The position numbers were made by a program, and so were the translations under genes. A stretch of 64,000 bases of DNA from Gammaproteobacteria bacterium (lineage in GTDB: Bacteria > Pseudomonadota > Gammaproteobacteria > Xanthomonadales > SZUA-36): assembly GCA_021772915.1 (NCBI GenBank), contig JAJFLB010000053.1, positions 124,001-188,000 on the forward strand. The letters run 5' to 3'. Below the pieces are notes generated by a model. It had not been told where the DNA came from. It saw only the letters and a list, made by a program, of their open reading frames with translations, and ran no database searches. This document shows positions 1-64,000 of the stretch, in pieces (the first letter of the stretch is position 1; each line of letters begins with the position of its first letter).

Positions 1-1
1 A

Positions 2-1405
2 CGTATTCTCGAGTACCTGGCGGTGCAGCATAGGGTCAAGACTATGAAAGGACCCATACTGTGTCTGGTTGGTCCCCCAGGAGTCGGTAAAACAAGTCTC
101 GGGCGCTCCATAGCCCGGGCCACCGGTCGCAAGTTCGTTCGGATGTCGTTGGGTGGCGTCAGGGATGAAGCGGAAATTCGCGGTCATCGGCGAACCTATA
201 TCGGTTCCATGCCAGGTCGTGTCTTACAAAATATGGCGAAGGTCGGCGCGCGCAATCCGCTGTTCATGCTTGATGAGCTCGACAAGATGTCAATGGATTT
301 TCGTGGTGATCCCTCGTCCGCTTTATTGGAAGTACTCGATCCGGAACAGAACCACACTTTCAATGATCACTATCTCGAAGTAGATTTCGACTTATCTGAT
401 GTGATGTTTGTCGCGACCGCCAATACCTTAAACATTCCTCCGCCATTGCTGGATCGCATGGAGGTCATTCGCATCCCGGGTTACACGGAAGACGAAAAAC
501 TGCATATTGCACGTAACTACCTGTTGCTCAAGCAAATGGAGCAACACGGTTTGCGGGATGACGAGCTACAGGTGAGTGACCAGGTTCTGTTAGACATCGT
601 GCGCTATTACACCCGTGAATCCGGTGTACGAAACATGGAGCGGGAGATCGCCAAGATCTGTCGTAAGGCGGTCAAGTTACTGGTCTTGGGGAGTAAGCGC
701 AGCAAGGTCGTTGTCAGCACTCGAAACCTTGAGTCCTTCCTGGGTGTTAAGCAGTTCCGCTACGGAATCGCAGACGAAAACAATGGGGTTGGCCAGGTTA
801 CCGGTCTGGCCTGGACCCAGGTAGGTGGCGAATTACTGCAGATCGAAGCCATGTTGGTACCGGGCAAGGGCAGATTGATCCAGACCGGTCAACTGGGTGA
901 TGTGATGCAGGAGTCAATCCAGGCGGCCATGACCGTGGTTCGAAGCAGGGCGGAGCAGTTAGGGATAGATCCTGAATTCCATCAGAAATTTGATGCCCAT
1001 GTTCATGTTCCTGAGGGTGCAACCCCCAAAGATGGCCCGAGTGCAGGGATCGCCATGTGCACCTCGTTGGTGTCTGCAATAACCAAAATCCCGGTGCACG
1101 CTTCGGTTGCCATGACCGGTGAAATTACACTGCGTGGTACGGTTCTGCCAATTGGCGGTTTGAAAGAAAAGCTACTGGCAGCCCATCGTGGTGGAATCAA
1201 GCAGGTCATCATCCCCGCTGAGAATGAAAAAGACCTGGTAGAAATCCCAAAAAATATTATGCGCAAACTGGAAATCCATCCTGTATCGGTAATTGATGAA
1301 GTCATCGAAATTGCGCTGGTTGAACTGCCAAAGCCGGCGAAGGCTTCGGTGAAAGGTGAGGCTTCCATGCTAACGCCAACCGATGAAGAGGTGCGTCCGC
1401 ATTAA
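2..1405 (+). CDS. lon: ATP-dependent protease Lon, C-terminal part (5' end outside window)
   Basis: Lon is a cytosolic AAA+ serine protease that degrades misfolded and regulatory proteins. The frame is open from base 2, so the N-terminal substrate-binding domain lies upstream of the window. The visible 467 residues hold the Walker A motif GPPGVGKTS near residue 24, a Walker B region (LFMLDELDK), the sensor region, and the complete protease domain with catalytic Ser347 (in GPSAGIAM) and Lys390 (in GGLKEK) of the fragment. Ser and Lys are 43 residues apart, as in E. coli Lon. The C-terminal tail after the protease domain is short. hupB follows on the same strand, the usual lon-hupB order. Identification is secure; only completeness is unknown. 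Confidence 0.97.
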
Positions 1406-1791
1406 TTCTCTGCTTTGAAATGCATTACAAACACTCAGGGCCGGGGCTGGAACAGTATCGGTCTGAAACTCCGCAGCGTGCAATGTTGCCGTTGCCGCTG
1501 CAACCCATAAGTTTTTTTGCCATGCCTGAAAGTTGATGTTGTCAGTCAAATGAGATGCTTGGGTGTGAATATTAATGCAAAAGATTGTCTTAGGGGCGTA
1601 AATCCGGTTGCCCGTGAACGAGTGGTGTTATAACATGGTGCCTCGCTTGCAGGCCTTTGTTTGTAAGGCTTTGTGGGAATTTAGTTAACTTTTGCAGAGC
1701 AGGGATTTTCCAAGTTTGAGTCAGCGTTGGAAGGCCTGACCGAGTATTCACCATTTACACCACACACTTGAAAATAATATGGAGTGCTTAA
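1406..1791. other. lon-hupB intergenic region
   Basis: This 386-base gap has no credible gene. A GCAGCG/CGCTGC stem (1473-1478 with 1496-1501), with an inner GCAA/TTGC stem, is followed ten bases later by a seven-T run at 1511-1517. It may be a weak lon terminator. The hupB promoter should lie in the remainder; a TATAAC at about 1630 has a TTGCCC 15 bases upstream, a poor spacing, so I do not call it. Confidence 0.4.
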
Positions 1792-2064
1792 ATGAACAAA
1801 TCTGACCTTATCAATTCAATTGCGACCTCTTCCGGTTTGAGTAAAGCAGACGCCGGTCGGGCTTTGGACGCCTTCACCTCTTCAATAACCAGCGCACTGC
1901 AGTCAGGTCAGTCAGTGTCGATGGTAGGTTTTGGTACCTTTTCCGTTAAACATCGCGCAGCACGTGCCGGACGTAACCCACGCACCGGTGAAACCATCCA
2001 AATCAGAGCCTCAAACAACCCTTCATTTAAGGCTGGCAAAGCCCTGAAGGATGCCGTAAACTAG
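1792..2064 (+). CDS. hupB: DNA-binding protein HU-beta
   Basis: HU is a small nucleoid-associated protein that binds and bends DNA without strong sequence preference. The 90-residue product has the full length and layout of the family: an N-terminal helical dimerisation half and the beta-arm with the GRNPRTGE motif, ending in the conserved [12 protein letters not shown] tail. The ATG at 1792 has a GGAG ribosome site at 1781-1784, seven bases upstream. The gene directly follows lon, and tRNA-Val begins only 15 bases after its stop codon with no terminator between. The tRNAs may therefore ride on the hupB transcript. Confidence 0.97.
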
Positions 2065-2079
2065 CGCGCCTTCGAACGG

Positions 2080-2155
2080 GGGTGCTTAGCTCAGTTGGGA
2101 GAGCATCGCCCTTACAAGGCGAGGGTCGGCGGTTCGAGCCCGTCAGCACCCACCA
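2080..2155 (+). tRNA. tRNA-Val (anticodon TAC)
   Basis: A 76-base cloverleaf. The acceptor GGGTGCT pairs with AGCACCC, followed by A73 and an encoded CCA (2153-2155). The anticodon stem TCGCC/GGCGA encloses the loop CTTACAA with anticodon TAC at 2113-2115, and the T-arm carries GTTCGAGCC. It starts 15 bases after hupB. Confidence 0.97.
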
Positions 2156-2163
2156 ACGTGTAT

Positions 2164-2240
2164 GGAGTGGTAGTTCAGCTGGTTAGAATACCGGCCTGTC
2201 ACGCCGGGGGTCGCGGGTTCGAGTCCCGTCCACTCCGCCA
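2164..2240 (+). tRNA. tRNA-Asp (anticodon GTC)
   Basis: A 77-base cloverleaf. The acceptor GGAGTGG pairs with CCACTCC, followed by discriminator G and an encoded CCA. The anticodon stem CCGGC/GCCGG encloses CTGTCAC, with GTC at 2198-2200. It is separated from tRNA-Val by eight bases, so the two tRNAs are surely co-transcribed. Confidence 0.97.
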
Positions 2241-2254
2241 TTTATAAAGACAGG

Positions 2255-2280
2255 GGCGCCGGCTTGGCGCCTTTTTCTTT
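2255..2280 (+). terminator. Rho-independent terminator after hupB-tRNA-Val-tRNA-Asp
   Basis: A perfect GGCGCC/GGCGCC stem (2255-2260 and 2266-2271) with a GGCTT loop is followed directly by CTTTTTCTTTT. It lies 15 bases after tRNA-Asp and before ppiD. Confidence 0.85.
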
Positions 2281-2313
2281 TAAGTATTTAGATGAAAAGG
2301 TTGCTGATTAACC

Positions 2314-4233
2314 ATGGTTCTTCAATCCATTCGTGAGAGACTGACTGGGATATTGGCGTTTGCGATCCTGGGCATACTGATCATCCCCTTTGCACTGGTA
2401 GGCGTAAACGAATACTTCACATCCAGCGCAGAAAACGTCGTCGCCAGGATCAATGAGACGGAAATTACTACCAACGATTTCAATCAGAGTTTCTCTGACT
2501 ACCGCAGACGTATGCAGTCCCTGATGGGTGAAGCCTACGATCCCGTTCAATTTGATCAATTAATCAGTCGCCGCGAACATCTGGATAGTTTGATTAACCA
2601 GGAGTTGATCAACCAGGCGGCGCAGTCCATGGGGCTTGACGTGGACGACGAAACTTTAGCCGCAGAGATTCGCAGGATTCCGGCCTTTCAGGTGGAAGGT
2701 GTATTTAACGCTGATGTATACCAAAGTCGCCTGATTGCGCAGGGTATGTCGTCGCAGCAATTTCAAAACGAAATGCGTGCGCAATTCGTCACCAACCAGT
2801 TACCCAGGAACATAACGGACGGCAGCATCACAACACGGGCAGAGTTACAGGAGTTCACAGCGCTGCGTGACCAGACGAGAACCTTTGGCGCTGTTTTGAT
2901 AGAGGCCGAGGAGCCTGAAGTTGCCGTCGTATTCAGCGAGGATGAAATATCCGAATGGTACGCGGCCCATCCTGAAGAATACCAGTCGCAGGAACAGGTG
3001 GTGATTGAGTATGTTGAGCTGGATTCGGCTACCTTGCCCGAGGCTTCGCCACCAGAGGAAGATTTTCTCCGTGAACAGTTCGAAGTGCAGGCAAGCCGAT
3101 TCATCAGTCCGGAACAACGTAGGGTCTCACATATACTGCTGGAAGTTTCACCTGACGCCGAAGATGCAGCCATTGAAACAGCCCGGCAGACCGCTGCGGA
3201 TCTGGTCAGGCGTGCCAGGGCGGGCGAAGACTTTGCCTCCCTTGCCCGGGAGAACTCCGGGGACATGGGTTCGGCTTCCGAAGGTGGTGACCTTGGCTGG
3301 GTTGAGCCGGGTATTATGGTCAAGGCGTTTGAAAACGCCATGTATGAATTGTCTATGGAAGCACCGATATCAGAGCCCATACAAACTGGTTTTGGCTGGC
3401 ACGTCATCCAGATCAATGAAATCCGTGAGGCCAGCGGTATGGGTTTTGAAGAAGCCAGAGCGTTGTTGGTTAAGGAATACCAGGATGATACAGCCGCGCG
3501 GGCGTTCCTGGAGCAGGCTGACCGCCTCGTTGACCTCGTGTATGAGGATCCGACCACACTGGAAAGTGCTGCCTTAGTGCTGGGCTTGACCGTCGCGGTA
3601 ACCGATCCGTTTACGCGTGAAGGTGGCCAGGGTGTTGCTGCAAATCCCGAGGTGAGCAAAGAAGCTTTTTCTGACCTGGTACTGCTGCAAGGTTCAGTAA
3701 GTGATCCAATCAACCTGGACGATAATCACCTGGTCATGATCAGGTTAAGGGAGCACTTGCCGGTCGCCGTGATTCCGCTGGAGCAAGTGCGGGATGAGAT
3801 TGTCGCCAGTTTGAGTGATCGTCTGGCCCGCAACAGATCAAGAGCGAGAGCCGAACAATTGCTGGCAACCGCACAAACCGGCGATGAGGATTTTAGTTCT
3901 GTGGCTGAATCCGGGGGGCTAGAGTACATTCATCACGAGGCCATTCGTAGAAACGCCATTGTGCCGGACGCGATGCTGGTCAAGGAAATTTTCCGTCTGC
4001 AGATAGCTGCTGATAGTGAGCCACTGCTGGTGATGTTGCCAGCTACCAATGGCTTTGCAGTTGTAGCGCTGGAGTCGATCAGCAATGGTGGCTTAGATGA
4101 CAATGTACCACTTGCGCAGCAGCAGTACAGACGGATTCTTGCCAACAGCAGTGCCAGCCAGGAGGTCTGGGCTTTAATGCGTCAACTGCGAGCCAGTTCT
4201 GAAGTTGAAATTTTTGAAGACAGAATCAGATAA
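2314..4233 (+). CDS. ppiD: Periplasmic folding chaperone / peptidyl-prolyl isomerase PpiD
   Basis: PpiD is an inner-membrane-anchored chaperone at the periplasmic exit of the Sec translocon. The 639-residue product starts with a basic stretch and one membrane anchor (about residues 12-34), then a SurA-like N-terminal chaperone region, then a single parvulin domain (about 265-370, from RRVSHILLEV to GFGWHVIQI), and a long C-terminal region. This is the normal size and order for PpiD. It lies between the tRNA terminator and the convergent fabI, the same neighbourhood as in Pseudomonas. The ribosome site before the ATG at 2314 is weak. An antisense open frame inside it is a codon-bias artefact. 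Confidence 0.94.
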   Translation: MVLQSIRERLTGILAFAILGILIIPFALVGVNEYFTSSAENVVARINETEITTNDFNQSFSDYRRRMQSLMGEAYDPVQFDQLISRREHLDSLINQELINQAAQSMGLDVDDETLAAEIRRIPAFQVEGVFNADVYQSRLIAQGMSSQQFQNEMRAQFVTNQLPRNITDGSITTRAELQEFTALRDQTRTFGAVLIEAEEPEVAVVFSEDEISEWYAAHPEEYQSQEQVVIEYVELDSATLPEASPPEEDFLREQFEVQASRFISPEQRRVSHILLEVSPDAEDAAIETARQTAADLVRRARAGEDFASLARENSGDMGSASEGGDLGWVEPGIMVKAFENAMYELSMEAPISEPIQTGFGWHVIQINEIREASGMGFEEARALLVKEYQDDTAARAFLEQADRLVDLVYEDPTTLESAALVLGLTVAVTDPFTREGGQGVAANPEVSKEAFSDLVLLQGSVSDPINLDDNHLVMIRLREHLPVAVIPLEQVRDEIVASLSDRLARNRSRARAEQLLATAQTGDEDFSSVAESGGLEYIHHEAIRRNAIVPDAMLVKEIFRLQIAADSEPLLVMLPATNGFAVVALESISNGGLDDNVPLAQQQYRRILANSSASQEVWALMRQLRASSEVEIFEDRIR

Positions 4234-4256
4234 GGTCTGATCTGTCGCCGCAAACA

Positions 4257-5060
4257 TCAGGCGGAAGTGTTGGCTTCCGACAGTTCCGCCATTCCCAGGA
4301 TGTTGTAACCGGCATCAACGAAGGTGATTTCACCCGTTACTCCGGACGCAAGATCTGAGCACATGAACGCAGCTACGTTGCCCACTTCCTCAATTGTGAC
4401 AACCCGTCTCATGGGTGCCGTTCCACGTACGTGATCAAGCATCTTCCTGAATCGTGAGATACCGGCTGCCGCCAGTGTCTTGATGGGGCCTGCAGAAATG
4501 GCATTGACCCGGTGGCCCTCTGGGCCAAGGCTTTGCGCCATGTAACGCATATTGGCTTCAAGACTGGCCTTGGCAAGGCCCATGACATTGTAACTCGGCA
4601 TGGCGCGAACTGAGCCCATATAGGTTAGTGTCAGCAAGGCACCATTGCGACCGGACATCATGCTGCGACCGGCTTTCGCCAACGCGGCGAAACTGTACGA
4701 ACTAATATCGTGAGCAATTTGGAAGCCCTCGCGGGTTACAGCGTCAAGGTAGTCGCCGACCAGTTGCTCACGGGGCGCGAAACCAACTGAATGTACCAGG
4801 ATATCGTAGTTGTCCCAATGCTCGCCCAGTTGCACAAAGGTGTCTTCAATTTGACGATCAAAAGCAACATCGCAAGGAATCATTATGTCTGACTCACAGA
4901 CTTCAGCAATCTGCTGAACCCGAGATTTAAGCTTCTCGGTTTGGTAAGTAAAAGCCAGTTTCGCGCCTTCGCGGTGCATGGCCTCGGCAACACCCCAGGC
5001 AATCGAACGCTTGCTGGCGACGCCGACTATCAAAGCGCGCTTACCCTGCAAAAATCCCAT
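4257..5060 (-). CDS. fabI: Enoyl-[acyl-carrier-protein] reductase (NADH) FabI
   Basis: FabI catalyses the last reduction of each fatty-acid elongation cycle. The 267-residue product has the FabI-type dinucleotide-binding start ([18 protein letters not shown]) and the catalytic Tyr147, Tyr157 and Lys164 within [18 protein letters not shown]. These positions are one residue off E. coli FabI numbering, so it belongs to the triclosan-target family rather than FabL or FabV. GGGAG lies nine bases before the ATG. It converges with ppiD; the 23-base gap contains only a small TCAGA/TCTGA hairpin. Confidence 0.96.
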
Positions 5061-5103
5061 GAACTAATCTCCCGGTGAATGGACCTGTTGATCTGCGAGT
5101 TGC

Positions 5104-5135
5104 GAAAAACAGACCTGCTGAAAAGGATGGCAGGT
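5104..5135 (-). terminator. Possible Rho-independent terminator after pyrC
   Basis: On the minus strand a six-base ACCTGC/GCAGGT stem (5113-5135) is followed by CTGTTTTT. It lies about 40 bases past the pyrC stop and just upstream of fabI, so it would separate the two transcripts. The stem is short, so this is tentative. Confidence 0.45.
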
Positions 5136-5171
5136 TAACAGCAGCAATCCCATTTGGCAAAAGCGTGGTAC

Positions 5172-6521
5172 TCAGCGGACCGGCCGTTTGAACTGCAACT
5201 GCTCAGCGCCCCCATGCTCAAGAACTTCCTTGCCGTTGAAAGCATGTTTACCGTTAACCCAAACCGACTCAATTCTGCTACGGAAAAGGCGACCCTCAAA
5301 GGGTGTCCAGCCACAACGAGACAGCACCCTCTCGCGTGTAATCGCCGTTGAGTTTTGCATGTCAATCAACACGAGATCTGCGGAGTAACCCTCGCGTATG
5401 AAACCACGCTCAACCACGCCAAATCGTTGCGCAGGGTTGTGGGCGCTGGTTCGTACGGCGGTTTCCAAGTCTATTTTCCCGTCATGCACAAGTTCCAGCA
5501 ATGCGAGTAGCACATCCTGAATCAGTGGCAAGCCTGACGGCGCTGTCACGTAATCGGTATTCGCTTTTTCCGTCAGTGTATGCGGCGCGTGGTCGGTAGC
5601 AATAATGTCGATACGGCCATCACGTAACGCCGTGGTCAGGGCAGTCTTATCACGATTACTCTTGATAGCCGGATTACATTTAATCAGGTTGCCGTGGTGC
5701 TCGTAGTCTGCATCGTCAAAGTGCAGGTAATGAATGCAGGTTTCGGCAGTAATATGTTTGTCTTGCAAAGGTCCAGCTTGGAAAAACTCCAACTCACGTG
5801 CCGTTGAGACGTGCAATACATGCAGTTCTGCTTCGTGCTCTTTGGCCAGTGATACTGCCAGTTCCGTAGAGACATAACATGCTTCAGCGCTGCGAATGTT
5901 GGGGTGCTCGGTGACTGGAATCTCTTTACCGTAGTTTGCCACGGCCTGTTCCAGGTTGGCATTTATCATTGGCGTAGATTCGCAATGAGTTGCAATAACC
6001 ACGGGGGCATCACGAAAAATGGCGGCCAGTGTGGTTGGATTATCTACCAGCATATTGCCTGTGGATGACCCCATGAATACCTTGACACCACAGGTCTGGC
6101 TTGGATCCAGCTTACGCACCGCCTGAATATTGTCATTGCTCGCACCGAAGTAGAAACCGAAATTGGCCGCCGCAACCTGAGCTGCGCGTGCGTATTTCCA
6201 TGCCAGCTCCTCCAGGGTCGTTGTTGTTGGTCGGGTGTTGGGCATGTCCATGAAGCTGGTCACACCGCCAGCAATGGCAGCACGGGATTCCGACTGAATA
6301 TCTGCTTTGTGGGTAAACCCCGGCTCACGAAAATGCACCTGGTCATCAATCATGCCCGGTAGCAGATAATGATCACTGGCATCCACTACAGTGGCATTGA
6401 CAGGTGCGGTGATTACAGCATCAACTCTTTCGATCCTGCCTGCCTTTACCAGCAGGTCTGACTCCCTGATCTCACCATCACTAACCAGACGTGCGTTGCG
6501 GATTACCGTCGTTTGATTCAT
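5172..6521 (-). CDS. pyrC: Dihydroorotase (DDQVHFREPG-type)
   Basis: This amidohydrolase closes carbamoyl-aspartate to dihydroorotate in pyrimidine synthesis. The 449-residue protein shows the amidohydrolase pattern: GMIDDQVHFREPG near the N-terminus, a likely carboxylated lysine in GVKVFMGSSTG, metal ligands in ATHCES and VLHVS, and the catalytic Asp in ATDHAPH. The first histidine of the usual HxH pair is a glutamine here (DQVH). I recall this as typical of one dihydroorotase subfamily, common in Bacteroidetes, rather than damage. The long type without a C-terminal deletion differs from the short E. coli PyrC. The gene stands alone on the minus strand. Confidence 0.85.
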   Translation of the reverse strand: MNQTTVIRNARLVSDGEIRESDLLVKAGRIERVDAVITAPVNATVVDASDHYLLPGMIDDQVHFREPGFTHKADIQSESRAAIAGGVTSFMDMPNTRPTTTTLEELAWKYARAAQVAAANFGFYFGASNDNIQAVRKLDPSQTCGVKVFMGSSTGNMLVDNPTTLAAIFRDAPVVIATHCESTPMINANLEQAVANYGKEIPVTEHPNIRSAEACYVSTELAVSLAKEHEAELHVLHVSTARELEFFQAGPLQDKHITAETCIHYLHFDDADYEHHGNLIKCNPAIKSNRDKTALTTALRDGRIDIIATDHAPHTLTEKANTDYVTAPSGLPLIQDVLLALLELVHDGKIDLETAVRTSAHNPAQRFGVVERGFIREGYSADLVLIDMQNSTAITRERVLSRCGWTPFEGRLFRSRIESVWVNGKHAFNGKEVLEHGGAEQLQFKRPVR

Positions 6522-6602
6522 TTGCTTGAAGCCCCGGGAAGATCAGAGACATATTGTATCCGACCCCGTTGACTTTCACCTCAACCTGGGCGTGTTAAAT
6601 GG

Positions 6603-6641
6603 CCTAGTGGTCCATCAAACCAACCTTGTTGGACCACTAGG
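6603..6641. repeat. 12-base perfect inverted repeat at the yidD 3' end
   Basis: CCTAGTGGTCCA (6603-6614) and its exact complement TGGACCACTAGG (6630-6641) are separated by 15 bases. The right arm contains the yidD stop codon. No T-run follows on either strand, so it is not a classic terminator; it may be a small hairpin end or a REP-like palindrome. Confidence 0.7.
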
Positions 6642-6858
6642 GAACCGGATCGTGACCGCCCTCACAAAAAGGCTGGCAACGCAGAATTCGCCTTATTCCG
6701 AGCCAGCTGCCCCTGAGCGCACCATACTTATGGATCGCCTCAGAAGTGTATTGTGAGCAGCTGGGTGTGAATCGACAGTGCTGACCAAGGAGGGGACTCA
6801 ACAGCAGCTGGTAGGCACGGATTATGGTAATGAGAACTTTTTCCATTGTTTTTTTCAT
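6637..6858 (-). CDS. yidD: Membrane protein insertion efficiency factor YidD
   Basis: YidD is a small peripheral inner-membrane protein that assists YidC-dependent insertion. The product has the signature core [14 protein letters not shown], the three-cysteine block [26 protein letters not shown] and the terminal GGHDPVP. At 73 residues from the ATG at 6858 it has the family length; ATGs at 6876 and 6846 are alternatives and none has a good ribosome site. yidD normally sits between rnpA and yidC. Here it is detached, between pyrC and dksA, which is unusual. The stop codon lies inside an inverted repeat. Confidence 0.9.
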
Positions 6859-7021
6859 CTTGAACAGCAAAGCCATTAAAAAATGCTTGCCGTGGGATTC
6901 AAGTTGGGATATAACACTCCACCTTAATCCAGTCGACTTAAGACTGATAATTCATAAAATATCTAGTAATCAATAGTTTATATTATTCTTATTAAGATTT
7001 CCCAGGAGATTTAGACGGCAT

Positions 7022-7450
7022 ATGACTGCGACCGCTTCCAAAAGAGCCAAAAAATACAAGCCTTCTGATAAAGAAGAATACATGAATGCCAAACAACTCG
7101 AATATTTTCGGATTAAGTTGATCACCTGGAGAGACGAGTTGGTTGAAGAGTCTCGTGAGACGATCAGTAATCTACAACAAGAAGTAAGAGATGTTGGGGA
7201 TGAGGCCGAACGTGCCACCCGGGAAACTGAGAACAGTCTTGAGTTGCGCACACGCGATCGTTACCGCAAGTTGATCAACAAGATCAACAAAGCCCTGGTC
7301 AGGCTCGAGGAGGGCGACTACGGTTACTGCGATGAAACGGGTGAAGAAATCGGTATTAAGCGCCTGGAAGCCAGACCCATTGCAACCTTGTGCCTGGATG
7401 CCCAGGAGCGATGGGAGATGCGACGCAAGCAAATGGGTGATTCACGCTAA
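7022..7450 (+). CDS. dksA: RNA polymerase-binding transcription factor DksA, C-T-C-A zinc-site variant
   Basis: DksA binds the secondary channel of RNA polymerase and, with ppGpp, controls rRNA and amino-acid promoters. The 142-residue protein has the long N-terminal extension, the coiled coil, and the globular tail GEEIGIKRLEARPIATLC. Of the four zinc cysteines of classic DksA only two remain: CDET in place of CxxC and CLDA in place of CxxC, giving Cys-Thr-Cys-Ala. That pattern is known from zinc-independent DksA2 proteins. At the coiled-coil tip the Asp-x-x-Asp-x-Ala motif reads DEAERA, so the second Asp is Glu. The upstream region is AT-rich; AGGAG lies 13 bases before the ATG. Confidence 0.92.
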   Translation: MTATASKRAKKYKPSDKEEYMNAKQLEYFRIKLITWRDELVEESRETISNLQQEVRDVGDEAERATRETENSLELRTRDRYRKLINKINKALVRLEEGDYGYCDETGEEIGIKRLEARPIATLCLDAQERWEMRRKQMGDSR

Positions 7451-7509
7451 CCGCCGTAGGCCCCAATCCAACCACAAAGTCCGATATTCAGGTATCTGCG
7501 CCGCGGTGC

Positions 7510-7944
7510 CTACAGTGGTGCCTGGTTCGGTGTTAGAAGACCCTGAGCCTTTTTGTGAATTGCCCCAAGCATTGCGTGCAAACCGTTCGCGCGGGTTGGC
7601 GAGAGGTGTTGCTGCAAGCCGATTGTGCTTATGAATTCTGCGTGGCTGTTGCTTATCTGCCTGGCTGATGCACCGGAATAAACCCGGATTAACAGGGCAA
7701 TCAAACCGGATACGATGGCAGCGTCACTATTGGCGCGGATAACGAGTTCATCGGCATCGCCCTCAATTAACAACCAGACCCGGGATTGACAGCCGTGCAG
7801 CAGATGGTCATCTGTTTTTTCCGCCTCTTCCAGCGGTTGCAGCTGTTTGCCCAGATCAATCAGGTATTGGTATTTGTCCAGCCAGTTATCAAACAGGCTG
7901 AAATCGCTGATGATGTCTTGCTGGGCTGCCTGGGGGTCGTGCAT
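7510..7944 (-). CDS. sufE: Cysteine desulfuration protein SufE
   Basis: SufE accepts persulfide sulfur from the cysteine desulfurase SufS (or CsdA) for iron-sulfur cluster assembly. The 144-residue product has the acceptor Cys52 in HGCQSRVWL and the full SufE fold length. The ATG at 7944 begins two bases after the cysS stop codon, so the two genes form an operon, though no suf genes are nearby. The stand-alone position means the partner desulfurase is encoded elsewhere. It could be named csdE instead; sequence alone does not decide. Confidence 0.9.
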   Translation of the reverse strand: MHDPQAAQQDIISDFSLFDNWLDKYQYLIDLGKQLQPLEEAEKTDDHLLHGCQSRVWLLIEGDADELVIRANSDAAIVSGLIALLIRVYSGASARQISNSHAEFISTIGLQQHLSPTRANGLHAMLGAIHKKAQGLLTPNQAPL

Positions 7945-7946
7945 TC

Positions 7947-9353
7947 TCAGACCCTGTCAGCGTCAGCCCGACGCCAGCGGCAACCGTCAGCAACGTCTTC
8001 AAGGACAATTCCCATGCCCAATAGCTGATCTCTGATTTCATCGGCACGGGTGAAATTGCGGTTTTCACGGGCAACGGCCCTTTCGTCGATGAGTTGTTGA
8101 ATCAAGGTCTCATCTACGCCTTCGGTATCGCCAGCCAGCCATGCCTGAGGATCACATTGAAATAGCCCCATCAGTGCTCCGGCAGCCAGTACTTTCCCAG
8201 CCGATTGCTTTGCCACCTCCTGGTTTTCTGCATTGGCCAGTCTGCGCGCTTCGTTGTTCAGCTCCGCCAGGGCTTGCGGGGTATTAAGATCATCCAGCAA
8301 CGTCTCCATAAACTCGTCCGAAGGCGAATCTGCAGCACTGACGGGGCCGTGTTTGCTACTTGCATCACGCAGTACGCCATAGATACGGTCGATCGTACGG
8401 CGAACCCGGACGAGGGCTTCGTCAGACCAATCCAGTGGCTGCCGGTAATGTGCACTGAGTAACAGATAACGTAACACCTCACCCGGCGTGTGCTTCAGCA
8501 GTTCGTGTACAACCAGCGTATTACCCAGTGACTTGGACATTTTACGTTTGTTAACCGTAACAAAACCGTTGTGCATCCAATAATGGGCAAAAACATTCCC
8601 ACCGTGCGAACAGACACTTTGCGCTATTTCATTTTCGTGGTGAGGGAAGACCAAATCCTGACCACCACCGTGGATATCTACGGTTTCACCGAGATGTTCC
8701 TCGCACATGACAGAGCACTCCAGGTGCCAACCAGGGCGGCCCCAGCCCCAGGGACTGTCCCAACCGGGTTGTGGTGGTATCGATGGCTTCCACAAGACGA
8801 AATCACCCGGGTGCCGTTTAAATTCTGCCACCTCAACTCTTGCACCGGCGATCATTTCCTGCATGTCACGACCGGATAATAAGCCGTAATCAGCATATGA
8901 CTCCACCGCGAACAATACGTGTCCATCGACCTCGTAGGCGTGGTCACTTTCTAACAAACGTTCAATCATCCTGATCATATTCGGAATATGATCGGTAGCA
9001 CGTGGTTCTACACTGGGCAGCCCGACACCGAGGGCGGCCATGTCGGCATGGTATGCATCGCTGAAACGCTTGGAAATAACTTCAATAGGGACTTTCTGTT
9101 CAGCCGCGGCAGTGTTGATTTTGTCATCGACATCAGTAATATTTCGAGCATAAATAACCTGGGCATAGCGTTGTTGCAGCAACCTGAACAACAGGTCAAA
9201 AATGACCGCCGGACGTGCGTTACCAATGTGCGCATAGTTGTAAACTGTCGGGCCACAGGCATACAGTGTTACGCGTGCAGGGTCTTGCGGTACAAATACC
9301 TGCTTCTCACGCTTGAGCGTGTTGTACAGCATCAATGGCTTGGTTTGATTCAT
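7947..9353 (-). CDS. cysS: Cysteinyl-tRNA synthetase
   Basis: This class I synthetase charges tRNA-Cys. It shows the HIGH-type motif HIGN in ACGPTVYNYAHIGNARP, the zinc-site residues in the central domain (including CSVM and HHENE), and the KMSKS loop (KMSKSLGN), followed by the anticodon-binding tail ending near DGCRWRR. The length of 468 residues is normal. I chose the ATG at 9353 (MNQTKPLMLYNTL); the frame extends 20 codons upstream, but that extension is not family-like. sufE follows two bases after the stop. Confidence 0.95.
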   Translation of the reverse strand: MNQTKPLMLYNTLKREKQVFVPQDPARVTLYACGPTVYNYAHIGNARPAVIFDLLFRLLQQRYAQVIYARNITDVDDKINTAAAEQKVPIEVISKRFSDAYHADMAALGVGLPSVEPRATDHIPNMIRMIERLLESDHAYEVDGHVLFAVESYADYGLLSGRDMQEMIAGARVEVAEFKRHPGDFVLWKPSIPPQPGWDSPWGWGRPGWHLECSVMCEEHLGETVDIHGGGQDLVFPHHENEIAQSVCSHGGNVFAHYWMHNGFVTVNKRKMSKSLGNTLVVHELLKHTPGEVLRYLLLSAHYRQPLDWSDEALVRVRRTIDRIYGVLRDASSKHGPVSAADSPSDEFMETLLDDLNTPQALAELNNEARRLANAENQEVAKQSAGKVLAAGALMGLFQCDPQAWLAGDTEGVDETLIQQLIDERAVARENRNFTRADEIRDQLLGMGIVLEDVADGCRWRRADADRV

Positions 9354-9518
9354 GGCCTCAATCTGGGTTATGTTGCGCCTTCGCCGGGCGGGGACACAAG
9401 GGTTGTTTTGCAAATGATTATTTTAGCAAGATTAACGGCCGTGGTGTCCCGTATTGTGGTCAAAGCGGTTCTCTATGGGTAGTGCTGAGACTAATCAACA
9501 AATTTGGAGGGAAATGCA

Positions 9519-10850
9519 ATGACTGCAGGACAGGACATTACCAGGGAATACAAGGCCCACGTTAGTGAGATCCGGCGACGGTGGGACAACGCATTGCAAG
9601 CAGAAGGATATGATTCAGCGCTCATCCATGCCGGCAGCAAACTCGTAAGTTTTCTTGATGACTACGAGTACCCATTCCGATGTAATCCCCATTTGCTGTG
9701 GTGGCTACCGCTTACACGGCACCATGACAGTGCCCTGCTGGTGCGTCCTGGTCGGCGGCCGAGATTGTATTATTACCAACCTGATGACTATTGGTATCTG
9801 CCCCCGACTGACCCACAAAGTTGGTGGGCCGAGGAATTTGACGTTATACCGGTCCGCGCTGCGGAGGCATGGAAGCAAGCTGAAACAGGTGCACACGCCG
9901 CGTTTGTTGGGGACGCGGATACATTTACTTCCGCTGTCAATCCGGACCAGTTGAACCCCTCCCGATTACTGAACCGGGTTCACCTTGAAAGAACCCGTAA
10001 AACATCCTACGAGATTGCGTGTATGGCCGAAGCTGCAAACCTTGGAGCTATCGCACACAAAGCCGCGGAAAAAGCTTTTCGAGCAGGGTTGAGTGAGTAT
10101 GATATTCACCAGCAATACTGCATGGCCATAAAACTGGTAGATGCAGAATTGCCCTATGGGAACATCGTGGCTCTGAATGAACATGGGTCCGTTTTGCATT
10201 ACCAGGCGCACGCACAGCAAGTGCCGGGAGAGTTACATTCATTCTTGCTGGATGCCGGTGCGACCGTGCATGCGTATGCTTCGGATATTACCCGTACCTA
10301 TGCGGCTGCAGATGGCGAGTTTGCCGAAATGATCTCAGCCATGGATGAGATGCAACAACAACTATGCGCGGCGGTTGTTGCGGGTCTGGATTTCCGCCAA
10401 CTGCATTTGCGTGCGTATTTGGGTGTTGCCGGGATTTTGAAGGATTTCCAGATCATCAAAACATCGGCTGAAGATGCTGTTGCCACCGGTTTATGTTCCG
10501 TTTTCAGTCCGCATGGCCTCGGACACTTCCTGGGTCTGCAGACCCACGATGTGGCCGGTTTGATTGACGATGCGGACGGGACACCCATACCACGGCCGGA
10601 AGGTCATCCTTTCTTGCGGCTGACCCGGAACCTGGAAGCGGGCAATGTGCTGACCATTGAGCCGGGGCTGTATTTTATTGAACCCTTGCTACGCAAATGG
10701 CGTGAAAACGGTGATGCCTCTGCTATCAATTGGGACAAGGTGAACGCATGGTCCCAATACGGTGGCATTCGTATTGAGGACAACGTATTAGTTACAGACG
10801 GTACAGCGCGAAACTTGACCCGTGAAGCATTCGCAAACCTGGAGGTTTAA
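9519..10850 (+). CDS. pepQ: Xaa-Pro dipeptidase PepQ
   Basis: This M24 metallopeptidase cleaves dipeptides with C-terminal proline. The 443-residue protein has the creatinase-like N-terminal domain and the pita-bread C-terminal domain with its metal ligands: the two Asp in LLDAGATVHAYASDITRTYA, His in HGLGHFLGLQTHD, Glu in TIEPGLYF and Glu in GIRIEDNVL. The long insert before the last ligand (LLRKWRENG...INWDKVNAWSQYGG) is typical of PepQ rather than PepP. The ATG at 9519 has GGAGG at 9506-9510; a TTG at 9504 overlaps that ribosome site and is rejected. Confidence 0.94.
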   Translation: MTAGQDITREYKAHVSEIRRRWDNALQAEGYDSALIHAGSKLVSFLDDYEYPFRCNPHLLWWLPLTRHHDSALLVRPGRRPRLYYYQPDDYWYLPPTDPQSWWAEEFDVIPVRAAEAWKQAETGAHAAFVGDADTFTSAVNPDQLNPSRLLNRVHLERTRKTSYEIACMAEAANLGAIAHKAAEKAFRAGLSEYDIHQQYCMAIKLVDAELPYGNIVALNEHGSVLHYQAHAQQVPGELHSFLLDAGATVHAYASDITRTYAAADGEFAEMISAMDEMQQQLCAAVVAGLDFRQLHLRAYLGVAGILKDFQIIKTSAEDAVATGLCSVFSPHGLGHFLGLQTHDVAGLIDDADGTPIPRPEGHPFLRLTRNLEAGNVLTIEPGLYFIEPLLRKWRENGDASAINWDKVNAWSQYGGIRIEDNVLVTDGTARNLTREAFANLEV

Positions 10851-10867
10851 AATCGGGGCTGTAGTGG

Positions 10868-11503
10868 TTAATCCTCGGTTAATCCCAGGCCGCTGAGCTG
10901 GGTGACGGGGACCTCACTCACGGGGCCGTGGTTCCAGATGGTGGCATGACCGTCGAATAAACTCTGTTTTTCCGGGGTTGCAAGTAGCTTGACTGCTTCC
11001 TTGACCTGAGCGGCCTTCACTGCATTACTGACGATGCCATCCAGTTCTGTGGCATAGGGTTCGCCGATGATCTTTCGAAATATTCTGTTTGCCGCAGTGA
11101 GATCATCAGGAAACAGATACTTTCCGGTTTGCATCTGGTAGAAATCAGATAGCGTTTGCAGTGAAGACAAAGAGCAGTAAGCATCGTCCAACAGACCAAT
11201 AATTCCAAGATTGTCCGGGATAACATCGTCATCTTTAACCCAGTAAGACCGAACCATTTTTAGAATGCTTGCCATTTCTGTTTCCAGCCCGACACTCCTG
11301 GCCGAAGTCCAGGCCACCGTCAGCATGTATGGAACCTGTTCGATATAGCTGTAAATGAAACTTGCACCGCGGGTCAATTCAGTGTCGCTGGGATTTGCGC
11401 CCGTTCTTCCGGCCACTCCAGCCAGCAACTCGTTCAAGTCCGCTGCCGCGTGTGGATCAGCGAACCTGGTTGCAATCATTTGTTCAATTTCGGTGTTTTC
11501 CAT
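10868..11503 (-). CDS. DUF1232-like protein of unknown function
   Basis: The middle of the protein reads KDDDVIPDNLGIIGLLDDAYCSL, which resembles the DUF1232 (YkvA) core with its IPD...G.LDD pattern. Here the flanking segments are not clearly hydrophobic, so it looks soluble or peripheral. The sequence is otherwise helical and unremarkable. I start at the ATG at 11503 (MENTEIEQMI, 211 residues); ATGs at 11512 and 11527 are alternatives and none has a clear ribosome site. It converges with pepQ across 17 bases. No function is proposed. Confidence 0.6.
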   Translation of the reverse strand: MENTEIEQMIATRFADPHAAADLNELLAGVAGRTGANPSDTELTRGASFIYSYIEQVPYMLTVAWTSARSVGLETEMASILKMVRSYWVKDDDVIPDNLGIIGLLDDAYCSLSSLQTLSDFYQMQTGKYLFPDDLTAANRIFRKIIGEPYATELDGIVSNAVKAAQVKEAVKLLATPEKQSLFDGHATIWNHGPVSEVPVTQLSGLGLTED

Positions 11504-11788
11504 GCCAGCCATACCAGTGTACTGCATCGTAATTAATGGCACTTTCAGAGGCCGCCTGTGACCGCCATGCGGCAATAGGATACCCCCCTTCGAGCCAGAC
11601 GCAAAGCGTCGTCCGTTGTGTTCAGTTACTTGCAATAGATTGATTGCCCTGTTTTCTGCTCATGTCTGTTCGGCGCCGGGAATTGAGATGGTAATGCCGT
11701 GTGTACCAATTAGAGATCAATAAGCAGGTGAAATCACCGGATTTGTCCGTTAAGGTTGCTGCCTTGCATCTGAATCCCGGAGCGTTTT

Positions 11789-12403
11789 GTGCTGCTGCTT
11801 GCCGTTGTCTCATTGTTTGTGGGCCCAGTGTTGTATCTGTGGTTGCGTCGGGGTGGTTTTATTGCCAAGGCTTTTGACTCAATGATTGTTGTGGTGTTGG
11901 TCGCTCTGATCGCCCTATTGTTGATTCCGGAGTCCTGGGCGGAACTTGGTTTCTGGTCTATCGCCCTGTTGTTTGGTGGTTATATGTTGCCGGGTGTGCT
12001 CGAGGGATTGATAAGAAAAGCAGCTCATACACTGCACCTTATCAGCTTGTTGCTGGCTTTGGGGGGGCTGGCACTACACGCCATGCTGGATGGTGCCGCA
12101 TTGGCTATTGGTGGTGGCGAGCTGAACAGCAGCTTGTCTGTGGCCATCGTATTGCATCGCTTTGGGGTTGGTCTGATGTTGTGGATGATCTTGCAACCCG
12201 TATTTGGCTTGGGAATTGCCGTCACCATTTTGGGATTTGTTGGCCTTGCGACTGTAGGAGGTTATCTGCTGTCCGAAGCGGTTCTTGGGCTGAAGGGGGA
12301 GTATGTTATGTCCGTTATCCAGGCTCTGGTCACCGGAATGATCGTTCACAGTCTTGTGCATCGCAATCACCTGCGTGATCACCACGACTCGGAGGTGTCC
12401 TGA
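11789..12403 (+). CDS. Polytopic membrane protein, ZIP-metal-transporter-like
   Basis: The 204-residue protein is almost entirely hydrophobic with about seven membrane segments. Two segments carry ZIP-like signatures: LHAMLDGAALA (H-x3-D-G, compare the H-x3-E-G of ZIP helix IV) followed by a segment with VAIVLHRFGVGLML (compare helix V), and the last helix ends ALVTGMIVHSLVH. A short His-rich tail (RNHLRDHHDS) follows. I infer a divalent-metal permease or a ZIP-derived protein; this needs a profile search. The start is GTG at 11789 with GGAG six bases upstream, since an in-frame stop lies at 11771. Confidence 0.6.
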   Translation: MLLLAVVSLFVGPVLYLWLRRGGFIAKAFDSMIVVVLVALIALLLIPESWAELGFWSIALLFGGYMLPGVLEGLIRKAAHTLHLISLLLALGGLALHAMLDGAALAIGGGELNSSLSVAIVLHRFGVGLMLWMILQPVFGLGIAVTILGFVGLATVGGYLLSEAVLGLKGEYVMSVIQALVTGMIVHSLVHRNHLRDHHDSEVS

Positions 12404-12814
12404 AAACCGTTCCTGACAAACCTGGTGGTTTAATAATTCCGGCCGGACATAGTGTTTCAAAAATGATGCCGATCGGCCGCCTCAGACTTATGCTTTACGT
12501 TCATAAAAGGGCATAGAATTAGGGGGTTCCTGTAAGATAGAACAGTGGACTCTGAGCTCCCCCAGGCGCACTATAGGACCTCGACTCAGGGCTTTAGGAT
12601 GAATGGGTCGGGGTGACGATCTGGGTTGCGTGCAAATTGAGTCCAGGGTTGACTGCATACGCATTTGTTGGTCCGGGGGAATCTGCAGGTGAATTCCAGA
12701 CCTGATATGGAAGAGCACACTGGGGGCGTATATTGAGGTCGGCTTACATTTCGGGGTAAGTCGGCAAAATCCGCTATTGTGGCCGGATATCTTGGTCGAG
12801 TGCGGGAATATGAT
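12404..12814. other. Intergenic region before the hybrid kinase
   Basis: About 410 bases with no credible gene on either strand. Several G/C-rich short palindromic stretches are visible, but no clear terminator, promoter or known RNA. The promoter of the kinase-regulator pair is presumably here. Confidence 0.4.
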
Positions 12815-15052
12815 ATGCAGGTAACAGATACAGAGCCGAGCCAGAAACCAGATTTTGAGACCTTTCTTGAGCGGGCAACCGCTATCGAATTGGCCCGCCG
12901 TTCGTTAATCGGTGCACCGGTATACGTGGTGATTTCACTCATCATGTTGGTGGGGACACCCATCTTTCTGGATTATGGCAGTTGGGCTGTTGCTGAAGCG
13001 ATTTTGCTCATTTTATTAGGTGGAGTGAGGGTTCGATTCGCCCTGAAATTTGAGCAAAACTATGACCGCATTGGTGAGCGAGCCGTTGTTCAGTTCAGTA
13101 TCCTGACAGCATTGCAAAGCCTGACCCTGGGTGTTTTGGCTGCAATGGTTATTCTTAAGTACTGGGCAACCCAGGAAGTTGTATTGACAATTGTTCTGTC
13201 GGCCGGGGTAATTGCGGCTTCCACCAGTGCTTTGTCTGTCAGACGGAGTGCACACCTCATCTTCATGGCTTGCGTTCTCATACCGTTCGGCTTTGCGGTG
13301 TACCTCGTTGGTGGATTGACCAAGGCACTGCTCATCCTTGGATACTTGTCCTTGATGGGTTTCCTGGTTCAGGACGGTGGTCAGGCCAAACGTGCCTATG
13401 TCCGGCGCATGAAGGAGCATTTTGAGGGCGAGGGTGAGCGCAGGCGGACCGAGGGTGAACTACGCAAGCTGGTCCAGGCCGTGGAGCAGAGCCCGGACAG
13501 TATCGTCATCACCAACCTTGATGCCGAGATCGAATATGTCAACGAGGCTTTCGAGCGTACCAGTGGTTACCAACGGGTGGAGGTACTGGGCAAGAATCCG
13601 CGTATAAAACAATCCGGCAAGACATCGCCTGAAATTTTCCAGGACATGTGGGACAAGCTGACCCATGGGGAGTCCTGGAGGGGTGAGCTGTGCAACCAAC
13701 GAAAAGACGGCAGTGAGTACGTCGAATTGGCCTTCATCGCACCGCTAAAGCAACCTGACGGAACGGTCACCAACTATATTGCCTCGCTAACAGATGTTAC
13801 CGAGAAGAAGCGACTGGCTGAGGAATTGGATCATCACCGCCATCACCTCGAGGAACTGGTTGAGGAACGTACCGATCAGCTGGCTGAGGCCCGCAAAATG
13901 GCCGAAGTCGCCAATCAGGCAAAAAGCTCATTCCTGGCCAATATGAGCCACGAAATTCGTACACCTATGAATGCCATTATTGGTCTCACTCACCTGTTGG
14001 CGCGGGAGAACCCGACACCGGAGCAGAAGCAGCGCCTGACCAAGATAGATACTTCTGCCGCACACTTGCTGTCTGTTATTAACAATATCCTGGACATTTC
14101 GAAGATCGAGGCCGGCAAACTGACCCTGGAACAAACGGACTTCCATCTGGACGAAGTTTTCGGATACCTCCAATCGCTGATGAGGGAGCAAGCCAGATCC
14201 AAGGGCCTGGTCATTGAAGTAGACATGGACGCTGGCCCACAGTGGCTTCAGGGTGATCTGACCCGATTGCGTCAGGCCTTGCTCAATTACCTGGGCAATG
14301 CCATCAAGTTTACTGATCAGGGAACGATCACGTTGAGTGCCACCAGGTTGGAAGACCACGACGACGGGGTTCTGGTTCGTTTTGCGGTGCAGGATACCGG
14401 TATCGGCATTGAGTCTAAAGTGCTTGCCGATCTGTTCGAGTCCTTTGAGCAGGCTGATGTTTCCACCACCCGCAAGCACGGTGGTACCGGTTTGGGTCTG
14501 GCAATCACCAGGCGTCTTGCGCAGTTGATGGGCGGTAAAGCGGGAGCTGAAAGCGAGCCGGGACAGGGTAGCACGTTTTGGTTTACTGCCCGCTTGGGCC
14601 ATGGCCGAGGGGTAGCGCTGAGTTCAACTGAGCCGGAAATCACCCTCCCAAATCTGCTCGCCAATCACAAGGGGGCACACATCCTGGTGGCGGAAGACAA
14701 TGCCATTAACAGCGAAGTGGCGGTGGCGCTGCTCAGTGGCGTCGGTTTCAAGGTGGATACCGCAGAGAACGGCGAAGTAGCCGTAGCCATGGTACGTGAG
14801 CATGAATTTGATCTGATTCTGATGGATATACAGATGCCGGTGATGGACGGGCTGGAGGCAACCCGGGTCGTTCGCTCTATGGCAACTGGTGGAGCCCTGC
14901 CCATTGTGGCGATGACCGCCAACGTTTTCGAAGAAGACCGCAAGGCTTGTCTGGAGGCGGGCATGAACGATTTCGTTGCCAAGCCCGTTGACCCGGAAAA
15001 CCTGATTTCAACGGTTGCCAAATGGTTACCAATACCGACCAGTAGGGGATAG
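12815..15052 (+). CDS. Membrane-bound hybrid sensor histidine kinase (PAS-HisKA-HATPase-REC)
   Basis: The 745-residue protein begins with about six predicted membrane segments (residues 25-190), then a PAS domain (about 215-340; [20 protein letters not shown]), a short coiled coil, the H-box [16 protein letters not shown]-box [11 protein letters not shown]1 DTGIGI, G2 GGTGLGL, and a receiver domain with phospho-acceptor Asp in [13 protein letters not shown]. No HPt domain is present, so phosphate must be passed to a separate HPt protein or go directly to the next gene product. A GTG 12 codons upstream is a possible longer start; I prefer the ATG at 12815 with GGGA seven bases before it. The signal sensed is unknown. 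Confidence 0.9.
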
Positions 15053-15060
15053 GAAGGAAA

Positions 15061-15423
15061 ATGCCAAAGATACTGATAGTAGATGATTCACCTTTTGCAC
15101 GAGCCCGGTTGAAGCAACTTTTTGAGAATGGTGGGCACGAAGTAATTGGACTGGCTGAAGACGGTGTGCAGGCCTTATCACTGTTCAAAAGTCTTCAGCC
15201 GGAGGTGGTCACCCTGGACTACCTGATGCGGGGAAGAAATGGTGAAGAGGTGCTCAGGGAAATTATCCTGTATGACCCCAATGCACGGGTGATCATTCTG
15301 TCGGGTTCCGACGATGGAAACATCGAAGCAAGAGTTTTGAAGGCCGGTGCAAAACTATTTATTGAAAAATTTAGTATGCAAAGAGATGTACTGAAAGCTC
15401 TGGATGAAGTGATGGAAATGTGA
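15061..15423 (+). CDS. Single-domain CheY-like response regulator
   Basis: A 120-residue receiver domain without an output domain. It has the acidic pair Asp8-Asp9, phospho-acceptor Asp53 (VVTLDYLM), the Ser/Thr switch in ILSGS and the conserved Lys in FIEKF. The loop after the acceptor is odd: the usual M-P is M-R (YLMRGRNG), and the proline after the conserved lysine is also missing. It starts eight bases after the hybrid kinase with a GGAAGGA ribosome site, so it is probably the cognate partner. The output (motility, HPt relay or other) cannot be read from sequence. Confidence 0.88.
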   Translation: MPKILIVDDSPFARARLKQLFENGGHEVIGLAEDGVQALSLFKSLQPEVVTLDYLMRGRNGEEVLREIILYDPNARVIILSGSDDGNIEARVLKAGAKLFIEKFSMQRDVLKALDEVMEM

Positions 15424-15460
15424 ATCCAGGGCAGGCAAAAGCGATCTTTTTCATTTGAAT

Positions 15461-15537
15461 TGGTCGGGGTGGCGAGATTCGAACTCACGACCCCCACGTC
15501 CCGAACGTGGTGCTCTACCAGGCTGAGCTACACCCCG
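15461..15537 (-). tRNA. tRNA-Pro (anticodon CGG)
   Basis: A 77-base cloverleaf on the minus strand. The acceptor CGGGGTG pairs with CACCCCG, followed by A73 and an encoded CCA. The anticodon stem CCACG/CGTGG encloses TTCGGGA with anticodon CGG (15501-15503), and the T-arm reads GAGTTCGAATCTC. It lies alone between the response regulator and the ppnN leader and is transcribed in the opposite direction to both. Confidence 0.96.
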
Positions 15538-15729
15538 ACAAGGCGCGTATTTTAACCAAGCAGGCAATTCAATGGTAGTGCCGCACACCCGTGGCACGCC
15601 AGAGTAAACAGAACTTGTCCACAACTGCCGGTGGCTTTGCGTGACCATACCCATGCACCCGCGAGTGCTGCCTGCACTCGTATCTGTTTCAATGGACTTG
15701 TCAATTGTCAAGATTTTATAGGGAATCCT

Positions 15730-15738
15730 TGCTACAAT
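15730..15738 (+). promoter_or_regulatory. Extended -10 promoter of the ppnN leader / small RNA
   Basis: TGCTACAAT is an extended -10 element (TGn plus TACAAT). No good -35 lies at 17 bases, as is usual for extended -10 promoters. A start near 15745 would place three hairpins in the transcript. The same TGCTACAAT string precedes the TonB receptor gene at 20466. Confidence 0.5.
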
Positions 15739-15744
15739 TCCGGC

Positions 15745-15957
15745 GGTCATCCAGCGTCTGCTTGGAGTTTTTGGTATTAATGCAGACTGGGCGACTTGAG
15801 GTTTAGTTGCTTGAGCCAATAATCGACCCGGTGGTCATAAACGGGTCGGTTGGTCTCCGGGCAAGTGAAGAGATCTTGTATTGAGTACGGGGTCTGACCA
15901 GTTTTGAATTGGGGGAGTGACCGGGAGGCCAGCTTGATGCTGGCCTCTCTCTTTTCT
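15745..15957 (+). ncRNA. Candidate small RNA or attenuator leader upstream of ppnN
   Basis: The 487-base gap between tRNA-Pro and ppnN holds three successive stem-loops and no gene. Hairpin 1 is 15751-15790 (GTCTGC/GCAGAC core extended by CCA/TGG). Hairpin 2 is CGACCCG/CGGGTCG (15824-15848, 11-base loop). Hairpin 3 is a nine-base GAGGCCAGC/GCTGGCCTC stem with TTGAT loop (15925-15947) followed by TCTCTTTTC. With the extended -10 upstream this makes a transcript of about 210 bases ending at a terminator 57 bases before the ppnN ribosome site. I do not recognise it as 6S RNA, SRP RNA, tmRNA, RNase P RNA or a known riboswitch. Confidence 0.45.
15925..15957 (+). terminator. Rho-independent terminator upstream of ppnN
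   Basis: A perfect nine-base stem GAGGCCAGC/GCTGGCCTC with a five-base loop is followed by TCTCTTTTC. It is upstream of, not after, a protein gene, so it either ends a small RNA or attenuates ppnN. Confidence 0.65.
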
Positions 15958-16024
15958 ATCGTTACGCGTGCCAGGTGCGGTTTTCGTAGCGAACCTGTGT
16001 TTATCAAGTAGTTAGGAGTTTGCC

Positions 16025-17395
16025 TTGTCAACTGATGCCATAACTGCCCGAATTTATCCGGCCGGAATACTAACCACACTGAGTCGTCTGGAGGTTGAAC
16101 GTTTGCATGACGCCAGTCGTGGGGAGTTGGGTGGGTTGTTGCGTCGTTGCGCTCTGGCTGTCCTCAACAGTGGAAATGACGGAGACGATGCAGAAGCACT
16201 GTTACAACGATTTGAGGACTTCGATATAGAGGTACAGCAAGTCAATCGCGGAATCCGTTTGCAGTTGAGAAACGCACCCGGGTCGGCGTTTGTCGACGGT
16301 GTAATGGTGCAGGGGATTCGTGAATTGCTGTCGGCGGTTATTCGTGACCTGGTTTATTTTGATACGGAGATCAGTGGTAATCCGGCAACCGATCTGGAAA
16401 GTCAGAGTGGAATCACCAATGCGGTTTTTGAGATTCTCCGCAACGCACACACCATCGACCCGGCACGGGAGCCAGACCTCGTGGTGTTCTGGGGCGGGCA
16501 CTCGATCGAAAGACTGGAATACGACTACACCAAGAAAGTGGGCTACGAGACCGGTCTGCGTAAACTCAACATTTGCACCGGCTGCGGCCCGGGTGCCATG
16601 AAGGGGCCAATGAAAGGGGCAGCGATAGCTCATGCCAAGCAGCGTGTTACCAATGGTTGCTATATCGGTATTTCTGAGCCAGGCATTATCGCAGCTGAGT
16701 CACCCAACCCCATTGTTAATCAGCTGGTTATCATGCCCGACATCGAGAAACGTCTGGAAGCATTCGTGCGTTTGGGACATGGCTTCGTGGTTTTCCCGGG
16801 TGGTGTAGGTACAGCCGAGGAAATTCTTTTTTTGCTGGGGGTTCTGTTAAACCCCGCAAATGACGACATGCCAGTGCCGATGGTATTAACGGGTCCTGCT
16901 GAGTCAGCCGATTATTTTGAGCAGATTGACGCGTTTATCGGGCTGACGCTGGGTAAAGAGGCGCAGGATAAGTATCAAATCATTATCAATGATGCCGAAT
17001 CTGTCGCCCAGGTCATGGCATCAGGATTGTTACAGATCAGGTCCTACCGGAAAAAGCAAAAAGACGCTTATTATTTTAACTGGCAAATACAGATACAGAA
17101 GGAATTCCAGCAACCGTTTGATCCAAATCATGAGAGCATGGCAGCGCTGCAACTGCACCGTGATTTGCCGAAGCATGTTCTGGCGGCTAATTTGCGTCGG
17201 GCGTTTTCAGGTATTGTCGCCGGTAATGTCAAACCTGAAACGCTCAAGACGGTGCGTGAAAAAGGTCTTTTCGAGATCAATGGGGAAAAAGAAATCATGC
17301 AGGCACTGGACAAGATGTTAGCTTCGTTTGTGGAGCAGGGTCGCATGAAATTGCCCGGTCCAGTATATATTCCCTGTTACAGGGTGGTGTCCTAA
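16025..17395 (+). CDS. ppnN: Nucleotide 5'-monophosphate nucleosidase PpnN (YgdH family)
   Basis: PpnN splits nucleoside monophosphates into base and ribose 5-phosphate and is stimulated by ppGpp in E. coli. The 456-residue protein has the family length, with the N-terminal DUF4478-type region, a central LOG/lysine-decarboxylase-like Rossmann domain with GGHS and the signature PGGVGTAEE, and the C-terminal DUF3412-type part. The start is TTG at 16025 with AGGAG at 16014-16018, six bases upstream; no ATG fits. A structured leader with a terminator lies upstream, so expression may be attenuated. Confidence 0.92.
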   Translation: MSTDAITARIYPAGILTTLSRLEVERLHDASRGELGGLLRRCALAVLNSGNDGDDAEALLQRFEDFDIEVQQVNRGIRLQLRNAPGSAFVDGVMVQGIRELLSAVIRDLVYFDTEISGNPATDLESQSGITNAVFEILRNAHTIDPAREPDLVVFWGGHSIERLEYDYTKKVGYETGLRKLNICTGCGPGAMKGPMKGAAIAHAKQRVTNGCYIGISEPGIIAAESPNPIVNQLVIMPDIEKRLEAFVRLGHGFVVFPGGVGTAEEILFLLGVLLNPANDDMPVPMVLTGPAESADYFEQIDAFIGLTLGKEAQDKYQIIINDAESVAQVMASGLLQIRSYRKKQKDAYYFNWQIQIQKEFQQPFDPNHESMAALQLHRDLPKHVLAANLRRAFSGIVAGNVKPETLKTVREKGLFEINGEKEIMQALDKMLASFVEQGRMKLPGPVYIPCYRVVS

Positions 17396-17480
17396 GCTTA
17401 AGGTGCCCGTGCTGTGTGATCTTGCCTGTGATTCTGGATACTAAAACTGCGGTCACTCAGCAGCGACCTGTTTCTTGGAT

Positions 17481-18167
17481 TTATGGTCGCTTCAGGGCTT
17501 CTTCGCCGATTTGGGATCTTGCTGTGGTCAGGTCAACACCGTGGGTAAATTTGTATCCGTCCTGGTAGCTTACTATCAGGTTTTCGGCCAGCAGTTTATT
17601 GCGTTCAGGTGGTGACAGATCATCCTCGGCGAGCAGCGCATAGTTGTCATGGTAATCAATTTCTTTTGCCCATCGGTCCAGTTTGTCTGTGATTTTGATC
17701 CCATCGACAGGGTACTTGAGTGCATAGCGATTTTGGGCGGTTACAAAAACTTCCAGTGCGCAGCCTTCAGGGAGTGCCCGGTAACGTCCTGAATCTTCCG
17801 GGTCAATTCGCAAGAAGACCATGTACCGACGACCTTCTTCAAACACGGTTGGGTTTTCAAAATAACACTCGTTCGCGTGCAGACCTTTTTCATAGACTTC
17901 TATTATTTCCCCGGCCGGCAGATTGGTTTTGTAAGCGATCAGTATTTTCAGAAATGCGCTGCCCCCGCTGGGAAATGAACGCGTATAGATGTAATCAGTG
18001 TCTTTAACCTGGGCCAGCGCAACGATGTCCGCGTTGCGGCTCAACTCAGTGAGACTGACAGCCGTTCGGCTCTGCACGGCACTCGGGTCAGGGCTGGTGC
18101 TTTCGGATGCCTGGGTCAATGTGCTGAAAAATATCAATGAAGTTATGGTCAGGACGCGGGCTTCCAT
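17481..18167 (-). CDS. Exported protein of unknown function
   Basis: The 228-residue product begins with a cleavable signal peptide (MEARVLTITSLIFFSTLTQA, cut before SE), so it is likely periplasmic. The mature part has alternating beta-like hydrophobic strands and the block VSLTELSRNADIVALAQV, reminiscent of small secreted domains found in many marine gammaproteobacteria, followed by KYPVDG and a charged C-terminus. Two cysteines in the mature part could form one disulfide. The ATG at 18167 has GGAAAG six bases upstream; the frame extends 14 codons further without a signal-like start. I do not recognise the family. It is divergent from the ACE-like peptidase. Confidence 0.65.
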   Translation of the reverse strand: MEARVLTITSLIFFSTLTQASESTSPDPSAVQSRTAVSLTELSRNADIVALAQVKDTDYIYTRSFPSGGSAFLKILIAYKTNLPAGEIIEVYEKGLHANECYFENPTVFEEGRRYMVFLRIDPEDSGRYRALPEGCALEVFVTAQNRYALKYPVDGIKITDKLDRWAKEIDYHDNYALLAEDDLSPPERNKLLAENLIVSYQDGYKFTHGVDLTTARSQIGEEALKRP

Positions 18168-18316
18168 TATGGGCTTTCCAGTAGATGACGGGTGATGTTC
18201 ACCGTGCAAGTGACACTATATAATTTGTTTCCGATATAAAACAGGGCCACTTTGGTCTTTTCGTGCGGTGTTACCACGGCACTTTATGGCAGGCACAAGA
18301 GGGCGCTTGCAACACA

Positions 18317-20164
18317 ATGAAAAGGAAGATGTTCATGCCTGAAGTCAACAAAAGCTGGTCAATACTGGTTTTGCCACTTGCGCTGTTTGCCTGTAACCCA
18401 ACCGCTGAGGTAAATACACCCACTGTTGACAACAATCCGACGGCCAAAGCGGCGGTTGAATTTGTGGCCCAGGCCGAAGAGCGGTTGTCAAGATCCGGGC
18501 AGGAAGCTGAACGCATGGCCTGGGTTTATAGCAATTTTATTACCGCTGATACGGAAATGCTTGCGGCCATGGCCAACGAGAAGCATACCGCGGCTCAGGT
18601 GGAATTGGCTGTTGGCGCGGCCCGTTTTAATCACGTTCGTGGGCTCGACGATAATACCCGGCGGAAACTCGGAATGTTGCGTAGCGGAATCGTTATGCCG
18701 GCACCCAGTGATGCTGTGAAAACAGCGGAACAATCCGAAATTGGTGCAAAAATGAGCGGTATGTACGGCAAGGGTGAGTACTGTTATGCCGACGGCGATT
18801 GCCTCGACCTGGGTCGTCTGAGTGACATCATGGCAGAATCACGCGACCCGGCTGCCTTGCTTGAAGCTTGGAACGGCTGGCGTACAACTGCACCCCCGTT
18901 GAAGTCGCTTTACAGCCGCCAGGTCGAACTCGCCAATGAAGGGGCTGCAGAGCTGGGGTTTCCGGACCTCGGTGCCATGTGGCGCTCATCCTACGATATG
19001 CCCCCGGAAGATTTTCCGGGTGAGCTTGATCGGTTGTGGGATGAAGTAAAGCCACTGTATGACGCCCTGCATTGCCATGTGCGTGCCAGGTTGGGGGAGC
19101 AGTACGGCACTGATCTGGTTCCCCAGAATGGACTGATTCCAGCCCACCTGTTGGGCAATATGTGGGCTCAGGACTGGAGTAATATCTACCCATTGGTCGC
19201 GCCTGAAGAGACGGTGTCTGCTTATGACCTGAGTGCGATTTTGAGGGAACGTGGCTTTGATGCCATTGACATGGTGAAGGCGGGCGAGATCTTTTTCAGT
19301 TCACTGGGATTTGAGAAATTGCCGAAGACGTTCTGGGAACGCTCGCTGTTTGTCAAGCCGGAAGACCGTGATGTTGTTTGCCATGCCTCGGCCTGGGACG
19401 TGGATGAAAATGAAGATTTGCGTATTAAGATGTGCATCAAGGTCAACGCGGAGGACTTCAAGACCATTCACCACGAACTGGGTCACAACTACTACCAACG
19501 TGCCTATAACCAGGAGAGTTATCTTTACCGTACCAGCGCCAATGATGGTTTTCATGAGGCGGTGGGTGACACCATAGCGCTGTCAATCACACCTGAGTAT
19601 TTACAGCAAATTGGTTTGCTTGAAAATGTTCCCGATGCTTCCGGTGATCTAGAATTATTGATGAAGCGGGCACTTGAGGGTGTCGCCTTTCTGCCCTTTG
19701 GCTTACTGGTCGACCAGTGGCGCTGGAAGGTTTTTGCTGGAGAAACAAGCCCTGGAGGATATAACGAACTGTGGTGGCAATTGCGTGAGAAATACCAGGG
19801 TGTAACAGCACCCAACGAGCGACCCCCGGATGCATTTGATCCAGGTGCCAAATACCATGTGCCGGCCAATACGCCCTACACACGATATTTTCTGGCGCGT
19901 ATCCTGCAATTCCAGTTTCATCGTTCCCTGTGTGAAATTGCAGGTGACGAGGGCCCGGTTCATCGCTGCTCGATTTACGGCAGTCAGCAGGCCGGTCAAC
20001 GTCTGAACGCCATGCTGGAAATGGGGCGGCGTGAGCCGTGGCCGGAGGAACTGGAAGCCCTGACGGGGCAGCGTGAGATGGACGCTACCGCCATTCTGGA
20101 CTATTTTGCACCGCTTAAAACCTGGCTGGATGAGCAAAACCAGGGACGTCAGTGCGGTTGGTAG
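18317..20164 (+). CDS. Peptidyl-dipeptidase A (ACE-like M2 metallopeptidase), lipoprotein
   Basis: A bacterial homologue of angiotensin-converting enzyme that removes C-terminal dipeptides. The 615-residue product carries a lipoprotein signal with lipobox LFAC, so it is probably membrane-anchored in the periplasm. The zinc site is complete: HHELGHNYY (HExxH) and the third ligand Glu in NDGFHEAVGD. Further ACE-typical blocks are WDEVKPLYDALHCHVR and MWAQDW. I chose the ATG at 18317 for its basic n-region; the ATG at 18335 has a better ribosome site (AGGAAG). The 3' end is partly duplicated at 24161-24271, beyond the TonB receptor. Confidence 0.92.
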   Translation: MKRKMFMPEVNKSWSILVLPLALFACNPTAEVNTPTVDNNPTAKAAVEFVAQAEERLSRSGQEAERMAWVYSNFITADTEMLAAMANEKHTAAQVELAVGAARFNHVRGLDDNTRRKLGMLRSGIVMPAPSDAVKTAEQSEIGAKMSGMYGKGEYCYADGDCLDLGRLSDIMAESRDPAALLEAWNGWRTTAPPLKSLYSRQVELANEGAAELGFPDLGAMWRSSYDMPPEDFPGELDRLWDEVKPLYDALHCHVRARLGEQYGTDLVPQNGLIPAHLLGNMWAQDWSNIYPLVAPEETVSAYDLSAILRERGFDAIDMVKAGEIFFSSLGFEKLPKTFWERSLFVKPEDRDVVCHASAWDVDENEDLRIKMCIKVNAEDFKTIHHELGHNYYQRAYNQESYLYRTSANDGFHEAVGDTIALSITPEYLQQIGLLENVPDASGDLELLMKRALEGVAFLPFGLLVDQWRWKVFAGETSPGGYNELWWQLREKYQGVTAPNERPPDAFDPGAKYHVPANTPYTRYFLARILQFQFHRSLCEIAGDEGPVHRCSIYGSQQAGQRLNAMLEMGRREPWPEELEALTGQREMDATAILDYFAPLKTWLDEQNQGRQCGW

Positions 20165-20312
20165 TGCCATCGGTCGTGTAGGACCGACGAGCTTGCTCGT
20201 CGGGAATTGACATCGGCGGGTCTAACCGGCCCTTACTGGGCATTTTGTGTGGTCTTAAGGGTTCCCGACGAGCAAAGCTCGTCAGTCCTACGGGCGATTA
20301 GCGCATAAAGTT
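19969..20312. repeat. Left copy of duplicated ACE-3'/REP/psd-3' junction
   Basis: This segment contains the last 64 codons of the ACE-like gene, a REP-type doublet, and a short stretch matching the psd 3' end (on the minus strand it reads ATLCANRP then stop, compared with ATLCVDLP in psd). The same order recurs at 24160-24422. The similarity ends abruptly near 20312. Confidence 0.85.
20178..20291. repeat. REP-like doublet, copy 1
   Basis: The element starts GTAGGACCGACGAGC and ends with the complement. Each end is a tight hairpin (CCGACGAGC-TT-GCTCGTCGG at 20184-20203; CGACGAGC-AAA-GCTCGTC at 20266-20283), in inverted orientation around a spacer of about 60 bases. It follows the ACE-like stop codon and may also terminate transcription. 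The copy at 24285-24400 is clearly related but diverged. Confidence 0.85.
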
Positions 20313-20465
20313 GCCCACCCCTGGCAAGGGCGCAAATGCTATGGGAGGCCATGATTCAATGGCAGGCGGCTTAATCTGGAATGTACAAATTTTGAGGCAA
20401 AGTGGGACGCAAATTAGTCCTCACGACAAACACGTGAATTTTGTTAAGAATTCGTAAATAATCTC

Positions 20466-20474
20466 TGCTACAAT
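20466..20474 (+). promoter_or_regulatory. Extended -10 promoter of the TonB-dependent receptor gene
   Basis: TGCTACAAT lies in an AT-rich stretch about 195 bases before the receptor start codon. A TTGTTA lies too far upstream (22-base spacer) to be a standard -35. The leader of roughly 190 bases holds no other gene. Confidence 0.45.
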
Positions 20475-20668
20475 AAATTTCGAGAAAGAAAAAAATGGAC
20501 GTGGCGTATTGCTTTAGTCCTGATTCAGAAGTGAGTAAGTCATAGTATGATAATTCTCTAAGGTGAGCGAATTAACAGGCTTCACCTTCGGCCGTGTTGG
20601 ATATGTTTGAAAACCGCAAGAACGTTTGTAAACCACATGAAAATTGCACTTTTATTCGGAGTAGTCAC

Positions 20669-23600
20669 ATGAAGACAAAACCCTCTATTTGGCTTGTAGG
20701 TCTTTCCTTGGTCCTGATGCTTGGTGTCAGTACCGCCACAATTGCTCAGGAAACAACGGGAACTGTTCGTGGCACTGTACAAGCGCCTGACGGTGCGCCA
20801 GTTGCAGGTGCGATGGTTGCAGTTGAGGATACACGTACCGGTACGACGCGAACGGTGACCACCAACAACCGGGGAGTATTCAATGTTCGTGGCCTTATGA
20901 TTGGAGGTCCTTACGAGATCCGTGTCAGTTCAAGCACTTACATGGTTGCCTTGATTCAGGGGGTGTATACCCAGCTGTCTGAGGCTACCACCTTCAATAT
21001 CCCACTGGTGGCCGGTGCAATTGAGGAGGTCATTGTTACCGCATCGTCTCAGGTTTCGGGAATGGATCTCGCGGTTGGGCCGGGTACGGCATTTTCCACC
21101 GCAGATATTGAAGCGATGCCCAGCATTGCCCGCCAGATCCGCGACGTGGTCCGTATCGATCCGCGTGTCAGTCTGGGCCGGGCGGCCAATGGCGCTGGTT
21201 CAGGCATCAATTGTCTGGGTGGCTCTTCACGTTCAAACGCCTTTACAATCGACGGCACACTGGCGATCGACGGCTTTGGATTAAACGAGGGAACCGGTAC
21301 GTCGGCGCGTTTTGCGTTTCCGATTCCGTTCGACACGGTAGAGTCCGCGTCGGTGGAATTTGCGCCGCTCGATGTCCAGTACAGCCAGTTCACGGGTTGT
21401 GCTGTCAACGTCGTGACCAAGCCGGGTTCGAACGAATTCCACGGCTCCGCGTTTTATTTTTTTAACGACGACAGCATTACCGGTGATTCAGTTCGCGGCA
21501 GGACTGTCATCACCGATCCTTTCGAGGATACTGACTTCGGCTTCGATTTCAGCGGCCCGATCATCAAGGACAAGCTGTTCTTCACGGTGTCTTATGAAGA
21601 GACTGATGAGGGCGGTATTCAGAGCACGGGTCCCATCGGCGCCGGGTTCGCAAACGAGGACACCCTTACCGTTGAGCAAGCGAACGAGATTGGGGGCATC
21701 CTGAATTCACAATACAACCGTGATGTTGGGGAAATCGTCAGAGTTCTGCCGCAAAGCAGTGAGCGGTGGTTTGGACGGTTGGACTGGAACATCAACGACA
21801 GCCATCGTGCCGAGCTGACCTATACCCAACTGGACGAGCTAAACCTGGATCCGGACGATCTGGGTTTTGGCGGTTTTACCTTCCGGGACAATTTTGAGTT
21901 TGAGGGCATTGACCAGGATACAATTTCAGCTCGTCTGTTTTCGAACTGGTCTGATACCTTCTCCACCGAGCTGCGCTATTCCAAAATCGATGTAGTCGAC
22001 ATTCAGGGGCCGGCGGGGGGCGGTGAAGCACAGGACGCCACGCCGATTCCCCGAATCGAGGTTGAAGACGGCTCGGGGGGTACACTCTTAACCAGTGGTC
22101 CGGGTTTCTTCCGTTCCGCAAACGATCTGCAGTATCAAATAGAGCAGATAAAGCTTTCCGCGGACTGGGTCGTGGGTGACCACACCCTGACCTTCGGGTT
22201 CGAGCAGGAGAGCCGCGATATTTTCAACCTGTTTATTCCCGATGCTACTGGAACTATTGTATTTGATAATGTTGATGACTTGAGGGCCGGTATTGCGAGC
22301 AGCTTCGTCATGAATGGTTCGTTTACGCAGGACCCAAAAGACGCTGCCGCCGCGTTCACGCGGGACATCGACAGTTATTACTTGCAGGATGAGTGGTCGG
22401 TCAACGATGCTATTACGGTAATCCTGGGGCTTCGCTATGACGAGTATTCGTCTAATGTCGACCCGATATTTAATCCTGTATTCCAGGCACGTTATGGGAT
22501 TACAAACACGCAGACCTTCAATGGTCTGGACCTGATCCAGCCGCGAATCGGCCTGACCTGGGATCTGCCTGAGCTGAGCTGGGGCGAAGCCCAACTCAGA
22601 GTGGGGTATGGCGTCTTTGGTGGCGGTGACCCGACCGTTCATTTTGCCAATGCCTACCAGAACTTTGGTGGTGCAATCGGATTTGGAGGAAGCTTCAACG
22701 CGCCTTGTACCCCTGCAGACCTGCAGGTTACGGATGGCAGCGGGCAATTCACGGGCCTTCCCGATTGTGTACGTGTTGCAGCAGCCAACAGCGCCAACGC
22801 AAATACGGGCGCGGTCGCGGCAGTGGACCCCGATTTCGATCTACCTTCGAACCATCGTTATAACCTGGGTTTAAATCTTTTCACCCATGCTGAAAACAGT
22901 TTTTTGGATGCATGGGAGATCCAGTTTGACTACATCTACACGGATCTCAAAGATCGTCCTTACTGGTTTGACCTGAGGTTGACACCCAATGGTAATACCA
23001 TGCCGGACGGGCGGCCTCAATTCTTTGAGGTTGATCCCTTGCAGCCGGGCTGTAATGCAACATTCAACGGCATCGGCCAGGGTTTCAGCAATGCCGGCAC
23101 GAATGGCGGACCGTGTGATGACGTACGCAATTCAAATCAGGACACCCTGATGACGAACGGCCCCGATGGCTCGACACACTCAATATCTGTCCAGTTCTCA
23201 AAGATGTTCGCATTTAGCGACAGAACCTCGCTTAATCTGGGCATCGGTTACGCCTGGCTGGACGCGGAATATGCCAGTCCGATCAACAGCTCGACTGCTG
23301 GCTCAAGCTACGAGGAGGTCGCTGTGAGTCAGTTGGGCCAGCCCCTGAACGGGCCGGGTTTATGGGCAAATGAGCATAATATAGTGCTCCGGGCACGCTT
23401 CGAGCACGAGTGGAGCGACGGCTACCCCTTCTCTGTCTCAGTATTTTTCCAGGCACGATCCGGGCGCCCGTTTAGCTACACCTATGAAGACGACACTGTC
23501 GAAGATTTCTTCGGTGACTCGGACGATGAAGAACGCATCCTGATTCACGTGCCCACCGGGCCCAGTGATCCCTTGTACGACTTCTCGAATTTGTCTGCCA

Positions 23601-24007
23601 GTGAGATTACCGGTCTATTCGCTTTTCTGGATAGTTCGGGCCTGAGTGAATACGCGGGTGGCATTGCGCCGAAGAATGGATTCACCGGTCCCTGGAATAC
23701 GGATATGGACATCCGCTTCCAACAGGATATTCGACTGCCCTGGGGCTGGGGTGGGGAGCACCACAACCTGAGTGTCACTTTTGACATCGAAAACGCACTG
23801 AACCTTTTCTTTGGCGACGACGCCAACGTGTTTGATTACACTGATACCGGCGACATCGAGGAAGGCGTCCGGGTTCTGGAAGTCGGACGCGCCGGCCTGG
23901 GTAATACCGATCAGTTCGTTATAACCCGCTGGTACGACGAAGGCATTGACCAGGATGTCGACGATTCCGTGTGGCGCCTGCAATTGGGCGTTCGCTACGA
24001 GTTCTGA
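20669..24007 (+). CDS. TonB-dependent outer-membrane receptor with carboxypeptidase-like N-terminal domain
   Basis: A 1,112-residue outer-membrane transporter. It has a signal peptide (residues 1-27, ending TATIAQ), a CarboxypepD_reg-type beta domain (about 30-120; TVRGTVQAPDGAPVAGA), a TonB-box-like EEVIVTAS, a plug domain (about 135-270), a large beta-barrel, and a C-terminal LQLGVRYEF ending in Phe as expected for Bam-dependent insertion. This Oar-like architecture suggests uptake of peptides or glycans, not a classical siderophore receptor; the substrate is unknown. The ATG at 20669 has CGGAG seven bases upstream. It lies inside a duplicated chromosomal junction, next to a periplasmic dipeptidase. 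Confidence 0.93.
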   Translation: MKTKPSIWLVGLSLVLMLGVSTATIAQETTGTVRGTVQAPDGAPVAGAMVAVEDTRTGTTRTVTTNNRGVFNVRGLMIGGPYEIRVSSSTYMVALIQGVYTQLSEATTFNIPLVAGAIEEVIVTASSQVSGMDLAVGPGTAFSTADIEAMPSIARQIRDVVRIDPRVSLGRAANGAGSGINCLGGSSRSNAFTIDGTLAIDGFGLNEGTGTSARFAFPIPFDTVESASVEFAPLDVQYSQFTGCAVNVVTKPGSNEFHGSAFYFFNDDSITGDSVRGRTVITDPFEDTDFGFDFSGPIIKDKLFFTVSYEETDEGGIQSTGPIGAGFANEDTLTVEQANEIGGILNSQYNRDVGEIVRVLPQSSERWFGRLDWNINDSHRAELTYTQLDELNLDPDDLGFGGFTFRDNFEFEGIDQDTISARLFSNWSDTFSTELRYSKIDVVDIQGPAGGGEAQDATPIPRIEVEDGSGGTLLTSGPGFFRSANDLQYQIEQIKLSADWVVGDHTLTFGFEQESRDIFNLFIPDATGTIVFDNVDDLRAGIASSFVMNGSFTQDPKDAAAAFTRDIDSYYLQDEWSVNDAITVILGLRYDEYSSNVDPIFNPVFQARYGITNTQTFNGLDLIQPRIGLTWDLPELSWGEAQLRVGYGVFGGGDPTVHFANAYQNFGGAIGFGGSFNAPCTPADLQVTDGSGQFTGLPDCVRVAAANSANANTGAVAAVDPDFDLPSNHRYNLGLNLFTHAENSFLDAWEIQFDYIYTDLKDRPYWFDLRLTPNGNTMPDGRPQFFEVDPLQPGCNATFNGIGQGFSNAGTNGGPCDDVRNSNQDTLMTNGPDGSTHSISVQFSKMFAFSDRTSLNLGIGYAWLDAEYASPINSSTAGSSYEEVAVSQLGQPLNGPGLWANEHNIVLRARFEHEWSDGYPFSVSVFFQARSGRPFSYTYEDDTVEDFFGDSDDEERILIHVPTGPSDPLYDFSNLSASEITGLFAFLDSSGLSEYAGGIAPKNGFTGPWNTDMDIRFQQDIRLPWGWGGEHHNLSVTFDIENALNLFFGDDANVFDYTDTGDIEEGVRVLEVGRAGLGNTDQFVITRWYDEGIDQDVDDSVWRLQLGVRYEF

Positions 24008-24113
24008 GCGATTGGAAAAACCGTAACCGTGGGTGGCCGTGTGGCTGCCCAGGGTTTGGTGACAAGCAGTCCGGGCCGGTCCAACCGGTATGCGCGTGAC
24101 TGATGCAGTATGC

Positions 24114-24147
24114 AAATGGCGGCTTCGGCCGCCATTTTGTTTTTTTG
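24114..24147 (+). terminator. Strong terminator after the TonB-dependent receptor
   Basis: A ten-base stem AAATGGCGGC/GCCGCCATTT with a stable TTCG tetraloop (24114-24137) is followed by TGTTTTTTT. It ends about 20 bases before the ACE-like remnant begins. Confidence 0.92.
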
Positions 24148-24160
24148 ATTTCTTTAGTGC

Positions 24161-24271
24161 TCGATGTACCGCAGCCAGCTTGCCCGTCAACGTTTGAACG
24201 CCATGCTGGAAATGGGGCGGCGTGGGCCGTGGGCGGATGCGCAAAATCAGGGACGTCAGTGCGGTTGGTAA
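24161..24271 (+). pseudogene. 3' remnant of an ACE-like peptidase gene
   Basis: Thirty-six codons plus stop match the C-terminus of the ACE-like lipoprotein (shared blocks QRLNAMLEMGRR and QNQGRQCGW). The frame is kept, but 28 codons between two Trp codons are missing. There is no start, promoter or ribosome site. It lies just after the terminator of the receptor gene. Confidence 0.85.
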
Positions 24272-24284
24272 TGACCATGGTCGT

Positions 24285-24400
24285 GTAGGACCGACGAGCA
24301 AGGCTCGTCGGGAATGGCCATCGGGTGGGTCTAATCGGCCCATGCTGGTGTTTTGTACGAGTTTTAAGGGTTCCCGACGAGCTTTGCTCGTCGGTCCTAC
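24285..24400. repeat. REP-like doublet, copy 2
   Basis: Same structure as the copy at 20178-20291: two CGACGAGC hairpins facing each other, bounded by GTAGGACC and GGTCCTAC. Its right end supplies the psd stop codon (CTA on the plus strand at 24397-24399), so psd terminates inside the repeat. Confidence 0.85.
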
Positions 24401-25266
24401 GGGAGATCAACGCATAAGGTTGCGAGGGCTTGACCGACTTTTACTGCATCGTCAGTTTTCACCTCTGCCTGCGCTTCTACGCTTCCCGAAGGCAACAGCA
24501 AGATTACGGTTGAGCCCATGTTAAAGCGACCCATTTCTGCGCCTTTTAATAGTGAGATGCCCTGGTTAGAATAATCCGTAATCTTAATGGTTTTGCGCTT
24601 GCTGGGTGCGAGCTCACCGGCCCAAACGGTTTCAATACTGGAAACCAGCATCGCACCGACAAGAACCATCACCATCGGACCCTGGGCGGTTTCAAATATA
24701 CTGATCACGCGTTCATTGCGGGCGAAAAGGCGTGGAACCTGACGGACCGTGTAGGGCGCGACGGAAAACAATCTTCCCGGCACGTGGAGCATGCGTTGCA
24801 ACTCACCTGTCAGCGGCATGTGAACGCGGTGATAATCTCTCGGTGAAAGGTAGATGGTGGCAAAAAAGCCATCCGCCAACCGACTGCAAACAGGATCGTT
24901 GGCTAACAGTTCCCGGACCAGGTAGTGCCTGTCTTTGGCCTGCAGGATACGCCCGTGTTGTAGACCGCCGGTTTCGCTGATGGTGCCATCACAGGGACAC
25001 AACAAGGTCGTCGGAGAGGTGTCGAACGGCCTCGCTGCTGGAATGAGTTCACGTGTGAACCAGGCATTGAAACTTGCGTAGTCAGCCACATCCGCGGAAA
25101 GTGCCTCAGCGCGGTTGATCCCGGCCAGGCGGCTTATCAGTCGTATCAGGAAGTTCTTGACCGAAATGTATTCGCAGTGCGTCAGGTTGTAAACGATACG
25201 CGACAGCAAGTGCTGAGGCAGAATGTACTGCAACCCAGCCACTAGCTTCTCAATAACTGTCTTCAT
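24397..25266 (-). CDS. psd: Phosphatidylserine decarboxylase proenzyme
   Basis: This inner-membrane enzyme makes phosphatidylethanolamine from phosphatidylserine. The 289-residue proenzyme contains the PSD domain with DGTISE, the conserved YLSPRDYHRVHMP, and near the C-terminus the self-cleavage site, which reads MGST rather than the usual LGST (FNMGSTVIL); the Gly-Ser cut and pyruvoyl-forming Ser are kept. The stop codon falls inside a REP doublet, so the last residues (VDLP) derive from or abut the repeat. It is divergent from prmB. Confidence 0.95.
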   Translation of the reverse strand: MKTVIEKLVAGLQYILPQHLLSRIVYNLTHCEYISVKNFLIRLISRLAGINRAEALSADVADYASFNAWFTRELIPAARPFDTSPTTLLCPCDGTISETGGLQHGRILQAKDRHYLVRELLANDPVCSRLADGFFATIYLSPRDYHRVHMPLTGELQRMLHVPGRLFSVAPYTVRQVPRLFARNERVISIFETAQGPMVMVLVGAMLVSSIETVWAGELAPSKRKTIKITDYSNQGISLLKGAEMGRFNMGSTVILLLPSGSVEAQAEVKTDDAVKVGQALATLCVDLP

Positions 25267-25317
25267 CTTTGCCTGGGATACGGGTGAGGGTCAATTATAA
25301 TGCGTAACAGAATCTAC

Positions 25318-26256
25318 ATGACCGAAAACATGGAAACAACACCAAAGACCGCGATCGAGTGGATTGAATATTGTGCCCGGGAATTGATCCGTTCTAATGT
25401 TTTCTTTGGGCATGGTACCGAAAATGCATGGGACGAGGCTGCCTGGCTCGTATTGCATGTCATCGGTGCACCACTCGACGGTAGCTTTCTAGAGTGGGAG
25501 CGGGTGCTGAATCCCGATCAGGTACGATTTCTTGAGGATTTGCTCGCTCGCAGAATACACGAACGGATTCCGTTGGCGTATTTGACCGGGGAAGCTCGTT
25601 TTTGCGACCTGGATTTCTTCGTTACACCGGATGTGCTGGTGCCGAGATCACCTACGGCTGAATTGATACGCGAACAGTTTTCCCCGTGGCTAAAAGCAGG
25701 ACAGACAGGCAAGGTGATGGACATGTGTACCGGTGGTGGTTGCATTGCAGTCGCGATGGCCATGCACATGCCGGATGTCGAGGTTGATGCAGTGGATGAT
25801 TCCGCCGCCGCACTGAAAGTTGCTAAAAGAAACATAGAACGGCATGCGGTGGGCAGTCGGGTCAGGTTGATTAAGTCTGACCTATTCAGCAAGGTCACCG
25901 GGGCTCGGTATGATCTGATTGTCAGTAACCCACCCTATGTATCTGCTGAAGCGTTTGCACAGCTACCGCCGGAATACCTGGCAGAACCTGCCAGTGGATT
26001 GGTGTGTGGTGAGGATGGACTGGATATTGTGTTGCAAATACTGGCAGTTGCCACCGGTTATCTGCAGTCGAAGGGCGTCCTGGTAATGGAAGTCGGAGAA
26101 AGCGCCGCAGGTCTGGTCAAGCTGCTACCGCGATTACCATTTTTGTGGCTGGATTTCAGCAACGGCGGTGACGGCGTATTTTTACTGGAGTATGATCAAT
26201 TAATTTTGTGCCGCTCGGATGTGCTGGCGGCTCTGGAGCTACGGCAGAATGTCTGA
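25318..26256 (+). CDS. prmB: 50S ribosomal protein L3 glutamine methyltransferase PrmB
   Basis: PrmB methylates a glutamine of ribosomal protein L3. The product has the N-terminal helical domain with [15 protein letters not shown], AdoMet motif [14 protein letters not shown], and the catalytic NPPY in [14 protein letters not shown]; the FGHGT block and the aroC neighbour distinguish it from PrmC. I start at the ATG at 25318 (312 residues). An ATG at 25300 overlaps a TATAAT that may be the promoter -10, and an ATG at 25330 is also possible; none has a good ribosome site. The stop overlaps the aroC start by eight bases. Confidence 0.93.
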
Positions 26257-27310
26257 CAATACTATTGGTCGCTTATTCAGGATCACAACATTTGGAGAAA
26301 GCCACGGACCGGCCATTGGTTGTGTCATTGATGGCTGTCCACCCGGTCTGGGGATTGATGTCGCTGAAATCCAGCGAGAGCTGAGCCGCCGTGCCACCGG
26401 GAAAAGCAGACATACATCGCAAAGAAAAGAACAAGACGAGGTGCAGATACTGTCCGGGGTTTTTGACGGTTGCAGCACGGGTACACCGATAGCGCTGTTG
26501 ATAAAAAATACGGATGCCCGTTCCGGCGATTACGCTGAAATTGCGAAAAAGTTTCGCCCGGGTCATGCGGATTTTACCTATTGGAAAAAGTACGGTATCC
26601 GCGACCACCTCGGTGGCGGGCGCTCTTCGGCCCGGGAGACCACCATGCGTGTGGCGGCGGGCGCGATTGCCAGGAAATACTTACGTGAAATGTTCCAAAT
26701 TGAAATAACGGGCTGGCTGGCACAATTGGGGCCCATCCGGACCGACCAGGTTATGGATCTGGAAGCGATCGACCAAAATCCATTTTTCGCCCCGGACGCC
26801 AGTGTGGTTGAGCAGCTTGAGGAGCACATGGATAGGCTAAGAAAGTCCGGTAACTCTTGTGGTGCGAGGGTTTCCGTGATGGCCAGCAACGTTCCCGCGG
26901 GTCTGGGTGAGCCTGTATACGGCAAGTTGGATGCAGACCTCGCTTCGGCGATGATGGGAATCAATGCCGCTAAAGCAGTTGAAATCGGTGCGGGGTTCCG
27001 TTGTGTGGACCAATTGGGTACGGAGCACCGGGATGAAATAACACCCACCGGTTTTTTGAGTAATCATGCTGGCGGTGTGTTGGGTGGTATCTCCAGTGGT
27101 CAGGACGTATTGGTCAGTGTGGCTTTTAAACCAACATCCAGTCTGCGTATTCCGTGCCGTAGCATTGACATCGCAGGCAATGAAGTTGAGGTTGTCACCA
27201 AAGGCCGTCACGACCCCTGTGTAGGTATCCGCGCGACACCCATCGTCGAGGCGATGCTGGCATTGGTTTTGATGGATCATGTACTTAGGCAAAGAGCGCA
27301 AAATGGCTAG
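26249..27310 (+). CDS. aroC: Chorismate synthase
   Basis: AroC makes chorismate from EPSP using reduced flavin. The 353-residue protein has the three family signatures: [18 protein letters not shown] near residue 15, the [17 protein letters not shown] block near 125, and [17 protein letters not shown] near the end. The ATG lies within the end of prmB (overlap ATGTCTGA), the usual prmB-aroC coupling, and its stop overlaps the asd start in the same manner. The first 10 codons of a longer open frame are inside prmB and are excluded. Confidence 0.97.
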
Positions 27311-28340
27311 GGAATTAAACATTGCAGTGGTGGGTGCGACCGGCGCCGTGGGTGCAGCCATGCTGTCCATCCTGGCGGAACGTGGTTTTGCAGATGCCAC
27401 GATTCATGCCCTTGCAAGTGAGCGATCTCTCGGCAAAACGGTGGATTTTGGTCAGCGCAGTCTTGCGGTCGATGTGCTGGATGACTTTGATTTCGAAACG
27501 GTGGATTTTGCACTGTTCTCGGCGGGTGCAAATACCAGTCTACAACACGTCCCACGGGCGTCAGCCGCAGGCTGCATCGTGATTGACAACACCTCTGCAT
27601 TTCGACTGGATGAAGAAATTCCCTTGGTGGTGCCGGAGGTCAATGGCGATCTGCTTGAGGACGTACCCGCCGGTGCTGTGATATCCAACCCAAACTGTTC
27701 AACTATCCAGATGTTGATGGCCATCGCACCGATTCATGCCATCGCGGGAATTGATCGCATCAATGTAGCCACGTACCAGTCAGTGTCCGGTGCCGGGCAA
27801 AAGGGCATGGAAGAACTGGCACAACAGACCATGGCGCGGCTCAGTTTTAAAGATGTTGAGCCCTCCGCGTTTGCACAACCCATTGCCTTTAATGCCATAC
27901 CGGTAATCGACACGATGCAGGATAATGAATACACCCGGGAAGAAATGAAACTGCACTGGGAAACACGCAAGATTCTGCGAGACGAGAGAATTGGTGTGAA
28001 TGCGACCGCGGTGCGTGTACCGGTGTTTTTTGGTCATTCGGAGGCGGTGCACCTGGAGACCCGAGAGGATGTTGGTATGGACGAGGTACGCGCAGCTCTG
28101 AGCCGTGCTCCGGGTCTGGAATTGGTTGGCGATGAGGACCCTGCAAACCAGGTAACAGCGGTGACGCATGCTGCAGGCAAGGATGCGGTTTATGTCAGCA
28201 GGTTGCGCCGTGATCACAGTCATCCACGTGGGATTAACCTGTGGGTAGTGGGTGATAATGTCAGGAAAGGCGCTGCCCTGAACGCGGTTCAAATCATGGA
28301 AGCCGTGGCCTTAACAAAAAAAATGTCGCTGGAAACCTGA
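27303..28340 (+). CDS. asd: Aspartate-semialdehyde dehydrogenase
   Basis: Asd reduces aspartyl phosphate to the semialdehyde, feeding lysine, threonine, methionine and diaminopimelate. The 345-residue protein has the NADP-binding [11 protein letters not shown], the catalytic Cys in SNPNCSTIQ, and the [14 protein letters not shown] segment. It is the type found with fimV in pseudomonads. The start overlaps aroC by eight bases and the stop ends at the first base of an in-frame ATG upstream of fimV. Confidence 0.96.
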
Positions 28341-28414
28341 TGCAAGCAAACGTAAACTCTTGTGGCTTGCATTCACGCAGCGAGCCTGACCGTCAGGGAA
28401 TGACAAGGGTAGCC

Positions 28415-30427
<2,013 letters not shown>

Positions 30428-30538
30428 CGGCTTAACCAAACTGTCGTTTCACTCCGCCGGTTCAATTTCATGCATTGGCCCTGTGGGCTCTGCGGCAGCC
30501 AGGTAAGGGCCGACAGGCACCGGTACAGGTTCACACCC

Positions 30539-31327
30539 ATGCGTCATGCACTCGGACTGGAATACGATGGCACTGAGTTTTGCGGTTGGCAGCGACAGCA
30601 AAATTCACCCTCGGTGCAACAGTGTGTTGAAGAGGCACTGAGTTCGGTTGCCAACCACCGTGTCATTGTCATTTGCGCCGGACGTACGGATACCGGTGTG
30701 CACGCGTGTTGCCAGGTGGTGCATTTTGACAGTCAGTCTGAACGTACAGCAAGACAGTGGGTATTGGGTGTCAATTCACATTTGCCCGTTGGGGTTAGAG
30801 TATTATGGTTATGCAAGGTTGATGACGGTTTTCATGCCCGATTTGGTGCTTGTTCCAGAACCTACCACTACCGTATTTTGAATCGCCCTGTGCGGCCGGC
30901 CCTTGGCCATTCCTATCTTGGCTGGTGTCGCGAGCCACTGGATGCGGATCAAATGCACAAGGCGGCTCAGATTCTGTTGGGTGTGCATGACTTCAGTGCC
31001 TTTCGTTCTGCGGGTTGCTCGGCCCAGCATGCCACCCGGGAAGTTAGTACCATTGACGTAATTCGACACGGCGACATCGTACAAATTGAAATCACAGCCA
31101 ACGCTTTCCTGTACCACATGGTCCGCAATATTGTGGGTAGTCTGATGTCAGTAGGACGGGGCGAGGAATCCGTCCGTTGGTTTAACGAGCTCCTGCAAAG
31201 TCGTGACCGCAAATTGGCCGGGGTGACTGCCGAACCACAGGGCTTGTGTTTCGTCCGTGTACGTTATGAACCGAAGTACAAGCTACCGGAGCCTGGACCT
31301 ATTCCAGCGATGTGGTCTGCAGTATGA
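30539..31327 (+). CDS. truA: tRNA pseudouridine(38-40) synthase
   Basis: TruA isomerises uridines 38-40 in the anticodon stem-loop of many tRNAs. The 262-residue protein has EYDGTEFCGWQRQ, the catalytic Asp in CAGRTDTGVHA, and the C-terminal FLYHMVRNIVGSL. I start at the ATG at 30539 (MRHALGLEYDGT), which matches the family N-terminus; the frame is open for 23 more codons upstream. Its stop TGA overlaps the trpF ATG. Confidence 0.96.
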   Translation: MRHALGLEYDGTEFCGWQRQQNSPSVQQCVEEALSSVANHRVIVICAGRTDTGVHACCQVVHFDSQSERTARQWVLGVNSHLPVGVRVLWLCKVDDGFHARFGACSRTYHYRILNRPVRPALGHSYLGWCREPLDADQMHKAAQILLGVHDFSAFRSAGCSAQHATREVSTIDVIRHGDIVQIEITANAFLYHMVRNIVGSLMSVGRGEESVRWFNELLQSRDRKLAGVTAEPQGLCFVRVRYEPKYKLPEPGPIPAMWSAV

Positions 31328-31977
31328 CTTACCAGACATCAATGTCCGGGCGCGAGCGGATTAAGATCAAAATCTGCGGGCTCACACGTGATGAGGACGT
31401 CGATGCAGCCCTCGCAGCCGGGGCCGATGCGCTTGGGTTTGTGTTTACGGTCAGCCCGCGACGGGTCTCAATAGGAACGGCGCAGAGACTATGTAGTTAT
31501 GTTCCGAAAGAAGTTTTGCGTGTAGGCTTGTTTCTGGACCAGGACAGTGCTGAAATTACCCGGGTAGTGGGCTCGGTGCCACTTGACCTTTTACAGTTCC
31601 ATGGAAGTGAAACCAGACAGCTGTGCTCGGCTTTTGGTTTGCCGTACCTCAAGGCTGTTGCAATGCAGGACGCCGAGTCCGCGCAAGTGGCGGATAGGAC
31701 TTACCCCGACGCAACGGGGCTGTTACTGGACAGTCACACCCTGGGTGAGCGTGGTGGCAGTGGGAAGACTTTTGATTGGTCGCTGCTAAGCCAGGTTTCC
31801 AGACCGGTGTGGCTAGCCGGTGGATTAAATGCGGAGAATGTTGGCCCGGCGATTCGCCGACTCAGACCGTATGCTGTAGACGTATCAAGCGGTGTTGAAA
31901 AGTCACCAGGTATCAAGGACGAGGTCAGGATTTCTGATTTTGTCAACGCGGTCAGGGCTGCTGAGGATAATGGATGA
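31324..31977 (+). CDS. trpF: Phosphoribosylanthranilate isomerase
   Basis: TrpF performs the third step of tryptophan synthesis from anthranilate. The 217-residue TIM barrel has the catalytic Cys in KICGLTRDEDV and Asp in LLDSHTLGERGGSGKTFDW, and ends with the phosphate-binding DVSSGVEKSPGIKD. The ATG shares ATGA with the truA stop. It is a stand-alone trpF, not fused to trpC, as in Pseudomonas. Confidence 0.96.
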   Translation: MTYQTSMSGRERIKIKICGLTRDEDVDAALAAGADALGFVFTVSPRRVSIGTAQRLCSYVPKEVLRVGLFLDQDSAEITRVVGSVPLDLLQFHGSETRQLCSAFGLPYLKAVAMQDAESAQVADRTYPDATGLLLDSHTLGERGGSGKTFDWSLLSQVSRPVWLAGGLNAENVGPAIRRLRPYAVDVSSGVEKSPGIKDEVRISDFVNAVRAAEDNG

Positions 31978-31990
31978 AAGGTTATGAGTA

Positions 31991-33211
31991 ATGATTGACG
32001 ATCTACCGACAGATCGGGCTGAACACCAGCCGGATGACACGGGTTATTTTGGTGACTTTGGTGGTCGCTTTGTGTCCGAGACCCTGATACATGCGCTGGA
32101 TGAACTGAGCGAGGCGTATGGTCGTTGGCGGCGGGACGAAGAGTTTGTGCAAAGAATGGATGAAGACCTGGCCAATTACGTGGGGAGGCCATCCCCGATT
32201 TATTTTGCGCAAAGATTATCCGAAGTCGCCGGTGGTGCAAAGATATACCTGAAAAGAGAGGATCTTAACCATACCGGTGCGCATAAAATCAATAACACCA
32301 TGGGTCAGGGTCTGCTTGCCCATTACATGGGTAAAAAGCGTGTCATCGCCGAAACAGGCGCGGGCCAGCACGGTGTGGCTGCGGCTACGGTGGCGGCCAG
32401 GCTGAACCAGTCATGTATGGTTTACATGGGGGATGTTGATATTCAGCGTCAGGCGATGAACGTATTCCGGATGCGCTTATTGGGTGCGGAGGTCACGGGT
32501 GTATCCTCGGGCTCAGCCACTCTCAAAGATGCACTCAACGAGGCGATGCGCGATTGGGTTACCAACGTGGATGACACGTTTTACGTCATAGGAACCGTGG
32601 CGGGACCCCACCCGTACCCGGAGATGGTGCGGGACTTTAACGCCGTGGTCGGGCGTGAAGCCCGTCGGCAAATGTTACAGATCGGTGACAGTTTGCCAGA
32701 TGCGTTGGTCGCCTGTGTTGGTGGTGGTTCCAATGCCATGGGTTTGTTTTATCCATTTATCGCCGACCAGGACGTGCGGATGATTGGTGTGGAAGCTGCT
32801 GGCCAGGGTCTTGAGACGGGAAAACACGCCGCTTCTTTATGTGCGGGCCGAGCTGGGGTCCTGCACGGTTGCCGTACCTACTTATTGGATGACGACGCCG
32901 GTCAGATTCAGCATACGCATTCGGTATCCGCGGGGCTTGACTACCCGGGCGTCGGCCCCGAACACGCCTGGTTGAAGGAAACCGGGCGCGCAAGTTACGT
33001 CAGCGTAACCGATGACGAAGCGCTGCAGGCCTTTCATCAGTTGACCCGGCTTGAAGGCATTATGCCGGCATTGGAGAGTAGTCATGCACTGGCTTACGGC
33101 TTCAAACTTGCGGCAGACATGCGCCCCGATCAAAGCGTATTGGTCAACCTTTCTGGTCGGGGTGACAAGGACATACAAACAGTCGCAAACCTGGCAGGGC
33201 TCGAGTTATGA
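31991..33211 (+). CDS. trpB: Tryptophan synthase beta chain
   Basis: TrpB condenses indole with serine in a PLP-dependent reaction within the alpha2-beta2 complex. The 406-residue TrpB1-type protein has the PLP lysine in [10 protein letters not shown], the [10 protein letters not shown] segment, and the PLP phosphate loop [10 protein letters not shown]. The stop overlaps the trpA start by four bases (ATGA), matching the equal amounts needed for the complex. The start ATG is 13 bases after trpF; GTTATGAG precedes it rather than a strong ribosome site. Confidence 0.97.
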
Positions 33212-34050
33212 CCGGCCGAATTAAAGACTGTTTTTCTACGGCTAAAACCGCCAGTCGAAAAGTATTGGTGCCGTTTGTTACGGCAGGCGATCCTGATCCT
33301 GAGTGGACCGTTTCGATCATGCACGCGCTGGTGGCTGCGGGTGCGGATTTAATTGAATTGGGTATTCCGTTTTCGGACCCGATGGCAGACGGGCCGGTTA
33401 TCCAGTTGGCCAGTGAAAGGGCCATTGAGAGACACGTCGACCTGGGCAACGTGTTAAAAATGGTGGAAGAATTCCGTCGCGCTGACACAACGACGCCCGT
33501 GGTTCTAATGGGATACATGAATCCGATTGTACGGTTTGGAAGTGAGCGGTTTCCTTCAGCTGCTACCCGTGCTGGTGTTGACGGCTTATTGTTGGTTGAT
33601 TGTCCGCTGGAAGATCGTGGTGGTCTTGGTGTGGCCATGGAGGACGCTGGCCTGGACGGAATTTGTATGGTTGCTCCGACAACGAGCAGAAGCCGAGTCG
33701 AGACCATCACGTCCAATGCCAGCGGGTTTATCTACTATGTGTCGTTTAAAGGCATTACAGGAGCAGGACAGTTGGATTCACAGGGGTTGAGTGACCCCGT
33801 GAATCAAATCAGGGAATTCAGCACCTTGCCGGTGGCAGTGGGTTTTGGTATCAAGAACGCGGAAATGGCGGTTGCCGTGGCTGAACACGCGGATGCCGTC
33901 GTGATTGGCAGCGCGTTGGTACAGGTGCTGGCGGCTGCCGCGACGGAGAAGGCGGCCTGCGCCATGGCGGCATCATTGGTTGCGCCGGTGCGCGAGTCGT
34001 TGGACAATATGAAAAGTGGTGTGTGCCCAGGACAAACTGAAAAGACATGA
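33208..34050 (+). CDS. trpA: Tryptophan synthase alpha chain
   Basis: TrpA cleaves indole-glycerol phosphate and channels indole to TrpB. The 280-residue TIM barrel holds the catalytic Glu and Asp in [19 protein letters not shown] and the phosphate loop GFGIKNAE. It overlaps trpB by ATGA and accD by ATGA, so trpB-trpA-accD translation is probably coupled. No tryptophan attenuator leader was seen upstream of trpF. Confidence 0.97.
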
Positions 34051-34937
34051 GTTGGTTTCAAAAATTAAGGCCTTCAAAGATTCGCACCGAGGGTGGCAGT
34101 AAACGAAATGTTCCGGAAGGACTATGGACCAAGTGCCCGGTGTGTACCGCGGTCTTATATCGACCGGAACTAGAGCGGAATCTGCAAGTTTGCCCAAAGT
34201 GCAGTCACCATATGCCGGTAGGTGCGCGTGTCCGACTTGAGCAGTTTCTTGACCCGGGCGAGCAACGGGAAATTGCCACAGAACTGGAGTCAGTAGACGC
34301 GCTTCGATTCAAAGACAGTAAGAAGTACAAGGACCGATTGACGGCGGCGCAAAAGAAAACCGGCCAGAACGATGCCCTGATTACCGTGGCAGGGCAACTC
34401 AAGGGTATGGATATTGTGGCCTGCGCCTTTGATTTCAGTTTCATGGGCGGTTCGATGGGTTCGGTTGTGGGTGAAAAATTTGCCCGTGCCGGCCAGGAAA
34501 GTCTGCGTATGCAGGCACCGTTGATATGTTTTTCTGCCAGTGGTGGTGCACGGATGCAGGAAGGCCTGTTGTCGCTGATGCAAATGGCAAAGACCAGTGC
34601 TGTACTGGCAAGACTCAGTAAGGCAAGAATCCCTTACGTATCCGTGCTGACACACCCAACCACAGGTGGTGTTTCAGCCAGCATGGGGATGTTGGGTGAC
34701 ATCAATATCGCCGAGCCATTGGCGCAGATAGGATTTGCTGGTCCGAGGGTGATTGAGCAAACGGTGCGCGAAAAATTGCCGCAAGGGTTTCAGAGAGCGG
34801 AGTTTTTGCTGCAAAAAGGAGCGGTTGATATGATTCTGGATCGTCGCAGCTTGCGCGATGAGATTGCCGGCATGCTCGCATTGATGTGCTCCGGCAACAA
34901 ATCGCGTCCAGTTACAGGTGAATTGTTGGAGAGTTGA
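34047..34937 (+). CDS. accD: Acetyl-CoA carboxylase carboxyltransferase subunit beta
   Basis: AccD with AccA transfers the carboxyl group from biotin to acetyl-CoA, starting fatty-acid synthesis. The 296-residue protein has the N-terminal four-cysteine zinc ribbon (CPVC and CPKC, about residues 28-51) and the crotonase-like core with [17 protein letters not shown] and [11 protein letters not shown]. Its position between trpA and folC is the standard accD-folC arrangement. Confidence 0.97.
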
Positions 34938-36255
34938 TATAAAAGACACTACGCTGGATGAGTGGTTGGCTTTGCTCGAGCAGCGCCATCCGCGTGACAT
35001 CGATCTTGGTCTGGAACGCTGTGGCGCTGTCTATCAACAGCTGGGTTCACCACAACCTGCCAGACGTGTGGTTATCGTAGCCGGCACGAACGGCAAGGGA
35101 TCCACCGTTGCTTACCTTGCTGCGATAAGCAGTACTTTGGGTCAGCGTACCGGCAGCTACACATCACCACATATTTTTTGTTTCAATGAGCGCATCAGTG
35201 TATTGGGTGAACCTGTTTCCGATAAATGCCTGGTGCTCGCATTTGAGCAGGTTGAGAAAGCGCGTGGGGATATCTCTTTAACTTACTTTGAATTCACAAC
35301 CCTGGCAGCATTTGTAATTCTGCAACAGGCCACTTTGGACTTTGCCGTGCTTGAAGTGGGACTGGGTGGGCGTCTGGACGCGGTTAATCTGGCTACAGCT
35401 GATTGTGTGATCATTACACCAGTCGGCATCGACCACCAGGACTTTCTGGGTCCTGATCTGTCGTCCATTGCCACCGAGAAAGCGGGAGTTATTCGCAATG
35501 GGATACCACTGGTGTGCACACAGCAAGATCCACCGAAGCCGATATTGCAGGTGGCAGCGGGATTGAAGGCGCCGACGTACCGCCGCGGAGTAGATTACAA
35601 CTTGCTGGAGCAAACCGTCCGGCAATCGGAGTACGCAGCAGACCGCGAAGGACTGCAAATGTGTTTCTCGTTTGGCAAACAGACCCTGGTTGTGCCCCGG
35701 CCGCCCATGGGTGGTGAACATCAGGTCGACAACCTGGCCGCGGCCTTGACGGCATTTTTTCTGCTGAATCCTGGTGACGGAATAAAGACCGAGCAAATCA
35801 GCCTTGCGATACGCACTTGCAAGGTCCCAGGGCGTTTGCAAACCGTTGGCAAGGCTCCCGAAATTATTCTGGATGTGGGTCATAACGAACTCGCGGCCCG
35901 GGCAGTTGCGGCTTACCTGGGAGAATCAGGCAGAACCCGGGTGACGTGTGTGCTGGCGATGCTGGCAAACAAGCCAGCTGAGTCTGTGGCGCTTGTACTG
36001 GGCGGTGTGTGCCAACGCTGGTTTTGTGCCGATAGCCCCGGACTCCGGGGCCAGTCCGGCGCGGCACTTTCGCGGCGACTCAAGGCGACTTTACCGGATG
36101 CAGATATCCACAGTTTTGAATCGTTGATGAGTGCCATGACCGAGGCAGTAGCAGGTGCGAATGATGCAGATACCATTCTGGTGTTCGGCTCTTTTTCCAC
36201 GGTAACGGCGGCTGCCGCCTGGCTGCAGAAAAAGCAGGCAGCACGACAGGCATGA
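34918..36255 (+). CDS. folC: Folylpolyglutamate synthase / dihydrofolate synthase
   Basis: FolC adds glutamate to dihydropteroate and to folates. The 445-residue protein has the P-loop [10 protein letters not shown], the [15 protein letters not shown] block, [13 protein letters not shown], and the C-terminal domain with [13 protein letters not shown]. The only usable start is GTG at 34918, 20 bases inside the end of accD; an ATA preceded by GGAGAG at 34939 would be a rare alternative. The length is normal for the bifunctional enzyme. Confidence 0.94.
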
Positions 36256-36333
36256 TGCTGCTAAAATTACCTGAAGAATATCCGGGTTAAGGCGATTCCA
36301 TTTGCGTGCGCTATCACGCCCTGGGAGCTATCA

Positions 36334-37209
36334 ATGGATCAAGCACTAAAACAAAGGTTGGTTGGCGCAATAGTATTAATTATTTTTGCTGTGATCGTGT
36401 TGCCCATGCTCCTCAGCGGACGTTCTGATACGCTCAAGCAGGAATCCCGTCAAATTGAGTTGCCCTCGAAACCGGAAGAGCTGTCATTTGAGACCCGTCG
36501 CTTTCCGGTTGGACAACCCACCGCGAGTTTGCCTGCCAAAGAGCCAGATGTTGTGAAAAACGGAGAAGGCCTCAGTGATGACACGTCGTCGTCATCCAAG
36601 CCCGACGTTGAGTCGCCAGCGGTTACCAACGTGATTGTCAACGCTGCAGAGGATGATGAGAGAAGAACTACCGAGACTGTTTCAAAATCCGTGGAGTCCC
36701 CCCGTTACTTGGTACAGGTGGCGAGTTTCGGCAGCATCAAAAAGGCGAATGCACTCGCAGACAGGCTACGGGCGGACAATTTTTCTGTGTTGATGGATGT
36801 GGTGGAACGAACTGCCGGTCGCTTGCACCGGGTTCGTATTGGACCATATATTGAGCGCCGGGAAGTGGATACGATTGTCGCCAGTTTAAGATCGAGTATG
36901 CAGGGTCTGAGCCCCCGCGTGGTCGATCTGAGACCAACTGACATGGCCCCGGTATCTACACCTTCTGACCCATTGGTCCGCTGGGTAGTCCAGGTTGGAA
37001 GTTTCAGCAGCGCAAAACGCGCGGAAGACCAGTTAGCTGAATTGCGGCTTGCAGGATTGAGTGCTTTTTCAGAAAAAGTCAGTTCTACTAACGGCGTTGT
37101 TTACAAGGTTCGCCTTGGCCCGGAAATTGATCGGGAAAAGGCTGTTGAAATGGCTCTGAAAATCAAGGTTGAGCACAATCTCGACGGCTTTGTTACAACT
37201 CATGATTAG
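36334..37209 (+). CDS. dedD: DedD-like cell-division protein with two SPOR domains
   Basis: SPOR proteins bind denuded glycans at the division septum. The 291-residue protein has one N-terminal membrane anchor (about residues 8-28), a polar linker, and two SPOR repeats: YLVQVASFGSIKKANALADRL (about 124-200) and WVVQVGSFSSAKRAEDQLAEL (about 215-290). E. coli DedD has a single SPOR domain, so the doubling is notable. Position between folC and cvpA matches dedD. The ATG at 36334 follows GGGAG. Confidence 0.9.
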   Translation: MDQALKQRLVGAIVLIIFAVIVLPMLLSGRSDTLKQESRQIELPSKPEELSFETRRFPVGQPTASLPAKEPDVVKNGEGLSDDTSSSSKPDVESPAVTNVIVNAAEDDERRTTETVSKSVESPRYLVQVASFGSIKKANALADRLRADNFSVLMDVVERTAGRLHRVRIGPYIERREVDTIVASLRSSMQGLSPRVVDLRPTDMAPVSTPSDPLVRWVVQVGSFSSAKRAEDQLAELRLAGLSAFSEKVSSTNGVVYKVRLGPEIDREKAVEMALKIKVEHNLDGFVTTHD

Positions 37210-37258
37210 ACTCGTGTACTGCATTGCAGTTAATTGTGCTTCGAGAGGGTCCTGAAGA

Positions 37259-37774
37259 ATGGAATATGCAGATTACGCGGTCCTGGGAATCATAGTTGTC
37301 TCCCTGGTGGTAGGTATTTTGCGGGGCTTCGTCAAAGAAGCGTTTTCACTTGTCGTTTGGCTTGCTGCTTTCCTGGTGGCCTTCAAGTACTCAGGTGCCT
37401 TGGCGCTGCAGTTGCAAAATCATGTAGAACTGCCGTCTGCGCGCACTGCACTGGCGTTTTCCGGACTGTTTCTCGTGGTGTTGTTAGTCGGTGGATTGGT
37501 GACCTACATGACCGGTAAACTGGTTGAAAAAACCGGGCTTAGCGGCACGGATCGCTTGTTGGGTGGTATTTTTGGCGGAATTCGGGGTGTGGCCCTGGTA
37601 CTGGGGCTGATGCTCGTGCTGGGCTTAACACCGGTAACACAGGATCCCTGGTGGCAGCAATCGCGCACGATACAAAGCCTGATGCCTTTGGCCGAGTGGG
37701 TTACACAATACTTGCCCGAATACATTACCGAACATCTGGACCTGACACCCGGGGTCGGAGCGGAGTTGGTTTGA
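37259..37774 (+). CDS. cvpA: CvpA family membrane protein
   Basis: CvpA is a small inner-membrane protein needed for colicin V production and stress tolerance; its molecular role is unclear. The 171-residue product has four membrane segments and the family block GILRGFVKEAFSLVVW plus GLSGTDRLLGGIFGGIRG. Its TGA is immediately followed by the purF ATG with no spacing, the conserved cvpA-purF pair. Confidence 0.94.
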   Translation: MEYADYAVLGIIVVSLVVGILRGFVKEAFSLVVWLAAFLVAFKYSGALALQLQNHVELPSARTALAFSGLFLVVLLVGGLVTYMTGKLVEKTGLSGTDRLLGGIFGGIRGVALVLGLMLVLGLTPVTQDPWWQQSRTIQSLMPLAEWVTQYLPEYITEHLDLTPGVGAELV

Positions 37775-39271
37775 ATGTGTGGAATCATCGGCATTGTTGG
37801 AAAACAGGCCGTATTGCCTTCAATTTACGACGCCCTGACGATATTGCAACACCGTGGACAGGACGCAGCAGGGATTGCCACACTGGATGGTCATCGTATC
37901 CACCTGTACAAGGGTAATGGACTTGTCAGGGATGTGTTCCCACACGACGAGTTGCAAAAACTAGAGGGCTGCTCAGGTATCGGCCACGTCAGGTATCCGA
38001 CAGCCGGTAATGACGCACAGGATGAATCCCAGCCGTTTTATGTCAATTCACCGTACGGTATCGTACTCGGACACAACGGTAATCTCATTAATACAGCCAG
38101 CCTGAAAAAAGAGCTGGTTGACAGCGATCGCCGTCATGTCAATACCGAGTCCGACTCGGAAGTGTTGCTCAATGTGTTTGCACATGAATTGCAAAATCTG
38201 GATTTAACCGGCACACAACCCGGGGAAATTTTCAAGGCGGTTGATGGTTTACATCGGCGTTGCAGGGGTGCTTACTCGGTGATTGCACTGATTGCTGACA
38301 GGGGTGTGCTGGGGTTCAGAGACCCTCATGGTATTCGTCCTGCGGTACTGGGGTATCGGGACACGGACAAGGGCAGGGAGTACGCTATCGCATCTGAAAG
38401 CGTGGCACTGGATGTGTTGAATTTTACCCTGATGCGTGACCTCAAGCCGGGCGAGGCCATATTTATTACCGTAGACGGTCAATTGCACACGCATGAAAGT
38501 CCGCACGCTGAACCGGCCGGTCCGTGTATTTTTGAGTACGTGTATTTTGCCCGGCCAGACTCCATGCTGGATGACATTTCGGTCTACAAGGCTCGTCTGA
38601 GAATGGGGCAGGCGCTGGCACGCAAGATTCTCAGAGAGTGGCCGGAACATGATATCGACGTGGTTATTCCCGTACCTGATACCAGTCGCACCGCGGCCCT
38701 GCCACTGGCCTATGATCTCAAGGTTAAATATCGTGAGGGGTTCATCAAGAACAGGTACATAGGCCGTACATTCATCATGCCTGGTCAGGCACTACGTAAG
38801 CGCTCGGTAAGGCAAAAATTAAACGCCATCGCCCTGGAGTTTCGTAACAAGAATGTATTGCTGGTGGACGATTCCATAGTAAGGGGTACGACATCGAGGC
38901 AAATTATCCAAATGGCGAGGGAGGCTGGCGCACGAAAGGTCTATTTTGCCTCGGCATCTCCGCCCGTACGCCATCCGAACATATACGGCATAGACATGCC
39001 GGCACCCACGGAGTTGATCGCAAACGGACGTGATGAAAAACAAATTGAGCAGGAGCTTGGCGCAGACCGGCTAATTTACCAGGGGCTGGATGATTTGATA
39101 GATGCCTGCAGGGAAGGAAATGCGCGAATAAATCGCTTTGACACTTCATGTTTTTCCGGCGAGTATGTCACCGGGGTGGACACTGCTTATCTGGATGATT
39201 TAAAGGTGAGACGCTCCGATCAGGCCAAACTTGCAAAACAGCAAACAGAAGTTGCGGCCTGCCAGACCTGA
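37775..39271 (+). CDS. purF: Amidophosphoribosyltransferase
   Basis: PurF starts purine synthesis by making phosphoribosylamine from PRPP and glutamine. The 498-residue protein begins MCGIIGIVG, so Cys2 becomes the N-terminal nucleophile directly after Met removal, without a propeptide, as in E. coli. The phosphoribosyltransferase domain carries the PRPP loop [14 protein letters not shown]. It follows cvpA with zero spacing. Confidence 0.97.
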
Positions 39272-39309
39272 ATGCCGCATTGTGGACGGATAATCTGAGA
39301 CCCGATTTT

Positions 39310-40389
39310 ATGACTCGTATCTATAATTTTTGCGCTGGTCCGGCGACCCTGCCTTTGGCGGTACTGGAGCAAGCCCGGGAAGAACTGCTGAACTACCGTG
39401 GGTCGGGTATGTCGGTAATGGAAATCTCTCACCGCAGTGCTACGTTTGACGAACTGGCAGACAGCACAGAGGCCTGTCTCAGACGCTTATTATCAGTGGG
39501 CGATGATTACGCCTTGTTATTTCTCGCCGGAGGGGCAACGACACAGTTTGCCCAGGTTCCATTGAACCTGGCGTCCTCAGACCTTCCCGGAGCTTATGTT
39601 GTCAGCGGCAGCTGGAGCAAGAAAGCCTATGCTATTGCGCAACGGCTGGGCCTGGCACATCTGGCTGCCAGCAGTGAAGACTCGGGTTTTAAATCGATTC
39701 CGTCGGAAACCGAGTGGCGATTCGATGAGCCCTGCGCTTACCTGCATTATGTCAGCAATGAGACCATTTCAGGTGTTCAGTTCCAACAACCGCCAGGAAC
39801 CACCCAGGACCTGGTTGCCGACATGTCGTCCGACTTACTGTCGAGACCTGTGGAAGTGGATAAGTTTGCTGCCATTTACGCTGGCGCACAAAAGAACCTC
39901 GGCCAGGCCGGTATCACGCTGGTTATTGTTCGCAAGGACCTGTTGCGGGATCTTCCCATGGCCGTACCCGCTCTGCAATCGTGGAAACTACAGTTTCAGA
40001 AAGGCTCACGTCTCAATACGCCACCGACTTTCGCCTGGTACATGGCAGGTTTGGTGTTTGGCTGGATCGAAGCGCAGGGTGGGGTAAGGCAGATGGCTGA
40101 ACTCAACCAGAGAAAGGCAGATGCGCTGTATGGCTACCTTGATCAAAGTGCATTCTATCTCAATGACATAGCCACTGAATTTCGTTCAAGCATGAATGTA
40201 CCCTTTAAGATAATGGATGAGACCTTGCATGCGAGGTTTATAGCCGAGGCCGAGGCTGCAGGTTTGAGCAGTCTCAAAGGACATCGTTCGGTGGGTGGTA
40301 TGCGTGCCAGTATTTATAACGCAATGCCAATTGAAGGCATCCAGGCCCTGCTTTCTTTTATGACAGAGTTTGAAAGTAGTGCAGGCTGA
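39310..40389 (+). CDS. serC: Phosphoserine aminotransferase
   Basis: SerC transaminates phosphohydroxypyruvate in serine synthesis and also serves pyridoxal phosphate synthesis. The 359-residue protein has the N-terminal NFCAGPATLP, the Trp/Ser substrate pocket (GSWSKKAY), and the PLP lysine in YAGAQKNLGQAG. The ATG at 39310 fits the family N-terminus. Its stop shares one base with the pheA ATG. serC-pheA is the Pseudomonas order. Confidence 0.96.
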   Translation: MTRIYNFCAGPATLPLAVLEQAREELLNYRGSGMSVMEISHRSATFDELADSTEACLRRLLSVGDDYALLFLAGGATTQFAQVPLNLASSDLPGAYVVSGSWSKKAYAIAQRLGLAHLAASSEDSGFKSIPSETEWRFDEPCAYLHYVSNETISGVQFQQPPGTTQDLVADMSSDLLSRPVEVDKFAAIYAGAQKNLGQAGITLVIVRKDLLRDLPMAVPALQSWKLQFQKGSRLNTPPTFAWYMAGLVFGWIEAQGGVRQMAELNQRKADALYGYLDQSAFYLNDIATEFRSSMNVPFKIMDETLHARFIAEAEAAGLSSLKGHRSVGGMRASIYNAMPIEGIQALLSFMTEFESSAG

Positions 40390-41537
40390 TGAGTGACAGG
40401 AAAAATACCAAAGGATCTGAAACCGGTGTGGAATTAGGCGACGTTCGGGAGAAAATTGATGCACTGGATGCCAAGATCCAGGCATTGATCAGCGAGCGAG
40501 CAGGTCTCGCCGGGGCGGTTCGCGAGTCAAAGGGTTCCCTCGATAATGCGGTGGATTATTACCGTCCCGAGCGCGAAGCAGAGGTTCTCAGGGGCGTGCG
40601 CGAACGAAATAGGGGGCCAATCAGTGATACTGAAATGCTCCGGTTATTCAGGGAAATCATGTCGGTTTGTCTGGCCCAGCAGGAGCCTTTGAAAATTGCT
40701 TACCTGGGACCAGAAGGGACATTTACCCAGCAAGCTGTAAATCTTCATTTCGGGCATTCCGTGAGGGCGCTGGCCGTGGGAGGGCTTGATGATGTTTTCT
40801 CGCAAGTAGAGATCGCCGAGGCGGACTTTGGCGTCGTTCCAGTAGAAAACTCCTCCCAGGGAATTGTCAGTCATACACTGGACAGGTTTGTCGAATCAGA
40901 TTTGAGGATTTGCGGTGAAATTGAAATGACCGTTCATCATAACCTGCTAACCCTGGCGAAATCTTTGAGCGGTGTTGAACGAATCTATTCCCATCAGCAA
41001 TCCCTGTCACAGTGTAAGCGCTGGATTCATGAGCACTTACCCGCAGCCGAGTGCATAGCGGTCAGCAGTAACGCAGAGGCAGCCAGGCGGGTGCGACAGA
41101 TACCTGATGCGGCCGCTATTTCCAGTGAGTCGGCCGCTGAGATTTATGGTGTACCGGTACTGTTTGCGCATATTGAAGACAGCCGCGATAACGCCACGCG
41201 CTTCCTGGTCATCGGCAGAGAGTTGCTGGCGTCCTCGGGTGATGATAAGACCACCCTGTTATTGGCAGGTGAGGAGGTCGCCGGTGATTTACATGGACTA
41301 TTAACGCCACTGGCACGTCATTCCTTGAATATGACCCGGATAGAGTCGCGACCATCAAGTACCGCCAGATGGAAGTACGTGTTTTTTATCGACATTGACG
41401 GTCACGCAGAAACAGAACCTCTGAAAACGGCACTGGCAGAGATGCAAAAACTGAGCAGCTTGACTCGGGTGCTGGGTTCTTATCCAAAGGCGATTGTGAG
41501 CCGCCAGGTGGCGGAAGACAAGGCAGACAGTGCGTGA
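40389..41537 (+). CDS. pheA: Bifunctional chorismate mutase / prephenate dehydratase
   Basis: PheA converts chorismate through prephenate to phenylpyruvate. The 382-residue protein has an AroQ-type mutase helix domain (about residues 18-98), the dehydratase domain starting KIAYLGPEGTFTQQA with DNATRFLVI, and a C-terminal ACT domain with the ESRPS motif for phenylalanine feedback. It is followed directly by aroA (GTGA overlap); the hisC and tyrA genes that lie between them in Pseudomonas are absent. Confidence 0.96.
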   Translation: MSDRKNTKGSETGVELGDVREKIDALDAKIQALISERAGLAGAVRESKGSLDNAVDYYRPEREAEVLRGVRERNRGPISDTEMLRLFREIMSVCLAQQEPLKIAYLGPEGTFTQQAVNLHFGHSVRALAVGGLDDVFSQVEIAEADFGVVPVENSSQGIVSHTLDRFVESDLRICGEIEMTVHHNLLTLAKSLSGVERIYSHQQSLSQCKRWIHEHLPAAECIAVSSNAEAARRVRQIPDAAAISSESAAEIYGVPVLFAHIEDSRDNATRFLVIGRELLASSGDDKTTLLLAGEEVAGDLHGLLTPLARHSLNMTRIESRPSSTARWKYVFFIDIDGHAETEPLKTALAEMQKLSSLTRVLGSYPKAIVSRQVAEDKADSA

Positions 41538-42853
41538 TCCTGAAGGTTGAACCGATGGGGTCGGCTTTGCTGGGTGAGGTCGATTCGCCGGGTGACAAGT
41601 CTATCAGTCATCGGGCACTGATATTCGCCAGTCTGGCCGAAGGACGTTCCGAATTGAGTGGTCTGCTTGAAAGTGAGGATACGCTGGCCACCTCGAGGGC
41701 TTGTGAACAGTTGGGTGCAAAAATAGAGCGTCGCGGCGAAAGAACTTTTATCAGCGGTTTGGGCGGGGTGTTGAAACGGCCACCCACTGGTTTTCTCGAA
41801 ATGGGAAATTCCGGCACCGCCATACGTCTGCTTGCCGGCGTGTTATGTGGTCAGGGTTTTAGCACTACACTGAGTGGTGATACGTCACTGAATCGCCGGC
41901 CGATGCGACGGGTGGTCGAGCCACTGACCCTGATGGGTGCGGATATCAGATCCACCGGTCAGGGGACGGCGCCGTTGGTGGTCAATGTCTGTGCCGGGTT
42001 AACAGGGATAGAGTATGCATCCCCGGTGGCCAGCGCACAGATCAAGTCCTGTGTGCTGCTGGCGGGATTATTTGCCAGCGGTGTCACCCGTGTAACTGAA
42101 CCTCGTTTGAGTCGTGATCATACCGAACGCATGTTACCGGTATTTGGTGTAGACATGCCGGGACCGTGTAGCGTGACCGGTGGGTCCAGGCTGAAAGCCG
42201 CTGACTTCACCGTGCCGGGGGACGTCTCCTCAGCAGTATTTCCTCTGGCCGCAGCGGCCATGATGACGGGTTCAAAGGTCATTTCATTGCAGACTGGACT
42301 TAACCCTACCCGTGTTGGTTTTCTCCGCTGTCTGGAAGAAATGGGTGCACAGCTGGAGATTGTAAAACACACTTTTCCGGGTACAGAGCCGGTGGGTGAT
42401 ATTCAAGTGACCTTCAACGATCGCCTGCAGGCTATTGACGTACCGGAAACCAGGGTTCCGGAGATGATCGATGAATTGCCCTTGCTGATGGCAGTAGCGG
42501 CCACAGCCGAGGGTGTGTCGCGTATACGCGGGGCCGCAGAACTGAGGGTAAAGGAAAGTGACCGTCTGGCAGTGATGGCAAGCGGCTTGCGCGCACTGGG
42601 TGTGGAATTGGTGGAGTATCCTGATGGAATGGACATCAAAGGTGGAAGTATTTCAGGCGGGTGTGTGGACGCCGCCGGAGATCACCGTTGTGCCATGTCG
42701 CTCGCCTTGCTGGGTCTTGTTGCTACGGGCTCCGTCAAGGTTGACAATGCGGAGTACATTGCGACCTCGTACCCGGAATTCAGCGCGGACATGAACCGTC
42801 TTGGTGCAAGTATGCGAATGGACACGGATGGGTTGCAAAGGCCGGCGTCATGA
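41534..42853 (+). CDS. aroA: 3-phosphoshikimate 1-carboxyvinyltransferase (EPSP synthase), class II type
   Basis: AroA joins shikimate 3-phosphate and PEP. The 439-residue protein has GNSGTAIRLLAG and SLNRRPMRRV. Four motifs used to define class II enzymes are all present: GDKS near the N-terminus, SAQIK in the middle, RDHTE, and NPTR. Class II enzymes (CP4, Bacillus type) are intrinsically less sensitive to glyphosate than class I. It starts at a GTG that overlaps the pheA stop; an ATG at 41555 is possible but would lose the first strand. In Pseudomonas the enzyme is fused to TyrA; here it is free-standing. Confidence 0.94.
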   Translation: MILKVEPMGSALLGEVDSPGDKSISHRALIFASLAEGRSELSGLLESEDTLATSRACEQLGAKIERRGERTFISGLGGVLKRPPTGFLEMGNSGTAIRLLAGVLCGQGFSTTLSGDTSLNRRPMRRVVEPLTLMGADIRSTGQGTAPLVVNVCAGLTGIEYASPVASAQIKSCVLLAGLFASGVTRVTEPRLSRDHTERMLPVFGVDMPGPCSVTGGSRLKAADFTVPGDVSSAVFPLAAAAMMTGSKVISLQTGLNPTRVGFLRCLEEMGAQLEIVKHTFPGTEPVGDIQVTFNDRLQAIDVPETRVPEMIDELPLLMAVAATAEGVSRIRGAAELRVKESDRLAVMASGLRALGVELVEYPDGMDIKGGSISGGCVDAAGDHRCAMSLALLGLVATGSVKVDNAEYIATSYPEFSADMNRLGASMRMDTDGLQRPAS

Positions 42854-43545
42854 CCAGGTCCAAGCTTTCCAGCGGGAACGATTCCGGACTGGACGTACCC
42901 GTCATTGCAATTGATGGTCCCGGAGGATCCGGTAAGGGCACGATATCAATCCGGTTGGCGAAGCATCTCGGTTGGAATTTTCTAGACAGTGGTGCACTTT
43001 ACCGATTGACTGCACTGGCAGTACTGAAAAACCAGATATCACTGGATAACGAAGCCGCGCTGGGGAAGACGGCAGCCGGTCTTGACATTCGATTTGAGTC
43101 GACCGGTAGCGGCGTCGTAGCCCGCCTTGATGGTGAGGACGTTGGTGACTGCCTGCGGCTTGAAAAGACGGGAATCATTGCCTCCAGGATTGCGGCCATA
43201 CCCGTTGTCAGATTGGCTTTGACCGGACGGCAAAGACACTTCCGGCAAGCTCCCGGGCTGGTGGCTGATGGCAGGGATATGGGAACAGTAATTTTTCCGG
43301 ACGCCATTTTGAAGATTTTTCTCACGGCGAGTGATGAATGTCGTGCCCGGCGGCGACATAAGCAGTTGAAAGAAAAAGGAGAAAGTGTTAATCTCTCGCG
43401 CCTTTTCAGGGAGATCAAAGCGCGTGATTCGCGTGATCAATCACGTGACATTTCTCCGCTTAGACCTGCCGAAGATGCAGTGATTATTGATTCTACTGAC
43501 TTAAACCTTGAAGAAGTATTCAGTAAAATTGTTAAGTTAGTTTAA
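42850..43545 (+). CDS. cmk: Cytidylate kinase
   Basis: Cmk phosphorylates CMP and dCMP. The 231-residue protein has the P-loop GPGGSGKGTIS, the DSGALYR CMP-binding segment, DGRDMGTVIFP and a lid with RRRHKQLKEKG. It overlaps aroA by ATGA and precedes rpsA, as in most proteobacteria. Confidence 0.96.
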   Translation: MTRSKLSSGNDSGLDVPVIAIDGPGGSGKGTISIRLAKHLGWNFLDSGALYRLTALAVLKNQISLDNEAALGKTAAGLDIRFESTGSGVVARLDGEDVGDCLRLEKTGIIASRIAAIPVVRLALTGRQRHFRQAPGLVADGRDMGTVIFPDAILKIFLTASDECRARRRHKQLKEKGESVNLSRLFREIKARDSRDQSRDISPLRPAEDAVIIDSTDLNLEEVFSKIVKLV

Positions 43546-43576
43546 GTTTATAAGTTAATATTTTGAAATATAACGA

Positions 43577-43582
43577 TATAAT
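43577..43582 (+). promoter_or_regulatory. -10 box of the rpsA promoter
   Basis: A perfect TATAAT lies in an AT-rich stretch between cmk and rpsA, with only a weak TTAATA 17 bases upstream. It would give a leader of about 100 bases before rpsA, where S1 autoregulation acts in E. coli. Confidence 0.5.
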
Positions 43583-43688
43583 CGTGCTGCTTATTGATAG
43601 GCAGTAAACTTTTAACCGGCGTTTCCAACGCCATAACAAGACAGGTGGATGTTTTGCTCTCATGCAAAATGTCTGTGGGATTAAACCA

Positions 43689-45365
43689 ATGACCGAAAGT
43701 TTCGCTGAATTATTTGAACAAAGCCTCGCTATAAACAACCTGAGACCCGGCACCATCATTACCGGCACAGTGGTCGAGATCAGGGACGACGCTGTCGTCG
43801 TCAATGCCGGACTCAAATCAGAGGGTATCGTACCCATTTATCAATTCCGTTCTCTTGATGGAGAGTTGGAGGTAGAAGTGGGTGACAGCGTGGAAGTTTC
43901 GCTGGAAGCCGTTGAAGATGGTTATGGTGAGACCCGCCTGTCTCGTGAAAAGGCCAAACGTGCGATGGTTTGGGACAAACTGGAAAGCGCCTTTGAGGGC
44001 GAAGATATCGTACAGGGCAAAATCAGTGGAAAAGTCAAAGGTGGCTTTACGGTTGATATCAATGACATTCGTGCATTCTTGCCAGGATCACTGGTTGATG
44101 TACGCCCGGTGCGGGATCCCGCTTATCTTGAAGGCAAGGACCTGGATTTCAAGATTATCAAACTGGACCGCAAGCGTAACAATGTCGTAGTTTCGCGCCG
44201 TGCGGTTGTTGAACTTGAATTCAGCGCAGAACGTGAGCAATTGCTGGAACGTCTGGAAGAGGGTGTCATTGTTAAAGGTGTTGTCAAAAATCTCACCGAT
44301 TACGGCGCATTTATCGACCTCGGTGGTATCGATGGCCTGTTGCATATTACCGATATGGCCTGGAAGCGCGTCCGTCACCCATCAGAAGTGGTCAACGTTG
44401 GCGATGAACTTGAAGTTCGCGTGCTGCGTTTTGATCGCGAGCGCAATCGGGTTTCGCTGGGTCTGAAGCAGTTGGGCGATGACCCGTGGAGCGATCTTGC
44501 ACGTCGTTACCCGGTGGGCGCACGGCTGTTTGGACACGTATCAAACATCACCGACTACGGTTGTTTTGTTGAAATCGAAGATGGTGTTGAAGGCTTGGTT
44601 CATGTCTCAGAAATGGATTGGACCAACAAGAATGTCAACCCGGCCAAGGTTGTTCAGACCGGGGATGAAATTGAAGTCATGGTGCTTGAGATCGACGAAG
44701 AACGTCGGCGTATTTCATTGGGCATGAAGCAATGTGCGGCCAATCCCTGGGATGCTTTTGCGGCGACCCACAATAAGGGCGACCGGGTCACGGGTGCGAT
44801 TAAGTCCATCACTGATTTTGGCATCTTTATCGGTCTCAGTGGTGGTATCGACGGATTGGTCCACCTGTCTGACATCTCGTGGCTAACGCCAGGAGAGGAG
44901 TCCGTACGCAACTTTAACAAAGGTGAAGAAGTTGAAGCCGTGGTGCTGGCTGTTGATCCCGAGCGCGAACGCATCTCTCTGGGGCTCAAGCAACTGGATC
45001 AGGATCCGTTTGCTACCTTCATGGCAGAGCACCCACGTGGCAGTCAGGTCAAAGGCATTGTCAAGGAAGTCGATGAACGTGGTGCAGTGATCGAGTTGGT
45101 TGACGGCGTGGAAGGGTATCTGCGTGCGTCAGATATTAAGAAGGAGCGCGTGGAAGATGCAAGTAAGGAACTTGCAGTTGGAGACGAAATTGAGGCCAAG
45201 TTTATCAGTCTTGACCGCAAGAACCGCAGTTTGTCCCTGTCTATTCGTGCTCTGGAGGACGAAGAATTGGCCGAAGCACTTGAAGAGTATCACGATAAAA
45301 ACGCGGCCAGCGGTATGACTTCACTGGGTGAATTGCTCAAAGAGCAGCTCGATCAGGATAGTTGA
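43689..45365 (+). CDS. rpsA: 30S ribosomal protein S1
   Basis: S1 binds mRNA leaders and brings them to the 30S subunit. The 558-residue protein has six S1 OB-fold repeats and the typical start [13 protein letters not shown], very close to E. coli S1 (for example [20 protein letters not shown] and [19 protein letters not shown]). The ATG at 43689 has no strong Shine-Dalgarno sequence, which is also known for E. coli rpsA. The last repeat is complete but the C-terminal tail is short. Confidence 0.98.
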
Positions 45366-45375
45366 GCCAGGACAT

Positions 45376-45409
45376 GGGCGAGTCAAAACGAGTCGCCCGT
45401 TAAGTTTTT
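45376..45409 (+). terminator. Possible terminator between rpsA and ihfB
   Basis: A GGGCGA/TCGCCC stem with an 11-base loop (45376-45398) is followed by GTTAAGTTTTT. The stem is short and the T-run begins several bases after it, so termination may be partial. Confidence 0.45.
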
Positions 45410-45447
45410 AGGTTAAGATACCCTTGGAACAAAAAGCAAGGATTACA

Positions 45448-45732
45448 ATGACCAAATCAGAATTGATCGACCGTCTTGCAGAAGTACAGCAGCACCTTGC
45501 ACATCTGGATGTTGAGCTGGGTGTCAAGTCCATTCTCGAGCAAATGAGCTTCTCGCTTTCATCGGGCGAACGTATTGAAATAAGGGGCTTCGGAAGTTTC
45601 TCACTACACTACCGGGCACCAAGGATGGGTCGTAATCCAAAAAGTGGTGAGGCGGTCTCTTTGCCCGGAAAGCACGTGCCGCACTTTAAACCTGGCAAGT
45701 CTTTACGTGAGCGGGTAAACAATATTTCCTGA
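45448..45732 (+). CDS. ihfB: Integration host factor subunit beta
   Basis: IHF-beta pairs with IHF-alpha to bend DNA at specific sites. The 94-residue protein has the IHF-type arm [32 protein letters not shown] distinguishes it from HU. The ATG at 45448 has AAGGA just upstream. It follows rpsA, the conserved rpsA-ihfB pair. Confidence 0.96.
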
Positions 45733-45756
45733 TCAAAGCCCCGGACCGGTGATGTC

Positions 45757-46050
45757 GTGAAAAAGACGGGCTTAATCCTGATGGCGGTTGCAGCCACAGT
45801 GGCCGGATTACTTGTCGGCACACTAAATTCTGCTTCCGTCAATGTAGACCTGCTCTGGTTTCAGTTAGAGCTCCCCTTGGGTTTGACAATTCTATCCGGC
45901 TTTTCGCTGGGTCTTGTGGTTGGTATCAGTATGATTTACATGGCCCGTATTGTGCCGTTGCGGTTGCAGTTACGTAAGGCCAGAACCGCGTTGCTCAAGA
46001 AAAATGAGCTCGCTCAGGACAAACTCGAACCAAACACGCCGGATGCCTGA
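45757..46050 (+). CDS. lapA: Lipopolysaccharide assembly protein LapA
   Basis: LapA is a small inner-membrane protein encoded with LapB. The 97-residue product has two membrane helices (about 5-25 and 40-62) and a basic cytoplasmic tail, as expected for the DUF1049 family. It starts at GTG (45757) and its stop overlaps the lapB start by eight bases (ATGCCTGA). Confidence 0.9.
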   Translation: MKKTGLILMAVAATVAGLLVGTLNSASVNVDLLWFQLELPLGLTILSGFSLGLVVGISMIYMARIVPLRLQLRKARTALLKKNELAQDKLEPNTPDA

Positions 46051-47209
46051 AGTACTGTTGTTTGTGTTGATTCCGGTGGCCGCCTGGGGGGGCTGGGTGC
46101 TGGCTAAAGGCACAGCCAGCAGAGGTGAAAACGAGCGTAACCACAAATTCAGTCATCGTTACTTTCAGGGTCTGAATTACCTGTTGGACGAGCAGCCCGA
46201 TAAAGCCATCGCTGTTTTTATCGAGATGGCGGAAGTTAACGCCGACACAGTCGAAACACATCTTGCACTTGGCAACCTGTTCAGACGTCGAGGCGAGGTT
46301 GAGCGCGCCATCCGAATCCACCAGAACATCATATCCAAACCGGGCCTGGATGAGCCACAAAAGACGCGCGCTTTGCTTGCTCTGGGCGAAGACTACATGC
46401 GTGCAGGTCTATTCGACCGTGCAGAACGCTTGTTCAATGAGCTGACTGAGCGTGAATCCCATGCCCCTTCGGCGTTGCGGCACTTGCTGGATATCTATCA
46501 GCAGGAAAGGGATTGGGAAAAAGCGCTGCAACAGGCGCGAAAACTTGAATCGGTCACCGATCAGAAAATGGGTCTGGTCATGTCACATTTTTGTTGTGAA
46601 ATGGCGGAGGTCGATTTGAAAGCGGACAAGCCGGCAGCAGCCCGAAAACAGTTACGCCAGGCCAAGCGTTATTTTCCTGAAAGTATTCGTGCGAGATTCA
46701 TACTGGCCCGGATCGCAGAACAACAGGATATGCTTACTGAGGCATTGGGTGTTTATGAAGAAATTGCAGAAATGGACGTGGAGTATATCCACGACATTTT
46801 GCAGACTTATTTGAGGTGTGCAGAAAGTGTTGGTGAGATTCCCCGGGCATTGAAACAATTGGGAAATTGGGCGCAGCAGTATGACGGTGTCAGTTTGTTG
46901 CTGGCACAAACACGGGCAACCAGGGATGAGGAAGGGTTGGAGGCTGCCACCCACTATCTGGCCGAAGCATTGACTGAGCGTCCATCAGTAAAAGGACTTG
47001 ATCATCTGATTGAACTAAAACTTGAAGGTGGGCCGTCAAGCGATTCGGGCGACAAAATACTGCGGGCTGTTGCACAGAAACTGCTGGCGCGGCAACCGTC
47101 CTACCGTTGCACGCACTGCGGCTACGCCGGCCACAGTCATCATTGGCAATGTCCCAGTTGCAAACACTGGAGCACGACACGGATTATTCGTGGTGTACTG
47201 GGTGAGTAA
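46043..47209 (+). CDS. lapB: Lipopolysaccharide assembly protein LapB (YciM)
   Basis: LapB tethers to the membrane and, with FtsH, controls LpxC turnover and so lipid A synthesis. The 388-residue protein has an N-terminal anchor (about residues 3-19), a run of TPR repeats (about 40-340), and a C-terminal rubredoxin-like metal site with CTHCGYAG and CPSCKHW. All four cysteines are present. The start is fixed by the family N-terminus (MPEVLLFVLIPVAA). Confidence 0.95.
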   Translation: MPEVLLFVLIPVAAWGGWVLAKGTASRGENERNHKFSHRYFQGLNYLLDEQPDKAIAVFIEMAEVNADTVETHLALGNLFRRRGEVERAIRIHQNIISKPGLDEPQKTRALLALGEDYMRAGLFDRAERLFNELTERESHAPSALRHLLDIYQQERDWEKALQQARKLESVTDQKMGLVMSHFCCEMAEVDLKADKPAAARKQLRQAKRYFPESIRARFILARIAEQQDMLTEALGVYEEIAEMDVEYIHDILQTYLRCAESVGEIPRALKQLGNWAQQYDGVSLLLAQTRATRDEEGLEAATHYLAEALTERPSVKGLDHLIELKLEGGPSSDSGDKILRAVAQKLLARQPSYRCTHCGYAGHSHHWQCPSCKHWSTTRIIRGVLGE

Positions 47210-47212
47210 ACG

Positions 47213-48253
47213 ATGAGCCCTGTTGCCATGGAGGGGCAGTTGTTTCCAGCCTGGATTGTGACCGGTATTTTTGCCGGCTTGTTAAGTTACTTTGGTTGCA
47301 AAGGAGCAATGTTGTTGGCTAGTTGGTCCGGAATGATTGTACAACCCGGTGATCGTCAAAGTCATGGTGAAGCGACGCCAACGGGGGGCGGGCTGGGGCT
47401 GGTAGCCAGCACCATAATAACGGCTATGTTGGTTCAAATTTATTTCCCACTGCCAGTATTCTGGTGGCAAGGCGTTCTCCCCGGAGTGGTGGTACTCACG
47501 ATTATTGGATGGCTTGACGATCGGCGGCCCGTTTCTTCACTTTTGCGTTTGTTGGTTCAGCTTGCAGTCAGTCTGTGGTTGATAGGCTTCGTCTGCTCTC
47601 AGGTTGACCTGTATTCACTATTGTGGTGTGTAAACGGCGTCCTGGCAGTCCTCTGGGTGATGAACCTATATAATTTTATGGATGGAAGCAACGGCATGGC
47701 AGGATTTCAGGGTGTATTCTCTGGTCTCGTGCTGGGTTTTTTCTTCTACCTTGATAATCAATATTCGATGACCCTGTTGTCTACGGCTGTGGCCGCCGCC
47801 TGCGCCGGTTTTTTGCCGTTGAACTTCCCACGGGCAAAAATATTCATGGGCGACGTGGCCAGTGTGCCCCTGGGATTTATTTTCGCGTCGCTGGCAATTT
47901 ACGGAATATTGTCCGGTGCGTTGGGACTGGCTTCTTCGCTGCTCGTCATGTCCGTGTTTTTCGTGGACACAACTCTGACACTGTTGGCAAGGGCAATCAG
48001 GGGGGAGCGGTGGTATACTGCTCATAATCAACATGTTTATCAAAGACTGATCGCCAAAGGATGGTCGCATAGTCGTGTGCTGGTGGCGTATCAGATAACA
48101 AATTTGGTGTTGGTGTTGCCAGCCATTGTACTGGCAGAAATTTATCCAGCGAACGCTGTATTGATCGTAGGGTCTGCATTGCTGGCGCTTTCGGCATGCT
48201 GGTATTCAACAAACCTGAAGCTGGACGCACTTGGAGTCGGGGAGACGGAATGA
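47213..48253 (+). CDS. WbpL/WecA-like polyprenyl-phosphate sugar-1-phosphate transferase
   Basis: Family 4 glycosyltransferases of the MraY/WecA group start O-antigen or capsule units by moving a sugar phosphate to undecaprenyl phosphate. The 346-residue protein is polytopic (about ten helices) and has GWLDDRRPVSS (the Asp-Asp motif), NFMDGSNGMAG and a variant MGDVAS of the usual MGDxGS. The next gene encodes a WbpM-like dehydratase, which supports a WbpL-type role. It begins three bases after lapB. Confidence 0.88.
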   Translation: MSPVAMEGQLFPAWIVTGIFAGLLSYFGCKGAMLLASWSGMIVQPGDRQSHGEATPTGGGLGLVASTIITAMLVQIYFPLPVFWWQGVLPGVVVLTIIGWLDDRRPVSSLLRLLVQLAVSLWLIGFVCSQVDLYSLLWCVNGVLAVLWVMNLYNFMDGSNGMAGFQGVFSGLVLGFFFYLDNQYSMTLLSTAVAAACAGFLPLNFPRAKIFMGDVASVPLGFIFASLAIYGILSGALGLASSLLVMSVFFVDTTLTLLARAIRGERWYTAHNQHVYQRLIAKGWSHSRVLVAYQITNLVLVLPAIVLAEIYPANAVLIVGSALLALSACWYSTNLKLDALGVGETE

Positions 48254-50148
48254 AGCGGATTATCGACATCGTGCGCCATCCGCGTGCGGCCGTGGTGGGT
48301 CATGATCTTTTCATGGTCCTTGTCGCCTGGCTTGCCGTGATTTGGTTAATCGCGCGTACCTCCACAGCCGCGCTGAATTTTGATTCGTCTTTAGTTACAG
48401 AACTTCTCATCCTCCTCATTTTGCAGGGAAGTGTTTTGAAAGCCACTGGTCTATACAAGGGTCTTTGGAGGTTTGCCAGTTTTCAGGACATGTGGAATAT
48501 AGCGCGTGCATCAATCTTCGGTGTAGTGTCGGTCGCCGTCGCGGTCGCATTGACGCGTGGATTTTCTTCCGGCGTTTGGATTCCCACCATCTTTGTGTAT
48601 CCGGCACTGTTGTTTATTTTGCTGGGCTTACCCAGGATGTGTTACCGCTTATGGAAAGACTCCCGCTTACCGGCTGCTGTCTCGGGTAAGGGTCTTAAAC
48701 GCGTGGTAATCCTTGGTGCGGGACGTTCTGGTGCACTGCTTGAAAGGGAATTACGTCATCGTGGTGGTTTTGATGTTGTCGGGTTTCTGGATGATGACAA
48801 GCGCTTGAGGGGCGCGCAGGTTCACGGTATTCCGGTGCTTTCCCCGATTGAACAATTACCAAGAGTTGGCGCAGATTATCAGGTCGACCTGGCAATTATC
48901 GCCATGCCTTCCGCCAGCAATCAGCAAATGCAACGTATTGTTGAAATCTGTGAATTGAGTGAAGTCGATTTTCGCACCCTGCCAACCTTGCAGGACCTTG
49001 GGTCAAAGGCGACCAGGATCAGCGACCTGAAAAAGGTTGTGATTGATGATTTGCTGGGACGAGATCCGATTTCTCTGGAGTGGGAATCCATACGTGAAGG
49101 TCTGGTTGGTAAACGTGTAATGATAACCGGCGGTGGTGGTTCGATTGGTTCGGAGCTCTGTCGGCAAATCGCCCGTTTGAATCCGGTAGAACTCATTGTA
49201 ATAGATCACAGTGAATACTCATTGTATAAGATCGACCACGAGTTACGCAGTGATTTTCAGGACCTCGTATTTTACTCAGTGCTGGGAGATATATGTGACC
49301 CGGCCACAGTTGAGAAAGTGGTTGGTGAGTACAGGCCAGACATGATTTTCCACGCAGCTGCCTACAAGCACCTGCCAATTCTGCAGACCCAAATTCGGGA
49401 GGCTTTTCGTAATAACGTACTTGGAACCATGCGGGTGGCGGAGGCGGCTGAGCGACACGGTGTGGGCACATTTGTATTGATCTCTACAGACAAAGCGGTT
49501 AATCCTGCCAATGTTATGGGCGCCACCAAACGGGTGGCCGAAATGTACTGCCAAAATATGAACGCCCGCTCACAAACCTGTTTCATAACTGTGCGCTTCG
49601 GCAATGTGCTCAATTCAAATGGCAGTGTGGTGCCACTGTTCCAGGAGCAAATCGCCAAGGGCGGTCCGGTCACGGTCACCCATCCCGAGATCTCCCGGTA
49701 TTTCATGACCATTTCTGAAGCCAGTCAATTGATCATGCAGGCCGCTGTGCTTGGCAGTGGTGGGGAAATCTACGTTCTTGATATGGGAGAGCCAGTTAAT
49801 ATTACCTATTTGGCTGAACACCTGATTCGCCTTGCAGGCAAAGAACCGGGACGGGATATCCAGATTATTTATACGGGCTTGCGTCCGGGTGAAAAGCTGT
49901 TTGAGCAATTGTTTCATGAACTCGAACCCTACGAAAAAACCGCACACGAAAAGATCTTGTTGGCCCACCCACGTGAAGCCAACTGGGATGAGTTGCGTGC
50001 TGAATTGAGAAGTTCAGAACTGGCGGTCAGACGTTATGACACCAAGAATTTGCGACATCAGTTGTTACGTTTGGTGCCGGAGTTAGCCAAATCCGGTCTG
50101 AGCACCGAACCCGCCAAGGTTGTTTCCATCCACCGCAGTAGTAATTAG
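48250..50148 (+). CDS. WbpM/CapD-like UDP-sugar 4,6-dehydratase, membrane-anchored
   Basis: These enzymes convert UDP-GlcNAc to a 4-keto-6-deoxy sugar for O-antigen. The 632-residue protein has four N-terminal membrane helices (about residues 15-130), a CoA-binding-like Rossmann domain (VVILGAGRSGALLE), and the SDR domain (VMITGGGGSIGSELC). The active site has Met in place of the SDR tyrosine (NVMGATK), as in the long WbpM/FlaA1 group. The ATG shares ATGA with the preceding gene and has GGGAG upstream. Confidence 0.93.
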   Translation: MKRIIDIVRHPRAAVVGHDLFMVLVAWLAVIWLIARTSTAALNFDSSLVTELLILLILQGSVLKATGLYKGLWRFASFQDMWNIARASIFGVVSVAVAVALTRGFSSGVWIPTIFVYPALLFILLGLPRMCYRLWKDSRLPAAVSGKGLKRVVILGAGRSGALLERELRHRGGFDVVGFLDDDKRLRGAQVHGIPVLSPIEQLPRVGADYQVDLAIIAMPSASNQQMQRIVEICELSEVDFRTLPTLQDLGSKATRISDLKKVVIDDLLGRDPISLEWESIREGLVGKRVMITGGGGSIGSELCRQIARLNPVELIVIDHSEYSLYKIDHELRSDFQDLVFYSVLGDICDPATVEKVVGEYRPDMIFHAAAYKHLPILQTQIREAFRNNVLGTMRVAEAAERHGVGTFVLISTDKAVNPANVMGATKRVAEMYCQNMNARSQTCFITVRFGNVLNSNGSVVPLFQEQIAKGGPVTVTHPEISRYFMTISEASQLIMQAAVLGSGGEIYVLDMGEPVNITYLAEHLIRLAGKEPGRDIQIIYTGLRPGEKLFEQLFHELEPYEKTAHEKILLAHPREANWDELRAELRSSELAVRRYDTKNLRHQLLRLVPELAKSGLSTEPAKVVSIHRSSN

Positions 50149-50152
50149 TGTA

Positions 50153-51028
50153 ATGAAATACGCGCCCGTCAGGAAAGCCGTATTTCCTGTGGCCGGTCTT
50201 GGTACCCGGTTTCTGCCAGCTACCAAGTCAATCCCCAAAGAAATGCTTCCTATTGTTGACAAGCCGCTGATCCAGTATGCGGTGGAAGAGGCCGTTGAGG
50301 CCGGAATTGAAACCCTGGTATTTGTTGTCAATCACAAGAAAATGGCGATTTTAGAGCACTTTGACGAAGATGCAGACCTGCAGTCTCACCTGCTGGTGCA
50401 GGGGAAGCACGATCTGCACGCTCAAATTCGAGACATTATTCCCTCAAGCGTATCAACCGCTCATGTAATACAGGAAGAGGCGTTGGGCCTGGGGCATGCG
50501 GTGTGGTGCGCAAAGTCTCTGGTAGGTGATGAGCCGTTCGCAGTGCTGTTGGCTGATGATTTAATTCGCTCCCCCGCCACCGGCTGCTTGAAGCAAATGG
50601 TGGATGCGTACCGGGCCACAGGTGTGGGCAGTATTGGGGTCGAGAAAATTCCTGCTGCGATGACCGACCGTTATGGCATTGTCTCAGTGCAAGCTGACGC
50701 AAAGGGACGGGATTATATTCATGCGATCGTGGAAAAACCTGCGCCGGATGTCGCACCCTCCAGGCTGGGTGTCGTGGGCCGCTATATCCTGCCAGGAGAA
50801 ATTTTCGGGTTGCTCGAGTCCGTCCGTGCCGGCGTCGGTGGTGAGATTCAGCTCACCGACGCAATTGCCGCCCTGCTCGAAAATGAGCAATTGCTGGCCC
50901 ATGCTTTTGAGGGGATACGTTACGACTGTGGCAGTCGTCAGGGGTTTATCAGGGCAACCGTGGATTACGCACTGGGCCACGACGATTTACGTGACAGCCT
51001 GCTGGAATATTTCGCCACACTGGTATGA
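50153..51028 (+). CDS. galU: UTP-glucose-1-phosphate uridylyltransferase
   Basis: GalU makes UDP-glucose for LPS core, capsule and trehalose. The 291-residue protein has the nucleotidyl-transferase start KAVFPVAGLGTRFLPATKS, KEMLPIVDKP, the Asp pair in LLADDLI, and GEIQLTDAI. The start ATG at 50153 is five bases after the dehydratase gene stop. The stop overlaps the following esterase by ATGA. Confidence 0.96.
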   Translation: MKYAPVRKAVFPVAGLGTRFLPATKSIPKEMLPIVDKPLIQYAVEEAVEAGIETLVFVVNHKKMAILEHFDEDADLQSHLLVQGKHDLHAQIRDIIPSSVSTAHVIQEEALGLGHAVWCAKSLVGDEPFAVLLADDLIRSPATGCLKQMVDAYRATGVGSIGVEKIPAAMTDRYGIVSVQADAKGRDYIHAIVEKPAPDVAPSRLGVVGRYILPGEIFGLLESVRAGVGGEIQLTDAIAALLENEQLLAHAFEGIRYDCGSRQGFIRATVDYALGHDDLRDSLLEYFATLV

Positions 51029-52086
51029 ACCACGATAATGATAGTGTCAGCAGCCCCCAAGTGGTCCGGACACCGCGTGATTGGCCTCAAGGTGAGGTCG
51101 TACATTTCGAACACAACTCAAAAGTGTTGCGGGGCAATATCTGGACTGACCCGACAAAACGGGATTTTTGTGTCTATTTGCCACCGGGGTACTCCGAGGT
51201 AGACGGGGCCTATGTCAGTTTGTGGGATTTTGCAGGTTTCACCAATGCTGGTCCGGGCCATCTGAACTGGAAGAACCAGGGTGAAAATCTGCCGCAGAGG
51301 TTAGACCGCCTGATCGGCAGCGGAAAAATGCCACCAGTGGTTGTGCCTATGCCGGATTGTTACAACTCACTGGGTGGAAATCAGTACATCAATTCTGCTG
51401 CGGTTGGCCAGTATGCTGATTATGTGGTGACAGAGTTGGTCCCATACCTCTCGGAGCACGTTAATGTCAGGACTGACCGTCAAGGTCGGGGTGTTTTCGG
51501 AAAATCTTCTGGTGGCTATGGTGCTCTGGTTCACGCCATGTACTACCCTGAAACCTGGGGTGGGGTGGCTTCACATGCCGGGGATATGGGTTTTGACTGG
51601 GTCTATCGGCCAGAGTTTCCCCGTGCGGCCGCAGTGCTGGCGGCATCAGGGCGTGACCCTTACTGTTTCCTGAAGAAGTTCTGGAGCAAAAAGCATCCCG
51701 GATCAGCAGATTACTCCACCCTGATGATCTTGGCCATGGCGGCCAGTTATGATCCTGGTGACAGTGCGGAAACCGCCATTCAATTGCCATTTGATCTGCA
51801 TACCTGTGAGCTGGATGACGATCGTTGGAGTCAGTGGCTGCGTCACGACCCGCTGAACCTGCTGGAAACACACGTTGAGCATCTTGCGGCTCTGGAAATG
51901 CTCTACATTGATGTGGGCACACGTGACCAGTACAACATTCAGTACGGAGCCCGCAGCTTCGTCGCCAAGCTTGAAAAGCTTGGCGTGGGACACCATTTTG
52001 AGGAGTTCGACGGTACCCACTCTGGTATGGACTGGCGTCTGGACGCTTCACTGCCGATGCTTGCCAAAGCGCTATACTCAGACTGA
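51025..52086 (+). CDS. Esterase of the alpha/beta-hydrolase (Esterase D / Fes-like) family
   Basis: The 353-residue protein has no signal peptide and looks cytoplasmic. It shows the nucleophile elbow GKSSGGYGA, a late acidic region, and the catalytic His in DGTHSGMDWR; the Asp is probably in IDVGTRDQYN. The nearest relatives I can think of are enterochelin-esterase-like hydrolases that cleave small acyl esters, but the substrate is unknown. It overlaps galU by ATGA, so it is co-translated with sugar-nucleotide genes, which hints at sugar-ester chemistry without proving it. Confidence 0.8.
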   Translation: MNHDNDSVSSPQVVRTPRDWPQGEVVHFEHNSKVLRGNIWTDPTKRDFCVYLPPGYSEVDGAYVSLWDFAGFTNAGPGHLNWKNQGENLPQRLDRLIGSGKMPPVVVPMPDCYNSLGGNQYINSAAVGQYADYVVTELVPYLSEHVNVRTDRQGRGVFGKSSGGYGALVHAMYYPETWGGVASHAGDMGFDWVYRPEFPRAAAVLAASGRDPYCFLKKFWSKKHPGSADYSTLMILAMAASYDPGDSAETAIQLPFDLHTCELDDDRWSQWLRHDPLNLLETHVEHLAALEMLYIDVGTRDQYNIQYGARSFVAKLEKLGVGHHFEEFDGTHSGMDWRLDASLPMLAKALYSD

Positions 52087-52137
52087 AAGTACCATCAATC
52101 ACAATACAGTACATCAACAGCAAGCCATAGGATTCGA

Positions 52138-52719
52138 ATGATCGAAATTACCGAAAGCGCTCAGGAGTATTTTGCCAGGCTAATATCACAGCAGGATATG
52201 GATGACGTCGGTCTGCATTTGTCGGTACTCAAACCGGGTACACCAAGCGCCGAATGTGACCTGCACTTCCACGTACCAAATGCCGCTGGTGAACCAAACC
52301 AGGAATTCAGTTACGCAAAATTCAAGCTTTACGTTCCGACAAGCAGTGAACGCTGGCTTGATGATGCAAAAATAGATTTTGAGGAATCTGAGACCGGTGG
52401 CCAGTTAACAATAAAGGCACCGGGCATCAAAGGCAGTATGCCGGACGACTCGGCAGACCTGGCAGAGAAAGTCACCTGGCTGCTGGATGCAGAAATCAAT
52501 CCGGGTCTTGCGTCGCACGGTGGAGTAGTCGGTCTTGAGACGATAACCCCTGAAAATGAAGTTGTATTACGTTTTGGCGGTGGTTGCCACGGTTGCGGAA
52601 TGGTCAATGTTACGCTGCAGGAAGGTATTGAGAAAACGCTCAAAGAGCACTTTCCGGAAGTGACCGCGGTTATTGATGCCACTGACCACAGTAGTGGTGA
52701 TAATCCTTACTACAAATAG
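52138..52719 (+). CDS. nfuA: Fe/S biogenesis protein NfuA
   Basis: NfuA carries and delivers 4Fe-4S clusters under stress. The 193-residue protein has a degenerate A-type N-terminal domain without the three cysteines, and a C-terminal Nfu domain with the cluster-binding CHGC in FGGGCHGCGMVNVTL. This two-domain layout and length match gammaproteobacterial NfuA. Confidence 0.95.
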   Translation: MIEITESAQEYFARLISQQDMDDVGLHLSVLKPGTPSAECDLHFHVPNAAGEPNQEFSYAKFKLYVPTSSERWLDDAKIDFEESETGGQLTIKAPGIKGSMPDDSADLAEKVTWLLDAEINPGLASHGGVVGLETITPENEVVLRFGGGCHGCGMVNVTLQEGIEKTLKEHFPEVTAVIDATDHSSGDNPYYK

Positions 52720-52742
52720 CAGCGGCTGAAGACGGCAACTCC

Positions 52743-53108
52743 GTGACCTATCAACCCATTAATTTCAACGACAAGTTTGACAAGTTCTCTGACCAATGGG
52801 CTCCTCGAGTCATTGCCGAGCTAAATGACTATCAATTCAAGCTCGCCAAGATTGAGGGCGACTTTGTCTGGCACGCGCACGCGGACACGGATGAGGCATT
52901 TCTTGTTCTTGAAGGAAAAATGACCATAGAGTTCCGGGACGGTTGTGTCGAGCTGGAAGCGGGCGAAATGTTCGTGGTTGCCAAAGGTGTGGAGCACAAG
53001 CCGGTTGCACAAGCCGAGTGCAAGGTCTTAATTATCGAGCCCCGCGATGTCATAAACACTGGCAATACAGGGGGTAAGCTGACCGCCGATAATGGTGTCT
53101 GGGTCTAG
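52743..53108 (+). CDS. Cupin-domain protein
   Basis: The 121-residue protein is a single cupin fold. Cupin motif 1 is WHAHADTDEAFLVLEGKM with the two His and Glu metal ligands, and motif 2 is ELEAGEMFVVAKGVEHKP. The function of this small group is unknown. It starts at GTG (52743), 24 bases after nfuA. Confidence 0.85.
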   Translation: MTYQPINFNDKFDKFSDQWAPRVIAELNDYQFKLAKIEGDFVWHAHADTDEAFLVLEGKMTIEFRDGCVELEAGEMFVVAKGVEHKPVAQAECKVLIIEPRDVINTGNTGGKLTADNGVWV

Positions 53109-53141
53109 AACGTTTGTTTGTGTCACTCCCGGTCAGTCACA

Positions 53142-54029
53142 TCAGGCCCTGACTTTCGTTACAAGCAGGGTGCCGAGCCCGATAACGAAGAGTGACAAAT
53201 AAGGTTCAAAGGGCCAGTACGGCAACCACAGCACAAGATCTGCAGACCACTTCGGGACTGTCAAAAAAGCGGTAACAGCCTTTTGCCAATACAGACCGGA
53301 TGCAGAGACAAAAAGACCGAAGGTGATAAGGGCGCTGCCCAATAGCGTCAGTGCGAATGGTGTACTTCTCTCTGACACATTTTTCTTTGCCGCCTGTTGA
53401 CGTTTTTTGCCCCAGGCCGCAATTCTCAGCGCGAACGCGATGAAACCGCTCCAATAGAACACATAGTCAATCGGCTGCGGGTTCTCATAGTAGGAAAGGT
53501 TCCACCAATAAACGCTAAAAGGATAAGCCCATAGAAAATAAATACTACTCTTGTGGAGCAACTTCCACTGCTTTGGATTCAAATGTTTGCGACCGAAGTT
53601 GAATGATGTCACCACCATGGCGGTAAGGAAGATATAGCCGATGCTCCCTTCCAGTTCGTCACGGAGCAAGTAGACGTCTTTGAAGTAGTCCTCACGGAAG
53701 AAGTTTGACATGATGAAAATGAACGTGCCTTGCCATGCCATCGCAACTGCAAAGCACATTCCGATATATTTCCGGTTGCGCAGCAACCACACCGGGAGCG
53801 GGCCGGGAATCAGTATCTGGACCGAAGATGCGGCGACCACCAGAAATATGATAGGCACCGCCCAGCGTACGGAAAACTGAATCATCTCCGACACACCGGC
53901 CCCGGTGGACATGTCGGTCCCCAGCGTGGCGATGACCATGACGATGGACATCGGAGTAGAAATAAGCCAGAACAATCTCCACCCGTTAATGGCTTTATTT
54001 TTCAGTACTAACTTCAGATCAAGGTTCAT
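53142..54029 (-). CDS. Ferric-reductase-like integral membrane protein
   Basis: The 295-residue protein has about eight membrane segments. The middle part (NFGRKHLNPKQWKLLHKSSIYFLW) resembles the ferric-reductase-like/MsrQ fold. One heme-ligand His candidate is visible (LLHKSS), but the equivalent helix before it (MCFAVAMAWQGTFIFIM) lacks the usual His, so bis-heme binding is doubtful. The last two helices (ALTLLGSALITFGLFV, YLSLFVIGLGTLLV) look like an added C-terminal pair. I assign fold similarity only. It is on the opposite strand to the cupin gene and converges with it. Confidence 0.65.
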   Translation of the reverse strand: MNLDLKLVLKNKAINGWRLFWLISTPMSIVMVIATLGTDMSTGAGVSEMIQFSVRWAVPIIFLVVAASSVQILIPGPLPVWLLRNRKYIGMCFAVAMAWQGTFIFIMSNFFREDYFKDVYLLRDELEGSIGYIFLTAMVVTSFNFGRKHLNPKQWKLLHKSSIYFLWAYPFSVYWWNLSYYENPQPIDYVFYWSGFIAFALRIAAWGKKRQQAAKKNVSERSTPFALTLLGSALITFGLFVSASGLYWQKAVTAFLTVPKWSADLVLWLPYWPFEPYLSLFVIGLGTLLVTKVRA

Positions 54030-54164
54030 ATGTTCCTAATCACCTGCAATAACGGATGCGGGGTGATTCTCTCACTCTGGGCGTGCAAGGTCGACCTCCT
54101 CGGCAGACCAGGAATGCACCGGCTTATCGGATGCGTTGGCTGCGGTTCATGGTAGAATTTCTGT

Positions 54165-54383
54165 ATGTCAGGTTCCTTGAAAATGTGGTTGCGTCACGCA
54201 CTCAATACTGCCATTGCCCTTACGCCCTGGTTGATTTCCATGTACACACTCTACTGGCTTGACTTTGGTGAAATCTGGACCAGCGAAACCGCGCATCGCG
54301 GCAAGATATCCGTTGTAATTCTTGCGGTTGGAATGGCGTTGTCATTTTTTGTCCAATCTCATTTCTCGAAACGTGAACAGTAA
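54165..54383 (+). CDS. Small two-helix membrane protein of unknown function
   Basis: A 72-residue product with two predicted membrane helices (about 13-33 and 47-65), a short acidic loop (DFGEIWTSETAHRG) and a basic tail. The ribosome site is weak. It ends 38 bases before the left end of palindromic element A. Coding potential is plausible but unproven. Confidence 0.45.
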   Translation: MSGSLKMWLRHALNTAIALTPWLISMYTLYWLDFGEIWTSETAHRGKISVVILAVGMALSFFVQSHFSKREQ

Positions 54384-54421
54384 TAACAAAGAGACCTGCC
54401 AGCGTTAGGACTATGAAACAG

Positions 54422-54901
54422 AAAGTGCGCTCCCACTGCTGTCCCACTTAATTCAACGAAGGGTCGCTGTGGTGGGTATCTGCTGCCAGGACACGCTGTG
54501 AACACCTGGCCCAGGCCAGCCTCTCGACCGGTTCCCGGTCTCACCTTCTCCTTGTGCGCTCGGTCGCGACCTCCCTGTCGCTCATGGTCCTGACAGCAGA
54601 TACCCACCACAGCTCATGTCCGTGAGGCCGTAGAACCAACTGACATCGAAGCATCTGGCATGCACTACAACCCGTTCCAGCCACGGGAGTGTGGGGTCTT
54701 GTCTCAGGGACCGTGAGCGACAAGGAAGTCGCGACCGAATCCCCATGGAGGGGTTTATGATGTGTCCTGAGGCAAGACTCCGCATTCCCGTGGCGAGCCG
54801 AAGCCATGTCCACGTTAACCCCCTAACCCACAGTCATAGTCATAGCTTCATTTCTGCACAGAACTCTCAGATTATGTGGGACAGCAGTGGGAGCGCACTT
54901 T
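54422..54901. repeat. Palindromic non-coding element, copy A
   Basis: A 480-base stretch bounded by a perfect 26-base terminal inverted repeat (54422-54447 and 54876-54901). The core (54434-54889) is a direct repeat of the element at 58108-58507. Inside are two long imperfect hairpins: GTGGGTATCTGCTG with CAGCAGATACCCAC on the left half, and CGGGAGTGTGGGGTCTTG with its G-T-wobble partner on the right half. TCGGTCGCGAC-containing blocks recur in opposite orientation. No convincing protein is encoded. The extra 50 bases near the right end compared with copy B contain a CATAGTCATAG duplication. Confidence 0.85.
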
Positions 54902-54941
54902 TTTTAAACCCCTTTGTGTTTACCATTCCTGGCGCATGAAC

Positions 54942-57900
54942 TCAGCAAAAATCCCGCGAGCGGGTTTCCAGACCTTGCACCAAATTGTCAAAATCGTGCA
55001 ACCGTCGGGCGATCAGGTGATAAACCTCACCGTCACTTTCCATCACCCCGTCTACGGCGAGCAATGAGGTGTTGAGGATAATGTTGCGCTGGCGTTCCCA
55101 CAGACGTTGCCAGATCACCACGTTGACGTAACCGGTCTCATCTTCCAGGGTCAGAAAGATGGTGCCGTTGGCGGTCATTGGGCGTTGGCGCATGGTGATT
55201 ATCCCGCAGGCACGTGCATGGCTGCCGTGCTTCAATTGCAGCAACTGCTGTGCGGTCCTGACTCGCCGGTGGCGCAAAGTACGGCGTATCAACGCCACGG
55301 GGTGGCGACCCAGGGTCAATCCGGTGGCAGCATAATCCGCTTTCAGATCATCGTCTTGTGTTGCGGGACGGATCGCGACTGCTTCATCTTTACATTCAAT
55401 CTCTCGGAGTAGATCAACCGGTTGTTGTTCTGTTGCCGCCACCTGCCAGCGGGCACGGTGACGGTGGCCTGCAATCCCTCGCAACGCCGCAGCCTCTGCC
55501 AGTATCGCAAGTTCGCGTCGATTTAATTGTGCACGACTGCATAAATCCTGGGTGTTGTTAAAAGAACAACGACGACGGGCAGTACAGATACGTTCAGCAG
55601 CCTGTTGACCCAGTCCCTTGACCATACGCAGGCCAAGACGCAACTGCAGTTTGCTGTTGGCGTCAGGCTCCAGGGTACAATCCCAGGTGCTGTGGCGGAT
55701 ATCCACCGGCAGTACACTGACGCCATGACGTCGCACATCCTGTACCAACTGTGCGGGTTGGTAAAAACCCATGGGCTGTGAATTGAGCAGGGCACAGGTG
55801 AAAGCCGCAGGGTGGTGACACTTTAACCATGCGGATATATAGACCAGCAGGGCAAAACTGGCGGCGTGTGATTCGGGGAAGCCGTATTCGCCAAAACCCT
55901 TGATCTGCTCAAAAATCTGCTCAGCGAACTCGCGTTGGTAGCCCCGCTCCAACATACCGTTGACCAGTCGTTGGTGCATGTGTTCCATCCCGCCGCGCCG
56001 TGACCAGGCAGCCATTGAACGGCGTAGCGTGTCGGCCTCAGAGCCACTAAAGCCCGCGGCCATCATGGCAACCTGCATGACTTGCTCCTGGAAAATTGGC
56101 ACCCCCAGTGTCCGCTCCAGTACTTTGCGCAAGGCTTTTGACGGGTAAACCACCTTTTCCAGACCACGCCTCCGCTGCAGGTAGGGGTGTACCATGTTCC
56201 CCTGGATGGGTCCCGGCCGGACAATGGCTACCTCGATGACCAGGTCATAGAAGCAGGCAGGTTTAAGCCGTGGCAACATGGCCATCTGCGCACGGGATTC
56301 AATCTGGAATACCCCGATGGTGTCGGCCTGCTGGATCATCCGGTAGGTCGCAGGGTCTTCGGCGGGTACATCAGTCAAACCCATGGAAGTGCCATGGAAA
56401 TTATTTATCAGGTCCAGACAGCGATGAATGGCGCTTAGCATGCCCAGTGCCAGACAGTCCACTTTCAGCAGTCCCAGGGTTTCCAGATCTTCCTTGTCCC
56501 ACTGGATAACAGTACGCTCGTTCATCGAGGCATTTTCCACCGGTACCAGCGAGGCCAGTGCGTTTTCAGAAATGACAAAGCCACCCACATGCTGAGACAG
56601 ATGGCGGGGAAATCCAAGCAGGCTTTGCACCAGGTATAGCAGTTGCCGGACTTTCAGGTTGTTGACCGCAAACCCCTGCTCAGCCAGCCGGCTGGAAAAA
56701 CGCTCTGGTTCATCCCACCACGACAGGTTACGGGCCAGTTGGTCGATCTGGCCAGGACTGAATTCCAGGGCTTTGCCAACATCACGGATGGCGCTGCGTG
56801 GCCGGTAGCTAATGACGGTCGCGGTGAGTGCGGCGCGTTCACGCCCGTACTTGCGGTAGATGTATTGAATGACCTCCTCACGGCGTTCGTGTTCAAAATC
56901 GACATCGATATCCGGTGGTTCATCACGTTCACGGGAGATGAAACGTTCAAACAGCATATTCATCCGTGCCGGGTCTACCGCGGTGATACCCAGGCAGAAG
57001 CAGACAGCGGAATTGGCTGCAGAGCCACGCCCCTGGCAAAGGATTTCCCGGCTGCGCGCAAACTGGACAATGTCATGCACGGTCAGAAAATAGGCTTCGT
57101 AACGTAATTCTGAAATCAGTACCAATTCACGTTCAATCTGCTGTCGCAGTATATTGTTGATGCCCTGCGGCCAGTGCTGTCGGATACCGGCTTCAGTCAG
57201 TGACCGCAGGTGTGCTGCACTGCTAATACCAGGTGGTACGACTTCGCGTGGGTATTGATAACGCAACTGATCCATGCCAAAACGACAACGCCGGGCAATG
57301 CGGACAGATTCTTCCAGCAATTCCGGGCGATATAGTTCTCCCAGACGACGGCGGCTGCGCAGATGCTGTTCACCGGAGGACAGGGCACGGTAACCCAGTT
57401 CCGGTAACGTGCAGGTATGGCGGATGGCGCTCAACAAGTCGTGCAGCATACGTCGTGTTCGAATGTGCATCTGCACGTCACCACAGGCAGTGAGCGGCAG
57501 CCCGGCTGCTTTTGCCATATCGATGAGTTGCGCCAGACGTGTATGGTCATCGTGTCTGAGTTTGAGACTGATGGCCAGCCAACTGCGTTCGGGGAAGTGT
57601 GAGGCAATCCAATGTGCGGTTAGTATGTCATCTTCCGGTAGCTTGTTATCGCTGTCTGGTAACCACAGTGCCAGGCAATGGTCGAGTTTGTTTTCAAAAA
57701 CACTGTCGGGCAATTTATAACACCCCTTGGGGGCATCTCGGCGACCGCGGGTAATCAGGGTGCAAAGTTGCGCATAGCCTTGTTTATCCGTGGCCAGCAG
57801 TACCAGCCGGGAACCGTTTTCTAACCTGAACAGGCTACCGGCCAGTAACTCAATGGTCTGCCCCTGCTGCTGGCAACGCCGGACTTCTTCATAGGCACGC

Positions 57901-58064
57901 ACGATACCGGCCAGCGAGCACTCATCGGTCAAAGCAATGGCTTCATATCCAAGTTCAGCTGCGCGTGCGATCAGTTCCTGCGGGTGTGAAGCACCATTGA
58001 GAAAGGTGAAATTACTGATACAGACCAGCTCTGCATAGTCATTGGTTCTGTGAGATGAACGCAT
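54942..58064 (-). CDS. dnaE2: Error-prone DNA polymerase DnaE2 (ImuC)
   Basis: DnaE2 is the translesion paralogue of the Pol III alpha subunit and drives SOS mutagenesis. The 1,040-residue protein has the N-terminal PHP region typical of DnaE2 (YAELVCISNFTFLNGASHPQEL), catalytic Asp residues in PPDIDVDFEHERREEV, a third in LLKVDCLALGML, the helix-hairpin-helix region, an OB fold and the terminal RDFC. The ATG at 58064 touches a perfect LexA operator and has no ribosome site; the promoter position implies a leaderless mRNA. Usual partners imuA and imuB are not adjacent. Palindromic elements lie on both sides. Confidence 0.95.
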   Translation of the reverse strand: MRSSHRTNDYAELVCISNFTFLNGASHPQELIARAAELGYEAIALTDECSLAGIVRAYEEVRRCQQQGQTIELLAGSLFRLENGSRLVLLATDKQGYAQLCTLITRGRRDAPKGCYKLPDSVFENKLDHCLALWLPDSDNKLPEDDILTAHWIASHFPERSWLAISLKLRHDDHTRLAQLIDMAKAAGLPLTACGDVQMHIRTRRMLHDLLSAIRHTCTLPELGYRALSSGEQHLRSRRRLGELYRPELLEESVRIARRCRFGMDQLRYQYPREVVPPGISSAAHLRSLTEAGIRQHWPQGINNILRQQIERELVLISELRYEAYFLTVHDIVQFARSREILCQGRGSAANSAVCFCLGITAVDPARMNMLFERFISRERDEPPDIDVDFEHERREEVIQYIYRKYGRERAALTATVISYRPRSAIRDVGKALEFSPGQIDQLARNLSWWDEPERFSSRLAEQGFAVNNLKVRQLLYLVQSLLGFPRHLSQHVGGFVISENALASLVPVENASMNERTVIQWDKEDLETLGLLKVDCLALGMLSAIHRCLDLINNFHGTSMGLTDVPAEDPATYRMIQQADTIGVFQIESRAQMAMLPRLKPACFYDLVIEVAIVRPGPIQGNMVHPYLQRRRGLEKVVYPSKALRKVLERTLGVPIFQEQVMQVAMMAAGFSGSEADTLRRSMAAWSRRGGMEHMHQRLVNGMLERGYQREFAEQIFEQIKGFGEYGFPESHAASFALLVYISAWLKCHHPAAFTCALLNSQPMGFYQPAQLVQDVRRHGVSVLPVDIRHSTWDCTLEPDANSKLQLRLGLRMVKGLGQQAAERICTARRRCSFNNTQDLCSRAQLNRRELAILAEAAALRGIAGHRHRARWQVAATEQQPVDLLREIECKDEAVAIRPATQDDDLKADYAATGLTLGRHPVALIRRTLRHRRVRTAQQLLQLKHGSHARACGIITMRQRPMTANGTIFLTLEDETGYVNVVIWQRLWERQRNIILNTSLLAVDGVMESDGEVYHLIARRLHDFDNLVQGLETRSRDFC

Positions 58065-58065
58065 A

Positions 58066-58081
58066 CTGTATATATATACAG
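58066..58081. promoter_or_regulatory. LexA operator (SOS box) of dnaE2
   Basis: CTGTATATATATACAG is exactly CTGT-(AT)4-ACAG, the consensus of the E. coli-type SOS box, and the flanking bases extend the palindrome to 20. It ends one base before the dnaE2 start codon and covers the -10 element, so repression by LexA should block both polymerase binding and the first codon. Confidence 0.95.
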
Positions 58082-58099
58082 TAATCTGATCAAATGCAA
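58071..58099 (-). promoter_or_regulatory. Predicted sigma-70 promoter of dnaE2
   Basis: On the minus strand TTGCAT (58094-58099) is followed by a 17-base spacer and TATATA (58071-58076) inside the LexA box. The expected start of transcription falls at the A of the dnaE2 ATG. The (TA)n tract makes the exact -10 register uncertain. Confidence 0.65.
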
Positions 58100-58107
58100 G
58101 CTGACCC

Positions 58108-58507
58108 CAAGGCTGTCCCACTTGATTCAACGTAAGGTCGCCGGGGCGGGTACCTGCTTCCAGGACTCGCTGTGAACACTTGGCCCAGGCCAGCCTCTCG
58201 ACCGGTTCCCGCTCTCACCTTCACCCTGTACGCTCGGTCGCGACCTCCTTGTCGCTCACGGTCCTGGCACCAGGTACCCACCCCAGCTTATTCCGTGAGG
58301 CCGTAGAACCTACCGCATCGAAGCATTGAGCGTTCACTACACCACCCTAGACAAGGGAGTACGGAGTCTTGTCTCAGGACCGTGAGCGACAAGGAAGTCG
58401 CGACCGAATCCCCATGGAAGGGTTCATGATGTGTCCTGAGGCAAGACTCCGTACTCTCTTGGCGAGTCGAAGCCACAGAACCCCCCAGAATAAGTGGGAC
58501 AGCAATG
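58108..58507. repeat. Palindromic non-coding element, copy B
   Basis: A 400-base copy of the element at 54434-54889 in the same orientation. Its ends share GCTGTCCCACTT as inverted repeats. It is immediately flanked by a nine-base direct repeat AGCTGACCC (58099-58107 and 58508-58516), as expected for a target-site duplication. Where copy A and B differ inside the left hairpin, changes are compensatory (TATC/GATA in A, TACC/GGTA in B). No protein is encoded. Confidence 0.85.
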
Positions 58508-58549
58508 AGCTGACCCGTAACGATTCACGCCTTTTACTTTGACGGTGTT

Positions 58550-59614
58550 TTAGTCCTGCAGGGCGACTCGACCAATCCGGTCATTGCCAAGTGAGCCAAG
58601 ATATAAATAGCCGTCATATTCTTCTGCTGAAGTGATTTCTCTTAACCGCGTACCCGATGGGTCATGCAAGCTTTTGATAATATTTCCATCTTCATCAAGC
58701 GACAGAACAAATCCGTAATCAATCGGTTTGGGCTTTAGCCAATCCGGCAGTTTTGCTGACATATTCTTGAGCCAGGGTCGTGGGTGCATTTGGTCCACAG
58801 CGGGTAGCCTGAGTGTGGGCAGTGCTAACCAAAAACGGCCTTTGCGATTGCCCGAAATACCATCGGGAAAGCCAGGTAGATTATCGATGAAAATATCATG
58901 GGTGCCGGCTTTTTCACCTTTTAGCCAGTACCGGATAACACGGTATCGCCAGGTTTCACTAATGAGTACAAAGTCCTGGTGCTGCGAAAGCGCAACCCCG
59001 TTACTGAAATACATATTGTCGATCAGGGTCGTGGTGGTCTTGTTTGCCGGGTCATAGACCAGAAACCGGCCGTAAGGCCGAGTCTCCAGCAAGTCGAGTA
59101 TATAGTTACCCTGGTTCCACTTGCTGGAAGCGTCCGTAAAATAGATTTTCCCGTCACGGGCAATATCAACATCATCGGGGAAACCAATGGGGGTATTGTC
59201 GACGCTAGTGGTCAGAACCGTGATTTCTCCTGCGGGACTGATTGCGAGCAATCCCTTGTAGGCGTCACACACGATCAGGTTATCACTACGGTCAAAGTGC
59301 AGGCCAAGTGGTCGGCCCCTGGTATCCACCCAGGTTTCAACTGTGCCGTCGGTCAATATCCGCTTGATAAAGCCATCCTGGGTACCCGCATAAACCCGGC
59401 CTTGTTGATCTACAGCAACGTCTTCCGGTCCGTAGACTTCGCCCATTGCCAGTAAGTCCGCCGCAACCAGGGAACTGTTAACTGCGGTAGGACCGGCCAG
59501 TGGCGGTGCGGTGGGTGGTTGCCAGGCAACAGAGTCCACGGGTGAGGGGTAGATAAACAGTATTGCCGTCGCCAATATGGAGATTGAGACAATTATGAGC
59601 AGAACTTTTTTCAT
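58550..59614 (-). CDS. Strictosidine-synthase-like (SMP-30/gluconolactonase fold) exported protein
   Basis: The 354-residue protein has an N-terminal membrane anchor or signal (MKKVLLIIVSISILATAILF) and a six-bladed beta-propeller with repeated GEVYGPEDVAVDQQGRVYAG-type blades, LGLHFDRSDNLIVCDA, and FPDGISGNRKGRFWLA. This matches the strictosidine-synthase-like/APMAP group of metal-dependent lactonases or esterases. The substrate is unknown. I start at the ATG at 59614; a frame extension of 14 codons has no signal-like features. Confidence 0.82.
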   Translation of the reverse strand: MKKVLLIIVSISILATAILFIYPSPVDSVAWQPPTAPPLAGPTAVNSSLVAADLLAMGEVYGPEDVAVDQQGRVYAGTQDGFIKRILTDGTVETWVDTRGRPLGLHFDRSDNLIVCDAYKGLLAISPAGEITVLTTSVDNTPIGFPDDVDIARDGKIYFTDASSKWNQGNYILDLLETRPYGRFLVYDPANKTTTTLIDNMYFSNGVALSQHQDFVLISETWRYRVIRYWLKGEKAGTHDIFIDNLPGFPDGISGNRKGRFWLALPTLRLPAVDQMHPRPWLKNMSAKLPDWLKPKPIDYGFVLSLDEDGNIIKSLHDPSGTRLREITSAEEYDGYLYLGSLGNDRIGRVALQD

Positions 59615-59857
59615 CAATCGTAGTTTAAGACAAGGGAAGAGATCAGGTTGAACCAATTTTCTCCTTTAATCAACCTGACTCCATTTGGGGTACAATACGG
59701 CCTGTCCACCTTACGACATACGGGAACATGAGCCGACCTGACCAAGGCGGTTACACTTCCGGCAAAAATTCGGTGGATAAACAGGTTCTGTTTTATGGAG
59801 CCGTGACAGAAACATAATTTGCTTAAAGGACTTGATCCCCGGAGGACAGGTACCGTG

Positions 59858-60628
59858 ATGCTTAACTACGCTATCGTGGGTGGCGGCAGACTTGCCCGTC
59901 ATTTTTCACATTACTTTCACTTATTGGAAATCTCGCATACCTGCTGGGCACGTGACCGGTATTCGCCGTTCAATACCTACGCTTTGGCCGCCAATGAAAA
60001 ACGCCTGAAGGAAACGATTGCCGGCGCGGACCGGGTTCTGTTGCTGGTTTCAGATAGCGCCATTGCGGAAGTGTTGAAACAGTATCCCCTGCTGCATGAG
60101 AAACAACTGATTCATTGTTCCGGCGCCTTGAGTTTTCCGGGTGTTGCAGGCGCACATCCGTTGATGACATTTGCCGATGACCTCTACGGTATTGAGGTAT
60201 ACGAATCCATACCGTTCATGGTGGAGTCCGGGCAAAGTTTCAGTGCATTATTTCCCGGACTTGCCAATCCCCACTTTGGAATTGAGGTGGAGCAAAAGGC
60301 GTTCTATCACGCCCTTTGTGTTATGGCCGGTAATTTTTCCCAGTTGCTCTGGAAGGGTGTTTCTGATCGGTTTGAGCAGCAACTGGAACTCCCGTCAGAA
60401 GCTCTGCATCCCTATCTTTCTCAGCTTGCCGACAATTTCTCTCGAGCACCTGAAACGGCACTGACCGGTCCGTTAACACGTCATGACCGGCAGACCATTG
60501 AGCGCAACCTGTCGTCACTGGAGGGAGACGCCCTGAAGGATGTGTACCAGTCTTTTGTCGACTTTTATGAAGACAGCAAAAACCATGATAACGCTTTGAC
60601 CCAGACCCAAATGGAGCAGGTGTCGTGA
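59858..60628 (+). CDS. Rossmann-like DUF2520 protein, candidate ketopantoate reductase (PanG type)
   Basis: The 256-residue protein starts with the dinucleotide motif YAIVGGGRLARHF, has SGALSFPGVAGAHPLMTF and IPFMVES in the Rossmann half, and the DUF2520 helical half with ALCVMAGNFSQLLW. It overlaps panB by GTGA. Its place at the head of a pantothenate operon fits the NADPH-dependent reduction of ketopantoate, the step between PanB and PanC, like PanG described in Francisella. Function is inferred from context. A GTG at 59855 is an equally possible start; GGAGG lies upstream. Confidence 0.75.
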   Translation: MLNYAIVGGGRLARHFSHYFHLLEISHTCWARDRYSPFNTYALAANEKRLKETIAGADRVLLLVSDSAIAEVLKQYPLLHEKQLIHCSGALSFPGVAGAHPLMTFADDLYGIEVYESIPFMVESGQSFSALFPGLANPHFGIEVEQKAFYHALCVMAGNFSQLLWKGVSDRFEQQLELPSEALHPYLSQLADNFSRAPETALTGPLTRHDRQTIERNLSSLEGDALKDVYQSFVDFYEDSKNHDNALTQTQMEQVS

Positions 60629-61416
60629 ACATGCTGGATTTCAAGACCCGCAAGGATCGCTCCGAAAAAATCGTCATGCTGACCTGCTATGACTACACGT
60701 CCGCACGGATCGTGCAGGATTCGGAGATCGATGTCATCCTGGTGGGTGACAGTGCGGCCATGGTGATGCACGGTCATGGCACGACCATACCGGCTGATGT
60801 CGACATGATGTGTCGACATATCGAAAGTGTCGGACGGGGTACCAGTGACAAATTCATCATCGGCGATATGCCGTTCTTGTCCTTTCGTCAATCGTTGGCG
60901 GACACCCTGCGGGCCGTAGACCGGGTGATGAAGGCCGGCGCCCATGCGATCAAGCTGGAGGGCATTGAGGGGAATGAGGAAACGATTGCGCATCTGGTCA
61001 GGTCCGGTGTTCCGGTTATGGGCCATCTGGGTCTGACGCCACAGGCAGTCAATCAATTGGGGGGCTATCGCGTGCAGGGCCGTGATGAAGACGCGGCGAG
61101 GATTATTCAGCGTGACGCGTTGGCCGTGGAGCAGGCGGGTTGTTTTTCAGTGGTATTGGAATGCGTACCGGAGCAACTGGCTAAAACCATCACGGATAGC
61201 CTGCAAATTCCCACCATTGGAATAGGCGCAGGGATGCATACGGATGGACAGGTGCTGGTGATGCAGGACCTGCTGGGGTTGTCAGCTGATTTCAAACCCA
61301 AATTCGTACGTCGCTACCTGGATGGCCGACAGTTGTGGCTTGATGCCTTTAACAACTTCGCCGAGGACGTCAGGCATGGACGCTTTCCTGCGGCCGACGA
61401 GCGCTATGGCCAATGA
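60625..61416 (+). CDS. panB: 3-methyl-2-oxobutanoate hydroxymethyltransferase
   Basis: PanB adds the hydroxymethyl group from methylene-tetrahydrofolate to make ketopantoate. The 263-residue TIM barrel has MLTCYDYTSARIV, the metal-binding VGDSAAMVMHGH, KLEG and IGIGAGMHTDGQVLV. It starts at GTG overlapping the preceding stop (an ATG two codons later is possible) and its stop overlaps panC by ATGA. Confidence 0.97.
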   Translation: MNMLDFKTRKDRSEKIVMLTCYDYTSARIVQDSEIDVILVGDSAAMVMHGHGTTIPADVDMMCRHIESVGRGTSDKFIIGDMPFLSFRQSLADTLRAVDRVMKAGAHAIKLEGIEGNEETIAHLVRSGVPVMGHLGLTPQAVNQLGGYRVQGRDEDAARIIQRDALAVEQAGCFSVVLECVPEQLAKTITDSLQIPTIGIGAGMHTDGQVLVMQDLLGLSADFKPKFVRRYLDGRQLWLDAFNNFAEDVRHGRFPAADERYGQ

Positions 61417-62168
61417 AGACTTTTCGCACCATTAAGTCATGGCGCGAGTTCCGTGAGCCCATGCGCCACAAGCCCATAGGGTTTGTGCCGACCATGGGGG
61501 CTCTACACCCCGGGCATGTGTCCCTGTTGGAGACGAGCCTGGCAGAGAATGCTTTTACCGTTGTGAGTATATTTGTCAATCAACAGCAGTTTGATCAGGA
61601 TCATGATTTTCAACAGTACCCGACCACACTCCAGTCCGATATCAGGCAGCTGGAGCAGGTTGGTGTTGACGCACTGCTGCTACCGGATGCGTCCGAGGTC
61701 TATGCAGACAGCTATCGATTCACGGTCAGGGAGCATGAGTTCAGCAAACAGTTGTGCGGCGCTCACCGTCCAGGTCATTTCGAGGCAGTATTGACGATCG
61801 TCATGCGGCTGTTGAACCTGGTACGCCCCGATAATGCGTATTTCGGAGAAAAGGATTACCAGCAACTGCAGTTGGTCCGTGACATGGTAACTGCATTTTT
61901 TATGCCGGTAAATATTGTTGCCTGCCCAACAGTGCGTGAATCTGACGGCCTCGCGATGAGCTCTCGCAACGGGCAACTCAATGAACAACAGAGAAAACAG
62001 GCGGTGGCTTTGTATGCCACTTTGCAACAGAGCAAGTCAGCGCAAGAAGTCAATGAATTACTGGTTGCGCTCGGCTTTGAGATTGATTATGTAAAAGACG
62101 TTGCCAATCGCCGGTTGGTAGCTGCGCGACTGGGTAATACAAGGTTGATTGATAATGTTCGTATCTGA
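61413..62168 (+). CDS. panC: Pantothenate synthetase
   Basis: PanC ligates pantoate and beta-alanine using ATP. The 251-residue protein has the PTMGALHPGH motif (the HIGH equivalent), FVNQQQFDQDHDF, FGEKDYQQLQL and SSRNGQL. It is slightly shorter than the typical 280 residues at the C-terminus but keeps all active-site motifs. The end overlaps the coaBC gene. Confidence 0.95.
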   Translation: MKTFRTIKSWREFREPMRHKPIGFVPTMGALHPGHVSLLETSLAENAFTVVSIFVNQQQFDQDHDFQQYPTTLQSDIRQLEQVGVDALLLPDASEVYADSYRFTVREHEFSKQLCGAHRPGHFEAVLTIVMRLLNLVRPDNAYFGEKDYQQLQLVRDMVTAFFMPVNIVACPTVRESDGLAMSSRNGQLNEQQRKQAVALYATLQQSKSAQEVNELLVALGFEIDYVKDVANRRLVAARLGNTRLIDNVRI

Positions 62169-63396
62169 AAAACTCAAAAAGCCACCCGGGATGCTATTGC
62201 TAATGTCGGGGTCCATCGCCTGTGCCAAGGCTTCATCGCTGATCTCCGAATGGAGCAGACGTGGTCATGCTGTGCGGGTTGTCTGCACCCGGAGTGTGGC
62301 TGAGTTTGTTGGTCCCGCCACCCTCCAGGGTCTGGGTGCAGAAATGGTGTTGGACAATGTATTTGCCGAAGGGCAGGCCATGGAACATATCAACCTCGCG
62401 CGTTGGGCGGACATTATTGTGGCGGCACCGGCCACCTCAAACCTGATCAATAAGTTGGCCTCCGGAATAGCTGATGATGCCGTGACCACGGTTTGGCAGG
62501 CGGCTTATGGACGGGACAAGCCGATGCTGTTGGTACCCGCCATGAACACCCGTATGTGGCGCTACCCCGCAACCCGTGAAAGTGTCCATCGGTTGCAACA
62601 ATGGGGTATTCATGTATTGCCGGTGGGTAAAGGCGAGCTGGCTTGTGGTGAACACGGAGAGGGCCGTATGCTGGAGCCGGCCGACATTTTGCAAACCGTG
62701 GACCGTCTGCTTGCCTTTGATCGGCCAGGATCCGGTAGGCGCGTCCTGATAACCGGTGGTGGCACCCGTGAGAGCATTGATTCAGTACGCTATATTGGTA
62801 ACCTCAGCTCCGGCCGTACTGCTTCGAAGCTGGCCGATGAGCTGGCCGCGGCGGGACATGTGGTCACCTGGTTGGGCGCCGACGATGCCGTACAGCCCGT
62901 GTTACCGGAATTGCTCGAGAGCTTCTACAGTTTTAAAGACCTTGAGCAGCAACTACGGACACTGTTGCGCAAACGGCACTACGATGTAGTTATCCATGCC
63001 GCTGCAGTCAGTGATTTTCATGTTTCTTCCGTTGAAGGCGAGAAGGGTGACTTGGTGGCGGGACAGCAAGGTAAACTATGCTCCGGTACCGGGTTATTGC
63101 TGCGGCTTGGTCCCAATCCCAAACTGCTTCGGCGGTTGAAGTCCTGGTCACTTAATCCTGCTGTGCGTGTGGTTGGCTTTAAACTCACGCATACCGAGGA
63201 TCAGCAGCAGCGTATTGCTGCCGTGCGGGATCAGTTCGAAAATGCGGGTGTCGATGTCGTTGTACACAATGACCTTTTCGAGATCGACCCCGGCCGACAC
63301 CCCTTTAGCGTGTTTACCCCGGCACTGGAGCCAATTTCCTGTGACGATGGTTCAGCACTGGCCAGAACCCTAAACAGGGTCATGGAGACAGTCTGA
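62155..63396 (+). CDS. coaBC: Bifunctional phosphopantothenoylcysteine decarboxylase / synthetase
   Basis: CoaBC joins cysteine to phosphopantothenate and decarboxylates the product. The 413-residue protein has an N-terminal flavin-dependent decarboxylase domain with the catalytic His in [20 protein letters not shown] and the substrate-flap Cys in [13 protein letters not shown], and a C-terminal synthetase domain with [19 protein letters not shown]. It is a divergent member: the synthetase Lys motif region reads [20 protein letters not shown] start at the ATG at 62155 inside the end of panC; a TTG at 62149 is possible. Confidence 0.9.
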
Positions 63397-64000
63397 TGAA
63401 ACTTTGCCTGGATGTGGGAAACAGCCATATTTATGGGGGTGTTTATACCTCTGGCGAAGCACGACTTACTTTTCGTAAATCCTCAATAATGGGGTCGTCT
63501 TCGGATGAGTACGGGTTATTTTTGCGGTCTGTATTACGGGAAAATGATCTTGATCCAATGGCGGTGTCTGAAATCGCATTGTGTAGCGTGGTACCCGAGA
63601 TGGTTTATGCGATCTCGGCTGCCTGTCAAAAGTATTTTGATATCCGGCCGTTTATTTTGCAGGCAGGGGTCAAAACCGGCCTGAAGATTCAATACCGTAA
63701 TCCTTTGGAAGTAGGCGCCGATCGAATTGCCAACGCCATGGCTGGCACTCAATTGTACCCCGGTGAGAACCTCATCATTATTGATCTTGGCACAGCGACC
63801 ACCCTGTGTGTGGTTGGCAAGGAGCGTACCTACCGTGGCGGGATCATTCTGCCCGGTCTGCGTATGTCAATGCAGGCGCTGGAAAGTGGTACTTCCAAGC
63901 TCAGATCGGTTGAAATTATTCGCAGGGATGTGTGCCTGGGAAAAACGACTGCGGAAAGTATCCAGTCAGGTCTGTTTTATGGCCATTTGGGAGCATTGCA
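63396..64000 (+). CDS. coaX: Type III pantothenate kinase, N-terminal part (3' end outside window)
   Basis: CoaX phosphorylates pantothenate, the first committed step of CoA synthesis, and is insensitive to CoA feedback. The frame runs from the ATG at 63396 (sharing one base with the coaBC stop) to the window edge, about 201 codons. It shows [17 protein letters not shown] (phosphate 1 motif), [16 protein letters not shown] and [13 protein letters not shown] with the metal-binding Asp, all CoaX signatures. It completes a PanB-PanC-CoaBC-CoaX block. Confidence 0.93.

Follow-up and report, generated by a model that had tools for sequence, protein, structure and literature searches.

An apparently new structured RNA upstream of ppnN is very probably an emptied TonB-dependent receptor transcription unit

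The segment at positions 15730-15957 of the window (the whole 64,000-nt stretch of DNA analysed here) is very probably an emptied transcription unit of a TonB-dependent receptor (TBDR) before ppnN, and mainly a record of gene loss. It most likely has the appearance of a new small RNA because its promoter and terminator are leftover signals of a TBDR gene. Such a gene would once have stood between tRNA-Pro and ppnN, and the promoter, the first bases of the leader and the terminator would derive from it, possibly together with its last codons and stop. The sequence of events was probably a segmental duplication followed by the loss of one TBDR copy, with a related TBDR persisting 5 kb downstream. 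The promoter probably still yields a non-coding RNA of ~210 nt (~15745 to 15957) that would end at the old receptor terminator, which in turn would keep this transcription out of ppnN. As read from sequence, this interpretation draws on a shared promoter and terminator, a missing gene, a relocated relative, and terminators before ppnN that track the TBDR. Nothing on this locus was seen in abstracts on ppnN with small RNAs or TonB-dependent receptors, or in passages of PMC12175321.

Gene order at ppnN in the genus, the family and beyond

The upstream border of the site is a tRNA gene on the reverse strand (15464..15537; Rfam RF00005, 64.4 bits), which shares 97-100% identity with tRNA genes of four relatives that are assigned to tRNA-Pro (CGG) by ARAGORN. 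Downstream lies ppnN (16025..17395, forward strand), which encodes a nucleotide 5'-monophosphate nucleosidase (NCBIfam NF038390, 714.7 bits, cut-off 450). No genome with the whole segment was found by blastn amongst 60 relatives. The terminator part was matched in six genus-mates and the promoter part also in two of these, G001 and G007, to which a more sensitive search of extracted stretches added G004 and G005. In G007, the two parts share a strand and flank, at a distance of 3.5 kb from each other, a 1117-aa ORF with CarboxypepD_reg and TonB-receptor barrel domains. The same order of promoter, TBDR and terminator is found over ~3.4 kb in G004 and G005 and, spread over two contigs, in G001. 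The contig of G003 starts inside the receptor, so its promoter side is not covered, and the terminator element is present.

Eight of the ten genus genomes contain ppnN. A TBDR ending just before ppnN, together with the same terminator element, is found in five of them (G001, G003, G004, G005 and G007), and the same promoter precedes the TBDR in the four genus-mates whose contigs reach that far. In the window, the TBDR gene is missing between the tRNA gene and ppnN. G006 also carries the promoter and the terminator without a receptor, with fewer than 200 nt between them, and thus contains the second emptied unit in the genus. Neither promoter nor terminator was found before ppnN in G002, and no ppnN was found in G008 or G009. 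Between tRNA-Pro and the emptied promoter of G006 there is a gene for an M56 peptidase with a TonB C-terminal domain (L014, 6065-8500), preceded by a small ORF that, judged by eye only, may encode a BlaI-type regulator. The best TBDR matches in G006 (L151 and L153) are partial and mostly contain stop codons, and this genome possibly has no intact copy of the TBDR.

For the wider comparison, a terminator was defined as at least six uninterrupted pairs, at least four of them G-C, with a T-rich tail, within 350 nt for the family and 300 nt for named loci. ppnN was found in 30 of 39 family genomes, 29 of which were usable after a fragment in G015 had been dropped. In 24 of the 29, a TBDR with the orientation of ppnN ends 68-222 nt before it, and the intervening gap contains a terminator in 22 of these 24. 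The exceptions by the rule are G033 and G017, the latter of which matches a covariance model of the terminator (E 0.005). The TBDR is divergent in G022 and G025, which have no terminator before ppnN, and both TBDR and terminator are absent before ppnN in G002. A terminator does precede ppnN in the two relics, the window genome (G000) and G006. With the relics excluded, 22/24 versus 0/3 corresponds to a Fisher p of 0.003, a value that ignores the relatedness of the genomes. Named loci were taken as the best 80 of 122 ppnN loci; five are genus-mates and were set aside, leaving 75. Terminators were detected at 6/6 of those with an adjacent TBDR and at 6/69 of those where none was found (p 5e-6), some of the loci ending early enough upstream for an adjacent TBDR to be missed. 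As the terminator before ppnN tracks the TBDR in both the family and the named loci, it goes with the receptor and not with ppnN. Outside the genus, and besides the 24 family genomes, a TBDR immediately precedes ppnN, in the same orientation, at six named loci (L054, L058, L060, L063, L067 and L092).

Promoter, terminator and possible traces of a receptor gene

An earlier note on this DNA had described an extended -10 promoter here. The extended -10 TGCTACAAT is indeed present at 15730-15738, and a good -35 is absent at the usual spacing. A consensus promoter scan reported one promoter at 15796-15823, and the extended -10 was not among its output. Preceded by a TTGTCAAG block, TGCTACAAT forms a TBDR-type promoter (15705..15738, forward strand) by pattern match and alignment. 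The pattern was built from the promoters of relatives, with up to three mismatches allowed, and gave seven matches in six of the ten genus genomes, compared with none for the reversed pattern used as a control. Five matches, with 0 mismatches each, are upstream of TBDR ORFs (G001, G004, G005, G007 and site B of the window), and the other two, with three mismatches each and therefore at the limit, are at the emptied units, namely site A of the window (before ppnN) and G006. The site A promoter has 24-29 of 33 bases in common with the six other copies. Site A and the TBDR genes of relatives thus share a promoter. A further terminator-like hairpin is found just 5' of the promoter (15661-15681, forward strand).

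The predicted transcript start and leader occupy 15739..15801 (forward strand). In the alignment, GGTCATC (15745-15751) is in register with the GATCAT of TBDR leaders and the remainder has diverged; G-TCAT is invariant in 6/6 sequences (the window and five relatives), and the similarity of 15738-15810 as a whole to relatives is no higher than that of shuffles. When the leaders of relatives were searched against Rfam, tRNA alone exceeded its cut-off, with Thr_leader and MIR531 each appearing twice, all below their cut-offs. The match to the threonine operon leader that lies beside tRNA-Pro in G004 (L130, 1873-1956) scores 38.1 bits against a cut-off of 55 and is probably due to chance.

The 3' end of the segment (15908..15957, forward strand), aligned across seven genomes, comprises the conserved TTGGGGGAGTGACC and an intrinsic terminator. 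The classic terminator of the earlier note proved to be a strong one at 15923-15957, with a stem at 15923-15949 of 11 pairs, 8 of them G-C, a 5-nt loop and then TCTTTTCT. A scan of the 1-kb region found three terminator-like sites, compared with 1.0 +/- 1.0 in shuffles. Within a 35-base core, the window is identical to five genus-mates, including relic G006, at 31-34 of 35 positions; G005, which carries an insert, was excluded from this comparison. Pairs that include a relic share 30-34 of the 35 bases, and receptor-bearing pairs 29-33. Since the four-fold sites of ppnN among genus-mates are 34-51% identical and thus close to saturated, such identity indicates that the 3' element is under selection, in relics and in loci with intact receptors alike. 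Two explanations would account for this selection: protection of ppnN by the terminator against transcription from a promoter still active upstream, or a small RNA at the 3' end. The covariance model also matches before ppnN in other genera, in G010 (E 5e-5) and in G017 as mentioned above, with further weak matches in G009, G035 and G061, beside no ppnN in the stretches seen, and one in G003 (C70). Site A and the TBDR genes of its relatives have a terminator in common, at the same place. The terminator loop contains an ATG, but a small peptide beginning there was rejected, as this ATG is missing in G003 and G006.

The last codons of the lost TBDR and its stop (TGA, 15895-15897) may persist at 15883..15897 (forward strand), where a stop-anchored score compares TACGGGGTCTGA with TACGAGTTCTGA. 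Anchored in this way, the window has TACGGGGTC TGA where genus receptors have, for example, TACGAGTTC TGA. To bring the Phe codons into line, one additional final codon was trimmed from G001 and G007. The score is equalled by 7 to 14 of 4247 window stops, depending on the length compared, with more than one stop available for anchoring. The stop lies 13 nt before the GGGGGAG element in the window and 13-14 nt before it in G003-G005, with a greater distance in G001 and G007. Without the anchor, alignment failed to recover the match. On this moderate evidence, 15883-15897 is a possible remnant of the receptor's C-terminal end.

A TBDR gene with its own copy of the promoter motif in front (20442..20474, forward strand; 0 mismatches to the pattern) is located 5 kb downstream of site A, at site B, behind a peptidase gene (20669..24007, forward strand). 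It is a relative of the pre-ppnN TBDR of G007 and G001: it shares 57% identity with the G007 receptor and groups with the G007 and G001 receptors in a midpoint-rooted tree, with support of 100/100. It is the only match to the G007 protein in the window genome at E 1e-10. In G002 and G009 a TBDR is likewise found behind the peptidase, but it is of the other receptor type. Beyond the site B gene, the 3' end of the peptidase gene and the inverted repeat that follows it (original 19967-20314) recur in part (24158..24423, forward strand), with identities of 88.8% (80 nt) and 84.3% (191 nt). Their presence on both flanks of the TBDR is the probable footprint of a segmental duplication.

The structured middle and alternative readings

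Folding of 15730-15957 yields -95 kcal/mol (z -4.9), with 0/200 shuffles equally good, and 15745-15915, from which the terminator is excluded, has a z of -3.1 (1/200 shuffles equally good). Amongst 150 random 171-nt pieces of the window (25 shuffles each), two had a z of -3 or below. In piecewise folding, z was -3.6 for 15800-15880 and -3.5 for the terminator part (15905-15957), but only -0.45 for 15738-15800, where 60/200 shuffles were equally good. Of the three hairpins that had been proposed, the middle one and the terminator are therefore above chance and the first is not, and the whole transcript has a branched minimum-energy fold instead of three simple hairpins.

The middle ~140 nt, between leader and terminator, thus has an unusually stable fold. 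No relative was found for its main hairpin (15802..15869, forward strand). The middle has no second copy in its own genome, where the best other match is 23 nt long (E 0.7), and no blastn match in the 60 relatives, nine genus-mates included. The earlier note had itself named unconserved hairpins as evidence against its proposal; none of the nine genus-mates yielded the middle hairpins, and the terminator element is conserved. An origin from a repeat or mobile element was rejected, given the single copy and the occurrence of GGGGTCTGACC (at most one mismatch) once in the window, which is chance level. An origin from TBDR coding or leader sequence was likewise rejected after 32 local alignments, mostly at shuffle level and none of them convincing. 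The best, with G001, reached z 2.8 (2/60 shuffles equally good), and one with the tail of G005 reached z 2.4 (1/60) and lies inside the gene, not at its end. The G006 relic showed no convincing similarity to the middle either. At gathering scores no Rfam family was found in the region, and a permissive search returned four matches far under their cut-offs (best E 0.44, 17.9 bits versus 45), which agrees with the earlier statement that no known RNA family is recognisable. 6S RNA (RF00013) has no match in the region, its sole match in the genome being at C10:256730-256917.

Some of these results count against an emptied unit. The middle matches no TBDR or leader convincingly and folds above chance, which would not be expected from plain decay; the scar match is modest, the leader as a whole is at shuffle level, and the promoter copy is at the mismatch limit. 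As no genome with the same middle was found, the loss of the TBDR is not bracketed by a close relative. The structured middle would fit a functional small RNA, either a transcript kept as a regulator after the TBDR was lost or one that was already the 3' end of the TBDR mRNA, with GGGGAGUGACC serving as its seed and the terminator forming its 3' end. Further points in its favour are the near-identity of the 3' core, including the probably single-stranded GGGAGTGACC, against saturated ppnN sites, the conservation of this core in relic pairs, which is no worse than in receptor-bearing pairs, and the presence of GGGGAGTGACC before the terminator in G010, of another genus. We nevertheless consider this reading rather unlikely, because structure is not conserved across species and the 3' element alone is kept: the middle is common neither to the other relic, G006, nor to any genus-mate; G006 folds less strikingly with its terminator (z -2.1) and has TACACT as its -10; and GGGRAGTGA occurs in 7 of 30 family loci only. 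By a related and also improbable course of events, a TBDR mRNA with a regulatory 3' end would have lost its whole coding sequence, and the lineage would have retained the promoter and 3' element as an independent small RNA gene that in this species has gained a structured body.

The earlier proposal of either a ~210-base small RNA or an attenuator of ppnN holds insofar as the signals predict a short non-coding transcript. Its second part, a nucleotide-sensing leader acting on ppnN through terminator read-through, is very unlikely, since the promoter and terminator belong to the TBDR that precedes ppnN in most relatives. The terminator is missing in the three family genomes whose TBDR is divergent, or gone without a relic, and at 63/69 named loci for which no adjacent TBDR was found; the middle is not conserved, no known RNA family matches, and no leader was found to be conserved with ppnN independently of other genes. 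What remains in favour of attenuation is that the terminator is kept in two receptor-less genomes and that the stem is only 22 nt from ppnN in G005 and G030, where ppnN may depend on read-through or on a promoter farther upstream. Pure chance, by which an ordinary intergenic gap would happen to resemble a promoter and a terminator, could draw on the shortness of the extended -10 and the lack of a good -35, but is scarcely credible given that both ends are conserved far beyond neutral expectation.

Comparison with known systems and significance

The TBDR unit before ppnN (CarboxypepD_reg PF13620 and OMP_b-brl_4 PF25183) has in common with the segment its promoter motif, its terminator element and its location between tRNA-Pro and ppnN. 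The segment differs in having no receptor coding sequence and, in its place, a structured stretch of ~140 nt with no relative found. Small RNAs derived from 3' UTRs are a class that ends at the terminator of an mRNA. The segment resembles them in its conserved, probably single-stranded stretch right before an intrinsic terminator, but its mRNA body is gone. Terminator-type attenuators and riboswitch leaders consist of a promoter, a structured RNA, a terminator and then the gene. This order is also that of the segment, whose terminator, unlike theirs, tracks the upstream TBDR and not ppnN, and which has no Rfam match and an unconserved middle.

The emptied unit illustrates that what looks like a novel structured RNA may turn out to be the empty shell left by a gene, and that this becomes apparent only when gene orders are compared. 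Should this shell still be transcribed and under selection, it would provide a natural test of how the ends of protein genes give rise to small RNA genes, and if a small RNA was indeed born here, it would be a natural example of such a gene produced by removal of the surrounding protein gene. In the survey, most genomes of a single family, and some loci beyond it, also have a TBDR before ppnN, and a functional link between the TBDR and the nucleotide nucleosidase PpnN is possible.
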